Source: Gammaproteobacteria bacterium
Lineage (GTDB): Bacteria > Pseudomonadota > Gammaproteobacteria > SZUA-152
Length of the DNA: 64,000 bases
Direction of reading: 5' to 3'
NCBI GenBank assembly: GCA_029882975.1
Contig: JAOUJW010000008.1
Location: 62,001 to 126,000, forward strand
The notes under the pieces are model-generated. The model saw only the letters and a program-made list of their open reading frames with translations, had not been told where the DNA came from and ran no database searches. This document shows, piece after piece, positions 1 to 64,000 of this stretch. Position 1 is the first letter of the stretch, and every line of letters starts with the position of its first letter. A program made the position numbers and the translations under genes.

Positions 1-852
1 GCTTTTCATGGTGGTTATTAAAGCTTCGGTGGGTACTTGCAGAAAGCGGGTATCGAAATTACCACTGATAGCCATGGGCCATTCCACCATGGCCGTCACT
101 TCATCCAGCAGATCATTATCGATGACTGCTGTTCCACCCAGTTGTGCAGCCGCCTCCAAAACCTGCGCCCTGACAGCTTCTTTGCGGGTGTCAAAATCCG
201 CCACCACCAAGCCTTGGGTTTCCAACAATGGAGAATATGCGTTGGGCTCGCCCAAATACAGAGTTTCCGGATGGTGAAAACGGTGACCCCGAGTGACCCG
301 GCCGCTGGTCAAGCCCATAATCTGTGCTTCTATAACTTGGTCACCGAATAGCAAAACCACCCAGTGCACCGGTCGCACAAACTGAGACTGAGAATCGCCC
401 CAACGCATACGTTTGGGTATGGGCAGTTTGTCCAGGCTGGCGTTGACTACATCAGCAATCAAATCCGTGGTAGGTTGCCCTTTTTCCTCGCTGTGATACA
501 CCAACCAGGCGCCTTTATCGGTTTTGCTGGTTTGCAAATCTTCCACTTGAACACCGCAAGATTTAGCAAACCCGGCGGCTGCCGGCGTGGGACAACCGTC
601 ATCGCCAAAGGCTGCCGTGACCGCAGGACCTCTACGCTCTACTATTTTGTCCTGTTGCGCAGCGTCCAACTGGCTCACCAAAACCGCCAAACGCCTGGGC
701 GTTGCATAGGAGTGCAATTGCTCATAGGACAAACCCAGTTTTTTTAAGCCATCACTGATACCCTGGGAAAACGCAGCGGATAACTGCCGCAAGGACTTCG
801 GTGGTAACTCTTCAGTACCGATTTCAATTAATAAGTCGTCTTTAACGCTCAT
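1..852 (-). CDS. glyS: Glycyl-tRNA synthetase beta subunit (N-terminal part, runs off the window)
   Basis: Beta chain of the bacterial alpha2-beta2 glycyl-tRNA synthetase, which charges tRNA-Gly in the cytoplasm. On the minus strand an ATG at 852 opens a frame that stays open to the window edge, so about 284 N-terminal residues are present and the C-terminal part lies outside. It begins MSVKDDLLIEIGTEELPPKS, the typical start of the family, and carries the motifs ATPRRLAVLV and RVTRGHRFHHP. The ATG directly abuts the glyQ stop codon (853-855), so the two subunits are cotranscribed and probably translationally coupled, as in other gammaproteobacteria. Confidence 0.96.
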   Translation of the reverse strand, partial: MSVKDDLLIEIGTEELPPKSLRQLSAAFSQGISDGLKKLGLSYEQLHSYATPRRLAVLVSQLDAAQQDKIVERRGPAVTAAFGDDGCPTPAAAGFAKSCGVQVEDLQTSKTDKGAWLVYHSEEKGQPTTDLIADVVNASLDKLPIPKRMRWGDSQSQFVRPVHWVVLLFGDQVIEAQIMGLTSGRVTRGHRFHHPETLYLGEPNAYSPLLETQGLVVADFDTRKEAVRAQVLEAAAQLGGTAVIDNDLLDEVTAMVEWPMAISGNFDTRFLQVPTEALITTMKS

Positions 853-1779
853 CTAGTTGCTCTCCCTTAATTCGGGTGAAAGCAACATGGGAAAACCCAA
901 CACTTCCCGAGCATCGAAGTAGGCTTGAGCCACGGCACGAGACAAGGCACGTACTCGCAATATATAGCGTTGCCGTTCAGTGACACTGATGGCGTGACGG
1001 GCATCCAGCAAATTGAAATAATGGGAAGCTTTTAGCACCATTTCATAGGCCGGCAAGGGTAAACCCTGGCCGATTAAATAATTGCTTTGGGCCTCACAAG
1101 CATCAAATTGAGCAAATAAATTGGCCACATCGGCGTGCTCAAAATTGTATGCGGACATTTCCACTTCGTTCTGATGGAATACATCACCATATGTGATTTT
1201 CCCCAGAGGTCCATCGGTCCACACTATGTCGTAAATACTTTGAACCCCTTGCAAATACATGGCTATACGCTCCAGACCATAAGTGATTTCACCCGTCACT
1301 GGGTTGCAGTCCAAACCTCCCACTTGTTGAAAATAGGTGAATTGGGTGACCTCCATACCGTTGAGCCAAACCTCCCAGCCCAAACCCCAGGCACCCAAGG
1401 TGGGAGACTCCCAGTTATCCTCAACAAAGCGGATATCGTGTTCCAGGGGATCAAACCCCAACATTCTTAGGGAACCAATGTACAATTCCTGAATGTTTTT
1501 CGGTGAAGGTTTTATCACCACTTGAAACTGGTAATAGTGTTGCAGTCGATTGGGATTGTCGCCATAACGACCGTCTGTGGGTCGACGCGAGGGTTGCACA
1601 TAGGCTGCACTCCAAGGTTCGGGACCAATGGCACGCAAAAAAGTGGCCGGATGGAAAGTACCGGCGCCGACTTCCATATCATAAGGCTGTAAAACCACAC
1701 AGCCTTGTTCTGCCCAGTACTCCTGCAAGGCTAAAATCAGGTCCTGAAAGCTGGATATGGATTTGTTTGATGCAGACAT
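853..1779 (-). CDS. glyQ: Glycyl-tRNA synthetase alpha subunit
   Basis: Catalytic class II alpha chain that forms glycyl-adenylate and pairs with GlyS. The 308-residue product begins [20 protein letters not shown] and contains [27 protein letters not shown] and the conserved stretch [19 protein letters not shown] chose ATG 1779 because it aligns with the short N-terminus of known GlyQ proteins; an upstream in-frame start at 1866 would add 29 residues unlike the family. It is the first gene of glyQS and is divergent from the carboxylate-amine ligase gene at 1972, with about 190 bp of shared promoter space. Confidence 0.96.
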
Positions 1780-1971
1780 AGTGTTTTCCGGAATTATTAT
1801 TGCAAAGGGCGCTAAGTATAACCCGCGGATTTGCTTGCTGAAAACCGTCCCTGCGATTACAGCCACAGAAATTTAAAGCTTTTCCATCAATGTGCCGATT
1901 TGTTTTCATGAAACCTGCGTAAGCTGTTGTATGAGCTAGAATAAAAACATGCACCTTGAAGAGGCGGACCC

Positions 1972-3408
1972 ATGGGACAGGAAATCTCCCGGATCCAGTT
2001 TGAACAACGTCATTTCGACCGGTTCGAAAACCGCTTAGCCGAAGAAACCCGGTTATTGTCCCAATGGTTTGCGGAAAATCGCTTTTGTGATGACCGATTT
2101 GCTTCCGGCTTCGAGTTGGAAGTCTGGATTGTGGACCGGAACGCCAAACCCCAGCCCATTAACGAAAAACTGATCCAAACCATGGCAAATCCCATGGTCA
2201 CCCAGGAACTGGCCGCTTTCAATATCGAATTCAATTTTGGCGCCGAAACCCTAAAAAACAGCGCATTCACCCACCACCGGGAGGAGATGATGCAGCTGTG
2301 GCGACACGGCAGTGCCACTGCGAAAAACCTCGATAGCCAATTGGCGATGATCGGAATTTTGCCCACGGTGAAAAGCACTGACTTGACCATGGCCAATGTA
2401 TCGTCAATGAAACGCTATGCGGCTCTTAACGAACAAGTATTACGTATGCGCAATGGTCGACCACTGCGGTTGGATATACACGGTAATGAGATCCTGCGTT
2501 TAAGCCATGAGGATGTCATGCTGGAATCGGCAACCACATCTTTTCAAATTCACCTGCAAGTACCCATCTCCAAGGCTCTGCGCGCCTATAATGCATCCAT
2601 CATACTATCGGCCCCCGTGGTCGCTGTCGCAGCCAACTCGCCCTATTTATTTGGAAAGAACTTGTGGTCAGAAACGCGTATCCCCCTGTTTGAACAATCG
2701 GTGGAAGTGGGTGGATACGGTGATGCGTCCCAAGGTCCCATGCGGCGCGTGTCTTTTGGTTCCGGTTATGCCCGTGAATCTTTGATGGAAATTTTCGAAG
2801 AAAATTACCAACACTTCCCCGTTTTACTACCTATGTTGCAGCAAGAGCCTTTAGAACATTTTGCCAATGTGCGCCTCCACAATGGCACCCTATGGCGCTG
2901 GAACCGCCCTCTGATCGGCTTGGGGGATAAATTACCTCATATTCGTATCGAACATCGTGTCGTACCGGCCGGCCCCACGCTGGAGGACAATCTGGCCAAT
3001 GCGGCCTTTTATTACGGCCTGGTTTACGCCCTGGCACAACAACAACCTGCGCCGGAAACCCAACTGCCGTTTGAGTTGGCGCGGGACAATTTCTACCGAG
3101 CCGCTCAATATGGCCTGGATACCAACATTGTGTGGCTGGATGGTAAAAAAATCAAAATTCAAACCTTGATTCTCAAAACACTACTGCCTTTGGCCGCCAA
3201 AGGTCTACAACGACTTCAAGTAGACCAAACGGACATTGATCGCTATTTGACAATTATTGAATCCAGAACCGTGAATAACTGCACCGGCGCCGAATGGCAA
3301 CGGGCATTTGTCTGCCGCTACGGCCCCGATATGGAAAAACTCACCACCAGCTACATTGAAAATCAAGAATCCGGGCTGCCGGTACACAACTGGGGTATCA
3401 ATCGCTGA
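1972..3408 (+). CDS. GCS2-type carboxylate-amine ligase (glutamate-cysteine ligase-like)
   Basis: A 478-residue protein resembling the glutamate-cysteine ligase 2 family (EgtA/YbdK-like), ATP-dependent enzymes that join an amine to the gamma-carboxylate of glutamate or a similar acid. Visible features are the N-terminal FASGFELEVWIVD block, with the Glu-x-Glu pair expected for metal/ATP binding, ATTSFQIHLQVP near residue 190, and RIEHRVVPAGPT near residue 328. The start has a purine-rich stretch (GAAGAGGCGGA) about 5 nt upstream. The next gene, an M14 hydrolase, begins 12 bp downstream, implying a two-gene operon. gshB is in the window 59 kb away and no classical gshA is seen, so this could supply gamma-glutamylcysteine; another amide product is equally possible. 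Confidence 0.75.
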   Translation: MGQEISRIQFEQRHFDRFENRLAEETRLLSQWFAENRFCDDRFASGFELEVWIVDRNAKPQPINEKLIQTMANPMVTQELAAFNIEFNFGAETLKNSAFTHHREEMMQLWRHGSATAKNLDSQLAMIGILPTVKSTDLTMANVSSMKRYAALNEQVLRMRNGRPLRLDIHGNEILRLSHEDVMLESATTSFQIHLQVPISKALRAYNASIILSAPVVAVAANSPYLFGKNLWSETRIPLFEQSVEVGGYGDASQGPMRRVSFGSGYARESLMEIFEENYQHFPVLLPMLQQEPLEHFANVRLHNGTLWRWNRPLIGLGDKLPHIRIEHRVVPAGPTLEDNLANAAFYYGLVYALAQQQPAPETQLPFELARDNFYRAAQYGLDTNIVWLDGKKIKIQTLILKTLLPLAAKGLQRLQVDQTDIDRYLTIIESRTVNNCTGAEWQRAFVCRYGPDMEKLTTSYIENQESGLPVHNWGINR

Positions 3409-3420
3409 CATAGGAATCAT

Positions 3421-4461
3421 ATGCTTCATATAACAGACCAATTACCCGAGGGTTTTTTGCAGACCGGACCACAGGAGCTACACAATATTCTGTCCGGACC
3501 GACCCTGATACACTTGCAAGGTAGACGCCAACAACCTTTGTTTGTCTCGGTTCTCTTACACGGCAACGAAACCACCGGGTTTTACGCAGTGCAAAAACTG
3601 TTACAAAAATATTCCCATCAAGCTCTACCGCGCTCACTATCTCTGTTTGTGGGTAATGTTACCGCAGCACGGACCGCCGAACGCCGCCTCAATGGCCAAG
3701 TGGATTACAACCGCGTCTGGCCCCACAGAGGCTTCAGTCATGATTCAGTGGAATGTAATATGATGGGACAGGTTGTTCAAGAAATGCAACAACGTGATGT
3801 TTTTCTCAGTGTGGACATACACAACAATACCGGACTCAATCCACACTATGCCTGTATTAATCGGCTGGATAATGCCTTTTATCATCTAGCTACGTTATTC
3901 AGCCGCACAGTAATCTATTTTGTGCGTCCCAAGGGAGTTCAGTCCCAGGCGTTTGCCGAATTGTGTCCGGCAGTGACTGTGGAATGCGGCCAAACCGAAA
4001 ACCACCACGGTATAGAGCATGCGTTGGAATATTTGCAGGCCTGCCTGGATCTGTCTGAACTACCAACACACCCTGTCCATACCCAGGATATGGACCTATT
4101 TCACACAGTAGCCACCGTAAAAGTTGCGCCGCATATTCGATTTAGTTTTAGTGAGGAGAGCGTTGATTTGTTGTTCGAGTCCCGCCTTGACCTGATGAAC
4201 TTCAGTGAATTAAAAACCGGTACGCGCTGGGGAAAAGTCAATGTTCCAGATGATGCAGACCCGGTGCTGACGGTAATGAGTGAAACCGGTGAGGATGTGG
4301 TCCATCGCTATTTCCGCCAGCGCAATGGCGAACTGCTCACCACCGGTCCTATCATGCCTTCCATGTTAACCACCCAGGAAGATATCATCCGAAAAGATTG
4401 TCTTTGTTACCTTATGGAGCGCATGCCTCTTAAAGACGCTGAGGCAGCTGAATTATCTTAA
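3421..4461 (+). CDS. M14-family zinc hydrolase, succinylglutamate desuccinylase/aspartoacylase type
   Basis: A 346-residue metallo-hydrolase expected to cleave an acyl-amide or gamma-glutamyl-like bond. The zinc signature is visible: HGNE at residues 47-50 provides the first two ligands (His47, Glu50), and DIHNN near residue 132 provides the third His (about 134). TVECGQ near residue 186 holds a candidate catalytic Glu. No signal peptide is seen, so it should be cytoplasmic. The gene follows the GCS2-like ligase by 12 bp on the same strand, so an amide-forming and an amide-breaking enzyme are coexpressed. The substrate cannot be read from the sequence; AstE-type arginine catabolism is unlikely because no other ast gene is nearby. 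Confidence 0.8.
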   Translation: MLHITDQLPEGFLQTGPQELHNILSGPTLIHLQGRRQQPLFVSVLLHGNETTGFYAVQKLLQKYSHQALPRSLSLFVGNVTAARTAERRLNGQVDYNRVWPHRGFSHDSVECNMMGQVVQEMQQRDVFLSVDIHNNTGLNPHYACINRLDNAFYHLATLFSRTVIYFVRPKGVQSQAFAELCPAVTVECGQTENHHGIEHALEYLQACLDLSELPTHPVHTQDMDLFHTVATVKVAPHIRFSFSEESVDLLFESRLDLMNFSELKTGTRWGKVNVPDDADPVLTVMSETGEDVVHRYFRQRNGELLTTGPIMPSMLTTQEDIIRKDCLCYLMERMPLKDAEAAELS

Positions 4462-4482
4462 AAAACTCTATATTCCGTTTTC

Positions 4483-5247
4483 TTATTCGGGCTTTACACC
4501 GACATACTCGCTGAATATCCCCATATCACAATAACGTCGATTATCCAAAAAGCCACTGTTTGCCATGGCTTTCATTATATCATCGGGTGGTACGCAATTT
4601 TCGATGGTATCCCAAAAGTAGGTCATCAACGTTTCCGCGTCTTTGGTACCCGAGCCAATGCGGGCTATTTTGGGAACAATGCGGCGCATATAAAACTTGA
4701 GGAATCGGTTAACGAAGGCAGACTTGTGCCGAGTCAATTCCATAACCAATACCGTGCCGCCCGGTTTTAAAACTCGCAAGTATTCGTCAAAAGTGGCGTG
4801 AAGATCATCCACATGGCGCAAAGCATAACCCATACTAAGAAAATCGAAAGAATTGTCGGGAAACGGTAAGTGCGCGGCATCGGATTGAATAAAAGGAATC
4901 TGCACAGTTTTTTTGGCTTCCAACATCATATTGGCGCTTCGATCCAAACCTGTCACAGAACCACCGGGACCCACAATGCGTAGGGCGGCTTTAGCCACCG
5001 GTCCGGTTCCCGTGGCAATATCCAACATGGCGTCATCTTGTTTCAATCCAGCCCGTAACAAAGCTTTGTGTCGATACCAATTCCCCGATCCAAACGACAT
5101 GGCGCGAATAATCCAATCGTAGTGGCACGCCGTTTCATCAAATAACCATGAAACGAACCCCCGTCTATGTTGTTCGTCTGCATAGTACTGCTGCAACGGC
5201 GGGTGAGGAATTAATTCAGACTTGTCTCTGTGGGCTTGGGATTCCAT
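4483..5247 (-). CDS. SAM-dependent methyltransferase, UbiE/COQ5-like
   Basis: A 254-residue class I methyltransferase. Motif I is LDIATGTGPVA (about residues 75-85), followed by VTGLDRSANMMLEAK, then FDFLSMGYALRHVDD and LRVLKPGGTVLVMEL, which is the motif order of UbiE, the C-methyltransferase of ubiquinone/menaquinone synthesis. An N-terminal extension of about 40 residues and divergence in motif I make a paralogue or a different quinone-like substrate possible. It converges on the M14 hydrolase gene (21 bp gap) and is divergent from the chorismatase gene at 5609, which makes 3- or 4-hydroxybenzoate-type products. This context supports a role in aromatic or quinone methylation. Confidence 0.7.
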   Translation of the reverse strand: MESQAHRDKSELIPHPPLQQYYADEQHRRGFVSWLFDETACHYDWIIRAMSFGSGNWYRHKALLRAGLKQDDAMLDIATGTGPVAKAALRIVGPGGSVTGLDRSANMMLEAKKTVQIPFIQSDAAHLPFPDNSFDFLSMGYALRHVDDLHATFDEYLRVLKPGGTVLVMELTRHKSAFVNRFLKFYMRRIVPKIARIGSGTKDAETLMTYFWDTIENCVPPDDIMKAMANSGFLDNRRYCDMGIFSEYVGVKPE

Positions 5248-5608
5248 AATTCGAGAATACTCTCAGTAAAATAGTGGTTAGGATCTATGTCTTTTCTGAC
5301 AAAGAGTTTAGCTTCTGAACCTTTTGCTTGTCAGTGCTGCGAATTATACAGATTGCCGATTCACAAAGGTATGGAAAACCTCACATTTATTTTTCAACAC
5401 TCTAATCTACTGTATAATGTTGCTTTCGATGTTGATTCTTATACTGTATATATTGCGACCAATATCCAATGATAAGCTATACTAAACAGCGAGTTACACT
5501 TTAGAATCTGAGAGTGAATCCATGGTTAATATGGCACGTTTTTTTAATGGTTTGACTTAATAAAATCGACAATTATTTTTAAAGCACTTTAGATATTGGT
5601 TTCTACGG
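5248..5608. other. Divergent intergenic region between methyltransferase and chorismatase genes
   Basis: An AT-rich 361-bp gap with no convincing gene. A perfect TATAAT lies on the plus strand near 5415, but I see no good -35 at the right distance. A TTGACT at 5552-5557 could be a -35 for the chorismatase gene, although the matching -10 is poor. No riboswitch or terminator hairpin is evident. It presumably carries the divergent promoters of its two neighbours. Confidence 0.4.
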
Positions 5609-6625
5609 ATGACAAAAGCTGAATTAGCCCCAAAAGCAAACAAAAACCGTGCTTCGGTAAGTTGTGCCCTTGTTCCAACAGACCAAGTCCCGCAACAGGA
5701 TGAAAACCTGCTCGGGGTTGTTACCTTTGGTTCCCAGCATACCAGCCAAAACATAGCCCCTGAACTCACCCATATTAATGTTGATCTGGCCTATTGCGAG
5801 CATCCGGTTGCAGAACTTTGGTACAGCAACGAAGTCGTTCAAAGGGGTCATTGCGGCAACATCCGTTACTCACGCAATGAGCAACTGCTCTTCGGCTGCA
5901 TTGATGTGGCGGGAAACGACCTGAAAAGCTTGACCGAAGAAATCTATTTGTCCATTTTCGAGTTCTTAAAACAGCAACAAACCCCGCATATATTACGCAT
6001 TTGGAACCACTTCCCCGGCATTAATGAAACCGGTAAGGAATTGGAGCGCTACCAGGAATTCTGTGTGGGTCGTTTCGCGGCCTTTCAGCGATTTTATGGA
6101 GAAAAATTCCAGCAGCAGATTCCTGCGGCCAGCGCTATCGGCACCTATTCCGGCGGAGTCTCTGTGTATTTCATAGCCACTGTAGAGCCGGGTATTTACC
6201 TGGAAAATCCACGCCAAGTCGCAGCCTACCACTACCCGGCTCAATATGGACCCTGTAGCCCTTCCTTTGCTCGCGCAACACTGTTTCAATCCGTCGATCC
6301 GCATACTCTGTTTTTATCCGGTACCGCCAGCGTGGTTGGGCATGAAAGTCTACATCCGGGTGATGCCGACAAACAGCTGCAAGAAACACTCAACAATATC
6401 AGCAATTTATTAAATCACGATAAAATCCGGGAATACCATTACAAACCGCCTCTATTTCCACTGATTAAGATATATTTACGGGAACAAAGCTTTCTATCGG
6501 AACACCTTAAACAAACCGTACGCCACTTTTTTGGATCTGAAACACCACTACTTTTTCTACAGGGTGATATTTGTCGTAACGATTTGCTCCTTGAAATCGA
6601 AGGCATGGTCAATTACACGGCTTGA
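5609..6625 (+). CDS. Chorismatase of the FkbO/Hyg5/XanB2 family
   Basis: A 338-residue protein that I assign to the chorismatases, which hydrolyse chorismate to pyruvate plus 3-hydroxybenzoate, 4-hydroxybenzoate or dihydroxycyclohexadiene carboxylate depending on the subfamily. Supporting blocks are IWNHFPGIN, ERYQEFCVGRF, PAASAIGTYSGG, NPRQVAAYHYPAQYGPCSP and LFLSGTASVVGHES (roughly residues 130-250), and the length matches XanB2. The subtype cannot be decided by eye. It lies head-to-head with a UbiE-like methyltransferase gene, and no ubiC is in the window, so it may feed 4-hydroxybenzoate into ubiquinone as XanB2 does. No aryl-polyene genes are adjacent. Confidence 0.75.
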   Translation: MTKAELAPKANKNRASVSCALVPTDQVPQQDENLLGVVTFGSQHTSQNIAPELTHINVDLAYCEHPVAELWYSNEVVQRGHCGNIRYSRNEQLLFGCIDVAGNDLKSLTEEIYLSIFEFLKQQQTPHILRIWNHFPGINETGKELERYQEFCVGRFAAFQRFYGEKFQQQIPAASAIGTYSGGVSVYFIATVEPGIYLENPRQVAAYHYPAQYGPCSPSFARATLFQSVDPHTLFLSGTASVVGHESLHPGDADKQLQETLNNISNLLNHDKIREYHYKPPLFPLIKIYLREQSFLSEHLKQTVRHFFGSETPLLFLQGDICRNDLLLEIEGMVNYTA

Positions 6626-6817
6626 ATTTCACTGAGCTATCCGCCTCGCAAAACCCAAATTGTGTCTTTACCCAAGGCAGCTCAGGCTGAGCATAATTAT
6701 TGCATCCATCCTTTTTTGCCCCAACCCTGGTATAAAACCGTAAGTTGATCTATGTTTTTCAAATAGTTAAACCGGCAATGGGCGATACTCGCAGCGAAAA
6801 CCAAGGACAAAAATCGG

Positions 6818-9800
6818 GTGGTAATGAATCCAAGATTGCAAAATTATTCGCGAGTGGCGCTGTTGCTCTGTGCCTGCTGTTCCGTGGAGGCAAAAGCGCA
6901 AACAAAAACCTACGTCATTGCCTCCTCCAATAATTTTCCACCCGTGAATTTTATCAATGTCGACGGTAAATTAAGCGGTTTCGGCAAAGAACTGTCCACG
7001 GCGGTGGCCAAGGCCGCAGGAATATCCGTTACTTATAAACACAGTGACCAATGGACAGAAGTTTTACAGTGGCTGCAAAACGGTGATGCGGACTTTCTCC
7101 ATGACGCCGGCTATACCAGTGAAAGGGATAAAACTCTGGATTTCAGCGACCCTATACTGGAAATGCCGGAAATCATCATTGTTAGAAAAGGCCGCCGTGA
7201 TATCCAAGACCTGGACTCTCTCCAGGGTAAAAAGGTCGCCTGCGTAAATGAACACATCAGCCACCAATATTTAAAAACACTTCCTGGAATCCAGTGCCAT
7301 CTGGTTGGTACACCTGCGCAAGCATTGAGTGATTTGGTAGCCGGATATGTGGATGCCTTCGTGTACCCGGCACAAGTTACTCGTCATCTGGCCTTTCAGT
7401 TACGGCTGGAAGATCAGATCGACTACGTATCCCACCCCCTGCGTATTTTAACCTGGTCCATGGTAGTACGCGAAGGTAACGCGGTGTTATTACAGCAATT
7501 GAACTTCGGTTTGGCGCAGGTAAAATCCAGCGGTGAGTACAACGTTATCTATGATAAATGGTTCGGTAGTCGCGTCCTCACCGGCTATACCCAACAGGAA
7601 TACCACACCCTGTTATTTTTATCGGTTCTTATTGGCATTTTGTTGTTAACGATTGTCATTCTGTTTAATTACCGAAAACTGAAACTGTCTCACTCTCTCA
7701 TACATCAAGAAAAGAACCGTTATCGGCAGCTTACTGAGCAACTCCAACAGTCAGAAGAACAGCTTGAACAACAAAATCACATTTTGGAATCCATTTTTAC
7801 CAGCTTACCGGATGCCATTATTTTGACCGACCACCAGCAGTCTATTGTTATGTTGAATCCATCCGCTGAAAAAATGTTCGGTTATACACAAAGCGAAATT
7901 ACCGGACAAAACCTCCAATGTTTATGTAATACCAACAAGGTGATGCACTTCTCCCTGGAGAATACCGAACACGTTTCGCAGTTTCAGATCGAATTCAAAC
8001 GAAAAAATGGTTCAATTTTTACCGCTAAAGTCTTTGGCGTTAAAAAAACACCTCCCACCGGGTTTGCAAATCTTCTGTTTATAAAAGATATCAGCCAACA
8101 ATTGACCTCCGAGTCCTATTTACGTCGCCTCAATCGTACCTTGACCACTTTTATAGAAACCCGTCATGTGATTATTCGCTCAGATAACGAGCGGCAATTA
8201 CTACAGGGGATTTGTGAGGTTTTGATTAATACCGGCGGCTATCGGTTTGCCTGGGTTGGAATACTGGATGAGTCCCAAACCTGCGTGCAGCCACTGGTTC
8301 AGGCAGGTACGGAAAACGGTTATCTGGAACAGCTTAGGAATAACAAGAATAGAAAGTGCGACAATCCTATCGAAACCGCCATACGCAGCGGTAACACTTG
8401 TGTATCCGAAAATCTGCTTAAAGACGCTGCCATCTCTCCTTGGAAAGAAAATGCTGCCAAAAGCGGTTTTGCCTCTTCAGTCACCCTACCTTTATACAAA
8501 GAAGGTATTGTGTTTGGTTGTTTAAACATCTACGCAGACAAACCCAGTGCATTCGATGCCGAAGAACTTAATTTATTGGAAGAATTGGCTGATGATGTCT
8601 CCTTTGGCATTTCAGCGCAGAGCGCAAAAAGTGAGCTGGACCTGGCCATATTGCAGCGGGCCAGCATCATGGACAGTGTTCAGGATGTTGTTTATCAAAT
8701 TAGTCCCCAAGGCAAATTGGTTTTTTGGAATCAGCGCTTTTCCCTGGTCTCCGGCTACAGCCACGCGGAGCTGGAAAACATGGATGCTTTGAATTTTTTC
8801 CCAGAAGAACAACGCCTACTCGTCAGCGATGCCATACAGCGCTGTTTCGACTTAGGATACACAGAGGTGGAAGCCTCGCTAAAAACCAAGGATGGCACCC
8901 TGATACCTTACCAATTCAGCGGATCTCCCACCATGGACGAAAATCAAAACATCATTGGTATCACGGGTGTGGGTCGTGATCTGACCGATTCCAAGCAGGC
9001 AGAACAGGAGAAATTGAACCTGCAAACCCAATTGCAGCATGCCCAAAAAATGGAATCTATCGGTCAATTGACCGGTGGTATTGCCCACGATTTCAATAAT
9101 ATTCTCGCATCCATCATGGGCTACACCACCCTGGTGATGGATTTTATTACCCGGGACTCCAATGAAAAACTCAACAGCTATCTACAACAGGTAATGAAAG
9201 CCAGTGAACGGGCCAGGGATTTGGTGAAACAAATGTTAGCCTTCAGCCGTGGAACAGAGACAGAATTGAAATCCACATCACTGCTGCCTTTGTTGCAGGA
9301 ATCCATCAACATGCTCCAATCCACTCTGCCATCCACTGTGGAAATCACTCAAGACAATCAAGAAGGTATACCTAAAATCATGGCCGATTCGGTACAACTG
9401 AATCAAGTTGTCCTAAATCTGTGTATTAATGCCCGCGATGCCATGAACAATAAGGGTACCATTCGTATCGAAACGAAAAACACCAACCTGAAACGACAAG
9501 AGTGCTCATCCTGTCATCATGTTTTTTCCGGTGACTTTGTAGAATTGAGTATTGGTGATACGGGTAAGGGTTTGAGCCCGGATATATTAGGTAAAGTTTT
9601 TGAGCCCTTTTTCACCACCAAAGAAATCGGTAAAGGCTCCGGCATGGGTTTGGCTATGGTTCACGGCATTATTCACAAACACAATGGGCACATATTGGTG
9701 GAGAGCGAAGCGGAAAAAGGCACTCGCTTCAGGCTTCTGTTCCCTAAAAATGAAGTTGTCAGCATAGAAGAAGGTTCCAACGTTAACAAGGTGTCGGGTC

Positions 9801-10168
9801 ACATTGACGCAAAACACATCTTGGTGGTGGATGACGAGGCTCCGGTGGCTTTGTTCGAAGGCGAATTACTCAAGGGGCTGGGTTACAATGTCAGCATATT
9901 TACCAGCAGTAGTGAGGCCTTTCGCTGTTTCGAAGAAAAACCTGACGAATTTGATTTAGTGATCACCGACCAAACCATGCCGGATTTGACCGGCGGTGAA
10001 ATGGCCGAAGCCATGTTATCTATCCGCCCCGAGATTCCTATCCTTTTATGTACCGGTTTCAGCAATTCTCTCAGCCCGCAACAGGCAGCAAATATAGGAA
10101 TTCAGGGATATTTCCATAAGCCTTTAAACAAAGATGCTTTATTACGAAAAATAGAAGAGTTGATTTAG
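6818..10168 (+). CDS. Hybrid sensor histidine kinase with periplasmic SBP_bac_3 sensor (SBP-TM-PAS-GAF-PAS-HK-REC)
   Basis: A 1116-residue membrane sensor. In order: signal peptide (about 1-27, ending AKA), a family-3 solute-binding domain (about 30-250, NFPPVNFINVDGKLSGFGKE), one transmembrane helix (about 265-285), a short coiled coil, PAS (about 320-430), GAF (about 450-600), PAS (about 615-735), HisKA with GGIAHDFNNI and phospho-acceptor His757, an HATPase with the N-box NLCINARDAM and GKGSGMGLAMVHG, and a C-terminal receiver with Asp1051 in VITDQTMP. The arrangement recalls BvgS-like sensors. No DNA-binding regulator is adjacent, so the partner is unknown. The start is GTG at 6818; the ATG at 6824 is an equally good choice. 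Confidence 0.9.
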   Translation: MVMNPRLQNYSRVALLLCACCSVEAKAQTKTYVIASSNNFPPVNFINVDGKLSGFGKELSTAVAKAAGISVTYKHSDQWTEVLQWLQNGDADFLHDAGYTSERDKTLDFSDPILEMPEIIIVRKGRRDIQDLDSLQGKKVACVNEHISHQYLKTLPGIQCHLVGTPAQALSDLVAGYVDAFVYPAQVTRHLAFQLRLEDQIDYVSHPLRILTWSMVVREGNAVLLQQLNFGLAQVKSSGEYNVIYDKWFGSRVLTGYTQQEYHTLLFLSVLIGILLLTIVILFNYRKLKLSHSLIHQEKNRYRQLTEQLQQSEEQLEQQNHILESIFTSLPDAIILTDHQQSIVMLNPSAEKMFGYTQSEITGQNLQCLCNTNKVMHFSLENTEHVSQFQIEFKRKNGSIFTAKVFGVKKTPPTGFANLLFIKDISQQLTSESYLRRLNRTLTTFIETRHVIIRSDNERQLLQGICEVLINTGGYRFAWVGILDESQTCVQPLVQAGTENGYLEQLRNNKNRKCDNPIETAIRSGNTCVSENLLKDAAISPWKENAAKSGFASSVTLPLYKEGIVFGCLNIYADKPSAFDAEELNLLEELADDVSFGISAQSAKSELDLAILQRASIMDSVQDVVYQISPQGKLVFWNQRFSLVSGYSHAELENMDALNFFPEEQRLLVSDAIQRCFDLGYTEVEASLKTKDGTLIPYQFSGSPTMDENQNIIGITGVGRDLTDSKQAEQEKLNLQTQLQHAQKMESIGQLTGGIAHDFNNILASIMGYTTLVMDFITRDSNEKLNSYLQQVMKASERARDLVKQMLAFSRGTETELKSTSLLPLLQESINMLQSTLPSTVEITQDNQEGIPKIMADSVQLNQVVLNLCINARDAMNNKGTIRIETKNTNLKRQECSSCHHVFSGDFVELSIGDTGKGLSPDILGKVFEPFFTTKEIGKGSGMGLAMVHGIIHKHNGHILVESEAEKGTRFRLLFPKNEVVSIEEGSNVNKVSGHIDAKHILVVDDEAPVALFEGELLKGLGYNVSIFTSSSEAFRCFEEKPDEFDLVITDQTMPDLTGGEMAEAMLSIRPEIPILLCTGFSNSLSPQQAANIGIQGYFHKPLNKDALLRKIEELI

Positions 10169-10219
10169 CTGCGTGAACCGCCTGAAGATGGGATTACGTT
10201 AAAGCGGTTAATAGTGGTC

Positions 10220-10984
10220 TCAATAGTAACGCAATCGATACCAAATTCCCCCCAGCCATTCATGGAAAAAATACTCCGTTATCTGCAATGCTCGAATCTT
10301 CGGCAGCAAATAATGGGAGACATTGCGTGGTCGCTCACGTGAATGCAATAAAGTGGGAGCTGGTGTCACCCCAATACCGAAGTGTTCAAATGCAACCCTG
10401 GCCCGTGGTAGATGCAGTGCATGACTTACCAGCAATATATGCCGGTACTTTTTTGCCAAAAGTAACTCTGATGAGTAACGAGCATTCTCGTAAGTCGTGC
10501 GACTGCGTTCCTCGATAATCTGCACGGCCACCCCAAATTCCTGCTCCAGCATTTGTTGCATTAACCGGGCTTCGGATTCGCGATGGTTCGCATTAACTTT
10601 ACCACCGCTGATCAGTACCGGTAACCCGGTTTGTCTTTGTAACCAGGCCGTGTAACGCAAGCGCTGTGCCGCGACGCCATTACTGACATCAGCACCATAT
10701 TCCGGGTTGTTCTCGTAGCGACTGGCAGACAGCACCACAATCGCCTGCGCTGGGGTTTGATGCAGTTGCGAGGGTGGCAAAGCCGGGGGTTCTAACAAAC
10801 CGGCGAGAAACACAGCCGTCACGGGCAAACTAAATAAATACAATAAGCCACTGCTTAATAACAACAAACGGATAGACCACAGGGGTCGGAAACGGTAAAG
10901 AACAACCCCAAGCAATGCCGACAAGATGAAACAGGTAGGTGGAGTTAGGATGTTTTGCAAAAATTTCAGTAAACCCAGTTCCAT
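10220..10984 (-). CDS. ElyC/SanA/YdcF-family (DUF218) membrane protein
   Basis: A 254-residue inner-membrane protein with two hydrophobic N-terminal helices (about residues 15-35 and 38-62) and a DUF218 domain. Its marks are AIVVLSASRYENNPEYG, VLISGGKVNANHRESEARLM, EERSRTTYENARYS and VSHALHLPRARVAF. ElyC and SanA are linked to envelope or undecaprenyl-lipid homeostasis in E. coli; the biochemical activity of this member is unknown. It begins 13 bp after rsmA stops, so it is the last gene of the lptD-surA-pdxA-rsmA run, which fits an envelope role. It converges on the hybrid kinase gene. Confidence 0.85.
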   Translation of the reverse strand: MELGLLKFLQNILTPPTCFILSALLGVVLYRFRPLWSIRLLLLSSGLLYLFSLPVTAVFLAGLLEPPALPPSQLHQTPAQAIVVLSASRYENNPEYGADVSNGVAAQRLRYTAWLQRQTGLPVLISGGKVNANHRESEARLMQQMLEQEFGVAVQIIEERSRTTYENARYSSELLLAKKYRHILLVSHALHLPRARVAFEHFGIGVTPAPTLLHSRERPRNVSHYLLPKIRALQITEYFFHEWLGGIWYRLRYY

Positions 10985-10997
10985 TTCGGCGCCAATC

Positions 10998-11789
10998 TTA
11001 CCTTGAATTCTGTTCCAAGTATCGGCTAATGACAGCGAACTCTTCTAAGGTTAAAGTCTCAGCGCGGCGCACGGGATCAATTTCCAGTAACTGCAGTTCC
11101 TGTTCTCCTATTAACGATTTCAGGGTATTTCGCAAAGTCTTACGCCGTTGTGAAAAAGCCTGAGTCACCACCCGTTCGAACAAAGCCACATCACCCAGCG
11201 CCAAAGGCGGCGATGCGAATGGACGCAGTCGGACCACGGCGGAATTGACTTTCGGAGGTGGTGAAAAAGCGCTGGGTGGGACCTCAAAGAGTGATTCCAC
11301 CTCACAGAAATACTGCAACATGACACTCAGTTTACCGTAGTCACTGCATGCGGGTGCGGCGGCCATTCTATCCACCACTTCTTTTTGCAGCATAAAATGC
11401 ATATCTTCCACACAGTGGGACTGTTCAACCAATCGGAAGATCAAGGGGGTGGAAATATTGTAGGGCAGATTACCCACCACCCGAAGTTTAGCGTTTGTTT
11501 GCAATTGACAGAAATCAAACTGCAGAGCATCCGCGCTATGGATAGTCAACTTACCCAGTGGTAAACACAGTTGTTTCAGTTTGGGAATCACATCCCGATC
11601 CAACTCCACCGCATCCATACGCTGTACCAAAGGCAGCAATTCTTGCGTTAGGGCACCGAGACCTGGACCGATTTCCACTATATGATCCGATGCTTTAGCA
11701 TGAATCGCATGTACAATGGCAGCTACCGTGTGGCCGTCCGTAAGAAAATGCTGGCCGAAACGTTTGCGAGCCCGATGTGACTGGCTCAT
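10998..11789 (-). CDS. rsmA: 16S rRNA dimethyladenosine transferase
   Basis: RsmA (KsgA) dimethylates two adjacent adenosines near the 3' end of 16S rRNA late in 30S assembly. The 263-residue product has [11 protein letters not shown] at the N-terminus, SAM motif [15 protein letters not shown], acidic MDAVELDRD and the catalytic NLPYN motif, followed by [14 protein letters not shown]. The ATG overlaps the pdxA stop codon by 4 nt (ATGA), so translation is coupled. The order surA-pdxA-rsmA matches E. coli; apaG and apaH, which follow there, are replaced here by a DUF218 gene. Confidence 0.97.
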
Positions 11790-12802
11790 GGGGATTGCTC
11801 ACAATGAGCCATCTGCAGAGCCAAATCCAAAGCTTTTTCAAAACTGCTCACATCAATGCGACCACTGCCTGCCAAATCCAAGGCTGTGCCGTGATCCACG
11901 GAAGTTCGAATTATGGGAAGACCCAAAGTCACATTCACCGCCTCGCCAAACCCCATATGTTTTAGTACCGGCAATCCCTGATCATGGTACATGGCCAGAA
12001 CCACATCCAGCTGTTTCAATCTGGCAGCAACAAAAGCTGTATCTGCCGGTACAGGTCCGACCAAGTCATAGCCCTGGGCGCGCAAAGTTTCCAAAACCGG
12101 AATAATAATATCGATTTCTTCCCGGCCCAGGTGGCCTTGCTCTCCGGCATGGGGGTTAAGTCCGCAAACATGAATCACCGGTTGATCAATTCCCATGTGC
12201 TGCTTAAGTTCTCGATGTAAGATCTCTATGACTTCCTGGAGTGAGGCTTGGGTAATCGCCTGGCTGACCTGGGCCAATGGTAGGTGGGTGGTCGCTAGCG
12301 CCACCCGTAAACCTTCGGTCAGCAACATCATAACGGGTCGAGACGCCCCGGTTTTTTCGGCCAAAAACTCGGTGTGTCCGGTAAATGCGATACCTTTTTG
12401 ATTGATGACCCCTTTATGCAAAGGACCGGTCACCAAAGCCGCAAACGTTTTTTGCAAACAGGCCTCCGCAGCAACAGACAAACACTGCAGCACATAAGGT
12501 GCATTGTCCGGATTGAGCTCACCCGGGCACACCGCTTGTGGTAACTTCACGGGTAAAACCGATAGTGACCCTGCCGCTTGGGATTGTGGCAGATCCTGAG
12601 GCGAGAAGACGTGCAGTTGCAAGGGCAAACCCAACTGCGCAGCCCGATCCAGCAAAAGTTGCGGATCACATACGGCAACCAGTTGGGCGTCATGAGCTTG
12701 TTGCGCCAACAGTACGCACAAATCCGGCCCTATACCAGCAGGTTCACCCGGAGTAATGGCTATACGGGTGACGGGCGGGGGCGTACACGAATGAGTCATC
12801 AT
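11786..12802 (-). CDS. pdxA: 4-hydroxythreonine-4-phosphate dehydrogenase
   Basis: PdxA oxidises 4-phosphohydroxy-L-threonine in DXP-dependent pyridoxal phosphate synthesis. The 338-residue product shows [36 protein letters not shown] (a metal-ligand His region), [14 protein letters not shown] and [16 protein letters not shown], all typical of the family. Two ATG codons (12802 and 12799) are possible starts. It lies between surA (17 bp upstream) and rsmA (4 nt overlap) in one transcription unit. Confidence 0.96.
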
Positions 12803-12819
12803 GTGTGTGGCATTATTGG

Positions 12820-14124
12820 CTAAATGCGCACTTCCACAAAAGCCTCGTCACGAATCCGCCGGATCCAATTTACTAAAGCCGGTTGCCATTTCCTTTGTTG
12901 AATGGCGGCTCTGGCCTGACCGCGTTGAAACTCCTCGGTATTATCCTGAGAACGACGTCCTTGGACTTGAAGTATATGCCAACCGAAGGCGGTACGGACC
13001 GGATCACTGATTTCACCTTCTTTAAGCTGGTTCATCGCATTTTCGAAGGGCTTCACCATGACACCTGGATTAACCCACCCCAGGTTACCACCATCGGCAG
13101 CGGATGCTTTGTCATCGGAATTGGCGCGGGCCAAATCCTGGAACAACTCGCCTCCTTCAATACGTTGTTTTAATTGAGCCGCCCGTAACCGGGCTTCCTT
13201 GCTGTTCAAAAACAAATTGGGTTTTACCAAAATATGCCGGACCTTGGTTTGTTGTACAATGTGCTGTTTCTCATTGCGACGTTTGCCCATTAGTTTAATG
13301 AGATGAAAACCGCTGGGACTTTTTATCAATTCACTGACCTGGCCTTGTTTCATCGCAACCACTTTGTCGGAAAATAATGTTGGCAACTGATTCAGCTTAC
13401 GCCAACCAATATCTCCCCCTTCCAACGCCTGCTGCCCATCCGACTTACTGATGGCCAGTTTGGAAAAATCCGTACCTGAATCCAATTGTGCTTTAATATC
13501 CTCGGCTTTGGCTTTGGCTTTTTTGATTTGAGCGGATGTGGCCGCTTCCGGAATGGCCACCAATATGTGGCCTAAATGAAACTCATCCTTGTCGCTACCC
13601 TGGATATTTTCATTTGCCAAAAAATTATCAATCTCATCATCGGTTACGGCGATTCTGTCGCGTACTGCCATTCGTTGTAAGCGAGTTATGATCAAATCAT
13701 CACGAATATTCTTACGATACACATCAAAATCCAAACCTTGCCCGCGCACTGCCTGACTAAAGGCGATCAAATCCATTTTATTGGACTGAGCCACTTCTTC
13801 GATGCGACGGTTCACAGCGTCATCGTCCACGCGGATGTTTCGTCTCTGAGCAATTTGCAGTTGCAATTTCACCACAACCATACGTTCCAACACTTGCTTG
13901 ACCAGATCGGCATGGGCGGGTAATTGCATGCCCTGACTGCGAATCTGCTGTTTAATGGTGTTCACTTCAGACTCAAGCTCCAGCCGAGTAATAACGTCTT
14001 CGTTCACCACAGCCACAATTTCATCTAAGGTTTGAAACGTTTGCTTCGCACCTACCACGGTACTGCTACAAAGCAAAATGACACCCAAGGCGACGCTCAC
14101 GTTTAAAAACTTGTAATTAATCAC
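12820..14124 (-). CDS. surA: Periplasmic chaperone and peptidyl-prolyl isomerase SurA
   Basis: SurA escorts outer-membrane proteins, LptD among them, across the periplasm. I place the start at GTG 14124, which overlaps the lptD stop codon region and is preceded by GGAAAGAGC on the minus strand. This gives 434 residues with a clean signal peptide (hydrophobic to about residue 26), against 428 in E. coli. A longer frame from 14232 lies inside lptD and would bury the signal peptide. Domains are the N-terminal chaperone module ([14 protein letters not shown]), a first parvulin domain starting near [12 protein letters not shown], and a second starting near VRHILVKPN. Confidence 0.95.
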
Positions 14125-16354
14125 GCTCTTTCCAATACCCTTTATCAAAATATTCTGAAGTCTTGCCGCCCACACTGGCCAATCCTTTAAGTTCAAACTG
14201 CAGTAAAAAACTCTCATCATAGCTTTCACCAATCAGGTCTTCTATGGTTTCACGACGTAGCAGTCGCAGGGCCCAGCAGCAGCTATTGTATTCTAAGCCT
14301 TGAAAGCTCTCCAAAGTAAGATCGTCCTTAAGGGAATAGTTCCAGAAAGTCACGAACTTCCATTGTTGGTCCATCGGCAACAAGAGACTGAAATCCGCCT
14401 GCTCCATGACGCCGCCATCATATCGGTAGGCAACCCCCAATGCCGTATCATTCTTGGGGGTATACCGGTATTTAACCGAGCTGCGTATGGTCGCAGAGCG
14501 ATCTTTATTCCAGGCGAATTCGGAACTGAGTCGGGAAGCGCCAAACTGTGTCGATACGGCAACCAAGGTATCAGACCAGCGCTGGGTTTGCACAGTCTCT
14601 CCCGGCAGGGTCACTTTACGATCAGAAAAATAGCGGATTTGCCCCAATGCAGCCGAAAAAACCTCTTTGCCGGTTGGGGACATCAATCGGGTGGTGAGAG
14701 CCAAGCTCAATTGCTTGGTGTCTCCCATACGATCCAGACCCATATAACGATTATCACGGAATAATTGTGCAAAATCCAGCCGAGTGGCGCTACTGTCAAA
14801 TACCTGTTCCTGCCCGAGTTGATCCACCAATAATCCACTTTGTTCCCGGTAAGGAACATGCAAATAAAACAAGCGGGGCTCGAGGGTTTGTACAAATGCC
14901 TGTTTTCCGAATTTGGTCGTTCGTTCAAAAAACAAACCACTGTCCAAAGTGTACGCCGGCACACTAATGCTGGGTTCAGAATCACTGCCGCTTTGATTGT
15001 TTTCCAGCTCATAATAAGTGTAGCGCCATGTGACACCCGGTTTGAGAAATCCGTAACTGTTCGTGATCGGCAGATCGAGTCCCGCCTTAATGTGGCTGCG
15101 CATACCTTTTAAGCCGCTATCTCGATCAAATCGAACCCACTCGGATTGCAATCCCGCATTCATACCAGACAAGGTATACAGGGGAGTATCCAACTGAATT
15201 TGGGGTAAGCGCTGCATGGGTTTATCCTGCTCCGCAATAACAGCATCCATGATTTGAAAATGCTGCGCCATCGCTTGTGCTCGCCAACCCTGGTGCTGCA
15301 AGCTCACGGTGGCAATTCTTTCCAAATAAGACAAACTGGATAAATCCAGCGCACCACCAAAATCCTTTAAATAGTCCTCGTCGGATGCGCTCTGATATTG
15401 AACATCTGCGGACCAATTGGATTGAGGGTCACCCCGCAACCATCGCTGGTTAAAAGCCACATAACGTCGGTCATCACCGTATATACGATCACCGGGAAGA
15501 TATTCGAGATTTACCTGACCTCCGCCGGATTCATTCAAAAAACGGAATTCTGTTTTTGCCTGTGTACCTCTGTTACTAAAATAGTGTCCGGTAAATGTGG
15601 CATCCCTTTCCGGTGCAATATTCCAATAAAACGGTTGGGCAAATTCGTTTCCGGACTCGTTGGAATAACCCATATTGGGTATGAGCAAACCGGTTTTACG
15701 ACCTTCAATGGGTAGATTCAAATACGGAAAATAGAGCACGGGAATCTGAAACAACTCTAATCTGGCATGGTGGACAATGGCTTCATTTTTCGCCCGGTTT
15801 ATACTGAGCCTACCTGCCCGCAGTTTCCACACTTCATCATCTTCATTGCAGCTGGTAAATACAGCCTTGTCCATCGAGATGGCATCCTTATCCTGCAAAT
15901 GAATGTTATCCGCCTCACCGCGCAAATGGTTTCCGGGCAGCCAAAAGCGACTGGTATTAATAGTTCCCAGATTTTTTGCCATGTTCAAAGAAGCCTGATC
16001 ACCATTGATAACAAAATTTTCTGTCTCGAAGTGAACCGACCCACTGGCTTCCACTTGGTCATCCGTGCGATGGTAACTGGCTTTATCTGCGCTAAGAAAA
16101 TAATCTTGTTTTTGCAATTCCACTCGACCTTCCAGCTGAAAATACTCTTGCTGACGCACCAATGCACTATCCGCAGAAATTCGAGTTTCTTCCCCTATGC
16201 TCTGAGTGGGCCTGGATACGTAATTGGGAGGCATAAACGGTGTACTGCAGTGCTGCCACAGGTCATCTTCAGCGCCAATAGGGTTTTGTGCCTGCGCCGC
16301 ACAGCAAAAGCACGCCATTGAAATGGCGACCGTTTTCCTTGCTAAGTTCAACAC
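14117..16354 (-). CDS. lptD: LPS-assembly outer membrane protein LptD
   Basis: LptD is the 26-strand outer-membrane barrel that, with LptE, inserts lipopolysaccharide. The 745-residue product has a signal peptide ending near AAQAQ, an N-terminal OstA-like beta-jellyroll (ISADSALVRQQEYFQLEGRV) and the LptD barrel with YFPYLNLPIEGRKTGLLIPN. Cys residues near the N-terminus and the pair YNSCCWALR near the C-terminus match the disulfide-forming pattern. The start is non-ATG: GTG 16354, with TTG 16357 directly before it. It begins 7 bp after mnmE stops and overlaps surA by 8 nt. Direct linkage to mnmE is unusual. Confidence 0.94.
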   Translation of the reverse strand: MLNLARKTVAISMACFCCAAQAQNPIGAEDDLWQHCSTPFMPPNYVSRPTQSIGEETRISADSALVRQQEYFQLEGRVELQKQDYFLSADKASYHRTDDQVEASGSVHFETENFVINGDQASLNMAKNLGTINTSRFWLPGNHLRGEADNIHLQDKDAISMDKAVFTSCNEDDEVWKLRAGRLSINRAKNEAIVHHARLELFQIPVLYFPYLNLPIEGRKTGLLIPNMGYSNESGNEFAQPFYWNIAPERDATFTGHYFSNRGTQAKTEFRFLNESGGGQVNLEYLPGDRIYGDDRRYVAFNQRWLRGDPQSNWSADVQYQSASDEDYLKDFGGALDLSSLSYLERIATVSLQHQGWRAQAMAQHFQIMDAVIAEQDKPMQRLPQIQLDTPLYTLSGMNAGLQSEWVRFDRDSGLKGMRSHIKAGLDLPITNSYGFLKPGVTWRYTYYELENNQSGSDSEPSISVPAYTLDSGLFFERTTKFGKQAFVQTLEPRLFYLHVPYREQSGLLVDQLGQEQVFDSSATRLDFAQLFRDNRYMGLDRMGDTKQLSLALTTRLMSPTGKEVFSAALGQIRYFSDRKVTLPGETVQTQRWSDTLVAVSTQFGASRLSSEFAWNKDRSATIRSSVKYRYTPKNDTALGVAYRYDGGVMEQADFSLLLPMDQQWKFVTFWNYSLKDDLTLESFQGLEYNSCCWALRLLRRETIEDLIGESYDESFLLQFELKGLASVGGKTSEYFDKGYWKERD

Positions 16355-16361
16355 CAAGCCT

Positions 16362-17753
16362 TTATTTTCCTATACAAAAACTTGAGAAAATACGTCCCAA
16401 CAAGTCGTCGGAACTGAATTCGCCGGTAATTTGATTCATCTCATCTTGTGCCAGACGTAATTCTTCGGCGACAAGTTCACCCGCTTTATACTGCAACAAT
16501 TGAACTTTACTTTCCTGAATATGTTTCAGTGCCTGCTCCAATGCCTGTACGTGGCGTCGTCGAGCGCTAAACTGACCTTCACCGGCTAATTGATAACCGG
16601 CGCATTGTTTTAAATGTTTTCGCAAATACTCCAAACCGGCTCCGGTTTTAGCTGACATATATAAGTGGCACTCGTTTTGGTTCGGCTCGAGCCGCGGGGC
16701 CTCACCACTTAAATCTATTTTATTATGTATAAAGGTTAAACCAGGTCCTGCCTGACGTAAACGTTGAAGAGAAGATGAATCGTGTTGCTCACCCTCAGTC
16801 ATATACAAAATACGATCCGCCTGTTCAATCTCCTGCCATGCCCGACGAATTCCTTCCTGTTCCACCGGGTCATCACTGTGGCGTAAACCGGCTGTATCAA
16901 TAAACTGTATAGGTAATCCGTCCAATAACACATGCTCCCGCATCACATCTCGGGTGGTACCGGCAATGGGGGTAACGATAGACGTGTTTTTTCCGGTCAG
17001 TGCGTTGATTAAGGTAGATTTTCCTACATTGGGTGATCCGGCAATCACCACTTGCATGCCCTCTTTTAGCAGACAACCCTGTTTGGCGTCCGCCAATAGG
17101 GACTGGGTACCTAACTCCGCCTGATCCAGGCCTTGAAACAATTGTTCATCCTGTAGAAAATCCACTTCCTCTTCTGGAAAATCAATTGCCGCTTCTACCA
17201 ACATACGCAGCCGAATAAGGGCTTCCACCTGTGCGTGAATTTGGCGTGAAAACTCTCCCTGCAGAGACCGAAGCGCCGAACGCGCAGCTTGTTCCGAGGC
17301 ACTGTCTATTAAATCTGCAATAGCTTCGGCCTGCGCCAAATCCAGTTTGTCATTTAGAAAAGCCCTTTCTGAGAATTCACCGGGCCGAGCCAAACGAGCA
17401 CCCATGGACACAACAGCTCGCAGTAACATATCCAACACCACAGGACCGCCGTGACCCTGTAGTTCTAAAACATCTTCGCCGGTAAAAGAATGTGGGCTTT
17501 TAAAAAAAAGCACAATGCCTTCATCAATGGTTTTACCTAAAGCGTCCTTAAAGGGGAGGTATTCGGCTTTTCGGGGACTGGGTACTTGAGGTAATAGAGC
17601 TTGGCCGATCCGAAAACATAAAGGACCGGATATTCGAACGATACCCACACCCCCGCGTCCCGGTGGTGTGGCGATTGCGGTGATGGTATCCGTCTCCATC
17701 ACCGTATCCATGTCGGTACCCGTTGGCAAAGAAGTGTCTTTGTTCACGGACAT
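16362..17753 (-). CDS. mnmE: tRNA modification GTPase MnmE
   Basis: MnmE, with MnmG, installs the cmnm5 group on U34 of certain tRNAs. The 463-residue product has the N-terminal tetrahydrofolate-binding domain ([16 protein letters not shown]), the inserted G domain with P-loop [18 protein letters not shown] and DTAGLR, and the C-terminal FCIGK signature whose Cys is catalytic. Starts at 17753, 17711 or 17699 are possible; the later ones match E. coli MnmE better in length. It follows yidC by 48 bp, as in many proteobacteria. Its partner mnmG is not in the window; lptD follows instead. Confidence 0.96.
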
Positions 17754-17801
17754 ACCGAAAGCTGTTTGGCATCAGCCCACGTCACCTCGGGTTTTCCGCG
17801 G

Positions 17802-19475
17802 TTACGCCTGAGCCTCAATTTTCCGGGTAATGACCCATTGTTGAATAATGGAAAGAACATTATTAACCACCCAGTACAACACCAATCCCGATGGGAAGAA
17901 GGCGAAAAACAAGGTAAAGATCCAAGGCAATGCCATCAGCACTTTTTGCTGTACCGGATCCATGGGAGCCGGATTGAGTTTTTGCTGAATATACATACTC
18001 ACGCCCATCAAAATGGGCAGCACATAGAATGGATCTTTGCTGGACAAATCGTTTAACCAGAAAATGAAATCGGCCTGGCGCAATTCCACACTTTCCAGTA
18101 ACACCCAGTACAAGGCAATAAATACCGGAATTTGCACCAGCATGGGTAAACATCCACCCAAGGGATTAATTTTCTCTTTCTTGTAAAGATCCATCATTGC
18201 CTGGCTCATGCGTTGCTTATCATTACCGTAGCGCTCGCGCAGTGCCTGTATCTTTGGTTGAAACTTTCTCATGTTGGCCATGGACTTGTAAGCTTTTTCA
18301 GATAGCTTGTAGAATATGGCCTTAATAATGATGGTGACGAAAATAATGGCCCAACCCCAGTTGCCAACCCAGGTGTGGATGGTATCAAGCAACCAATACA
18401 CCGGTTTGGCCAACAGTGTTAACACCCCGTAATCGACGGTTAACTCCAAATTCGGAGCAATGGTTTCTATGATTTTCTGTTCTTTGGGTCCCAGATAGAG
18501 CTTGCTGGTAAATTGGCCATTTTGACCCGGCGCCACTTGTTTTTCTGTACTGGTCAGTCCAATGATATAGCGGCTGCCATCGATCTTTTCGAGCGCTTTG
18601 GTATAAAAATGATTTTGCTCCGTTTGTACGGGAATCCAGGCACCGAAAAAGTAATGCTGGATCATCGCCACCCAACCGCCCGTGTTGTAGGTTTGTTCCG
18701 GCTTCCAACTGCTCATGTCATCAAAGTCCACTTTTTCGTAGACGTTCTCCGGCGTTGATACAATACCACCGGTATAGGTGTATATAAATGCTGAGCTTTG
18801 TTCACTCTTGGTTCGTTGCAGCTGTCGATACATACGCCCGGCCCACGGTGTCGCGCTGCCGTTACTCACTTCAAAATCCACATCCACTAAATAACTACTG
18901 CGGTGGAAAGTATACGTTTTCAGAACCTTTACACCCGACTCACTTTGCCAGGTCAGAGGTACCACCACAGCGTCAGACCCCTCCGGCAGGGAGTACAATT
19001 CCTGCGGCGCGCTGTACAGCGTATTGATATCGGCGGACTGTTTGTCACTGCCCAATAAACCGGCTTGAGCCACCATGAGTTGGGGCATTTTGTCGTTAAA
19101 TAAAACCACGGGTTTATCCGGATGAATGACTTCTACGGGATATTTGAGTAAGGCGCCATAACGCAAATCACCACCCATAGTGTCGATTTCCACATCCAAC
19201 ACATCCGTGATCACGCGAACTCGGGTTCCGGACTTTAACACGGTAGCTGCTTGGGCTGATCCTTCCGAAGCGGTTTGTGGTACCTGAGAAGGCAATTCCT
19301 CAGTTGTTGTCCGAGGCATATTGCTGGGTTCTACGGGAACTCCACCGGTCGCTTGCGGTTGTTCTAATGTAGCAACAGGTGTTGGCTTGGGACCGTACTT
19401 GACTTGCCATGCATCGTATAAAAGCATAACAACAATTGATAGTGCTATAAATAAAAATAATCTTTGATTTTCCAT
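17802..19475 (-). CDS. yidC: Membrane protein insertase YidC
   Basis: YidC (Oxa1 family) inserts and folds inner-membrane proteins alone or with SecYEG. The 557-residue product is the Gram-negative form: an N-terminal transmembrane anchor (MENQRLFLFIALSIVVMLLY), a large periplasmic beta-domain (about 60-340), and a C-terminal five-helix core with MSQAMMDLYKKEKINPLGGC and LPMLVQIPVFIALYWVL. The ATG overlaps the yidD stop by one base (TAATG), so the genes are translationally coupled. YidC belongs to the conserved rpmH-rnpA-yidD-yidC-mnmE operon. Confidence 0.98.
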   Translation of the reverse strand: MENQRLFLFIALSIVVMLLYDAWQVKYGPKPTPVATLEQPQATGGVPVEPSNMPRTTTEELPSQVPQTASEGSAQAATVLKSGTRVRVITDVLDVEIDTMGGDLRYGALLKYPVEVIHPDKPVVLFNDKMPQLMVAQAGLLGSDKQSADINTLYSAPQELYSLPEGSDAVVVPLTWQSESGVKVLKTYTFHRSSYLVDVDFEVSNGSATPWAGRMYRQLQRTKSEQSSAFIYTYTGGIVSTPENVYEKVDFDDMSSWKPEQTYNTGGWVAMIQHYFFGAWIPVQTEQNHFYTKALEKIDGSRYIIGLTSTEKQVAPGQNGQFTSKLYLGPKEQKIIETIAPNLELTVDYGVLTLLAKPVYWLLDTIHTWVGNWGWAIIFVTIIIKAIFYKLSEKAYKSMANMRKFQPKIQALRERYGNDKQRMSQAMMDLYKKEKINPLGGCLPMLVQIPVFIALYWVLLESVELRQADFIFWLNDLSSKDPFYVLPILMGVSMYIQQKLNPAPMDPVQQKVLMALPWIFTLFFAFFPSGLVLYWVVNNVLSIIQQWVITRKIEAQA

Positions 19476-19702
19476 TAGTTTTTATCAGTCTTATCAGGAA
19501 CCGGATCATACCCCCCCGGATGCCAGGGATGACAACGCAATAAGCGTTTTGTTGCCATAAATACACCTTTAGTGAAACCGTATCGCTCTACCGCCGTTTC
19601 GGCATAACAGGAACAAGTAGGGTAGTAGCGGCAGTGGCTCGCCATCATGGGACTAATGCCATAACGGTACGCCTTAATAAACAGCAACACTAATCTTTGC
19701 AT
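19475..19702 (-). CDS. yidD: Membrane protein insertion efficiency factor YidD
   Basis: A 75-residue protein of the YidD (UPF0161, former haemolysin-like) family, which aids membrane insertion with YidC. The hallmark SHCRYYPTCSCYAETAVERYG and RLLRCHPWHPGGYDPVP motifs are both present, with conserved Cys residues. It overlaps rnpA by 13 nt upstream and yidC by 1 nt downstream, the tight packing seen in most proteobacteria. It is likely attached to the inner face of the cytoplasmic membrane by an amphipathic N-terminal helix. Confidence 0.96.
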   Translation of the reverse strand: MQRLVLLFIKAYRYGISPMMASHCRYYPTCSCYAETAVERYGFTKGVFMATKRLLRCHPWHPGGYDPVPDKTDKN

Positions 19703-20049
19703 TTTTTTGCTAAAACCTCCCAGTGTCGTTGCAAGCTGCGACTCAGGATTTTTTTATCTACATCTGCTGCGTTTCGTCCCAAAACGACTATGTCCAAACT
19801 TCCCAGCCCGATTTTATGGTGACGAAAACTCTCTCGAATTATACGTTTCACCCTGTGCCGTACAACCGCTGATTTCAGTTGTTTTTTACTTATGGCTAAA
19901 CCTAGACGAGGAAAGGTTTTGTCATTGGGACAAGCCAGCAACGTTAAGTACTTATCGCTGGATTTGCAACGTGTTTCCTTGAACACTTTGTTGTAGTCGC
20001 TGCTGTGTAAAAGCCTTACCTGACGTGGGAACCGTTTGTCGGATATCAT
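19690..20049 (-). CDS. rnpA: Ribonuclease P protein component
   Basis: The 119-residue protein subunit of RNase P, which matures the 5' ends of tRNAs with the RnpB RNA. The N-terminus (FPRQVRLLHSSDYNKVF) and the basic core RHRVKRIIRESFR are typical, except that the usual RNR motif reads RHR, with His replacing Asn. It lies 115 bp downstream of rpmH, behind a repetitive spacer, and overlaps yidD by 13 nt. rnpB is not in this window. Confidence 0.95.
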   Translation of the reverse strand: MISDKRFPRQVRLLHSSDYNKVFKETRCKSSDKYLTLLACPNDKTFPRLGLAISKKQLKSAVVRHRVKRIIRESFRHHKIGLGSLDIVVLGRNAADVDKKILSRSLQRHWEVLAKKCKD

Positions 20050-20075
20050 AAGAGACGTATACGCTTACGCCCTTT

Positions 20076-20154
20076 GTGAAGCTTTACTTTTGTGAGGCTC
20101 AAAATTTGCTAAGCTCAAATTTGCCAAGCCCAAAAAAAGTGAAGCTCAAAAACC
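20076..20154. repeat. Degenerate short tandem repeat in the rpmH-rnpA spacer
   Basis: Four to five imperfect copies of a unit of about 15-16 bp. On the plus strand they read GTGAAGCTTTAC, GTGAGGCTCAAAATTTG, TAAGCTCAAATTTGC, CAAGCCCAAAAAAA and GTGAAGCTCAAAAACC. The shared core is AAGCTCAAA. The block fills most of the 115 bp between the two genes, is non-coding in all frames, and would be transcribed between rpmH and rnpA. No stable long hairpin is obvious. Function is unknown; it may be a slippage-expanded spacer. Confidence 0.6.
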
Positions 20155-20164
20155 AAACAACACT

Positions 20165-20299
20165 TTAAGCACTTAGTCTTTTGCGGCCTTTGGCACGTCT
20201 GGCGTTGATTACCGCACGCCCACCTTTGGTAGCCATTCGAGCTCGAAAACCGTGAGTGCGTTTTCTACGTAAATTACTGGGATTGAAAGTTCTTTTCAT
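20165..20299 (-). CDS. rpmH: 50S ribosomal protein L34
   Basis: A 44-residue, strongly basic protein ([20 protein letters not shown] at its start, ending GRKRLSA) that matches L34 in length and sequence. It is the first gene of the leftward operon rpmH-rnpA-yidD-yidC-mnmE and faces away from dnaA, the arrangement conserved around proteobacterial origins. A good sigma-70 promoter carrying a DnaA box lies 51-80 bp upstream. Confidence 0.98.
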
Positions 20300-20349
20300 G
20301 ACAGTTTCCGCTTTGTTGGTTTAGCAACTATTCTATATAAAAGCGGCGT

Positions 20350-20379
20350 AGAATACTGTGAATAACCGCCTCCAGTCAA
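20350..20379 (-). promoter_or_regulatory. Predicted rpmH promoter with a DnaA box in its spacer
   Basis: On the minus strand TTGACT (20379-20374) and TATTCT (20355-20350) are separated by 18 bp, a good sigma-70 match about 50 bp before rpmH. The spacer contains TTATTCACA (plus-strand TGTGAATAA at 20357-20365), which fits the DnaA-box consensus TTATNCACA exactly. Binding of DnaA there would overlap RNA polymerase, so repression of the rpmH operon by DnaA is inferred. Confidence 0.6.
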
Positions 20380-20410
20380 GGAAATACCCACTTATTTTTT
20401 TTCAATTGCA

Positions 20411-20439
20411 TGTGGATAACTCGAGCGTTCGGGTATAGA
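20411..20439 (+). promoter_or_regulatory. DnaA box overlapping a candidate dnaA promoter
   Basis: TGTGGATAA at 20411-20419 is a perfect DnaA box (reverse complement TTATCCACA). A -10-like TATAGA lies at 20434-20439, about 50 bp before the dnaA start, and the -35 position at 17-bp spacing falls on the DnaA box. The -35 itself is weak. The layout fits autorepression of dnaA by its own product, known in E. coli; here it is inferred. Confidence 0.55.
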
Positions 20440-20488
20440 CTCATGGGTCTTTTCTTCGCAAAAATATCTGATACTAAGGGGAGAATAG

Positions 20489-21820
20489 GTGGACATTTGG
20501 CAAAAATGCTTAGACCGCCTTGAAGGGGAGTTGTCTGCTCAGCAATTCAACACGTGGATACGTCCACTACAAGTTATGGAAACCGAGCAATCTCTCAAAT
20601 TAATGGCTCCTAACCGTTTTGTATTGGATTGGGTCAATAGTCGTTTTATGGAATTAATTCAGCAGACCGTAAAGGAATGCAATAACCATGATAGCTTGGA
20701 TGTTATTTTGGAAATTGGTGGAACCGCTCCGGCGGAACCTATTGCACCCAGAGTCAGTCCGGCGGTAGCCACTCCCCGTCGCACCGCTGATGTGAAACAC
20801 AACAGCAATTTGAACCCGGAAAGCACCTTTGAAAATTTTGTAGAAGGCAAATCCAATCAACTGGCTCGCGCAGCAGCTCACCAGGTTGCTGTCAATGCAG
20901 GCCAATCTTACAATCCGCTATTTATTCAAGGTGGAGTGGGTTTGGGAAAAACCCATTTAATGCATGCCATTGGAAATGCGATTCTGGCTCAAAACCATAA
21001 CGCTCATGTGGTTTACTTGCATTCCGAGCGTTTTGTACAAGATATGGTCAAGGCCCTGCAACACAACGCCATCAATGAATTTAAACGTTATTATCGCTCT
21101 GTCGATGCTTTGTTGATTGATGACATCCAGTTTTTTGCCGGTAAGGAGCGTTCTCAGGAAGAATTTTTCCATACCTTCAATGCCCTGTTGGAAGGACAGC
21201 ATCACATCGTTCTGACTTGTGACCGCTATCCAAAAGAAGTGACGGGTTTGGAAGAACGTCTCAAGTCGCGGTTTGGATGGGGATTAACCGTTGCCATCGA
21301 ACCCCCTGAACTGGAAACCCGGGTAGCCATTCTCATGAGCAAAGCCAATCAAATGGGTGTGGGTATACCTCAGGAAGTGGCTTTCTTCATCGCCAAACGC
21401 ATTCAATCCAATATTCGAGAACTGGAAGGTGCCCTGCGACGAGTGGCCGCCAATGCCAAATTTACGGGTCACCCGATTACCTTGGAATTTGCCAAAGAAG
21501 CATTGAAAGATTTGTTGGCTTTACAGGACAAACTGGTCACGATTGAAAATATTCAAAAGACGGTAGCCGAGTATTACAAAATCCGAGTTTCGGAATTGCT
21601 ATCCAAAAAGCGTAATCGCTCCGTTGCCAGACCAAGACAACTGGCAATGACTTTATCCAAAGAATTAACCAATCACAGCCTACCGGAAATTGGTGATGCC
21701 TTTGGCGGTCGCGATCACACCACCGTATTACATGCTTGCCGAAAAATCGCTGACCTTAGAATTAGTGAAGTAAGAGTGAAAGAGGACTATTCCAATTTAT
21801 TACGGACTCTAACCACTTAA
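20489..21820 (+). CDS. dnaA: Chromosomal replication initiator protein DnaA
   Basis: A 443-residue AAA+ initiator that binds DnaA boxes and melts oriC. Domain I is at the N-terminus ([20 protein letters not shown]), a linker covers about 90-115, and the AAA+ domain has Walker A GVGLGKTH (about 150-157) and Walker [10 protein letters not shown]. The C-terminal DNA-binding helix-turn-helix has the signature [15 protein letters not shown]. It starts with GTG at 20489, preceded by AAGGGGAG at a spacing of about 6 nt. The gene is divergent from rpmH and is followed by the presumed oriC and dnaN. Confidence 0.99.
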
Positions 21821-21836
21821 CAAGCTTGTCGTAACC

Positions 21837-21845
21837 TGTGGATAA
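21837..21845 (-). promoter_or_regulatory. DnaA box (TTATCCACA on the minus strand)
   Basis: The plus strand reads TGTGGATAA, an exact match to the high-affinity DnaA box in reverse orientation, 16 bp after the dnaA stop codon and part of the presumed oriC. Confidence 0.75.
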
Positions 21846-21871
21846 ATCGACGAACAAACTTTATCACCATT

Positions 21872-21880
21872 TTATCCACA
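21872..21880 (+). promoter_or_regulatory. DnaA box (TTATCCACA on the plus strand)
   Basis: An exact high-affinity DnaA box, 26 bp from the oppositely oriented box at 21837-21845 and about 40 bp before the AT-rich half of the dnaA-dnaN gap. Confidence 0.75.
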
Positions 21881-22047
21881 AGCTACTCACCGGATAAAAG
21901 ACCGGTTGTACATAAAGTATCATCTTTGTAAGTTATTGATTTAAAAAGTAAATATGTAGTTACTAACAGATATCATGCACTATAGTAATTATAGTAATAG
22001 GTTTTTATATAATATATTAAATAAGAGCAGACAAAACGGACCACATC

Positions 22048-23157
22048 ATGCGATTTACCATTTCAAGAGAAAATTTATTCAAACCATTGCAATACATCGT
22101 TGGCGTTGTGGAAAGAAGGCAGACTATGGCTATTCTTTCCAATTTTCTATTGGAAGCAAAAAACCAGCAGTTAGTTATTACGGCCACAGATTTGGAAATC
22201 GAAATGGTGGTTCAAACTGACCTGGATGTAAGCGAACCGGGCAAAACCACGTTACCGGCGAGAAAGCTCTATGAAATTTGTAGAGCCTTACCCGAGCAAG
22301 CTCAAATCGAACTGAGTGTTTCACCAGAAAAAGAAAGAGCGCTGATTCGATCCGGTAAGAGTCGTTTTAATCTTGCCACTTTGTCAGCTGAAGGGTTTCC
22401 TGCAGTAGAGAAAATCGATTCGCTCCAGTCTTTCAGCATCAGTCAGAAAAGTTTGAAGAACCTCATCGACAAAACTCAGTTTGCTATGGCGCAACAGGAT
22501 GTTCGTTATTATCTCAACGGATTGTTGCTTGAAGTGGATGCGGGTCAAGTTCGTTGTGTTGCCACCGACGGACATCGGTTGGCTTTTTGTGAATATGACG
22601 CTGATGTAAACCCGGATAAAAAAATCCAAGTGATTCTGCCACGCAAAGGTATTAGTGAATTGGCTAAAATGCTGGAAGAGTCAGATAAAAAGCTGAACGT
22701 CGACATCAGTGAAAATCACGCCAGAATTAGTAATGAAAATTGGCGTTTCACTACCAAGCTTATCGACGGAAAGTTTCCTGATTATGAAAGGGTCATACCG
22801 AGCCAATGTGACAAACTATTAACTGCGGACAAAGAAGAGTTGAGAGACGCCTTGGCCAGGGCGTCCATCCTTAGCAACGAAAAGTTCAAAGGGATTCGCA
22901 TGAGTATTCAGCCCAATCTCATTCAGGTACAAGCTCACAACCCGGAAATGGAAGAGGCTGAAGAGGAATTGGATGTTGAGTATGACGGTGCTGAACTGTC
23001 CATCGGTTTCAATGTAGGATACTTATTGGACGCGGTATCGATCCTACCTTCGGAAAAAGTACGCTTGGGATTTAGCGATGCCAACAGCAGTTGTTTAATC
23101 ACTTTGGACGAGGACGATTTCAACTGTAAATACGTTGTGATGCCTATGCGTTTATAA
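22048..23157 (+). CDS. dnaN: DNA polymerase III beta sliding clamp
   Basis: A 369-residue clamp that encircles DNA and tethers polymerase III. It has the expected three-domain length and typical blocks: MRFTISRENLFKPLQYIVGV at the start, RRQTMAILSNFLLEA, VATDGHRLAFCE and the C-terminal YVVMPMRL, which forms part of the peptide-binding pocket. It lies between the presumed oriC and recF, with a 167-bp gap to recF that contains a strong hairpin. Confidence 0.99.
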   Translation: MRFTISRENLFKPLQYIVGVVERRQTMAILSNFLLEAKNQQLVITATDLEIEMVVQTDLDVSEPGKTTLPARKLYEICRALPEQAQIELSVSPEKERALIRSGKSRFNLATLSAEGFPAVEKIDSLQSFSISQKSLKNLIDKTQFAMAQQDVRYYLNGLLLEVDAGQVRCVATDGHRLAFCEYDADVNPDKKIQVILPRKGISELAKMLEESDKKLNVDISENHARISNENWRFTTKLIDGKFPDYERVIPSQCDKLLTADKEELRDALARASILSNEKFKGIRMSIQPNLIQVQAHNPEMEEAEEELDVEYDGAELSIGFNVGYLLDAVSILPSEKVRLGFSDANSSCLITLDEDDFNCKYVVMPMRL

Positions 23158-23247
23158 GTGGTGTTTTGCCGTAGTTCGGTTCTTATGAATTCTTGCCCAC
23201 TTTCTACTACTGAGCTAACTCCGCTCACTAAGCAACTCTCTTACTCC

Positions 23248-23281
23248 CACACCCTTAGCCGAAGGATAGGCGAAGGGTGTG
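23248..23281. other. Strong inverted repeat in the dnaN-recF gap
   Basis: CACACCCTT (23248-23256) pairs with AAGGGTGTG (23273-23281), and inner GCC/GGC triplets extend the stem. No T-run follows, so it is a poor intrinsic terminator on either strand. It lies 44 bp before the recF start chosen here and covers an alternative GTG at 23277. It may attenuate or shield recF translation. Confidence 0.5.
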
Positions 23282-23324
23282 CTGTAATCTTTCGAACCCA
23301 CAGCGTGATGGTTTGGAAACTGCG

Positions 23325-24398
23325 GTGATTTTAAATCACATTAAGATTTCCCAATTTCGCAATTTAGTGGATACACAATTATCCCCCAGCTCTGTAAATG
23401 TTCTAGCAGGAAAAAATGGCAGTGGAAAAACCAGTGTGTTGGAAGCCATTTATTACCTGGGACATGGGCGATCCTTTCGAACCGTTTACGGACATCACTT
23501 GATTAACCATCAACACGATCGATTTAATTTGTGGGCTCAAATACAAGACCATGAACGCAGTTGTCCATTGGGCGTGGAAAAATCAAAACAAGAGCACAAA
23601 ATTAAATACGATGGAGAGTCAGTAAGAAACTCTTCTGTACTGGCTCGCCTTTTACCCATTCAAGTCATTAACCCTGATGTCCATCGCTTGTTGGAGGACA
23701 CGCCGCGTTATCGTAGAAAGTTTTTGGATTGGGGAGTGTTCCACGTGGAACATTCCTATGGAACATTGTGGAAGCGGTTCCACGCTTTACTCAAACAACG
23801 TAATGCGGCTCTAAAAAAACGTTGGGACTATTCTTTGGTTAAGCATTGGGATGCGGAGTTGATCCAAGTGGTCAGTCAGATTGATGACATTAAAAAAGCC
23901 TACTCTATACGTTTGGAGGAAATATTTAAGCAATATGCGCAATTGTTCCACGTACCCGTTCCTAATATGGCTTATTATTCCGGATGGCCGAAGGATCAAA
24001 CGTATGAGGAATCGTTGCACCAGTCGTGGGATCAGGATTTGGATTCCGGATTTACGCGCTTGGGTCCACACCGCTCTGACCTTATTCTTAAGCTGGGTTC
24101 CTATAGAGCCAAAGATGTGGTTTCTCGGGGACAGCAAAAAGTTATTGCCATTCTGTTGAAATTAGCCCAGGTGAAATTGTTCGTCCAAAGTGAAAACCGA
24201 CCTATTGTCTTGTTGATGGATGATCTGGCCTCAGAACTGGATCAGACTTTTACACACGCCATTATAGAGCTATTGCAAACTACCCATTGCCAGTTATTCG
24301 TAACAGCTACCGAAACTGACAAACTAGAACCCTTACTTTGTTTACCCGGTTCCACGATGTTCCACGTGGAACACGGCTTAGTAAAAGAAGTGGTATAA
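23325..24398 (+). CDS. recF: DNA replication and repair protein RecF
   Basis: A 357-residue SMC-like ATPase that loads RecA at gaps with RecOR. Walker A is AGKNGSGKTSVLEAIYYLG (about residues 27-45), the signature region is VSRGQQKVIAILLKLAQ, and Walker B is IVLLMDDLASELD. I chose GTG 23325 because it gives the E. coli length and start (VILNHIKISQFRN); GTG 23277 would add 16 residues over a hairpin. Two perfect parS-like palindromes are embedded in the coding sequence, where they encode FHVEH both times (RKFLDWGVFHVEH, and MFHVEHG near the C-terminus). Confidence 0.96.
   Translation: MILNHIKISQFRNLVDTQLSPSSVNVLAGKNGSGKTSVLEAIYYLGHGRSFRTVYGHHLINHQHDRFNLWAQIQDHERSCPLGVEKSKQEHKIKYDGESVRNSSVLARLLPIQVINPDVHRLLEDTPRYRRKFLDWGVFHVEHSYGTLWKRFHALLKQRNAALKKRWDYSLVKHWDAELIQVVSQIDDIKKAYSIRLEEIFKQYAQLFHVPVPNMAYYSGWPKDQTYEESLHQSWDQDLDSGFTRLGPHRSDLILKLGSYRAKDVVSRGQQKVIAILLKLAQVKLFVQSENRPIVLLMDDLASELDQTFTHAIIELLQTTHCQLFVTATETDKLEPLLCLPGSTMFHVEHGLVKEVV
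23737..23752. other. parS centromere site 1 (inside recF)
   Basis: TGTTCCACGTGGAACA, a perfect 16-bp palindrome identical to the parS sequence recognised by ParB in pseudomonads. It encodes part of GVFHVEHS in RecF. It is about 1.8 kb from the presumed oriC. parA and parB are not in the window. Confidence 0.85.
24358..24373. other. parS centromere site 2 (inside the recF 3' end)
   Basis: A second perfect TGTTCCACGTGGAACA, 621 bp from the first, encoding part of MFHVEHG at the RecF C-terminus. Two identical palindromes this close to the origin argue strongly for a ParB-loading region. Confidence 0.85.
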
Positions 24399-24415
24399 TA
24401 CCCAATCCCATCTGA

Positions 24416-26830
<2,415 letters not shown>

Positions 26831-26849
26831 AAAGAAAGTAATTCAGAAC

Positions 26850-26874
26850 AAAAGGGGGCATTTAGCCCCTTTTT
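26850..26874 (+). terminator. Intrinsic terminator of gyrB
   Basis: AAAAGGGGGC pairs with GCCCCTTTTT around the loop ATTTA and ends in a run of five T on the plus strand, about 20 bp after the gyrB stop. The A-rich left arm makes it partly bidirectional. Confidence 0.85.
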
Positions 26875-26893
26875 GGTTTCAAAAGAAGAAATA

Positions 26894-26915
26894 AAGGGAA
26901 CGAAAAGGTTCCCTT
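26894..26915 (-). terminator. Intrinsic terminator of fbp
   Basis: On the minus strand AAGGGAAC and GTTCCCTT (plus coordinates 26908-26915 and 26894-26901) form an 8-bp stem with a 6-nt loop, followed on that strand by the T-rich TTTATTTCTTCTTTT. It lies 24 bp after the fbp stop codon and faces the gyrB terminator. Confidence 0.8.
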
Positions 26916-26938
26916 ATTCTATATACATGATATTAATA

Positions 26939-27946
26939 TCATTCGATATGATATGACACCACGCGTTCTACTTCATTTTTAGAGCCCAAAATGACCGGTA
27001 CTCTTTGATGTAAATCCGAAGGTTGAATTTCCATAATGCGTTCACGCCCGGTTGAGCAAACGCCACCGGCTTGTTCCACAATAAAACCCATAGGATTGGC
27101 TTCATACATGAGACGCAGCTTACCCGCTTTACCGGGATCCTTATTATCTTTTGGATACATGAAAATTCCGCCGCGAGTAAGAATGCGATAAACCTCGGCA
27201 ACCATGGATGCTACCCAACGCATGTTAAAGTTCTTATCACGGGTTCCGGTTTTTCCAGCCAGACATTCGTCCACATAACGTTTTACAGGTTCTTCCCAGT
27301 AACGCATATTGGACATATTGATAGCAAATTCACTGGTATCTTCCGGAATAGTCATATTGGGATGGGTTAGAATGAATTCTCCAACGTTTTGATCCAAGGT
27401 AAAGCCGCTAACACCGTTACCGGTGGTCAGTACCAGCATGGTGGAAGGACCGTATAAGGCAAATCCACCGCAGACTTGCTGAGTACCCGCTTGTAAAAAG
27501 TCCTCGGCTGTGGGATCGGTCACACCTTCCGGACAACGGAGTATGGAGAATATACTACCCACGGAAAGATTGACGTCAATATTGGATGATCCATCCAGTG
27601 GATCGAACAGCATTAAATATTTGCCTTTGGGGTACTGGCTGGGAATGGGGTAAATGTCGTCCATTTCTTCGGATGCCATACCAGCCAAGTGTCCGGCCCA
27701 TTCGTTGGATTTGAGAAAAATATCATTGGAAATAATATCCAACTTTTTCTGCGTTTCCCCTTGGATGTTCTCACTGCTGGCGGTACCCAGCACCCCAACC
27801 AGGGCTCCTTGGTTCACAGCATTTGAGATATATTTACAAGCGGTGACCACATCGTTAAGCAGGGCGGTAAATTCACCGGTGGCCCGGCCTCCCACTCGAC
27901 GTTGTTCTTCGCTGATAAATTGTGTAATGGTTTCACCTGTATGCAT
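26939..27946 (-). CDS. fbp: Fructose-1,6-bisphosphatase class I
   Basis: Hydrolyses fructose-1,6-bisphosphate to fructose-6-phosphate in gluconeogenesis or the Calvin cycle. The 335-residue product has the metal/phosphate motifs MASEEMDDI (catalytic Glu region), [16 protein letters not shown] and the C-terminal [20 protein letters not shown] and [14 protein letters not shown]. It converges on gyrB and is divergent from hemC. No cbb genes are adjacent, so the pathway is not fixed by context. Confidence 0.97.
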
Positions 27947-28113
27947 GCCTATTTCCTTACATTAATTACGCTTTTATTCAATCGTCAAAGGCGCCCGATT
28001 TTAGCAGACTGTTGTTCATTTAGTAAGCATGAAACCTGTTTAAATAGGGATTTAGAGTTGCCACGGGCAGGTTCTGTCCGTAGCATTAGGCTTTTTATTT
28101 TTTGGACCGACTC

Positions 28114-29046
28114 ATGACAGACACCCTTCGCATTGCAACACGCAAAAGTCCCTTGGCTTTATGGCAAGCCGAATACGTTAAAAGCCGTTTGTTGGAATTA
28201 CACCCCAATCTCCAAGTAGAACTGGTTAAACTGGTGACTCAAGGGGACAAAATCCTGGATACGCCTTTGGCCAAAGTGGGTGGGAAGGGATTGTTTGTCA
28301 AAGAGCTGGAACAGGGCATGTTGCGAGGTGAAGCGGACATTGCGGTTCATTCGATGAAAGATGTGCCGGTGGCCTTCCCCGAAGGTTTGCATCTGGCGGT
28401 GATTTGCGAGCGCGAAGATCCGCGTGATGCATTTGTGTCCAATCGTATCGCCAGTTTGGATGAGTTACCCCAAGGTTCGGTGGTTGGAACCTCCAGCTTA
28501 CGACGCCAATGCCAGTTGCGGCATGTTAGACCGGATTTGGTGATCAAAGATTTGCGCGGCAATGTGAACACCCGCTTGGCCAAATTGGATGCAGGGGAAT
28601 ATGACGCTATTATCCTGGCCAGTGCCGGTTTGATTCGCTTGGGATTTGAAGATCGCATTAAGGCTTTTATTGACACTGACACCAGCTTACCCGCCATTGG
28701 ACAGGGGGCTGTGGGAATTGAGTGCCGCAATAACGACGAGCGGGTACTGGCTTATATTGAACCCCTGAATCATGAACTCACCCGGATTTGTGTTTCCGCG
28801 GAGCGGGCCTTGAATGAACGTTTGGAAGGAGGTTGCCAGGTTCCCATTGGTGGTTTTGCGGAATTGAACCAGGGTGAGTTGCGTTTACGTGGTCTGGTGG
28901 GACAACCGGATGGCAGTGTTATGATTAAAGGACAAGTGCAGGGAACCGCAGAACAGGCGGAACAATTGGGCCGGGATTTGGCAGATGATTTACTATCCAG
29001 GGGAGCACGCAAAATTCTGGATGAAGTGTATCGTGGCGGTTCTTGA
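28114..29046 (+). CDS. hemC: Porphobilinogen deaminase (hydroxymethylbilane synthase)
   Basis: Polymerises four porphobilinogens into hydroxymethylbilane in haem synthesis. The 310-residue product starts [20 protein letters not shown] at ATG 28114; an in-frame TTG at 28102 is less likely. It shows [22 protein letters not shown], and [11 protein letters not shown], whose Cys binds the dipyrromethane cofactor. First gene of hemC-hemD-hemX-hemY; its 3' end overlaps hemD. Confidence 0.97.
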
Positions 29047-29809
29047 TCAGCACACCATAGTGGTCACCCGGCCGGCAGGCCAGTCTCAAGCTTTATGCGA
29101 TCGATTACGACGATCCGGCGCGTCAGTGCTGGAGTTTCCCGTCATGACCATCGTGGCCACAGAGGTTACCGGTTTTCAACATACGTTGGAGCAACTGACG
29201 GGTTTTGATCTGGCCATATTCATCAGTGCAAATGCGGTGCGGTATGCCTGCAAACATATTCCCCGCTTCCCCGCTTCACTAAAAGTGGCAGCCGTAGGCC
29301 AAGCCAGTGCTCGGGCATTGCAGGAACAGGGAGTGAATGTGGACATTTTTCCCAAGGATGTCTACAACAGTGAGGCGCTGCTGCAATTGGCACCATTACA
29401 AAATGTGAGCGGTAAAAATATCGTCATATTCCGGGGCCAAGGCGGTAGAGAATTATTAGCGCAAACACTGCAACAACGCGGTGCAAACGTGGTCTATGCA
29501 GAAGTGTATCGGCGCGACAAGCCTCAAACGCCTGCTACGGCATTGTTGGATTTATGGAAAAAAAAGCAATTGGATGCCATAGTCATTACCAGTAACGAGG
29601 GCTTGCAGAACTTATATGACATGGTGGGTGAAACAGGACGGCCTTTTCTGCGGCAAACCACGTTGCTGCTGGTGAGTGAGCGTGCTCGAACCTTGGCGCA
29701 ACAGCTGGGTTGCCAGGGTCCCTTGTTGGTGGCGGATAAAGCGGATGATACCGCCATACACTCTACCTTGATTAATTGGGCTACAACACAATCGTTGGAT
29801 GAATCATGA
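29021..29809 (+). CDS. hemD: Uroporphyrinogen-III synthase
   Basis: Cyclises hydroxymethylbilane to uroporphyrinogen III with inversion of ring D. The product of about 262 residues starts near [20 protein letters not shown], with [13 protein letters not shown] and later [15 protein letters not shown], typical of this weakly conserved family. The start is uncertain: ATG 29021 or GTG 29033, both overlapping the 3' end of hemC, a normal arrangement. It overlaps hemX by 4 nt (ATGA). Confidence 0.93.
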
Positions 29810-31128
29810 GTACGAACGACAATAATCCCAAACGAGAACCTTCGATTCCAGAACCTTCAACTGCAGAATCATCGAAACCAGAACCAGCGAAACCAGAACC
29901 AGCGAAACCAGAGGCATCTATCCCAGATTCAAAAACGCCGGCGAAAGATAATGAAGCTACGGTAAAACCCGACATGCCCGAGGGTAAACCCGCCGCAACA
30001 AAAGAAACAGCCGGCGGTCGCGTTAAAAGCGGCGCCATCAAAAGCAATAGCATCAAAATTATGGTGACCGCCTTTGTACTGTTGCCATTAGGGGCACTTG
30101 CCGTTGCCACTTATATGAACTTTCAATCCATTGTTACCGCCCATAGCAACAACGAAAGTTTGCAACAGCAGAACGATCAATTGAAACAGCAATTCAGTGT
30201 TTTGGAGCAATCCCTAAGCCGCTTAACCGATACCACCCAAACACTGGATAGAACTGCACAAGATCAGGGTACGGAGCAAACTCTCATTAAAGATTCCCTT
30301 AAACGCCTGACCGAAGAAGTAAGGGACAAGGGTCGGGATCCCATTTTGTGGCAGTTTGCCGAAATCGAATATTTATTGGCTATTGCCAATCATCGCATAT
30401 TACTGGAACGGGATGTGGGCACAGCTATTGTCGCCTTACAAGATGCGGATAAACTTCTGGATAGCATTGGTGATCCGGCTTTAATTCCCATTCGCAAACA
30501 AATTGCCGCAGAGCTGCTGGCACTAAGATCGGTTTCCATTCCCGACGTGAGCGGTATGGCTGTGCGCTTGAGTGTTTTGGCCGAAGGCATTGAGAAACTG
30601 CCTTTACAAAGTCGGCTGCGGCCGCAGACAGCTAAGGCGGTAACGGAGGAAACCCTTTCCGGTTGGGATGGCCTGATGCAAAAAATTCTAGGCGATTTAA
30701 AAGGGGTGGTGTCCTTGCGTCGCAACGATGAAGTAATAGAGCCTTTGCTTCCCCCCGAAGAGCAACACTATCTGGCACAGAATCTGGGTTTAAAACTGGA
30801 AGAATCACGCATGGCATTGCTACGCCGGGATACGGCCGTATTTCAGACCCACTTAAAGGATACGGAGCAATGGGTGGGGCGCTATTTTGACAAGGAGTCA
30901 CCTGCGGTGGTTGATGTATTGAAAACCATGGCTGAGTTTCAGTCCACGGAGTTGAAACCCGAGTTGCCCGATATTAGTGGTTCACTACGCAAACTGAAGG
31001 CTTGGGTAGATCAGCACCACAAACGCCGTAGTGGCGCTCCTGCAGCCAAGACTGACGCCAAAAGGAATGCTCGAGCAGAATCCAAAACCACCGAACCTGA
31101 GGTTGCCACCGAGGGGCCAAAGGAATAG
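29806..31128 (+). CDS. hemX: HemX family membrane protein
   Basis: A 440-residue protein of the HemX family, encoded with hemCD in many gammaproteobacteria; its role in haem synthesis is unresolved and it lacks methyltransferase motifs despite the common database name. It has a low-complexity Pro/Glu/Lys tail with PEPAKPEPAKPE (residues about 15-60), one transmembrane helix (about 84-103), a periplasmic coiled coil (about 115-170, SLQQQNDQLKQQFSVLEQSL) and a helical domain with LWQFAEIEYLLAIANHRILL. It overlaps hemD by 4 nt and precedes hemY by 3 bp. Confidence 0.92.
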   Translation: MSTNDNNPKREPSIPEPSTAESSKPEPAKPEPAKPEASIPDSKTPAKDNEATVKPDMPEGKPAATKETAGGRVKSGAIKSNSIKIMVTAFVLLPLGALAVATYMNFQSIVTAHSNNESLQQQNDQLKQQFSVLEQSLSRLTDTTQTLDRTAQDQGTEQTLIKDSLKRLTEEVRDKGRDPILWQFAEIEYLLAIANHRILLERDVGTAIVALQDADKLLDSIGDPALIPIRKQIAAELLALRSVSIPDVSGMAVRLSVLAEGIEKLPLQSRLRPQTAKAVTEETLSGWDGLMQKILGDLKGVVSLRRNDEVIEPLLPPEEQHYLAQNLGLKLEESRMALLRRDTAVFQTHLKDTEQWVGRYFDKESPAVVDVLKTMAEFQSTELKPELPDISGSLRKLKAWVDQHHKRRSGAPAAKTDAKRNARAESKTTEPEVATEGPKE

Positions 31129-31131
31129 ACC

Positions 31132-32385
31132 ATGAAACTGCTGTTATTGGTTATTATCACGCTGGCCCTATCCGTACTCTTAGGCTTGGCAGTAAAAGAC
31201 GATTCCGGTTATGTGCTGATCAATGCCTACGGCTACACGGCGGAAACCTCCTTGCTTTTTTTAGTGGTGTTGATGGCACTGCTGTTTACGGCGCTATACT
31301 TTACCCTGCGTTTTTACGCCAATATAAAATATGTACCGCGGGGTTATAAACTATGGCGCAGTCGCCAGAATTCCAGCAAGGCCAATGAAACTCTTATTAA
31401 AGGATTGATTGAACTCAGTGAGGGCAATTGGTCCGATGCGGAAAAAAATGTGGTGAAATACGCGAATCAACAACCTGCCTCCTTACTCAACTATCTGGCT
31501 GCGGCGCGTGCAGCTCAGGAACAGGGCGCGTATGAACGCCGTGATACTTATTTACGCAGTGCACATCAGAGCACGCCATCAGCGGACATTGCGGTTGGGT
31601 TGACTCAGGCAGAACTGCAACTGGACCAAAATCAATTGGAACAGGCTCTGGCCACGCTGCGAAGGCTGCAGCAACTGGCCCCCAAGCATAAGCGTGTACT
31701 GAAGAATTTGGCAAAATTGTATAGGGATCTGGGCGATTGGAACCATCTGGTGGAATTGATTCCTATCTTGCGGAAACGCAAGGTCTTCAGTCCCGAGCGT
31801 ATCAGCGAAATGGAAGAACAGGCTTTTATGCGGTTATTGGATATGGCCGTTACCGATGAGCGCCTCAGTCTGCAGGATGTGTGGTATCGCATTCCCCAGC
31901 CACTGCAGGAGAAAGAAGCTATTTTGTGCCAGTACGTGAATTTTTTGCTGGAGACCGGCAACAGCAATGTTGCAGAACCTTTGTTGCGTAATGCGCTGAA
32001 AAAAAATTGGAGTGAATCATTGGTACGCTTGTATGGCATTGTGGATGCGCCGGAGCCCAAGCGGCAGTTACAAACCGCCGAGTCCTGGTTATCCAGCCAT
32101 GAAAACAATGCCACGGTTTTACTCACCCTGGGGCGCTTAAGTTTACGCAATCGCTTGTGGGGTAAGGCGCGAGATTATTTTGAAGCCAGCATAGGCGCCG
32201 GCTCTTTGGCTGAGGCTTACCACGAACTGGGGCATTTGCTGGAGAAACTGGGAGAAATGGACAAGGCCATCAAATGCTATCGCAAAGGGTTAGAATATTC
32301 ACCGGGCTGTCATTATGGTATTGCCCAAAACCTGTCGGCGCACGAGGTGGAACATAAGCCGCGCTTGTCGCCACCCGGAAACTAA
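31132..32385 (+). CDS. hemY: HemY family TPR membrane protein
   Basis: A 417-residue inner-membrane protein of the proteobacterial HemY family, not the Bacillus protoporphyrinogen oxidase of the same name. Two N-terminal hydrophobic segments (about 1-20 and 38-62) precede the conserved LIKGLIELSEGNWSDAEK and a series of TPR-like helical repeats (for example AYHELGHLLEKLGEMDKAI). It is the last gene of the hem operon, and a compact hairpin overlaps its stop codon. Confidence 0.93.
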   Translation: MKLLLLVIITLALSVLLGLAVKDDSGYVLINAYGYTAETSLLFLVVLMALLFTALYFTLRFYANIKYVPRGYKLWRSRQNSSKANETLIKGLIELSEGNWSDAEKNVVKYANQQPASLLNYLAAARAAQEQGAYERRDTYLRSAHQSTPSADIAVGLTQAELQLDQNQLEQALATLRRLQQLAPKHKRVLKNLAKLYRDLGDWNHLVELIPILRKRKVFSPERISEMEEQAFMRLLDMAVTDERLSLQDVWYRIPQPLQEKEAILCQYVNFLLETGNSNVAEPLLRNALKKNWSESLVRLYGIVDAPEPKRQLQTAESWLSSHENNATVLLTLGRLSLRNRLWGKARDYFEASIGAGSLAEAYHELGHLLEKLGEMDKAIKCYRKGLEYSPGCHYGIAQNLSAHEVEHKPRLSPPGN

Positions 32386-32400
32386 CCGGTCATCCGGTTA
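32383..32400. other. Hairpin at the hemY stop codon
   Basis: TAACCGG and CCGGTTA form a 7-bp stem with loop TCAT; the hemY TAA is inside the stem. There is no T-run on either strand. It lies between convergent hemY and the reductase gene, so it may help end transcription, but it is not a classical terminator. Confidence 0.4.
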
Positions 32401-32416
32401 ACAATCGACGGGAAAA

Positions 32417-33433
32417 TCAGGATTCCTTAGGAGTCTGGAACTCAAAGGCGTCAGAGAAATAGCGTTCCCGTAGCATTCCCTGTTTTAAAAATGCCGATTG
32501 TCCTGCTTGCACCATGGCGGGTGGGCCGCTGGCATAGATGTCAAACCCGCTGAGATCCGGATATTCCGCCGCGATAGCTTCATGGACCAGACCTTTGTGA
32601 CCGGTCCAATCGTCGGTGACAGCCGGAGCAGACAGAACCGGTGTATACAATATGTGATCATGCTGCGTGGCCCAGTGAATGGCCAGATCATGCATATATA
32701 AGTCGTGTTTCGCTCTGGCGCCCCAATACAAATGGATCGACCGGCCGGCTTGCTCCGCAATCAAGTGTTCGATCATACTCTTGACGGGCGCGAAGCCGGT
32801 ACCCCCGGCCATGAACAGTAGGGGTCGATCCGATTCCTGCAATACAAACCCTCCCAATGGTCCCTCTATCCGTAAGATGTCTTTTTCCTTGATATGGTTA
32901 AATACATGGCCGGTAAAATCTCCACCTTCCACATGGCGAATATGTAACATGATGAGCTCATCATCGTGGGGAGCATTGGCAATAGAGAAACTGCGGCGAC
33001 GGCCGTCGGCCAGTAGAAAATCAATGTACTGTCCGGCAAAAAATTGCAGACGCTCGGTCGCAGGTAACTTCAATCCCAGTTCCATCACATCGTGAGTCAG
33101 TTTTTGTTTGCCGGCCACTCGGCAAGGCAGTTTCTTCACCTGCAGTTTGGAATTGGCATCCAACAGATTCACCTGCAGCTCCAAATCGGTTTGGGCGCGG
33201 GCCTGGCAGCTTAATACAATATTCTGGTCCATTTCTTCCACAGATAAAGCTTCTGGGGGGGTAGCATAATCCACCCGGCCATTGAGCAGACGGCATTTAC
33301 AGGCACCACAATAACCGCTGCGGCAACCGTAGGGGAAATTCAGACCCTGTCGCAAGGCTGCATCCAGCACACTTTCTTGCTCGCTAATTGAAAATTGGTG
33401 CTCGCCGGGTTGCAGTTGTATTTGGAAACTCAT
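32417..33433 (-). CDS. [2Fe-2S] ferredoxin / FAD-NAD(P)H oxidoreductase fusion (AscD-like)
   Basis: A 338-residue electron-transfer enzyme. The N-terminal plant-type ferredoxin domain has CRSGYCGACKCRL plus a later Cys (VLSCQAR) for the [2Fe-2S] cluster. The FAD domain has RRRSFSIANAP, and the NAD(P)H domain has LLFMAGGTGFAPVKSMIEHL. Databases often name such proteins CDP-6-deoxy-delta-3,4-glucoseen reductase, but no deoxysugar genes are here, so the electron acceptor is unknown. It converges on hemY and is divergent from the SDR gene. Confidence 0.88.
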   Translation of the reverse strand: MSFQIQLQPGEHQFSISEQESVLDAALRQGLNFPYGCRSGYCGACKCRLLNGRVDYATPPEALSVEEMDQNIVLSCQARAQTDLELQVNLLDANSKLQVKKLPCRVAGKQKLTHDVMELGLKLPATERLQFFAGQYIDFLLADGRRRSFSIANAPHDDELIMLHIRHVEGGDFTGHVFNHIKEKDILRIEGPLGGFVLQESDRPLLFMAGGTGFAPVKSMIEHLIAEQAGRSIHLYWGARAKHDLYMHDLAIHWATQHDHILYTPVLSAPAVTDDWTGHKGLVHEAIAAEYPDLSGFDIYASGPPAMVQAGQSAFLKQGMLRERYFSDAFEFQTPKES

Positions 33434-33556
33434 GTCAAAACTCTTAATCGTACTTTTGAAGGTATTGTGCCCAATGCTGATTTAACGGACAGTATATGTT
33501 AGCTTCGTCCTCTAACCACTGATATTCGTTAATAGAATGGCACCAGGTGCGCAATT

Positions 33557-34474
33557 ATGAGCCAATTCGAGCAGGAGAAACAACCCGGCATGAATGTGTT
33601 TATTATAGGCTTCGGCGATATAGGTTGCCGGGTAGCCCGTTTGTGCCGACAGCAGGGCTATGATGTCGGTGCTATCAGCCGGCAGCCCGGGAAATGTTCC
33701 CAAGAAGTGACAGCAGTCACGGCGGATTTGGATGACCCCGACAGTTTGCGGGATCTGCCGTTACAGGAGAAAGTCCTGTTTTATTTCGCACCACCACCGG
33801 TATCAGGCTGCAGTGATTCCCGTATGACTAACTTGGTTGCGGCACTGAACCGACAACCCGACCAACAACCCAAAAAAGTTGTACTCATCAGCACCACCGC
33901 AGTATACGGTGATTGCGGCGGCCAGTGGATAGACGAAACAGCAATAGTACAGCCGCAAACGGCTCGAGGCCAACGGCGCCTGGATGCGGAACAACAAATG
34001 CTGCGCTGGACCCAACAATATGCCATACCCCTGGTAATTCTGCGTGTTGGGGGAATTTACGGTCCCAAGCGACTGCCTCTGGATCGCTTGCGCCAAGGGT
34101 TGCCCATTTTGTTGGAATCTCAGTCACCCTATACCAACCGAATTCACGAAGACGATCTGGCTGCTATCTGCCTGGCAGCAGCACAGCAAAATGTCTCCGG
34201 GTACTTTAATGTGAGCGATGGACATCCCGGTACCATGTCACGCTATTTTAAAGATATTGCTAGAGCTATGGATTTAGCGCCACCACCGGAAGTGAACATG
34301 GATACAGCCCGAGAGGTCATGAGTGCCGGTATGCTATCTTATTTGCAGGAATCGCGACGGCTCAACAATACCAAGTTGTTGCAGGAACTGGACATAGAAC
34401 TGCGGTATCCTAACTTTGAACAAGGGCTCAAAGCCTGTGTTGCAGAGTTAGCCACGCAATGGGATAAATCTTAA
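33557..34474 (+). CDS. NAD(P)-binding SDR / epimerase-like protein (YeeZ-type)
   Basis: A 305-residue protein with a Rossmann motif near the N-terminus (VFIIGFGDIGCRVARL), VVLISTTAVYGDCGGQW (Ser/Thr and Tyr region of extended SDRs) and LRVGGIYGPKRLPLDRLRQG. The substrate is unknown. The start at 33557 has AGGTG at good spacing; a second ATG at 33590 would place the Rossmann strand right at the N-terminus as in relatives. Its stop codon overlaps the coaBC stop tail-to-tail by 4 nt. Confidence 0.82.
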   Translation: MSQFEQEKQPGMNVFIIGFGDIGCRVARLCRQQGYDVGAISRQPGKCSQEVTAVTADLDDPDSLRDLPLQEKVLFYFAPPPVSGCSDSRMTNLVAALNRQPDQQPKKVVLISTTAVYGDCGGQWIDETAIVQPQTARGQRRLDAEQQMLRWTQQYAIPLVILRVGGIYGPKRLPLDRLRQGLPILLESQSPYTNRIHEDDLAAICLAAAQQNVSGYFNVSDGHPGTMSRYFKDIARAMDLAPPPEVNMDTAREVMSAGMLSYLQESRRLNNTKLLQELDIELRYPNFEQGLKACVAELATQWDKS

Positions 34475-35682
34475 GGTTTGTAAATCGCGGCAATCAAGGC
34501 GATTAACTGCCGAGCTACCAGGGATTTGTTGGCAGGTGCAATGGCCTCATAACGCTTCTCCTCACCCTGGATCCAGTATACGTTCAGGGCATTGTCTTCG
34601 GCATCAAAACCCTGTTTCTCACCGACCAGATTGGCGGCGATCATATTCAGGTTTTTCCGGTGTAATTTGTCTTGGGCATATTGTTCCAGATCCTGGGTCT
34701 CGGCAGCAAAACCCACGGTGAACACCTGGGGAAATTGTTGTGCCACGTCGCTAAGAATGTCCGGATTGCGTTGCAGTTCCAGGGTAAGCGTCTCAGAGGA
34801 CTTTTTCATTTTCTGTGTTTGAGTCGACACTGGTCGATAGTCCGCCACCGCAGCCGCGCTGATAAAAATATGGTGTTGCGGCGCCTGTTGCAACACGGCC
34901 TCATGCATTTGTGCGGCAGACACCACATCAATGCGCTTCACTTTGTTGGGTTCGGGGGTTTGCAAAAACACCGGGCCGCTTACCAGGGTGCAGTGAGCAC
35001 CGGCTTCCACGGCGGCACGCGCCAATGCAAACCCCATTTTCCCTGAACTGCGATTGCTGAGATAACGGACCGGGTCCAACGCTTCGCGAGTGGGGCCGGC
35101 TGATACCAATACCCGCACACCGTTGAGTGAGCCAGGTCGAAACAGTTGTTCAATGGCTTGGCAGATGGCCTGAGGTTGCAGCATCCTTCCAGGGCCTATA
35201 TCGCCGCAGGCTTGCTCACCTTCATCCGGTCCCAAAATGGTAATTTGTCGCTTTTTCAGCGTGGCAATATTATCTTGAGTTACTGAGTTGATCCACATAT
35301 GCTGATTCATGGCGGGAGCTACGGCAACCGGGGCTGTTGTTGCCAGGCTGAGCGCGGATAATAGAGTATCCGCAGAACCCTGTGCCAACCCGGCAATGCT
35401 GTTTGCGCTAGCCGGGGCGATTACCAATGCGTCGCCCCAGCGCGCCAGCTCAATATGTCCCATGCCGGCTTCCGCCTCTTCATCCAACAAATGTTGATGT
35501 ACGGGAAAACCGCTTAAGGCTTGAAACGTCAACGGGGCTACAAACTCGGTAGCCGCCGGAGTCATAACCACACGAACTGTGGCACCTGCCGCCTGTAACA
35601 GACGCAGCAGTTCCGCGGCTTTATAAGCGGCAATGCTGCCGGTGACGCCCAGGATAATGTTTTTGTTGGATAATGTGCTCAT
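34471..35682 (-). CDS. coaBC: Bifunctional phosphopantothenoylcysteine decarboxylase / phosphopantothenate-cysteine ligase
   Basis: CoaBC (Dfp) carries out two steps of coenzyme A synthesis. The N-terminal CoaC flavodomain has IILGVTGSIAAYKAAELL, ASANSIAGLAQG, PAMNQHMW and ACGDIGPGRM; the C-terminal CoaB domain has SAGPTREALDPVRYLSNRSS. I chose ATG 35682 by comparison with E. coli Dfp (403 versus 406 residues). ATG 35715 has a better ribosome-binding match and cannot be excluded. It is divergent from radC, the classical dfp/radC arrangement, but here a MITE-like element lies between them. Confidence 0.95.
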   Translation of the reverse strand: MSTLSNKNIILGVTGSIAAYKAAELLRLLQAAGATVRVVMTPAATEFVAPLTFQALSGFPVHQHLLDEEAEAGMGHIELARWGDALVIAPASANSIAGLAQGSADTLLSALSLATTAPVAVAPAMNQHMWINSVTQDNIATLKKRQITILGPDEGEQACGDIGPGRMLQPQAICQAIEQLFRPGSLNGVRVLVSAGPTREALDPVRYLSNRSSGKMGFALARAAVEAGAHCTLVSGPVFLQTPEPNKVKRIDVVSAAQMHEAVLQQAPQHHIFISAAAVADYRPVSTQTQKMKKSSETLTLELQRNPDILSDVAQQFPQVFTVGFAAETQDLEQYAQDKLHRKNLNMIAANLVGEKQGFDAEDNALNVYWIQGEEKRYEAIAPANKSLVARQLIALIAAIYKP

Positions 35683-35817
35683 TACATTGGTATTTTGCTC
35701 AGAAAACTCGCTCATTGTACGTCCGGGTTGGGCGGGCCACAAATAAAAACCGAATTTGTTCTACAAACAAAACAGTAAATATTAGCAAAAACAAACCATT
35801 ACCAATACAAACGATAA

Positions 35818-35978
35818 CTAAGGAACCTCTGATTAATTCCTTGATGAGCAGAGATGAGGACTAAATCGGCATGTGCGAGGCGAAAAACGCAGGGAATATC
35901 GGGAATATTTTCAAGTTTTTCAACAAACCAATTGAGTCCTCATAAATGCCCTTCGCGGAGTTAATCAGAGGTTCCCTA
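35818..35978. mobile_element. MITE-like element with 15-bp terminal inverted repeats
   Basis: GGAACCTCTGATTAA (35822-35836) is perfectly repeated in inverted orientation as TTAATCAGAGGTTCC (35961-35975). The trinucleotide CTA flanks the element on both sides (35818-35820 and 35976-35978), a plausible target duplication if the left end starts at 35821. A second inverted pair, ATGAGGACT (35854-35862) and AGTCCTCAT (35935-35943), is nested inside. The 155-bp element has no coding capacity and would fold into a long hairpin. The ends recall IS5-type insertion sequences, so it may be an internally deleted derivative moved by a transposase encoded elsewhere. Confidence 0.75.
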
Positions 35979-36007
35979 TTTAAAAACTTTACGAATAAGG
36001 GGGGGAT

Positions 36008-36682
36008 ATGGCGATTTCGGACTGGCCCTTGCAGGAGCGTCCGCGGGAGAAAATGTTGCAGCGTGGAGCTGCCGCTTTGTCTGACGCGGAGTTGCTGGCC
36101 ATATTTTTACGCACTGGCGTAAAAGGAAAAAGTGCTGTGGATTTATCCCGGGAATTGCTGCAGCGATTTGGCAGCTTGCGAGCCTTGTTGACGGCTGACC
36201 AAAACGCGTTTTGTCGTCATCCCGGATTGGGGCAGGCCAAGTATGTGCAGCTTCAGGCCGTATTGGAAATGTCCCGGCGTCATTTGCAAGAAACCTTGCA
36301 GCGGGGCCAGGCACTCAGCAGTCCCTTGGATACACGCGAATATTTAGTCGCGCACTTACGGGATTATCCTCATGAAGTGTTCGCCTGTTTGTTTCTGGAC
36401 AATCGACATCGGGTGATTCAATTTGAAGAGATGTTTCGTGGAACCATTAATGGCGCCTCGGTACATCCCCGAGAAGTGGTTAAACGAGCCTTGAGTTTGA
36501 ATAGTGCTTCGGTGATTTTCGCCCACAATCATCCTTCCGGCGTTGCCGAACCCAGCGAAGCGGATCATCGCATTACTACGCGTTTGGTGCAGGCGCTGGA
36601 GCTGGTGGACATTCGCGTGCTGGACCATTTTGTGATTGGAGATGGGGAAGCGGTTTCTTTCGCGGAACGGGGCTTTTTATAG
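36008..36682 (+). CDS. radC: RadC family JAB-domain protein
   Basis: A 224-residue protein of the RadC (UPF0758) family. The N-terminal helix-hairpin-helix region has [20 protein letters not shown], and the JAB metalloprotease-like domain shows [14 protein letters not shown] and [16 protein letters not shown], where the HxHPSG-x-D metal ligands are intact. The earlier DNA-repair assignment is doubtful and the true function is unknown. An AAGGGGGGAT ribosome site precedes ATG 36008. It is divergent from coaBC; the usual rpmB-rpmG downstream partners are absent. Confidence 0.93.
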
Positions 36683-36704
36683 TTTTTGTCCCAGGAAGCC
36701 GTTA

Positions 36705-37553
36705 CTATTTATTCTGCTCCAATTGCTTTAATACCAGGTCGATGGCGTCCAGCCCTTCGGATAAATCGTCAAACTCCTGCTCGGAAGCTTCTTCGCGAAT
36801 GAATTTTTTGCCTTTTTTAGAATTCCACTTGAGAGCGACTGCGCTGACGTTGTCGGCATTGGGATAGGAGGCCGTCTCCGCTTGGGTGGCCAACTGTTCC
36901 AAAGACTCCTCCAAATGGGGTTCTTCCATGTACTGCCTCACAGTTTCCTCACTGACTGCACCCCAGAGCCCGTCTGTACATAACAGTAAAACATCATCAT
37001 GTTCCAATTCTTCGGTTTCGGAAACACTGGGTAAAATGCGCAATTTTGGGGTGCCAATACAACGAGTAATGATGTGCCGTTCCGGATGTTTCAACATTTG
37101 TGCTTCGGTGATTTTGCCTTGTTGCCGTAATTCGGCCACTTTGGAGTGATCCACCGTGCGCACATGGGTGTAGCCGTGGCGAAATATGTAAAAACGACTG
37201 TCGCCCACATGGGCCCAACAGGCCTGCCCGTTTTGGATTAAAGCCATTACACAGGTGGTACGCGGCTGTTGTGGTGGGTTGTGACGGGCACCGGCTTCTA
37301 TAACATCCTGGTTGGCGATGGTAATCACATCGCGCATAAATTTTCGCGGGTTACCAACTGGGAACTTACAGTTGTGAAAGGATTGAATCACGCTGTCCAC
37401 AAATGTGTCCGCAGCCAGTTTACCCCCGGCATGACCGCTCATGCCATCGGCCAATACCAGTAAAACGGCTTCGGGTTTTTCGGCAATACCAACCCGATCT
37501 TGGTTTGCTTTGCGGTTTCCTAATAATGAAGTGGTGCCGATAATATAGTCCAT
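36705..37553 (-). CDS. PP2C-type Ser/Thr protein phosphatase
   Basis: A 282-residue metal-dependent phosphatase. It shows NQD (about 17-19), LADGMSGHAGG (about 35-44, metal-binding Asp36), CWAHVGDSRFY, LLLCTDGLWG and ADNVSAVAL, the ordered PP2C motifs. The start at 37553 lies 4 bp after the kinase stop codon and is preceded by GTGAGG; the longer frame from 37637 would overlap the kinase gene by 80 nt. It is probably the antagonist of the kinase encoded upstream. Confidence 0.9.
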   Translation of the reverse strand: MDYIIGTTSLLGNRKANQDRVGIAEKPEAVLLVLADGMSGHAGGKLAADTFVDSVIQSFHNCKFPVGNPRKFMRDVITIANQDVIEAGARHNPPQQPRTTCVMALIQNGQACWAHVGDSRFYIFRHGYTHVRTVDHSKVAELRQQGKITEAQMLKHPERHIITRCIGTPKLRILPSVSETEELEHDDVLLLCTDGLWGAVSEETVRQYMEEPHLEESLEQLATQAETASYPNADNVSAVALKWNSKKGKKFIREEASEQEFDDLSEGLDAIDLVLKQLEQNK

Positions 37554-37557
37554 AGCC

Positions 37558-38496
37558 TCACCCGGTTTTCCGGCCAAATAAACGGTTGAGCATTCCTTTT
37601 TTGGGTTCCGGCGTGGTTTCAATTGCCGCTTTTTCAAACAATTCCATATATTCGTCTATGGATTGAGGTCGCAACAAGGCATCCAACTCCATGGCCCAGT
37701 CCACCGCCTGCAAGAGCGAAGCTGAGTACTTCTTCGCATAGGCTTGAGCGGCCGGTTTCAAAGTGTCTTTTTCCTTGCGCAGATTGGCGCTGGGTGGCGG
37801 ACAACCATCCATGCAGGCGCGAATGGTGGCGCCCACGGCATAAATATCCGTCCACGGACCAATGTAGCCGTTCTTTTTGTATTGTTCCGGGGGCGAGAAA
37901 CCATCGGTGATGACGGAACGAGGTTGAAACTGTCGACTCATTTGGGTGCGATGCACTGCGCCGAAATCCAGTAGCAAAGGGGCGCCTCCCGGTTGCACGT
38001 GGATGTTACCGGGTTTGATATCCAGGTGCAGCATGTGGGCCTCATGGACCACTCGTAAACCATCCAGCAAGGGTGGGAATAAGGTTAAAATCACTTTTTG
38101 GCTTAAACCGCCGCCGCCTTTTTTGATAAAATTTTGTAGATTGGTCCCCGGCTTGTAGTCCATGACCATATATAAAGTGCCGTTAGCTTCGAAAAAATGC
38201 GTGACATGAACGATATTGGGATGATGGAGTTTGCGTAAAGCATTGGCCTCATGGTGGAACAGCTTGCGTCCCTCGGCGTAGGCATCGGTAAATTCAGCCC
38301 CGTTAAGAATAACACTACCATCGGTGTCACGACGGGCCATTTTTTGCGGTAAATACTCCTTAATGACCACGCGCTCTTTATTGTCCTGATTGATAGCCAA
38401 ATACACTATACTGAAACCACCTGCGCTAAGGGTTTTTTCCACTACAAATGGCGCTAGTGTGGTACCTGGGGGCAGACTGTGAGGTTTTTCGCTCAT
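37558..38496 (-). CDS. Hanks-type Ser/Thr protein kinase
   Basis: A 312-residue soluble kinase with the glycine-rich loop LSAGGFSIVYLA (about 23-34), Lys46 in VVIKEYLP, catalytic loop HLDIKPGN (about 157-164; the usual HRD Arg is Leu, so a non-RD kinase), DFG at about 177-179 and GFSPPEQY as the APE equivalent. No transmembrane or PASTA segment is present. ATG 38496 is preferred over an upstream TTG at 38517. It forms an operon with the PP2C gene and is divergent from yicC. Substrates are unknown. Confidence 0.9.
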   Translation of the reverse strand: MSEKPHSLPPGTTLAPFVVEKTLSAGGFSIVYLAINQDNKERVVIKEYLPQKMARRDTDGSVILNGAEFTDAYAEGRKLFHHEANALRKLHHPNIVHVTHFFEANGTLYMVMDYKPGTNLQNFIKKGGGGLSQKVILTLFPPLLDGLRVVHEAHMLHLDIKPGNIHVQPGGAPLLLDFGAVHRTQMSRQFQPRSVITDGFSPPEQYKKNGYIGPWTDIYAVGATIRACMDGCPPPSANLRKEKDTLKPAAQAYAKKYSASLLQAVDWAMELDALLRPQSIDEYMELFEKAAIETTPEPKKGMLNRLFGRKTG

Positions 38497-38595
38497 TTTG
38501 CGGATAATCGACGCCAATCAATATAAAATACTTGCTTTATGCACTTGGTTTTTGGCTTAAAGCACCGGAATACCGTTACTTCCACAGAGGGTAGT

Positions 38596-39459
38596 ATGAT
38601 TTACAGCATGACGGCATTTGCTCGCCAATCCGCCGATGGCGAATTGGGACAACTCACTATAGAAATAAAATCGGTCAACCATAGATTTTCTGAAGTAAGT
38701 TTACGAATCCCTGAGGATTTGCGTTTTCTGGAGCAGAAAATCCGTGATGCCATAGGTGCCAGTGTCAAACGCGGCAAGGTGGACTGTAATTTTAAGTATC
38801 AAGCTCCTCTGATTCAGGGTAACTCATTGAATTTAAATAAGAGTTTAATCCTTGCTTTAAGCCGAGCCAATGCGGAAATCGATACTTTGACGGAAACCCG
38901 GCCGGCGAAAGGCTTTGATTATCTCAAATGGCCGGGAGTGATTGAAACACCGCAACAGGATATGGAGAAAACCCAATCCTGGGTATTGGCAATGCTGGAA
39001 ACCGCCTTATCTGAATTATTGGAAAGTCGTGCCCGCGAAGGGGAAAAACTAAAAGCCATGATTCTGGAGCGTTGCCAGGCAATGGAGCAACATACTGCTG
39101 CTGTGGTACAAAGAATGCCAGTGGCATTACAGTCCATGCGCCAGCGACTTACGGAAAAATTGGAGGAATTGCGCAGCCAGTTGGATGACAGTCGCCTGGA
39201 GCAAGAAATGGTCTTGCTGGCCAATAAGGCGGATGTGTCCGAGGAGATGGACAGACTCACTGCCCATATCTCAGAAGTGCGCCGGGTGATACAGCAGGGG
39301 TCTCCGGCAGGCAGGCGTCTGGATTTTCTTATGCAGGAGATGAACCGGGAAGCCAATACTTTGGGGTCCAAATCTATTGATACGGAATTAACCAAGGCAT
39401 CCATAGAACTTAAAGTTTTAATTGAGCAAATGCGGGAACAAATTCAAAATATAGAATAA
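38596..39459 (+). CDS. yicC: YicC family endoribonuclease
   Basis: A 287-residue protein of the YicC family, recently described as an endoribonuclease. Family marks are MIYSMTAFARQ at the start, EIKSVNHRFSEVSLRIPEDL, and the C-terminal LDFLMQEMNREANTLGSKS. ATG 38596 is preceded by AGAGGGTAG; an upstream start at 38539 would add 19 unrelated residues. It precedes gmk by 12 bp, the conserved yicC-gmk linkage. Confidence 0.94.
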   Translation: MIYSMTAFARQSADGELGQLTIEIKSVNHRFSEVSLRIPEDLRFLEQKIRDAIGASVKRGKVDCNFKYQAPLIQGNSLNLNKSLILALSRANAEIDTLTETRPAKGFDYLKWPGVIETPQQDMEKTQSWVLAMLETALSELLESRAREGEKLKAMILERCQAMEQHTAAVVQRMPVALQSMRQRLTEKLEELRSQLDDSRLEQEMVLLANKADVSEEMDRLTAHISEVRRVIQQGSPAGRRLDFLMQEMNREANTLGSKSIDTELTKASIELKVLIEQMREQIQNIE

Positions 39460-39471
39460 AGAGGGTTAGGA

Positions 39472-40095
39472 ATGCAGCAAACAGTGGCAGGATCGCTCTA
39501 TGTATTTTCAGCGCCGTCCGGCGCCGGTAAAACCAGTTTGGTGAAATCTTTGTTAGAAACAACAGCGGGGATAAAAGTTTCCGTATCCCATACCACGCGT
39601 TCCCAGCGCCCCGGAGAACAAAACGGTGTGCACTATCATTTTGTAAATGAAATGGCCTTCCTTCAAATGCAGCAAAATGATGAATTTCTGGAACACGCCA
39701 AAGTTTTCAGCAATTATTACGGTACCTCCCGCCGGGTTGTGGAGGACATGCTGCAACAGGGAACGGACGTGATTTTAGAGATTGATTGGCAAGGGGCGCG
39801 TCAAGTCAGCCAAATTTTCCCCGATACCGTGGGTGTTTTTATTTTACCACCCAGCCAAGATGCGCTACGTTCCCGGTTGCAGGAGCGAGGCCAGGACAGT
39901 GCTGAGGTCATACAACAACGAATGGACGAGGCGGTGAGCGAAATGTCTCATTTTGGTGAATTTGACTATGTGGTAATCAATGATCATTTTAACCAGGCTT
40001 TGGAAGAGCTGCGGTCCATCGTTTTGTCACATCGTCTGTTGACCGAAAAGCAGCGTTTGAAACAGGGGCAATTAATCCAAAACCTGTTAAACTAA
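39472..40095 (+). CDS. gmk: Guanylate kinase
   Basis: Phosphorylates GMP to GDP. The 207-residue product has the P-loop SAPSGAGKTSLVKSLL, the GMP-binding VSHTTRSQRPGEQNGVHYHF and LEIDWQGARQV, all typical. It follows yicC by 12 bp and precedes rpoZ and spoT, so nucleotide and ppGpp metabolism genes are grouped as in E. coli. Confidence 0.98.
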   Translation: MQQTVAGSLYVFSAPSGAGKTSLVKSLLETTAGIKVSVSHTTRSQRPGEQNGVHYHFVNEMAFLQMQQNDEFLEHAKVFSNYYGTSRRVVEDMLQQGTDVILEIDWQGARQVSQIFPDTVGVFILPPSQDALRSRLQERGQDSAEVIQQRMDEAVSEMSHFGEFDYVVINDHFNQALEELRSIVLSHRLLTEKQRLKQGQLIQNLLN

Positions 40096-40173
40096 TCAAA
40101 GCAGTTTATAGTAATAAACCCGTGTTTTGGGTAGAATAACCCGCCGGTTTGCATTCACCTTGAGGTTCTTTAT

Positions 40174-40422
40174 ATGGCACGAATTACCGTAGAAGATTGT
40201 TTGGATTTTGTAGATAACCGTTTTGAGCTGGTATTGCTGGCCAGCAAGCGAGCGCGCCAGATTTCCCGCGGTAAGGATGCGCTGGTTCCCATTGAAAATG
40301 ACAAACCCACAGTAGTGGCTTTGCGCGAAATAGCGGAAGGTCGGATCACTTATGAATTCATTAATAAAGTGAATGCGCAAAACACCGATTCTGAGGACGA
40401 TTTACCGGCAGCCATGGAATAA
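40174..40422 (+). CDS. rpoZ: RNA polymerase omega subunit
   Basis: An 82-residue omega subunit that stabilises the beta-prime subunit and forms part of a ppGpp-binding site. The core [20 protein letters not shown] and [11 protein letters not shown] is diagnostic. It lies 78 bp after gmk and 59 bp before spoT. Confidence 0.97.
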
Positions 40423-40481
40423 TCTTTGCTGCGGAATGTGGCGTGACACATTCCACGGCGCTGCAAGCTTGACGAGGTCCC

Positions 40482-42623
40482 GTGTTTCTAATCAGTGATT
40501 TATGTAGTTTATTAGATACATACATAGAGGCTGATCAGGTAAAAGAGGTCTATCGGGCCTATGTTTTCAGTGCTGAGGCTCACGAGGGTCAAAAGCGTCT
40601 CAGTGGCGAACCCTACATCTACCACCCTCTCGCAGTGGCACGTATTCTTGCGGAAATGCGCATGGATACGAATAGCATTATCGCTGCCCTGCTCCATGAC
40701 GTTATCGAGGATACTCCCACCGCCAAAGACCAACTGGCCAACGAGTTTAACCAGGAAGTGGCCGATTTGGTGGATGGCGTCAGCAAGCTGACCCAGGTTA
40801 AGTTCGAAAGTAAGGCAGAAGCACAGGCGGAGAATTTCCGAAAAATGATGCTGGCTATGGCGCAGGATATCCGCGTCATTCTAATAAAGCTGGCGGATCG
40901 CTTGCACAATATGCGTACCCTGGGGGTTATGCGAGCCGATAAACGCCGCCGCATTTCCCACGAAACCTTGGAAATATATGTGCCCATAGCGCATCGCTTG
41001 GGTATGAATACGCTCCGTCTGGAGTTGGAAGATCTGGGATTTAAATCCTTATATCCTTTACGCTATCGTATTTTGGATAATGCGGTGAAAAAAGCCCGGG
41101 GGCATCGTAAGGAGGTTCTGGAAAAAATTCGCAATACCATCAAAGAGCGCCTGCATCATGAGAATATTGATGTACCGGTGTACGGTCGTGAAAAGCACTT
41201 ATACAGTATTTACGAGAAAATGCGCAGCAAACATTTAACCTTCGCAGAAGTGTTTGATGTTTACGCCTTTCGGATTATTGTTGATCGTCCCGACACCTGT
41301 TATCGGGTTTTGGGCATGGTACACAACCTGTACAAACCGGTACCGGGTAAGTTTAAAGACTATATTGCTATTCCCAAAACCAATGGTTACCAATCCATAC
41401 ATACGGTTTTGTTTGGACCCTACGGTGTTCACATCGAGGTGCAGATTCGTACCGAAGACATGGATAAAGTGGCTAATGTGGGTGTGGCGGCTCATTGGCT
41501 CTATAAATCCGGTGAATCGCAAGCCACGGGTCACAGCCCGGCGCAAAAATGGGTGCGAACCTTACTGGAAATGCAGCAAAATGCGGGTAACTCTCAGGAA
41601 TTTCTGGAAAATGTAAAAATTGATCTGTTCCCGGATGAGGTTTATGTATTCACGCCACAGGGAGACATCATGACTCTGCCTCGGGGTTCCACCATTGTGG
41701 ATTTCGCCTATGCGGTCCACAGTGATTTGGGTAACTCCTGCGTGGCCGGAAAAATCGATCGGCGGTTAGCGCCTTTGCGTACAGAATTATTGAACGGACA
41801 AACCGTGGAAATAATTTCCGCTCCCGGTGCACGCCCGAACCCCTTATGGCTGGATTTTGTGGTCTCAGCCAAGGCCAGATCCAACATTCGCAGCTTTTTA
41901 AAACAGCTTAAACGTGAAGAAGCGGTGGAATTGGGGCGCCGTATGCTGGAAAAAGCACTGGTTTCCTATTCCAGCTCTTTGGAGACGATTCCCCAAATAC
42001 GGATTCAAACCATGCTGGAGAAGTATAAACTTAAAAGTCTTAACGACTTGCTGGAGCAAATCAGCCTGGGGAACCGCGTGGCTATGTTGGTTGCACGGCA
42101 ATTGGCCGAGGAAGACGGTTCCCGATCTACCCTGCGCAACGTGCTTGATCGCTATACTCCTTGGCGTCGTCGTGGTGATGAAAAACCGCTGGCAATAAGG
42201 GGTACGGAAGGAACCGTGGTCACCTATGCCAAATGCTGCAAACCCATACCGGGAGATCCTATTTTAGGTTTCATCAGTGCCGGTCGCGGCATCGTTATTC
42301 ACGTCCAAGGCTGTAAGAATATCAAAGACTACAAGAATCGACCGGATAAGTGGGTGGATGTGTTATGGGAGCCTGACGTCGAAGGGGTATTCCCAGTGGA
42401 TGTGCGCGTGGACACCGCCAATCGCAAGGGGGTGCTGGCGACAATCGCCGCGGTTATCGCCGAGCATTCCGCCAACATCGAAAATGTAACGATTGAAGAG
42501 CGGGACGGGCGCTATTCTTCCATGAACTTTACTATCAGTGTCAAAGGCAGAAAACACTTGGCGGATATAATTCGCAACGTGCGCGTTATTGATAATGTCT
42601 TAAAAATAAACAGAAACAAATAA
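40482..42623 (+). CDS. spoT: Bifunctional (p)ppGpp synthetase/hydrolase SpoT
   Basis: A 713-residue RelA/SpoT homologue controlling the stringent response. The hydrolase site is intact (His48 in YIYHPLAV, His72-Asp73 in LLHDVIEDTP), and the synthetase domain has KFKDYIAIPKTNGYQSIHT. A TGS domain (about 388-447), a helical region and a C-terminal ACT domain follow. It starts with GTG 40482 after GACGAGGTCC. The order rpoZ-spoT-ridA-recG resembles pseudomonads. Confidence 0.97.
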   Translation: MFLISDLCSLLDTYIEADQVKEVYRAYVFSAEAHEGQKRLSGEPYIYHPLAVARILAEMRMDTNSIIAALLHDVIEDTPTAKDQLANEFNQEVADLVDGVSKLTQVKFESKAEAQAENFRKMMLAMAQDIRVILIKLADRLHNMRTLGVMRADKRRRISHETLEIYVPIAHRLGMNTLRLELEDLGFKSLYPLRYRILDNAVKKARGHRKEVLEKIRNTIKERLHHENIDVPVYGREKHLYSIYEKMRSKHLTFAEVFDVYAFRIIVDRPDTCYRVLGMVHNLYKPVPGKFKDYIAIPKTNGYQSIHTVLFGPYGVHIEVQIRTEDMDKVANVGVAAHWLYKSGESQATGHSPAQKWVRTLLEMQQNAGNSQEFLENVKIDLFPDEVYVFTPQGDIMTLPRGSTIVDFAYAVHSDLGNSCVAGKIDRRLAPLRTELLNGQTVEIISAPGARPNPLWLDFVVSAKARSNIRSFLKQLKREEAVELGRRMLEKALVSYSSSLETIPQIRIQTMLEKYKLKSLNDLLEQISLGNRVAMLVARQLAEEDGSRSTLRNVLDRYTPWRRRGDEKPLAIRGTEGTVVTYAKCCKPIPGDPILGFISAGRGIVIHVQGCKNIKDYKNRPDKWVDVLWEPDVEGVFPVDVRVDTANRKGVLATIAAVIAEHSANIENVTIEERDGRYSSMNFTISVKGRKHLADIIRNVRVIDNVLKINRNK

Positions 42624-42671
42624 ACCGATCTAAGTCGAATCTTGACCTGCTCAGCTATGTAAGGAGACCGT

Positions 42672-43058
42672 ATGGCCGAAAAAGAAATTATCCAGACCGA
42701 TAAAGCACCCCAAGCTATTGGGACTTATTCCCAAGCAGTGAAAGTGGGGGCTACCGTATATTTATCCGGGCAAATACCTTTAGACCCGCACACCATGGAA
42801 GTGGTACAAGGGGATATGAGCGAGCAAATCAAGCGGGTGTTCGATAACTTAGCCGCCGTAGCCCAAGCAGCCGGGGGTTCATTGAACCATATGGTGAAAC
42901 TGAATATTTTTCTTACTGACCTGGCGCATTTTGCCCTGGTAAATGAAATCATGGCGCAATACTTCCAACAACCCTACCCGGCCCGAGCGGCTATTGGTGT
43001 TGCGGCATTACCCAAAGGCGTAGCGGTTGAAATGGATGGCGTGCTCCACCTGGAATAA
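42672..43058 (+). CDS. ridA: RidA family enamine/imine deaminase
   Basis: A 128-residue RidA protein that hydrolyses reactive 2-aminoacrylate-type enamines. It shows [24 protein letters not shown] and the C-terminal [20 protein letters not shown] with the catalytic Arg. It starts with ATG 42672 after AAGGAGACC. The position between spoT and recG is common in gammaproteobacteria. Confidence 0.96.
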
Positions 43059-43063
43059 TTCCT

Positions 43064-45211
43064 GTGGCAATTGAAATGGGGTCAAAGACTGATTTAGGAA
43101 AAAAGGATTTCGGAAAGAGTTTAAAAGCCAAGCGTTTTACCGAAACCAGTTTGGTCACCGCCTTAAAACGGGTGGGACCCCGCGTAGCTCAGAATTTGGC
43201 CAAGCTGGGTATAGTGCGCGTTCAGGATCTGCTGTTTCATTTGCCATCACGTTATCAAGACCGCACCCGGGTTGTCCCGATCAGCTCTTTACGCGTGGGT
43301 ATGGAAGCCGTGGTTCAGGGCGAGGTGGTACACAGTAAAATCCACTATGGTCGTCGTCGAAGTTGGTTGGTGCGCCTTCGCGATGCTTCGGGCCAGATCG
43401 ACTTGCGCTTTTTTCACTTTTCAGCATCGCAACAGGCCGCCCTGTCGAACGGATTGTCCTTACGTTGTTTCGGCGAAGTACGCCGCTATCAACAAGGGCT
43501 GGAAATGGTCCATCCGGAGTATCGTCAAGTGACGGATCTCAGTAGCGTCGAGGAATACATGACGGCGGTATACCCGGTAACCGAAGGCTTGGGTCAGGCC
43601 ACAATACGGGGGTTGATGGACCAGTGCATTATCGACAGTGACCATCTACGGTTTGCTATTTCAGACTACCTGCCACAACAGTGGTTGGCCGAGTTTAAAT
43701 TTCCACCCTTGGCTCAAGCTTTGGCCTATGTGCACAAGCCGCCGCCGGATGCGGATACCGCCTTGTTGGAACAAGGCCTACATCCGTGCCAACAGCGTTT
43801 GGCTTTTGAAGAGTTATTAGCGCACTATCTAAGTTTACGCAATTTGCGTTTAAAACAAACCACACTGAAAGCACCATCCTTGAGAGCGGAAGATCGTTTG
43901 GCAAAACAGCTGTTGCAAAACCTACCCTTCCAATTGACTGGAGCACAGCAGCGTGTTGTTGCTCAATTGAACCAGGATCTGGAACAGGATCATCCCGCGC
44001 AGCGCCTGGTGCAAGGGGATGTGGGTTGTGGCAAAACGATAGTTGCGGCCATGGCTTTATTACGCGCCGTGGAATGTGGATATCAAGTGGTTATTATGGC
44101 ACCAACCGAAATTTTGGCCGGTCAGCATTGGGACAATTTTGAGCAGTGGTTGCAACCGCTGAATGTCTCCATGGCTTGGCTCTCGGGTAAAGTCAAAGGT
44201 AAATCCCGCACGCTTACCCTGACCCATCTCCAAGAGGGTACGGCCCAGGTAATTGTGGGGACTCATGCCCTGTTTCAGGAAGACGTTCAATTCCATTCTC
44301 TTGGTCTGGTGATTATTGATGAGCAACACCGTTTCGGAGTACATCAACGCTTAGCATTACGTAACAAAGGTGCTTCCGGGAACAATACCTACCCACACCA
44401 GATTATTATGACGGCTACCCCTATTCCGCGTACTTTGGCAATGACCGCCTATGCGGATTTGGATTGTTCGGTTATTGATGAACTACCCCCCGGGCGCCAG
44501 GCGGTGGAGACGGTGGTCATTTCCAACCAGCGCCGAGAGCAGGTGATTGAGCGTGTGTACAAAGCCTGTGCCGGTGGTCGACAAACCTATTGGGTATGCA
44601 CCTTGATCGAGGAATCGGACGTACTGCAATGTCAGGCGGCCCAGGACACGGCTGCCCAGTTAAGTCAGGAATGTTCCGGTTTGCGAATTGGATTGATTCA
44701 TGGGCGCATGAGTGAACAAGACAAAACCCAAGTGATGGCTGGTTTTAAACAGGGTGAGATCGATTTACTCGTTGCCACCACGGTGATTGAAGTGGGTGTG
44801 GACGTTCCTAACGCTACTTTGATGGTCATTGAGAATGCCGAGCGATTGGGCTTATCCCAATTGCATCAGCTTCGGGGCCGGGTCGGCCGTGGCCAACAGC
44901 ATAGTGTTTGTGTGTTGATGTACCAAGCGCCCTTGTCCAATAATGCACGTAAACGATTATCGACCATGCGGGATTGCAACGACGGATTTGAAATAGCACA
45001 AGTGGACTTGAAATTGCGGGGTCCCGGAGAAGTATTGGGAACCCGCCAAACCGGTATAATGCAATATCGCATTGTGGACTTGCAAAGAGACCAGGCGTTA
45101 TTGCCCCAAGTGAGCCAACTGGCTGCGGAGATTTATCGGCAGCGACCGGAAATTGTAGAAAAACTAATCAAACGTTGGCTGGGAGAGCAGTTGCAATATG
45201 GGAATGTTTAA
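43064..45211 (+). CDS. recG: ATP-dependent DNA helicase RecG
   Basis: A 715-residue helicase that reverses stalled forks and branch-migrates junctions. It has an N-terminal wedge/OB domain (QDLLFHLPSRYQDRT), Walker A LVQGDVGCGKT (about 318-325), the DEQHRFG box (about 418), TATPIPRTLAMT and C-terminal QLRGRVGRGQQHS. The start is GTG 43064, only 5 bp after ridA; an in-frame ATG at 43076 is the alternative. The N-terminus is about 20 residues longer than in E. coli. Confidence 0.96.
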   Translation: MAIEMGSKTDLGKKDFGKSLKAKRFTETSLVTALKRVGPRVAQNLAKLGIVRVQDLLFHLPSRYQDRTRVVPISSLRVGMEAVVQGEVVHSKIHYGRRRSWLVRLRDASGQIDLRFFHFSASQQAALSNGLSLRCFGEVRRYQQGLEMVHPEYRQVTDLSSVEEYMTAVYPVTEGLGQATIRGLMDQCIIDSDHLRFAISDYLPQQWLAEFKFPPLAQALAYVHKPPPDADTALLEQGLHPCQQRLAFEELLAHYLSLRNLRLKQTTLKAPSLRAEDRLAKQLLQNLPFQLTGAQQRVVAQLNQDLEQDHPAQRLVQGDVGCGKTIVAAMALLRAVECGYQVVIMAPTEILAGQHWDNFEQWLQPLNVSMAWLSGKVKGKSRTLTLTHLQEGTAQVIVGTHALFQEDVQFHSLGLVIIDEQHRFGVHQRLALRNKGASGNNTYPHQIIMTATPIPRTLAMTAYADLDCSVIDELPPGRQAVETVVISNQRREQVIERVYKACAGGRQTYWVCTLIEESDVLQCQAAQDTAAQLSQECSGLRIGLIHGRMSEQDKTQVMAGFKQGEIDLLVATTVIEVGVDVPNATLMVIENAERLGLSQLHQLRGRVGRGQQHSVCVLMYQAPLSNNARKRLSTMRDCNDGFEIAQVDLKLRGPGEVLGTRQTGIMQYRIVDLQRDQALLPQVSQLAAEIYRQRPEIVEKLIKRWLGEQLQYGNV

Positions 45212-45307
45212 GCATCGTTGAGATGCAGGCGTGTAAGCTATTCCCTACATGGAGTGTAGTCTATGTATCCCTAATGCTGAATACTGTACTATTTCCTACT
45301 GAGTCAC

Positions 45308-45336
45308 TTGACTATTAATCAGCGCAGGTCTAAAAA
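45308..45336 (+). promoter_or_regulatory. Predicted sigma-70 promoter of a small RNA
   Basis: TTGACT (45308-45313), a 17-bp spacer and TAAAAA (45331-45336). The expected start site is about 45343, right where a hairpin-terminator unit begins. Confidence 0.5.
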
Positions 45337-45342
45337 TGTAAG

Positions 45343-45413
45343 AAGGCCGCCATTGTACTCCTCCCTCATACAGTGGCGGCTTATTAGCGGTCTTTCCCCA
45401 AGACCGCTTTTTT
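45343..45413 (+). ncRNA. Candidate small RNA with C-rich anti-Shine-Dalgarno loop
   Basis: A predicted transcript of about 71 nt, not recognised as a known family. Hairpin 1 is a 12-bp stem (45346-45357 with 45369-45380, one G-T wobble) whose 11-nt loop reads CTCCTCCCTCA. A 5-nt linker leads to hairpin 2, a perfect 9-bp stem (45386-45394 with 45400-45408) and six T, an intrinsic terminator. A good promoter lies immediately upstream. C-rich loops of this kind in known small RNAs pair with ribosome-binding sites. The unit is over 130 bp from recG, so it is not simply the recG terminator. Alternatively the DNA acts on the minus strand, where the loop reads as a Shine-Dalgarno sequence. Confidence 0.5.
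45386..45413 (+). terminator. Intrinsic terminator in the recG-bioA gap
   Basis: AGCGGTCTT and AAGACCGCT form a perfect 9-bp stem with loop TCCCC, followed by TTTTTT on the plus strand. It may end the candidate small RNA and any read-through from recG. Confidence 0.85.
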
Positions 45414-45417
45414 ATTC

Positions 45418-45504
45418 TCAAAATTTAGCGTTATTGAGGCTTTTTTGTCCCACCAAAGCTTTGAACTCCCCGTTTAAGCTTCCGCTGAAGGCTCGTACGC
45501 CCAT
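45418..45504 (-). CDS. Possible 28-residue small protein
   Basis: On the minus strand AGGGAGGAGG lies 5 nt before ATG 45504, an almost ideal ribosome-binding site, and the frame runs 28 codons to a TGA. The peptide begins MGVRAFSGSLNGEF and is polar and basic with no transmembrane stretch; I recognise no family. A candidate promoter on the same strand has TTGAGA (45621-45616), 16 bp and TAAATA (45599-45594). The gene would converge on the candidate small RNA, whose loop is perfectly complementary over 9 nt to its Shine-Dalgarno sequence. It may be only a leader ORF or chance. Confidence 0.35.
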   Translation of the reverse strand: MGVRAFSGSLNGEFKALVGQKSLNNAKF

Positions 45505-45703
45505 GACAACCTCCTCCCTGCTTGTCGATTTCCTTTTCATCCCTTGTTGTTTTACTTACATTCCTTTAAGTGTTTGTGGTTCAATAGTTTTTATATTTAC
45601 AGCAAAAACCACTTATCTCAACTATACTAGAACGCGGCCATTCTATAACTATATGAATATATGATACTTTAACGCTGTATGAACGGACTTTACCATAAAG
45701 CTC

Positions 45704-47053
45704 ATGGGTAATAAAGATATTGTATGTAGGGATTTGTCTGTCTTATGGCATCCTTGTACTCAAATGAAAGACCATGAAACATTACCTTTAATCCCCATTA
45801 AACACGGAGAAGGTATATGGCTCAGTGATTTTGACGGCAATCGCTATATGGATGCCATCAGTTCCTGGTGGGTTAACTTGTTTGGTCATTCCAATCCTCG
45901 GATCAATAACGCTGTGAAACAGCAAATGGATCAGTTGGAGCATGTCATCCTGGCCGGATTTACCCATGAATCCGTGGTCAGTCTGTCAGAACGGTTGGTC
46001 GCACTCACTCCTGAAGGATTGACTCGATGTTTTTATGCCGACAATGGTTCTTCTGCTGTGGAAGTGGCTTTGAAAATGAGTTTCCACTATTGGCAAAACC
46101 AGGGTCAAACTCAGCGGCGAAAGTTTATCACACTGAGCAATAGCTACCACGGTGAAACTTTGGGAGCACTATCCGTCGGTGATGTGGCTTTATATAAGCA
46201 AACCTATGATGCTTTGCTATTTGATACTTATACCGTGGAATCACCCGATTGTTATTACTGTGAACCGGGTGAGTCCTGGGAAGATTACAGTCGACGTAAG
46301 TTCCAGGACATGGAGCACATGCTACAACAGCACGCCGGCGAAGTGTGTGCTGTTATAGTGGAGCCATTGGTCCAGTGCGCAGGCAGTATGCGCATGTATG
46401 ATTCCATCTATTTAAGCCTATTGAGGCAAGCGTGTGATCGTTACGATGTCCATTTAATCGCCGACGAAATCGCTGTCGGGTTTGGTCGCACCGGGACCCT
46501 ATTCGCTTGCGAACAGGCGAATATCAGTCCGGATTTTATGTGTCTATCCAAAGGACTCACCGGCGGCTATTTGCCCCTTTCGGTGGTGTTGACCACGGAC
46601 AAGATGTATGACGCCTTTTACGCAGATTACACCAGTTTACGAGCTTTCTTACATTCGCATAGCTACACGGGAAATGCACTGGCCTGTGCGGCGGCGTTGG
46701 CAACCCTGGATATATTTGAATCCGATAATGTTTTGGAAAATAACCGAGTGCTCGCCAATGTGTTGGAAGAGGCTTGTGCGGATTTTGTTGACCATCCCCA
46801 TATTGGCGATGTGCGTCAGACCGGAATGATAGCGGCGGTGGAAATGGTAGCGGAGAAAAGCAGCCGCCAACCCTATGATTGGCAGGAGCGCCGGGGCTTG
46901 CAGGTTTATCGTTACGCTTTGGAACACGGTGTGTTACTCAGGCCCTTGGGTAACGTGGTGTACTTTATGCCACCTTACATAGCCACACCGAAACAATTAG
47001 TGAAAATGGTAGAAGTAGCCTGGGAGGGTATAAATCTCGCTACCAAAAACTGA
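45704..47053 (+). CDS. bioA: Adenosylmethionine-8-amino-7-oxononanoate aminotransferase
   Basis: PLP enzyme that makes 7,8-diaminononanoate from KAPA and S-adenosylmethionine in biotin synthesis. The 449-residue product shows LWHPCTQMKDHE, DAISSWWVNLFGHSNP, ADNGSSAVEVALKMS, IADEIAVGFGRTGTLFACE and the PLP lysine in CLSKGLTGG (about Lys283), all diagnostic of BioA. The other bio genes are absent here, so bioA stands alone. It ends 2 bp before the convergent chpC stop. Confidence 0.96.
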   Translation: MGNKDIVCRDLSVLWHPCTQMKDHETLPLIPIKHGEGIWLSDFDGNRYMDAISSWWVNLFGHSNPRINNAVKQQMDQLEHVILAGFTHESVVSLSERLVALTPEGLTRCFYADNGSSAVEVALKMSFHYWQNQGQTQRRKFITLSNSYHGETLGALSVGDVALYKQTYDALLFDTYTVESPDCYYCEPGESWEDYSRRKFQDMEHMLQQHAGEVCAVIVEPLVQCAGSMRMYDSIYLSLLRQACDRYDVHLIADEIAVGFGRTGTLFACEQANISPDFMCLSKGLTGGYLPLSVVLTTDKMYDAFYADYTSLRAFLHSHSYTGNALACAAALATLDIFESDNVLENNRVLANVLEEACADFVDHPHIGDVRQTGMIAAVEMVAEKSSRQPYDWQERRGLQVYRYALEHGVLLRPLGNVVYFMPPYIATPKQLVKMVEVAWEGINLATKN

Positions 47054-47055
47054 GA

Positions 47056-47535
47056 TCAAACTTCTTCGGTGACCCGTACGCCGGATTGGAGCAGCTGAGT
47101 TTCCAGCTCGGTTTGGTTAGGGATGATAGCTGGATTGCCATCCAAACTGACATGGCGCAATGCAAACGGCAACACATCTTCTGCAGGGGAATCCACCACG
47201 CTGCTGGAATCCAAAGACATTAAGCGTGGTATCCCCTGGGCGATAAGCCCGTAAAACGGCAGAGTGTCTCGTGCACCTAGGGAATTGAGCACAATGACAC
47301 GGCAGCGTTTGTCCATTTTAGCCGGCTCGCCTTTGCTGGCCGTTTCAAATGAAATGATGGGGATAAGCAGGCCGCGCCAGGAAGCCATACCTAATAACCA
47401 GGGAACACTGGAGTCCACCGGCTGGGGTTTCAACAAGGAAATAACCTCGGCGATAGCGGTGTTGGGCAATACCAGTCGCATATTGTTCAGGGGGATGAGC
47501 TGACTGCGTACAACCAGTTTTTTCTCTTCAGGCAT
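47056..47535 (-). CDS. chpC: CheW-like adaptor of the Pil-Chp system (ChpC)
   Basis: A 159-residue CheW-domain protein (LVLPNTAIAEVISLL, WLLGMASWRGLLIPIISFE, IPRLMSL), with no other domain. As the last minus-strand gene of the pil-chp cluster, 12 bp after chpB, it corresponds in position to Pseudomonas ChpC and probably links the PilJ receptor to ChpA. A ribosome site GAGAAGCGCG precedes the ATG. Confidence 0.85.
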   Translation of the reverse strand: MPEEKKLVVRSQLIPLNNMRLVLPNTAIAEVISLLKPQPVDSSVPWLLGMASWRGLLIPIISFETASKGEPAKMDKRCRVIVLNSLGARDTLPFYGLIAQGIPRLMSLDSSSVVDSPAEDVLPFALRHVSLDGNPAIIPNQTELETQLLQSGVRVTEEV

Positions 47536-47547
47536 CGCGCTTCTCGG

Positions 47548-48531
47548 TTAATGAATCATACTAAAATGTTCGTACAATTTTTCAGCCAATTGGTCGGGTC
47601 TGGCACTTAAGCTCACTTTACCGGTTTTTCGTGCTTTATCCGGCATACTGCTCACGACACAACTGGCAACATCCTGAGCCCATACGATTCCCCCATGTTC
47701 GGCCACTGCTTCACAGCCTTTGGAGCCATCATCTCCCATGCCGCTAAAGACGATGGTGCCGGCGTTTTGTTTGAAACAACGAGCCACTTCCGCCATTACC
47801 AAATCAATGCTGGGTGAATAAACGGCGGCAGGGGGTGCCGGTTTTAAAGCAATATACCCGTCCGACGTAAAACTGATTAATTTATCCGCCGGTGTGAGAA
47901 TAACCTGTCCATGGCTTAATTTGTGGCCGTTTTTTCCAGGTAGGACGGTAAATCCGGTGACACGGTTCAGTTGCTCTGCCAGTAAGTTGATGTGGTTGGC
48001 ACCAATGTGTTGCGCCAAAATAAAAACCACGGGTAAATCATCGTCAATACTGGATAAGAATTGTCTTACTGCCTGAGGCCCTCCCAGCGATGCTCCCAGC
48101 ACCCAAACATTCAACTCACTGGCGGGAGTAAGATCTTGGTTCTGATTGACCGGGGTTTCTTGGGTCTCTGAAGGATTGCTTATAGTTTGACCATGGGCCA
48201 TGGCGACTAACTTGGCCGCTAGTTTCCGAGCCCAAGCATCGCTGCCGGTAGCCCCTTCAGTGCCGCTGTCATTGAACAAAACCGGTATATCGGATTGGTC
48301 CATCATCACATCCAGGACGTCATCCACTTGCTCATCGTCGTCACCGAAGTCAATCAACACCACATCGGCATCGGTATCGGCGATTTTTTCTAAAAAGGTA
48401 CCGCTTTCCGCTTCGCTAAGTACGACTTGTATATGTTTGTCCGACTTCTCCAGCAGGGTTTGTAAGTGCTGTCTTTGCCGGTTGGATGAAGCAAATACGG
48501 CCACTTTCGTCGATTGCATGAGATCCAACAT
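47548..48531 (-). CDS. chpB: CheB-type methylesterase (ChpB)
   Basis: A 327-residue protein that should demethylate glutamates of the PilJ receptor. The C-terminal esterase domain has the catalytic triad Ser148 (GASLGGPQ), His175 (AQHIGANH) and Asp268 (GMGDDGSKG). The N-terminal domain is receiver-like (VVLIDFGDDDEQ) but diverged, so regulation by phosphorylation is uncertain. The ATG overlaps the chpA stop codon by one base (TAATG). Confidence 0.9.
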   Translation of the reverse strand: MLDLMQSTKVAVFASSNRQRQHLQTLLEKSDKHIQVVLSEAESGTFLEKIADTDADVVLIDFGDDDEQVDDVLDVMMDQSDIPVLFNDSGTEGATGSDAWARKLAAKLVAMAHGQTISNPSETQETPVNQNQDLTPASELNVWVLGASLGGPQAVRQFLSSIDDDLPVVFILAQHIGANHINLLAEQLNRVTGFTVLPGKNGHKLSHGQVILTPADKLISFTSDGYIALKPAPPAAVYSPSIDLVMAEVARCFKQNAGTIVFSGMGDDGSKGCEAVAEHGGIVWAQDVASCVVSSMPDKARKTGKVSLSARPDQLAEKLYEHFSMIH

Positions 48532-51500
48532 TACTGATCAATTAGAGTTCGAATATTGTTTAACAAGTCGGTTTCCTGGAACGGTTTACTCATATACATG
48601 TTTACCCCAATTGACATGGCACGATCACGGTGTTTATCACCTGCTCGTGAGGTAATCATGATAATGGGTATATGTTTCAGGCGTGGGTCATTTCGGATCG
48701 CAGTCGCCAATTCATAACCGTCCATTCTAGGCATTTCAATGTCCAACAACATAACATCGGGTATTTGTTCCATAAGAACCGTCAGCGCGTCCACGCCATC
48801 TTTGGCAGTGATTGAGTCCATATCGTTTCGAGTCAGCAATCGTTGCGTGACTTTGCGCACGGTAATGGAGTCGTCCACCACCATAACCACCGGTTTGGTA
48901 ACTTTTTGAGGAGCTTCGAGGAATTCCACCGGCTCGTCAGCTTGTTGCAAGGCGAGATTGCTTCGAATCAAGGTGCTGATGTCCAAAATCAGAGCAATCT
49001 CACCGTTGGGCAGTATAGTAGCGCCGGAGATATTGTCAACCGAACTAAGTTGGGGCCCTAAGGACTTGATTACGATTTCCTGGCGACCGATCAATTGATC
49101 CACATGGATCGCGATACGATGGTCACCACTGCGTGCCAATAGCACCGGATACGTGGTTTTGTTTTCTAAAATATCGGCTTTGAGATTGTGTAAAATCTGA
49201 TTCAAGCTCAGGGGTTCATATTGTTGTCCCGCGTAGTCGTAATGCTCCTGTTGACCGGACAACAGGCGGTTTAGCTCGTCGCCTCGAATTCGCACCACGT
49301 GTTCCACATTGGACATTTGAATGGCGTAGTTGCATTCGTTGGCAGTCACCATCAGTGCTTGGTTGATCAATACGGTCAGTGGCAGCCGAACGGTGAAAGT
49401 AGTGCCGCTGCCGTAATTGGAGTCAATGTGTAAGGAGCCGTTAAGCTGTTTGATTTCCGTATTAACGACGTCCATCCCCACACCACGACCGGAAATCTGA
49501 GTGATTTCCGTGGCAGTACTGAACCCGGATTGGAGAATAAACTCCATAATTTCCTGGTCGCTGAGTTTGGCCTTTTTCGTAATCAGGCCGCGCTCAATTG
49601 CTTTATTGCGCAGGGCCTGGATATTCATACCGGCACCATCATCAACGATTTTTAGTACAACCTCTGAGCCTTCTCGGGAAAATTGAATTTCTATAGTACC
49701 CGCAGCCGGTTTGCCGGCCTTTTTGCGTTCGGTTTCGCTTTCAATACCGTGGGCGATGGCGTTACGTAATATATGTTCCAATGCCGGCACAATGCGGTTG
49801 AGTTGCGTGCGGTCCATTTCCCCTTCGGCACCGGTGACGGTTAAACCGGCTTCTCTATTGGTCTCCTGACAGGTTTGCCGAACAATACGGCGCAAGCGGG
49901 CCAGGACGCTGGAGAACGGGGTCAACCGGGTTCGCATTAAACCTTCCTGCAAGTCGGTGTGAATGCGAGATTGTTGCAGCAATAATACGTCCGTATCACC
50001 GGAAATATTCTCAAGTAAATTTTGGATACTGGTCAAATCGCCCAAACTCTCCACCATACCGCGGGAGAGCTGTTGCATGTATGAGAAACGGTCCAGTTCC
50101 AGCGGATCGAAATCTTCGTCGTCCTCTTCCGTTTCGGTGGTAATGTCAGCATGGCGATACATAATTTGAGCTTCGGTTTCTATTTCAAACTTACGCAACT
50201 GCCCTTCCAGACGATTGACCGTTTGATTGAGCTCTGCCAGGTTGAAGCGCCAAGCGTTTAATTGTTGTCCGATACGAGAGTTAAAGATATTGGCTTCACC
50301 GGCGTAGTTCACCAAATTGTCGATGAGGTCGGCACGAACACGAATTTGTTCTTCTACATTTCGAGAGCCCTGGCGCCGATCATTGGGATCGAACTGGCCT
50401 TTTTCCAGGCCGGGTAATTGGATCAGCTCACCCATAGGCGCGTCAACGGCCGGTAAGGTCATTGTTTTTGCTGTCACCGGCTCAGGATCCGGGATCGGTT
50501 CCAATTCCGACTCCATTATCAATTCTGGTTCTGGTTCAGCCGCAGCGATGTCAATGGCTATTTCCTGTGTTAGCGGCTCTAAGGGTTTTTGAGCTAACAG
50601 GTTCTCCAACTGGTGGATAAGGTGCGCCGCATGTCCTGTTGTTTGTCCTTTTTTAACCTGCTCAATCGCTTTACTCAACCAGTCCTGGCAGGCATGGATG
50701 ATCTTGGGAAAATCCGCGGTAGGCGTAAGTCCGGACTCGGTGACCCCTTCCAGCAAAGACTCAATGGCGTGACTTAAATCACCAATGGAAGACAAGCCGG
50801 CCATGCGCGCACCGCCTTTCAGGGTGTGTAGAGACCGTTGCAACTCTAATATGAGCTCACGATTTCCAATGTTTTGTTCCCATTCCGACAAAATGCGGTC
50901 ATTGGTTTCCTGAATTTCTTCAGCCTCTTCAATGAAGATGTCTACCAATTCCTCGTCTATTTCGTCATCGCTGTAAACATCGTCACTCAAATCCAGTGTT
51001 GCTACCGGTTCGGATATGGAAAAGTCCATGTCGTCCAAACCATCAAGGGATTGCAGCGTAATTTCTTCGGGTTCGTCCTCATCCGCCGTCAGGGAAATCG
51101 CTTCGGAGTCTATGCCATAATCATCCATAGCTTCCTGTGGTGAACTCAGCTGCTGTAATTCATCCAAGAGAGCTTGTGGCTGTTGCAACTCCTGAAAATT
51201 GCGTAAACGCACCAAGGCTGAATTCAACCACTCGTGGCAACGGCGGAAAAGTTGTACATCAATGGAGCGCAAATCGGTGCCGTTGTGATCCAGGCTGATC
51301 AAAGCGTGCTCAATAGCTTGTGCTAAATTAACCACGGTGTGCAAATGGGCAGAGTGAGCTCCGTCTTCAAGACGGACATAGGACTGGTGCAACTTACTTA
51401 AATGGTTCCGTTCTTGCGGGTTCTCCTGAAGTTGCGACAGAATATCTGCATTCTGTTGTTGAATTTCGTTGGCTTCTTCCAGGAACAAATTCAGTAGTTC

Positions 51501-54500
51501 ATTTTCCGGTGCGATGGGACCGAAATCGTCTTCGGGAAATTGAGGTGCTTTCATCTCAATGGTTTTGGCTTCCTCGATGACGATATCCATGGTGCCCGAG
51601 TCGCTTTCTTCGACTATGGGATCGACTCCAATTGCCTCATCTGAGGCTGTGCCATGGGTAAACGCTTCGATCCGCGCCAATAGTGCACCGGATGTGGAAA
51701 AAGAACCTCGTTGTTTTATTTTGTCGACAGTTTGAGCCAGCCAGTCCATACAATCTCTAACCAAAGATTCCAAGGCGGCATCGGCAACACGGTTGCCTTC
51801 GATGATTTGTTCAAGCAGGCTTTCTATACCATGGGCAATATCTGCCAAGGGGTTGATGTCCGCCATCCGTGCGCCCCCTTTCAGGGTGTGCAGGGAGCGT
51901 TGTAACTCAGCAATAATATCTTCACTGTTGAGGTCGGAACTCCAGCGTGACAAACTGTCCTCAATATTGGCCAAAATGTCCTGTGCTTCCTCCAGGAAAA
52001 TCTCCAACAGCTCTTCATCCACATGGTCATCCATGCTGAATAGCTGGTCCTCGCCTGGGCGTGCTAATTGTTGAGTTGCGTCGGGTGCAACCGTTTCGAT
52101 GGACAACTCCAGGGTGTTGTCTCGCAGCTCTTCATTCGTTGAAGACTCGATAAGATCGTTTAGAGAAAGATCACCGTCATCCAAATCCAGCTGCAGGGTA
52201 GGTTCCTGCAGTTCAATGGACTCCATGGCAAAGTCACCAAGGGGGTCGGACAATTGAATTTCTTCTGTCTCCGGTTGTATGTCATTGATATCCAGGGGAG
52301 TAAGCCCTTGAAAGGAATCTTCCTCCTGGAGAAAATTCTCAGTTTCAAAATCCGGTTTTACGCCGTGATCCAAGGCCATGTTTTCGGCCTGGTGAATCAG
52401 GTCACTGTAACCTTCCGGTTTGTATTCGGGATCGTCCGTGTGCTCGGCCATGTCGCTTAGCATGGCATGCGCCTGTTCCAGAACATCCGTCATATGTGCG
52501 GTAGCAGGCTGGCCGGATTCAGACAGGGTATTGTAGTGACGGTCCAGCCGTTCAGCCAAACTGGCAATGTATTTGGCATCCGCCATGCGGGCACTGCCGT
52601 GCAGGGTGTGCAAGGCGCGCATTAAATTTCCGTCTTGAAAAGACTTTTTACTGGGTTTGAAATTATCCAGATAATTGCCGATGGCTTTCAGGTGAGTCTC
52701 GGTTTCTTTGCGGAAGATTTCCTGTAGTACATTGTCCTGAGTTTCATCTGGCTCAGCCTCACTCAGCTCGGACTCGATTTCCTGACTGACCTGTTCCAAT
52801 TCTGCAATTTGCGCTGCCGTAGAGTCGGTAATTTTTGATGTGCCGTCTGCGCTGTACGGTGGTACATCGGCTACCGGTTTACCTACTGCTAAGGCATTGG
52901 CCGTATCCACCAGACCTTGAACGCTGGGAACACTGTTGACCTCACCTTTCAATTTAGAGATCAAACAGTCCAGTGCGATTTGGCTGTTATCCAATAGTTC
53001 AAACATAACGGGACTGGGTTCCAATTGTCCCTCAATGACCTGATTGAGCATGCTTTCAATAGCCCAGGCGAATTCGCCAATTTCCATAGCGCCGGCGAGC
53101 CTGCCGCTACCTTTGATTGTGTGGTAGGAGCGACGTAAGGTGGCCAAGGCGTCACTGTCATTGTTTTGGCGCCAGTTATCCAGGTTAATGCGCATAACAA
53201 CCACGACTTCGTCGGCTTCCTCGATGAAAATTTCCAGAATTTCTTCATCAATGTCATCTTCCACCACGGGCGTACTTGGTGCCATCTGAAGTTGCCGGCT
53301 TTGTTCTTCGGTGATTTCCAAAGCAACCGTGGGTGTTTCTGCAGCCGTTTTCATGGGTTCGATGGCAATGGGCTCATCAATTTCCAGGGAATCGGAGAAA
53401 TCCAGTGCATCATCTACGGAGATATCCTGTAATTCGATGGAATCGTTGGGGATATCCCACTGCAGGTCCATCGCTTCGGTGTCTTCCGGGATTTCCAGAA
53501 GCAGTGAATCCTCATCCAGGCTTTCCAAACTGTCCGCACTTCCAAGATCCAGGCTTTCTCGGTCCGGATTAGCCTCCAAATCATCACTTTTCGATAAGCT
53601 GGAGCCATCCAGGTCCATAGACAAGGCTTCGGGACTGTCTTGAAAATCTATTTCTGCATTGAATTCTATTTCTTGTACCGGTTCTTCCATTTCCTGGGAC
53701 GATAGCTCAAAAGCAGAATCGTCCACTGCGGGTTCGTCAGTGGTTAAGCTGGCCCACTCCATACCCGTATTGGTATCTTCCAGCGATAAACCGGGTTCCT
53801 CCAAGGTAAAGGACGGCCCGGCCAACGATGAATCGGTATCTGTATTCCAGGTGATACCCTCATCCACATCGGGCTCCAATGACAACTCTTCTGAGCTACT
53901 GATCTCTAAAGTTAAGTTGTCTTCCTCTGCGCTGGGCGCAGGTGTGTCTTCCAAAACCAGACCGCGCGGTTCTACGGTTTCCGGTTCCGGCTCAAGAGAC
54001 AGCTCGGCGGACTCCGCCAACTGCAAAGGCGGTTCCTCCGCTACATCTTGCTCAATTTCCAGTTCACCGAAATCGGTATCAGTGCTGGTGGTTACGGCTG
54101 CCTCATCCGGGTTGTAACCCAGCTCGGTCAGACTTTTCACCGCAACACTTAACAAAGAATCCGCGTGTTTTCGGGAATCCACTACTGCTTCTAAGTAGTA
54201 TTCGATACTGGTGATAACGTCAGCAACAGCATCCAGGGCTTTCTGGTCCGGGGCTTGATCGGTATCAATAATTTCTTTGCGAATATATTGGATGGCTGCT
54301 TGTAATAAGCTGGCGGCATGATCGAAAGCCAGCACGGACATAACCCCTCTTACCTGACCAAGCTGGTCCGGGGTATCGGCGATTTTCTCTTTTTGTGATG
54401 AATCGGTAGCAAAGGTATTAAAGCTCTCCTTCACTTTGGTCAAAACCTCAGAGGCTTCGGCAATGACCAATTTGTTCAGTTGTACTTGTTCGCCGGCTGG

Positions 54501-55778
54501 AAGGGTTTTACCGGAGCCACCGTGTGTTTTTGTCTCCACGCCTTCCAGGGATGACTCGATATACAGTAGGGCGCTGGCAATCTCCATGAGGGTGACATCG
54601 TTGGGCTGCTTATTGCCGCTGCAAAGTTCATCAATGGTCAATAATTGTTCTTGCGCAATTTTGCGTAAGTCTCCCAGTCCCAGCATGGCCAAGGTGTCGG
54701 CAATACGCCGCATCTGTCCGCCTAATGGCTCTAATGTAGCCACATCGCGTTGGGTTGCGCGAACAAAAATATCCAGTTGATCTTTAATCTGCAGTAAGTC
54801 TTCTTTGATAACGGCGGAAACGGAGCGCATCAGCTCCTGGGATGAACCGCGCAAGCTCTCGAAAGATTCACTTACGTCACCCGATGAGGGTAAGGCATTT
54901 TCCAAATCAAATGCTTGTTTGATTTGACGTACTCTCTTGCCATTGGACTTGGAAGTGGCAATGTAATACAGCAGGTTTTTGGTCAGATCGTCGGCGTGCT
55001 TGTCTTTATAAACATCTTCGCCTTTATCGATCAGCAGCTTAATTTCCTTGTCTAACTGGCCGATGATCTGTTTTAAGGAATTACTGAGGTCCAACCCCTT
55101 TTCCAACAACGCTTCAACCACGCCGGTGGCAACCCACCAAAGCCGACGGCTGTTCTCGTTCGTGGAGTGGACAGACATTTCGCGCAACACGGCACCGATT
55201 TTCTTTAAATTGCCCTTGGTATCCGAGTTGCGGTAGAGACCGACCAGGCAAGCCTGATAGACGGTGCGTAATTTCTTGCCATATTGATTCAGATTTATTT
55301 TTTTCTTATCAGGCTTTATGGGTTCCGGTGGTGGTGTGACATCGAGACTGGGCGAGAAAAAGGCGCTGTCACTCAATAAATGTTCATCACGGGCGCTGCG
55401 CAGGTCATTCAACAAGGGCAGGAGTATGACCGGCTGGTCAGGGTGGCCCTGTTCGATATGTTCCAGATACGATGGCAATTGCAAAATAGAACGCATCAGA
55501 ACTTCATAGGCGTCTTCCGCAACGGTTACCTTGCCATTAAGCAAAGCGTTGGACAGTAATTCCATTTCTTCTGCCAGCAGCGCTCCACCATAGATTTCCA
55601 CCATTTGCAGAGTGCCGTAAATTTGGTGCAGGTATGTGGCGCAAAAGCGGATCTGAGTTTTGTCCTCAGGGTTTTCGACATAGGCTTCCAAAGCCTGGCG
55701 GGTTTGCTTCAGACTTTCGTCGATTTCGTCTTTGACCCATTTGAGGGTTGTGTAGTCCAGTTCCTGCGCGGTACTCAT
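48531..55778 (-). CDS. chpA: ChpA/PilL, giant CheA-like hybrid histidine kinase with multiple HPt domains
   Basis: A 2415-residue kinase of the twitching-motility/mechanosensing system. An N-terminal diverged HPt-like helical region (about 1-560) and an acidic low-complexity linker rich in LSLEP-like units (about 590-860) come first. Four canonical HPt sites follow near 885 (YHTIKGSGRLAG), 1060 (LHTLHGSARMAD), 1300 and 1655 (both LHTLKGGARMA), with a degenerate one near 1474 (YVRLEDGAHSA, no His). Then come a dimerisation helix pair (about 1815), an HATPase (ILRNAIAHGIES, GRGVGMDVV), a CheW domain (about 2145-2265) and a C-terminal receiver with VMLLDIEMP. ATG 55778 has AGGTG at good spacing; a GTG at 55787 abuts pilK. 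Confidence 0.95.
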   Translation of the reverse strand: MSTAQELDYTTLKWVKDEIDESLKQTRQALEAYVENPEDKTQIRFCATYLHQIYGTLQMVEIYGGALLAEEMELLSNALLNGKVTVAEDAYEVLMRSILQLPSYLEHIEQGHPDQPVILLPLLNDLRSARDEHLLSDSAFFSPSLDVTPPPEPIKPDKKKINLNQYGKKLRTVYQACLVGLYRNSDTKGNLKKIGAVLREMSVHSTNENSRRLWWVATGVVEALLEKGLDLSNSLKQIIGQLDKEIKLLIDKGEDVYKDKHADDLTKNLLYYIATSKSNGKRVRQIKQAFDLENALPSSGDVSESFESLRGSSQELMRSVSAVIKEDLLQIKDQLDIFVRATQRDVATLEPLGGQMRRIADTLAMLGLGDLRKIAQEQLLTIDELCSGNKQPNDVTLMEIASALLYIESSLEGVETKTHGGSGKTLPAGEQVQLNKLVIAEASEVLTKVKESFNTFATDSSQKEKIADTPDQLGQVRGVMSVLAFDHAASLLQAAIQYIRKEIIDTDQAPDQKALDAVADVITSIEYYLEAVVDSRKHADSLLSVAVKSLTELGYNPDEAAVTTSTDTDFGELEIEQDVAEEPPLQLAESAELSLEPEPETVEPRGLVLEDTPAPSAEEDNLTLEISSSEELSLEPDVDEGITWNTDTDSSLAGPSFTLEEPGLSLEDTNTGMEWASLTTDEPAVDDSAFELSSQEMEEPVQEIEFNAEIDFQDSPEALSMDLDGSSLSKSDDLEANPDRESLDLGSADSLESLDEDSLLLEIPEDTEAMDLQWDIPNDSIELQDISVDDALDFSDSLEIDEPIAIEPMKTAAETPTVALEITEEQSRQLQMAPSTPVVEDDIDEEILEIFIEEADEVVVVMRINLDNWRQNNDSDALATLRRSYHTIKGSGRLAGAMEIGEFAWAIESMLNQVIEGQLEPSPVMFELLDNSQIALDCLISKLKGEVNSVPSVQGLVDTANALAVGKPVADVPPYSADGTSKITDSTAAQIAELEQVSQEIESELSEAEPDETQDNVLQEIFRKETETHLKAIGNYLDNFKPSKKSFQDGNLMRALHTLHGSARMADAKYIASLAERLDRHYNTLSESGQPATAHMTDVLEQAHAMLSDMAEHTDDPEYKPEGYSDLIHQAENMALDHGVKPDFETENFLQEEDSFQGLTPLDINDIQPETEEIQLSDPLGDFAMESIELQEPTLQLDLDDGDLSLNDLIESSTNEELRDNTLELSIETVAPDATQQLARPGEDQLFSMDDHVDEELLEIFLEEAQDILANIEDSLSRWSSDLNSEDIIAELQRSLHTLKGGARMADINPLADIAHGIESLLEQIIEGNRVADAALESLVRDCMDWLAQTVDKIKQRGSFSTSGALLARIEAFTHGTASDEAIGVDPIVEESDSGTMDIVIEEAKTIEMKAPQFPEDDFGPIAPENELLNLFLEEANEIQQQNADILSQLQENPQERNHLSKLHQSYVRLEDGAHSAHLHTVVNLAQAIEHALISLDHNGTDLRSIDVQLFRRCHEWLNSALVRLRNFQELQQPQALLDELQQLSSPQEAMDDYGIDSEAISLTADEDEPEEITLQSLDGLDDMDFSISEPVATLDLSDDVYSDDEIDEELVDIFIEEAEEIQETNDRILSEWEQNIGNRELILELQRSLHTLKGGARMAGLSSIGDLSHAIESLLEGVTESGLTPTADFPKIIHACQDWLSKAIEQVKKGQTTGHAAHLIHQLENLLAQKPLEPLTQEIAIDIAAAEPEPELIMESELEPIPDPEPVTAKTMTLPAVDAPMGELIQLPGLEKGQFDPNDRRQGSRNVEEQIRVRADLIDNLVNYAGEANIFNSRIGQQLNAWRFNLAELNQTVNRLEGQLRKFEIETEAQIMYRHADITTETEEDDEDFDPLELDRFSYMQQLSRGMVESLGDLTSIQNLLENISGDTDVLLLQQSRIHTDLQEGLMRTRLTPFSSVLARLRRIVRQTCQETNREAGLTVTGAEGEMDRTQLNRIVPALEHILRNAIAHGIESETERKKAGKPAAGTIEIQFSREGSEVVLKIVDDGAGMNIQALRNKAIERGLITKKAKLSDQEIMEFILQSGFSTATEITQISGRGVGMDVVNTEIKQLNGSLHIDSNYGSGTTFTVRLPLTVLINQALMVTANECNYAIQMSNVEHVVRIRGDELNRLLSGQQEHYDYAGQQYEPLSLNQILHNLKADILENKTTYPVLLARSGDHRIAIHVDQLIGRQEIVIKSLGPQLSSVDNISGATILPNGEIALILDISTLIRSNLALQQADEPVEFLEAPQKVTKPVVMVVDDSITVRKVTQRLLTRNDMDSITAKDGVDALTVLMEQIPDVMLLDIEMPRMDGYELATAIRNDPRLKHIPIIMITSRAGDKHRDRAMSIGVNMYMSKPFQETDLLNNIRTLIDQ

Positions 55779-55787
55779 GGGGTACAC

Positions 55788-56672
55788 CTATTCCATACGC
55801 TGATATGCCAGAGTATTGGCAAATGGAAACCGGGTCACTTTGGGGTGAGACCAATTGAGCATTTCTCCTGCCGCCAGGATAATTATGCCTCCAGGCGCCA
55901 GATATTTCACCAAAGTATCCATTATCTTCAAGCGGCGCTCCCGGTTATAATATATAAGTAAATTCTGGCAGACGATGATATCCATTTGTCCAATGGGCAT
56001 ATCATCCATTTCCAGAATATTTAACTGGTTAAAGCATATTCGTTGTTTTAGTTCAGGTATGACTTCAAACTTACCGCCCTCACACCTGATAAAATATTTT
56101 TGGAGCCACTGGTCGCTGACATCTTTGACGCGCAAGGCGGAGTATATTCCCGTGCGACCGATTGCCAATGCACTGCGACTAATGTCACTGGCCATAATAC
56201 CCAGATAGTAGTTGCAACCGATCCGAGACATGTGCTCGTCTATCGCCATTGCCATGGTGTAGGGTTCTTCACCCGTGGCACAACCAACACTCCACGCGTT
56301 AATCGTGAGAGGTTTGTTGGCGAACTGTCTACCTTGTGGTAAAAATTTCTCGCATATCAGTTTTATTGTGGACTGATTACGCAAAAACCGGGTTTCATGC
56401 ACAGTCAAGTGATGAACCAACTGGTTCCACTCTACATTGCCTCTGTGACCGGTATTGAGATGCTCAAGATACTGGTCATAGTTGTCGAAACCCAATTCGC
56501 GCATTCTCATCCCTACGTTGGTCACCAGGAATGATTTGCGGTTTTCAGGTAGTACTACCCCTAATCGTTGTTCCAGTAAAGCAGTCCACTTGGAATACTG
56601 CTCGTCGTCCATGTCTGGAAACTTTGAGGGATAAGCTTTTTTCCTCTTTGGGGTTTCCACCGCGTATTTCAT
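55788..56672 (-). CDS. pilK: CheR-type methyltransferase PilK
   Basis: A 294-residue SAM-dependent methyltransferase that should methylate glutamates of PilJ. It has the N-terminal CheR helical domain (YSKWTALLEQRLGVVLPENR), HHLTVHETRFLRN, the SAM motif NAWSVGCATGEEPYTMAMA and IIVCQNLLIYYNRERR. It lies between pilJ (35 bp) and chpA (9 bp), the Pseudomonas order. Confidence 0.93.
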   Translation of the reverse strand: MKYAVETPKRKKAYPSKFPDMDDEQYSKWTALLEQRLGVVLPENRKSFLVTNVGMRMRELGFDNYDQYLEHLNTGHRGNVEWNQLVHHLTVHETRFLRNQSTIKLICEKFLPQGRQFANKPLTINAWSVGCATGEEPYTMAMAIDEHMSRIGCNYYLGIMASDISRSALAIGRTGIYSALRVKDVSDQWLQKYFIRCEGGKFEVIPELKQRICFNQLNILEMDDMPIGQMDIIVCQNLLIYYNRERRLKIMDTLVKYLAPGGIIILAAGEMLNWSHPKVTRFPFANTLAYQRME

Positions 56673-56707
56673 TACCTCTTGTCCAACGTGGTAACACGAG
56701 TTCAGTA

Positions 56708-58729
56708 TTAATCAGGTAGCTTGAACCCGGATACGGACTTTCTCAGCTCATTGGATAACTCAGCCAGATTACCGATAGATGCCGAGGTTTCGTTGGTACC
56801 TGCAGAAGTCTGCGTGGTTACCTCCTGGATCACGTTCATACTATCAGAAATACTGGCAGCGGCTGTTGCCTGTTGCTGCGCCGATTCCGTTATACTTTGA
56901 GTCAGATCCGCCAAATGAGCCGATACGTTTTCGATCTCTTCCAAAGCTTCACCGGCGCGTAAGGCCAACTGCGCTCCACTGACTACACCGGATGTACTTT
57001 GTTCCATAGACGCCACCGCTTCGTTGGTATCCGATTGGATGGTTTTTACCAGTGCCTCAATTTGTTTGGTTGCGTCAGTAGATTTTTCAGCGAGTCGTTG
57101 TACCTCGTCCGCTACCACCGCGAAACCTCGACCGGATTCCCCGGCCATGGCCGCCTGGATTGCCGCGTTCAAGGCCAGAATGTTGGTTTGGTCGGCAATG
57201 TCATTAATAAGTTCTACCATGTCACCGATCAACTGAGAGCTTTCACCCAAACGCTTAATTCGCTTGGAGGTTTCCTGGATTTGCTCGCGGATCTTGTCCA
57301 TACCATTGATGGTGTCTTGCACAGCCTGTGCCCCTTTCTTCGCGATATCCACTGATTTATGCGCTACATTGGAGGATTCCAGTGAGTTGGCTGATACGTG
57401 TTCGATGGAGATCGCCATTTCATTGATAGCTGCACTGGCTGCGGTAATCTGTTCGGCCTGATGGTCACTCGCCTCGGCCAGATGCATAGCGGTTGCCTGT
57501 GTTTCCTGGGCGGCGGATGATACCTGTACGGTGGTTTCATTAATGGTGAATACCAGTCGTCGCAGCGCATCTATGGTGTAGTTAATAGCGTCAGCGATAG
57601 CACCGGTGATGTCTTCGGTTACCGTTGCATGGGACGACAGGTCACCACTGGCCAAGTCGCCGATTTCATCCAGTAGTCGCATAATAGCGTCCTGATTACG
57701 ACGATTGGATTCAGCGGTTTCACGCAAACGTCCCTTGGTAGATCGTACCAGACTCACACCCAGCATGATCAACAGTCCCAATGAGATCAAACCCAGCAAA
57801 GTGCCCACAAAGGCGTTAATGGGTCGCTGTTCCTCCAGGGTGCTGTATGCGTTCATGAGTTTGGTGGTGGTGGCAAGGAATTTTTGGCTATTTTTCACCA
57901 TGTTGTTGGACGCTTTTTGAGCATCAAACAAGGTAGGAGTTTGATCCAGGATGCGCCCCACCAAGTCGTGTACAGTTTCGAATAATTCGTTAACTTCCGC
58001 CAGTTTGTCTCTGGCGTCCGGATCGCGTACACGGCGGATGTTCATTTTGCGGTTGCCCTTAAGCATGGCGTCCAATACGCGACCGAAGAGCGCGGCGTCA
58101 CGGCCGAAGCGGTCGGCCGCAGAGGCAGCACCCTGGCCACCTTGAAGTACCTTATTGGCGTTTACAGAGATACGCGGAATCAACATGAGCTGCCTGGCAG
58201 CAACATATACCTGACTGGCATTGGCTCCGGATTCAATCATGATACTGACCACCTCATCCGATACCGCCAGCAAGGTGGGCATGGTTTCGTTTACCGCGCC
58301 TACGAACTCGCTCAGCATACGGATGGTGCCTTCCGCGTCCAGGATGGTACCGGCATTAGCTCTAAATTCTTTCCAGGTCTTACGGACCTCCATCAGCTCC
58401 ATTTCTACTTCAGCGGGGGTTTGCGGCAAGCCCGTTTCAATATTACCGTCAGTCAAATTGGAGAGGATTCTATCGAAGGTATTGCGGCCCTGTTTCAACG
58501 CCTTAAAGGCGTCCACGTTGGCTGAAGACGCCTCTACCGCATCTTTTACAACACTTTGTGAGAGTACGCGTTGCTCACCGGCCAAACTGATGTACTCTTT
58601 ATCGTTCTTGGTGTTTTCGGCAATCGTTACTACCGTGAGAAACAACAATCCCAATGAGAGTAGCAACAAAACTACCAGGGTAAGCAATCCTTTATCAAAG
58701 GATGCCTTGGAATCAATTTCGCTAATCAT
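56708..58729 (-). CDS. pilJ: Methyl-accepting chemotaxis protein PilJ
   Basis: A 673-residue receptor of the Pil-Chp system. Transmembrane helices lie at about 15-36 and 310-332 and enclose a periplasmic domain with PilJ-type repeats ([26 protein letters not shown]). A HAMP-like region is followed by a long signalling coiled coil whose tip reads [16 protein letters not shown] and [20 protein letters not shown]. It ends GFKLPD, without the CheR-tethering pentapeptide. Confidence 0.94.
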
Positions 58730-58841
58730 AAGCCTGGCTCCTGCCCGTTTGGTTACAAAATGCTCACAAATGAGCCTAAACTGTTAACAATACATTAACA
58801 ACGCGTTAAACAACCGTATCACAATATGCGTTGTATCTTAC

Positions 58842-59390
58842 CTAAACGGCTACCTTAAAGAAATCCGGATGGCCGGCTAGTGCATGCATACTGAATATTA
58901 AAGTCTCCACACCATCCTGATGAAAAGCTCCCTGGATAAAGTTGCGCAAAGATTCATCAAACTGCGCAACGGCGGTTACTTGGTTTTCTTCACTAAAATG
59001 AGTTAAACCCAGGACTTCATCAACTACCAGGCCTACCGCCAGATCCCCGTGTTTGATTACCATAACCCGGGTTTTAGCTGAGACACTGACGCTGGTTTTA
59101 CCGAGAAAGCCTTGTAAATCCATGATGGGTAACAAGGTGCCGCGGATATTGGCTATGCCTTTTACCCACTTTTTGGTTCCAGGGACCAGGGTCAGTTTCG
59201 GGTAGTGAATAAGTTCGTTCACTTGAGTTAAAGGAGCCACGAGATTCACGCTTCCAATCCTAAACCCGATTCCGCTCCATGCTTCTTTTATGTCCAGCCG
59301 CTGCGGCAAACCGCGTGCGGCTTGTTTGCTAAGTTGTTCTATTTTATACAATAACTCAATTGCAGAACCACTTCGCGTCAGAGTTTCCAT
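58842..59390 (-). CDS. pilI: CheW-like adaptor PilI
   Basis: A 182-residue CheW-domain protein (GIGFRIGSVNLVAPLTQVNE, VKGIANIRGTLLPIMDLQGF, LAVGLVVDEVLGL) that couples PilJ to the ChpA kinase. AAAGGACCC precedes the ATG. It lies between pilH and pilJ as in Pseudomonas. Confidence 0.93.
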   Translation of the reverse strand: METLTRSGSAIELLYKIEQLSKQAARGLPQRLDIKEAWSGIGFRIGSVNLVAPLTQVNELIHYPKLTLVPGTKKWVKGIANIRGTLLPIMDLQGFLGKTSVSVSAKTRVMVIKHGDLAVGLVVDEVLGLTHFSEENQVTAVAQFDESLRNFIQGAFHQDGVETLIFSMHALAGHPDFFKVAV

Positions 59391-59410
59391 ACGGGTCCTT
59401 TAACGGTATC

Positions 59411-59773
59411 TCACCCAAGAATTTCGTTGATTTTACTGATCAACTCTTTTTCTTTAGCGGGTTTGGCAATGTAGTCTTTGGCGCCTTGGCGCAAGCCCCA
59501 CATTTTGTCTGTTTCCTGGTTTTTGGTGCTAACTATAATAATAGGAATAGCACTGGTTTCCGGATCACTGGAAATCTGACGGGAAGCCTGAAAGCCGTTC
59601 ATTCCCGGCATAACCACATCCATCAGGATCATATCCGGTTTTTCAGTTTTCGCCTTTTCTATGCCTTCTTCTCCGCTATTGGCAGTGCACACATCGAAAC
59701 CATTTTTTTCCAACATGGTTTTCAAAACATGAATTTCGGTCGGTGAATCATCGACTATCAAAATATTGGCCAT
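59411..59773 (-). CDS. pilH: Response regulator PilH
   Basis: A 120-residue stand-alone receiver with acidic pair DD near residue 8-9 (ILIVDDSP), phospho-acceptor Asp52 (ILMDVVMPGMNG) and Lys in YIAKPAKEKEL. In Pseudomonas, PilH opposes or quenches PilG signalling. A GGAG site lies 8 nt before the ATG. It has no output domain. Confidence 0.94.
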   Translation of the reverse strand: MANILIVDDSPTEIHVLKTMLEKNGFDVCTANSGEEGIEKAKTEKPDMILMDVVMPGMNGFQASRQISSDPETSAIPIIIVSTKNQETDKMWGLRQGAKDYIAKPAKEKELISKINEILG

Positions 59774-59831
59774 TACTGGTTCTCCCGTATGACTGCCCGT
59801 ACTTTAGGCTACATTAAACAAACTATCGGTG

Positions 59832-60227
59832 TTACTGACCGACATGCGCCGAAATGGCGCCCAACAACTCATCTTTTGTGAAAGGCTTGGTCAAATATTG
59901 GTCGGAACCAACAATCCTGCCCCTCGCCCTATCAAATAAGCCGTCTTTGCTGGTCAATAAAATAACGGGTGTATTCTTGTATAGTTGGTTGTTTTTGATT
60001 AGTGCACAGGTTTGATATCCGTCAAGGCGAGGCATCATGATGTCAATAAATATGACATCCGGATTCTGGTCCGTGATTTTTGACAGCGCTTCGAATCCAT
60101 CGGTAGCGGTGATTACCTCGCATCCTGCTTTTTTTAGCAAAGTTTCGGCAGTTCGCCGAATGGTTTTGCTGTCATCAATCACCATTACTTTAATTCCCTG
60201 CAAAGATTTTTCCGCTGCATCCGCCAC
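59832..60227 (-). CDS. pilG: Response regulator PilG
   Basis: A 131-residue stand-alone receiver, first gene of pilGHIJK-chpABC. It has VMVIDDSKTIRRTAE, phospho-acceptor Asp62 (VIFIDIMMPRLDGYQ), VILLTSKDG and YLTKPFTKDELL. PilG controls pilus extension via PilB and FimV in Pseudomonas. The start is GTG 60227 with GAGGTG 6 nt upstream. It is divergent from gshB across a 621-bp gap. Confidence 0.94.
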   Translation of the reverse strand: MADAAEKSLQGIKVMVIDDSKTIRRTAETLLKKAGCEVITATDGFEALSKITDQNPDVIFIDIMMPRLDGYQTCALIKNNQLYKNTPVILLTSKDGLFDRARGRIVGSDQYLTKPFTKDELLGAISAHVGQ

Positions 60228-60848
60228 TTACTGCACCTCTGATCAGTATATATAAGCTAATGATTTCGCACCCAAAACAGTTTCAAGCATGTCATCGTGT
60301 ACTGCTAAATCCCGTTTTTAACCTACAGGGTTAGAGAAATCAATAGCTTCCCTGTGCCCATCCAACCGTAACAATAAAAATATAGTTAAGTTATTGCCTG
60401 ACAACTACGGCCATTTTACTTTTCATGTATCGGCGTATTGCCTATTTCCTTTATAGCCTTGGTTTCGATTTTATTTTGAGACCAATAACTTAACCTATTT
60501 TTCGGGTGCGGAAAAACGTTCTGCTTGGAGCTGACATCAACACCCTTTTTTACATTTTGCACGGTAGCCACATTCGAAGCCAGCTCGGTGATTGAGGGAC
60601 CAAAGCCGGAACATGGAAATGCGCTCAAGGGCAACGATAGTTATTTACATCTTGGTGGCGCTAAACTGTCGACACGATTGCATTTTAATCATTACACTTA
60701 TGTAGCTCAAGTAAGCACAGGACTTTAATACCAAGGTCTGTGCTCCAGGATGCCAATAAGTGCTTTAATATTGGTTAATATGTAACCGAATGGTTAAAAG
60801 TTGAACGAGTTGATATGGGTTGGGACAATTGGAAAGCGTGGTTAATTA
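60228..60848. other. pilG-gshB intergenic region (621 bp)
   Basis: Unusually long for this dense region. A TATATATA stretch near 60247 could be the -10 region for pilG on the minus strand. An imperfect inverted repeat, AGCACAG (60714-60720) with CTGTGCT (60738-60744), lies about 105 bp before gshB. Open frames of 67-72 codons on both strands lack ribosome sites and family resemblance. I see no tRNA, riboswitch or mobile element. Confidence 0.4.
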
Positions 60849-61817
60849 ATGAATGTATTTAAACTGGGTGTGGTGATGGACCCTATCAGCCGCATCAAGA
60901 TACAAAAAGACAGTACCTTTGCCATGATGTTGGAGGCTCAGTCCCGAGGCTGGCAATTGTATTACATGGAACTGGAAGATTTGTATCTTGATAACGGTCG
61001 TTGTATGGCGACGATGCAACAAGTGAGCGTCATTGATGACGACAAACACTGGTTTCAACTGCAAACAAAAACGGTGGAACCGGTGGCCAAGTTGGATGCG
61101 GTACTCATGCGCAAAGATCCACCGTTCGATATGCAATATATTTATGCGACGTATTTACTGGAGTTAGCTCAACACCAGGGTGCATTGGTGGTTAATAATC
61201 CTGCATCTATTCGGGATGCCAACGAAAAATTGTTTACTGCCTGGTTTCCCCAGTGCACAGCGCCTTCTATTGTCAGTTGCCGCATGAGTCAGTTGCACCA
61301 CTTTATTGATGAGCAGGGCGATACCATTATTAAACCTCTGGACGGCATGGGGGGGGCATCCATTTTTCGCGTGCATCACGCGGATCCCAATCGCAATGTG
61401 ATTTTGGAAACCATGACTCAAAATCAAACGCGTTATGTGATGGCCCAACGATTTATTCCGGAAATCACTCAAGGCGACAAACGTATTCTCATGGTAAATG
61501 GCGAGCCTATAGCCTATGCCTTGGCACGCATACCGGCACAAGGCGAAACCCGAGGCAACCTGGCGGCGGGAGGGCGAGCCCAGGGTGTGGAATTGAGCCG
61601 GCGAGATCGATGGATTTGCCAACAGGTTGGAGCCACCCTGGTACAGAAAGGACTGATGTTCACAGGGTTGGATGTCATTGGTGATTATTTGACCGAGATT
61701 AATGTCACCAGCCCCACCTGTATTCGAGAGCTGGATGCCCTCTACGGTTTGAATATTAGCTCAACATTATTAGATGCTATTGCTCAGGCAGTACAATCCC
61801 AGCCACACAAAGGTTAA
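60849..61817 (+). CDS. gshB: Glutathione synthetase
   Basis: A 322-residue ATP-grasp enzyme that joins glycine to gamma-glutamylcysteine. It shows LGVVMDPISRIKIQKDSTFA at the N-terminus, AVLMRKDPPFDMQYIYATY, IIKPLDGMGGASIFRV and LTEINVTSPTCIRELDA, all diagnostic. The ribosome site is weak. The gshB/pilG head-to-head neighbourhood is shared with Pseudomonas. Confidence 0.98.
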   Translation: MNVFKLGVVMDPISRIKIQKDSTFAMMLEAQSRGWQLYYMELEDLYLDNGRCMATMQQVSVIDDDKHWFQLQTKTVEPVAKLDAVLMRKDPPFDMQYIYATYLLELAQHQGALVVNNPASIRDANEKLFTAWFPQCTAPSIVSCRMSQLHHFIDEQGDTIIKPLDGMGGASIFRVHHADPNRNVILETMTQNQTRYVMAQRFIPEITQGDKRILMVNGEPIAYALARIPAQGETRGNLAAGGRAQGVELSRRDRWICQQVGATLVQKGLMFTGLDVIGDYLTEINVTSPTCIRELDALYGLNISSTLLDAIAQAVQSQPHKG

Positions 61818-61821
61818 TTAC

Positions 61822-62856
61822 TTGAAGTATCGCATAATATTGATATTTGTTGCTGCCGTTTGGCTCAACGCCTGTACGCCCAAACCACCCGTGTACCACG
61901 AGCAACTGGTTGGCTTTGGAACGCTGATTGAAGTGAAAATATGGAATGTCGACAAAAAAAAGGGCGCCGAAGCGGTGGCCCTGTTGGCAAAGGATTTTGA
62001 TTACATGCATCGCACCTGGCACCCTTGGGAACCCGGACCGCTGGGGCGTATCAATCAACTTTTACCTATGGGAGACAAATTCAGTGTGGCCCCATCGGTG
62101 TTGCCATTAATACGTAAAGCCACCCTATTATCAGAAAAATCGGAGGGGCGGTTCAATCCCGCCATTGGTAAGCTTATTAAACTCTGGGGTTTTGACGGCA
62201 AGCAAACTCCTGAGGCACCACCGTCTCCGGACCAAATCGAAGCTCTGCTGGAAAAAAACCCCCGTATGCAAGATATCAAATTGGAAGGTATAGAAATCTC
62301 CAGCACTAACAGTGCGGTGGTGCTGGATTTCGGTGGTTTTGCCAAAGGCTATGGCGTGGATATGGCCATAGAACAATTAAAAATCTTAGGATTGAATAAC
62401 GCCATTGTTAATGCCGGCGGAGATTTGCGTGCCATTGGCAGTCATGGGGAGCGGCCTTGGCGCATTGGCATACGTAATCCCAGAGGCGGTGGTATGCTGG
62501 CATCGGTAGACGTAATGGGTGATGAGAGCGTGTTTACTTCCGGGGATTATGAGCGTTATTTTATGCATGACGGTATTCGCTATTTCCACATTATTGACCC
62601 GCACACCGGCTATCCGGCCCGAGGTGCTGTGTCAGTAACGGTGTTTCATCACAGCGCCGCCGAAGCGGATGCCGCGGCAACGGCCTTATTGGTCGCCGGT
62701 CCGGAAGAGTGGTATGAAGTGGCTCGGGCAATGGGTGTCAAAGGGGTTATTCTGGTGGATCATCGTGGCAAGGTCTACATGACACCGGGGCTAAAGGGCA
62801 GAGTACACTTTGATGTGAAGCCCTTACCGACCATTGAATACAGCTTACCCTTGTGA
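61822..62856 (+). CDS. apbE: FAD:protein FMN transferase ApbE (lipoprotein)
   Basis: Transfers FMN from FAD onto Thr/Ser of flavoproteins such as RnfD/G or NqrB/C in the periplasm. I place the start at TTG 61822: AAAGG sits 8 nt upstream, and the product begins with a compact lipoprotein signal, VAAVWLNACTP, with lipobox LNAC. An ATG at 61774 would overlap gshB and misplace the signal. ApbE motifs are VLDFGGFAKGYGVDMA, NAGGDLRAIG, TSGDYERYF and IIDPHTGYPA. It lies 4 bp after gshB. Confidence 0.93.
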   Translation: MKYRIILIFVAAVWLNACTPKPPVYHEQLVGFGTLIEVKIWNVDKKKGAEAVALLAKDFDYMHRTWHPWEPGPLGRINQLLPMGDKFSVAPSVLPLIRKATLLSEKSEGRFNPAIGKLIKLWGFDGKQTPEAPPSPDQIEALLEKNPRMQDIKLEGIEISSTNSAVVLDFGGFAKGYGVDMAIEQLKILGLNNAIVNAGGDLRAIGSHGERPWRIGIRNPRGGGMLASVDVMGDESVFTSGDYERYFMHDGIRYFHIIDPHTGYPARGAVSVTVFHHSAAEADAAATALLVAGPEEWYEVARAMGVKGVILVDHRGKVYMTPGLKGRVHFDVKPLPTIEYSLPL

Positions 62857-62864
62857 TGAGTTAA

Positions 62865-63245
62865 ATGTTAAGTTCCGAGGAACAAGTCACTCGGGGAGAT
62901 GCGGTAGTCATATTGGTGGCCGCGGTCTGGCTTGCTTTTATCTATTTCATGGCGGTAAAGCCGACCCAAACCGGTTCTCAGGCCACCGTATTGCTCAGCG
63001 GCAAGCCCTGGAAAACTTTTGATTTGAATCGTGATCAGTTGATTGAGGTGCCCGGTTCGGTCGGAACGAGCAGCTTGCGGATAAAAGACGGTCAAATTCG
63101 TTTTATTGATTCCCCTTGTACCGCCAAACAATGTATTTTGCAGGGTTGGTTAAAGTACAGTGGCGAACTGGCGGTCTGCCTACCCAACCGGGTCAGTGTG
63201 CAGATATTAGGGGCCAATCCCCGCTACGACAGCATAAATTTTTAA
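62865..63245 (+). CDS. NusG domain II-containing protein (DUF1312)
   Basis: A 126-residue single-pass membrane protein: one N-terminal helix (about 13-30), then a small beta-rich domain ending in DSPCTAKQCILQGWL and AVCLPNRVSVQI, the Cys-containing signature of this family. Such genes often sit between apbE and a Gx-type gene, sometimes near Rnf or Nqr genes, suggesting a role in flavinylated electron transport; direct evidence is lacking. It overlaps the next gene by one base (TAATG). Confidence 0.85.
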   Translation: MLSSEEQVTRGDAVVILVAAVWLAFIYFMAVKPTQTGSQATVLLSGKPWKTFDLNRDQLIEVPGSVGTSSLRIKDGQIRFIDSPCTAKQCILQGWLKYSGELAVCLPNRVSVQILGANPRYDSINF

Positions 63246-63766
63246 TGGCACAATTACACAGTACCCGAGAAGACCATCTGGTGGCCTGGCTGACCGCTTT
63301 AGCCATCAGTATCCATGTGGCTGAGAGCGCCTTACCCAGCCCCATACCCGGCATCAAGCCCGGATTGGCCAATATAGTCACCCTGGTGGCGTTGTTGTTG
63401 TATGGATGGCGAACCGCTGTTTGGGTCTCTTTACTGCGCGTTTTGTTGGGGAGTATAGTGATAGGGACATTTTTGTCGCCTACCTTCGTGTTAAGTTTTA
63501 GTGGTGCGATTTGTAGCGTAACGGTATTAACCTTGGCCAGTATGGTGGCGGCAAAACTGGGGACTTGGCGGATTGGTGCCCTTGGTTATGGAGTTTTGGC
63601 CGCCATGTCCCATATGATTGGCCAGTTTTATGCTGCTTACTATTTGTTTGTGCCCCACCAGGCTTTACTGGGGTTATTGCCGTTTTTGATGACGGCAGCG
63701 ATGGGATTTGGCATTATAAGTGGTTTAATCGCCTTGAAAATTGTCCGGCAACTGGGCAAGGTTTGA
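63245..63766 (+). CDS. Gx transporter family / heptaprenyl diphosphate synthase component I-like membrane protein
   Basis: A 173-residue polytopic membrane protein with about five hydrophobic segments. The N-terminal SALPSPIPGIKPGLANIVTL and LLRVLLGSIVIGTFLSP match the family called Gx transporter or HepS component I. The usual partner enzyme is absent, so transport linked to the apbE/NusG-II system is the better guess. The start ATG overlaps the preceding stop codon; earlier in-frame starts fall inside the NusG-II gene. Confidence 0.82.
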   Translation: MAQLHSTREDHLVAWLTALAISIHVAESALPSPIPGIKPGLANIVTLVALLLYGWRTAVWVSLLRVLLGSIVIGTFLSPTFVLSFSGAICSVTVLTLASMVAAKLGTWRIGALGYGVLAAMSHMIGQFYAAYYLFVPHQALLGLLPFLMTAAMGFGIISGLIALKIVRQLGKV

Positions 63767-63797
63767 AATAAGTAACTGAAATATTTAGAGTCCAATC

Positions 63798-64000
63798 ATG
63801 GCAGTCTTACAAGTCAGGCAATCACCCATACAAAACCCCAACATTGGTGCCAATGACCGCTTGGGTTTAACCATATTTTTTGCGGTGATATTGCACAGTT
63901 TAATCATTATGGGGATTAGCTTCAGTAAACCGGATAAGAAAAAACCGCCGGAAAAACTACCGGGTTTGGAAGTGACGCTGGTGCAAAGTCGTACCGACAA
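63798..64000 (+). CDS. TonB-like protein (N-terminal part, runs off the window)
   Basis: An ATG at 63798 opens a frame to the window edge (67 codons). It begins MAVLQVRQSPIQNPNIGAND, has one transmembrane helix (LGLTIFFAVILHSLIIMGIS, about 22-41), then a charged Pro/Lys stretch (KPDKKKPPEKLPGLEVTLV). This is the layout of TonB-family proteins. In Pseudomonas a tonB gene (tonB3) also lies beside gshB-pilG, which supports the call. The C-terminal domain is not visible. Confidence 0.7.
   Translation, partial: MAVLQVRQSPIQNPNIGANDRLGLTIFFAVILHSLIIMGISFSKPDKKKPPEKLPGLEVTLVQSRTD

Follow-up and report, generated by a model that had tools for sequence, protein, structure and literature searches.

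A putative small RNA gene with a conserved C-rich anti-Shine-Dalgarno loop downstream of recG in an order of uncultured marine Gammaproteobacteria

The gap between recG and bioA in the window, the whole 64,000-nt stretch of DNA that was analyzed, contains what is probably an autonomous gene for a trans-acting sRNA of about 70 nt that would block translation by pairing its loop with Shine-Dalgarno (SD) sequences. The gene, its structure, its loop, its promoter and its terminator are conserved among relatives. It is a covariation-supported sRNA family found from raw sequence and absent from Rfam 15. The features discussed below are as follows.

43064..45211, + strand: recG, the upstream neighbor.
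45308-45413, + strand: sRNA element including its promoter, downstream of recG and devoid of coding potential.
45307..45332, + strand: predicted promoter, CTTGACTAT (-35 region)-N12-GTCTA(AAAA) (-10 region), from motif conservation.
45344..45413, + strand: predicted sRNA transcript of ~70 nt, from its fold and the matches of covariance model R1 in the order.
45344..45382, + strand: hairpin 1, with 14 pairs in the window, 11 of them common to the family.
45358..45368, + strand: hairpin 1 loop, CTCCTCCCTCA (= CUCCUCCCUCA), the putative anti-SD seed, from its unpaired probability and the retained C-rich run.
45386..45413, + strand: intrinsic terminator with loop CUUUCCCCAAG and T run (stem 45386-45408, loop TCCCC).
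45704..47053, + strand: bioA, the downstream neighbor in the window; other genomes have a different or a convergent gene there.

RNAfold places the element in two hairpins joined by a short linker with a minimum free energy of -35.4 kcal/mol. Dinucleotide-shuffled sequences average -15.4 ± 3.0 (z = -6.6), and not one of 200 folded as low. Every base in the hairpin 1 loop is unpaired with a probability of 0.93-1.0. The layout agrees with the initial annotation, which had described TTGACT, a 17-bp spacer, TAAAAA, a hairpin with a C-rich loop, and a linker followed by a terminator within 45308-45413. All of these are present there, with TTGACT at 45308-45313, TAAAAA at 45331-45336, and a T run that ends at 45413. 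Two small corrections apply: the hairpin stem has 14 pairs including G-U rather than 12 bp, and TAAAAA is a weak -10 box. The claim that the element lacks coding potential also held: there is no conserved ORF, and a coding ORF over the element was rejected since the overlapping reading frames are broken by indels between relatives. A chance hairpin is ruled out by the z-score and by the covariation described below. The element is single copy in its own 5.18-Mb genome. Promoter-like and terminator-like consensus matches are not more common at this stretch than in shuffles, so the case for an sRNA rests on its relatives.

The order is represented by 24 genomes, all from one family and known here through metagenome-assembled genomes. 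BLAST detected a clear homolog in nine other members of this family, and R1 was built from nine sequences. R1 recovered 12 genomes at E 1e-10 or better, followed by G017 and G005, and there are four diverged copies (G003, G007, G011, and G015); the sRNA is present in 18 of the 24 genomes. In 17 of the 18, its immediate upstream neighbor is recG, encoded on the same strand. The exception is G006, where the sRNA and its promoter are located more than 170 kb from recG on the same contig, between a Fic-like gene and a DUF4124-like gene adjoining ntrBC-like genes (names read from the sequences). No sRNA follows recG in G004, G014, or G019, and only remnants are found in G009 and G013; the sRNA is therefore dispensable. 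Two extra R1 matches within the order, one in G009 and another elsewhere in G000, fall outside the recG locus and seem fortuitous. A search of 369 genomes of the class outside the order gave only weak R1 matches at other loci, and the RNA family is confined to this single order of uncultured marine Gammaproteobacteria. The database records that carry the terminator are from uncultured Gammaproteobacteria, and their isolate names suggest that the hosts are vent and sediment metagenome-assembled genomes. The G023 copy is interrupted between promoter and loop by ~220 bp bounded by inverted repeats (CCTAGATTCCGCAGTTGA...TCAACTGCGGAATCTAGG; G023:C76:40000-41500, L115), likely a MITE/REPIN-type insertion.

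The relocated G006 copy retains its promoter, which points to the sRNA being an autonomous gene. The position of bioA as the next gene on the same strand in the window would fit a cis-acting leader or attenuator of the downstream gene. That arrangement is hardly credible: the downstream genes vary, the next gene is cheW-like and convergent in G016, G020, and G022, and a terminator plus ~290 bp separate the sRNA from bioA. Promoter, stem-loop and terminator can relocate together, whatever gene comes next, which argues for a trans-acting sRNA gene.

The promoter, conserved in the form CTTGACTAT-N12-GTCTAnA, is a signature of this RNA. The exact motif TTGACTAT-N12-GTCTA occurs once per genome in 11 of the 24 genomes, always at a recG-type sRNA and nowhere else, and it is near-exact in the remaining sRNA homologs. 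The -10 hexamers of the homologs inspected are TAAAAA, TACATA, TAAACA, TACACA, and others in which the sixth position is never T, and the GTC that precedes the hexamer is strongly conserved. The lack of a final T in all homologs inspected makes a plain sigma-70 promoter doubtful. A sigma-E-like reading of GTCTAA was rejected. The sigma-E -35 consensus is GGAACTT, and the -35 region does not fit it. The -10 box lies 6-7 nt upstream of the foot of hairpin 1 in the homologs inspected, and on this spacing the sRNA should begin with hairpin 1, at a start ~7 nt past the -10 box.

These data also bear on a simpler account, in which the double hairpin merely terminates recG transcription and the promoter is fortuitous. 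A strong terminator does lie directly after recG, and promoter-like matches in the stretch are no more common than in shuffles. This account is nonetheless very unlikely, as the promoter is conserved with a fixed 12-nt spacing, the loop is conserved, the G006 unit is away from recG, and a terminator has no need of hairpin 1 or of a conserved loop. The initial annotation had named transcription only as recG read-through as one outcome that would speak against an sRNA gene, and both the conserved promoter and the relocation in G006 contradict it.

The recG-bioA gaps of G000, G001, and G002 are alignable only at CTTGACTA, the -10 region, GTACTCCTCCCTCATAC, and the terminator. The 17-nt GTACTCCTCCCTCATAC is identical in the three nearest genomes although the surrounding stem has changed. 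A plain MAFFT alignment analyzed with RNAalifold missed hairpin 1, for three sequences with shorter loops were misregistered; the stem of the nine sequences was registered by hand with the shorter loops filled with N. In this alignment, 7 of the 11 pairs of hairpin 1 are changed on both sides. In 19 model-aligned sequences, compensatory changes occur in 10 of the 11 shared pairs of hairpin 1 and in 3 of the 9 terminator pairs, and 96.6% of the cells are paired compared to 19.9-63.8% when the partners are slid. None of 500 shuffles attained the observed values. The 19-sequence alignment was fitted to R1 and is biased toward the model, and registering the stem by hand is not a neutral procedure either; even so, the slid controls fall far short of the observed effect. 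The covariation around a conserved loop that the initial annotation had proposed as a check is thus borne out in relatives, and the pattern indicates that the structure, loop, promoter, and terminator are under selection. Together with the relocation in G006, it supports the proposal of a small RNA with an anti-SD loop.

The strand follows from the same comparison. Read on the minus strand, the loops become UGAGGGAGGAG and UUGGGGAA, each with a GGA, as in an RNA that sequesters CsrA/RsmA. A functional minus strand is extremely improbable, for the conserved T run and the promoter indicate the plus strand, whereas the minus strand has neither a conserved T run after its hairpins nor a promoter.

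All intact homologs have a C-rich pyrimidine run in the loop, and CCUCCC is kept in 13 of the 18 genomes. The loop is reduced to UCCCUC or UUCCUCUC in G006, G012, G018, G021, and G023, and this drift argues that no long target pairing is preserved across the order. The RNA is a compact natural scaffold for comparing seed drift with target drift. The loop composition is better kept than its exact sequence across the order, and the terminator loop UUUCCCC is likewise C-rich and nearly invariant (its sequence is invariant in the nine sequences); both features would suit a decoy whose C-rich loops titrate a protein or the ribosome rather than acting as an antisense seed for mRNA. We consider such a decoy unlikely. 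The SD-complementary CCUCCC is kept in those 13 genomes, well-characterized RNAs built in this way have mRNAs as their targets, and no gammaproteobacterial poly(C) decoy system was identified in the literature looked at.

The preferred reading remains a trans-acting anti-SD sRNA. The predicted RNA is non-coding and bounded by a conserved promoter and an intrinsic terminator, and its exposed, C-rich, SD-complementary loop is kept while the stems covary; both are marks of this kind of RNA. We infer its transcription, pairing, repression, and targets from these features. Transcription would begin from its own promoter at the foot of hairpin 1 and stop at the intrinsic terminator. The rigid stem would present a C-rich loop of 11-17 nt whose core, CUCCUCCC, could pair with purine-rich SD sequences of target mRNAs. 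This pairing would keep 30S ribosomes off, which would lower translation and probably mRNA stability.

The design has precedents in several bacterial groups, where a rigid stem of interchangeable sequence carries a fixed anti-SD loop. Reporter assays back the block of ribosome-binding sites by the anti-SD seeds of NfeR1 (ar14) (PMC10746234). The rigid stems of sX13 from Xanthomonas carry C-rich loops that act on G-rich motifs near start sites (PMC3771888), and the UC-rich anti-SD regions of the NmsR/RcoF siblings of Neisseria repress metabolic mRNAs (PMC5362039). By analogy, the SD-blocking mechanism of NfeR1/ar14, sX13, and NmsR most likely applies to the recG sRNA. The literature on the loop motif covers anti-SD sRNAs of other groups and yielded nothing on this order.

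No Rfam 15 family attains its cut-off in the window, which bears out, as far as Rfam 15 goes, the view that the RNA belongs to no described family. Below threshold, the closest is ar14 (RF02344) at 22.8 bits compared to a gathering threshold of 58.8 (E = 0.0096), which is in keeping with a likeness of design. In both RNAs the stems diverge and the anti-SD loop (CCUCCUCCC in ar14) is kept. However, ar14 has three CCUCCUCCC hairpins and belongs, with NfeR1 and its relatives, to the Alphaproteobacteria, whereas the recG sRNA is found in another class and has one CUCCUCCC hairpin and a terminator with UCCCC as the second loop. The sX13 RNA is also gammaproteobacterial and shares the rigid stems with C-rich loops, but it has three stems with CCCC/CCCCC loops at the polA locus in place of two hairpins at recG, and no sequence match was found between the two. 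RF02278, the Betaproteobacteria toxic small RNA, which includes bdhR1 and S17 (PMC11722255), resembles the recG sRNA in its size of ~60-70 nt and in a C/U-rich anti-SD sequence with the terminator immediately after. Its CU-rich seed differs in being mainly a single-stranded 5' end plus a short hairpin, and RF02278 gave no match to the window at E values up to 5. NmsR and RcoF share the UC-rich anti-SD regions but are sibling RNAs with three stem-loops and a seed between and within the stems. By the tests applied, the element falls outside ar14, RF02278, and sX13 and represents a new RNA family, though of a functional kind already known from other bacteria.

Targets were sought with the patterns GAGGGAGG/AGGGAGGA-N3..11-ATG against reversed-pattern controls. 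AGGGAGGA-N3..11-ATG occurs 13, 8, and 10 times in G000, G001, and G002 compared to 8, 2, and 5 for the reversed controls; these counts are modestly above the controls, and most sites are not before real genes. The sole recurrent real gene encodes a triheme cytochrome c (5' region, AAUAGGGAGGAGGGCUCUAUG); G000 has AATAGGGAGGAGGGCTCTATG at this gene, and G002 shares its SD. The loop alone forms a predicted hybrid of -18.5 kcal/mol with the cytochrome SD of its own genome, compared to a median of -4.95 and a best value of -14.4 kcal/mol for 52 genes of the window. Nearly all orthologs of the cytochrome in 20 genomes keep GGAGGGAGGCTCTATG, AGGGAGGAGGGCTCTATG, or a close variant before the start codon. 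The SD GGAGGGAGG is equally conserved in G008, G014, and G019, where the sRNA was not found, and its conservation is therefore not creditable to the sRNA. The triheme cytochrome c may be a target and is a lead only. The gene belongs to a conserved cluster (G000:C3:205000-216000, L225) whose putative products, with functions read from the sequences, are multiheme cytochromes, a peptidyl-prolyl isomerase, NHL-type proteins, and an outer-membrane-barrel-like protein.

A small convergent ORF of 28 codons lies on the minus strand within 45418-45540, starting from an ATG at 45504. Its SD, AGGGAGGAG, is complementary to the sRNA loop over 9 nt without a mismatch, and CTCCTCCCT is also present at 45511-45519 on the plus strand. 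The ORF is not conserved in G001 or G002.

The recG sRNA led to a far wider group of C-rich sRNAs in Gammaproteobacteria that is linked to rplM. Several of the weak class-wide R1 matches fall at one common locus upstream of rplM, where a different RNA, GACUCCUCCAUCCUCCUUUGGUGG, has a predicted TTGAC...TATATTAGAAAAT promoter ahead of it and a GC-rich terminator behind it. The feature is given in the same form as above.

L300:1500-1600, L286, L291, L226, L228, and others: candidate C-rich sRNA ACUCCUCCAUCCUCCUUUGGUGG plus terminator, upstream of rplM.

This RNA is almost identical between distant families. A second model, R2, built on the rplM-upstream RNA, detects it in 129 of 369 gammaproteobacterial genomes at E 1e-5 or better; rplM is within the fetched flank at 23 of the 30 best R2 loci, and tandem copies occur in G305, G199, G167, and G323. 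Rfam does not report it at the gathering threshold. The RNA scores 36.1 of 50 bits against RF02278 (E = 3.7e-6) and is related to the toxic sRNA of Betaproteobacteria. Several genomes of the order have a variant of the R2-type RNA in addition to the recG RNA, and the window's own genome has no R2-type RNA before rplM. The window matches R2 at 31.2 bits; terminator-only matches alone give 24-28 bits, and the shared terminators explain most of the cross-match between R1 and R2. We regard as a long shot the broader proposal that the recG sRNA is a lineage-specific offshoot of a superfamily of RF02278-like RNAs that spans Beta- and Gammaproteobacteria, usually lies upstream of rplM, and in this order acts from an alternative-sigma promoter as a translational brake on the conserved multiheme cytochrome operon.

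Stretches inside recG (L042:2717-2971, L045:173-403, and L037:2798-3052) match RF02675 (Ysr141) well below the cut-off, and these matches are probably recG coding sequence caught in the model.
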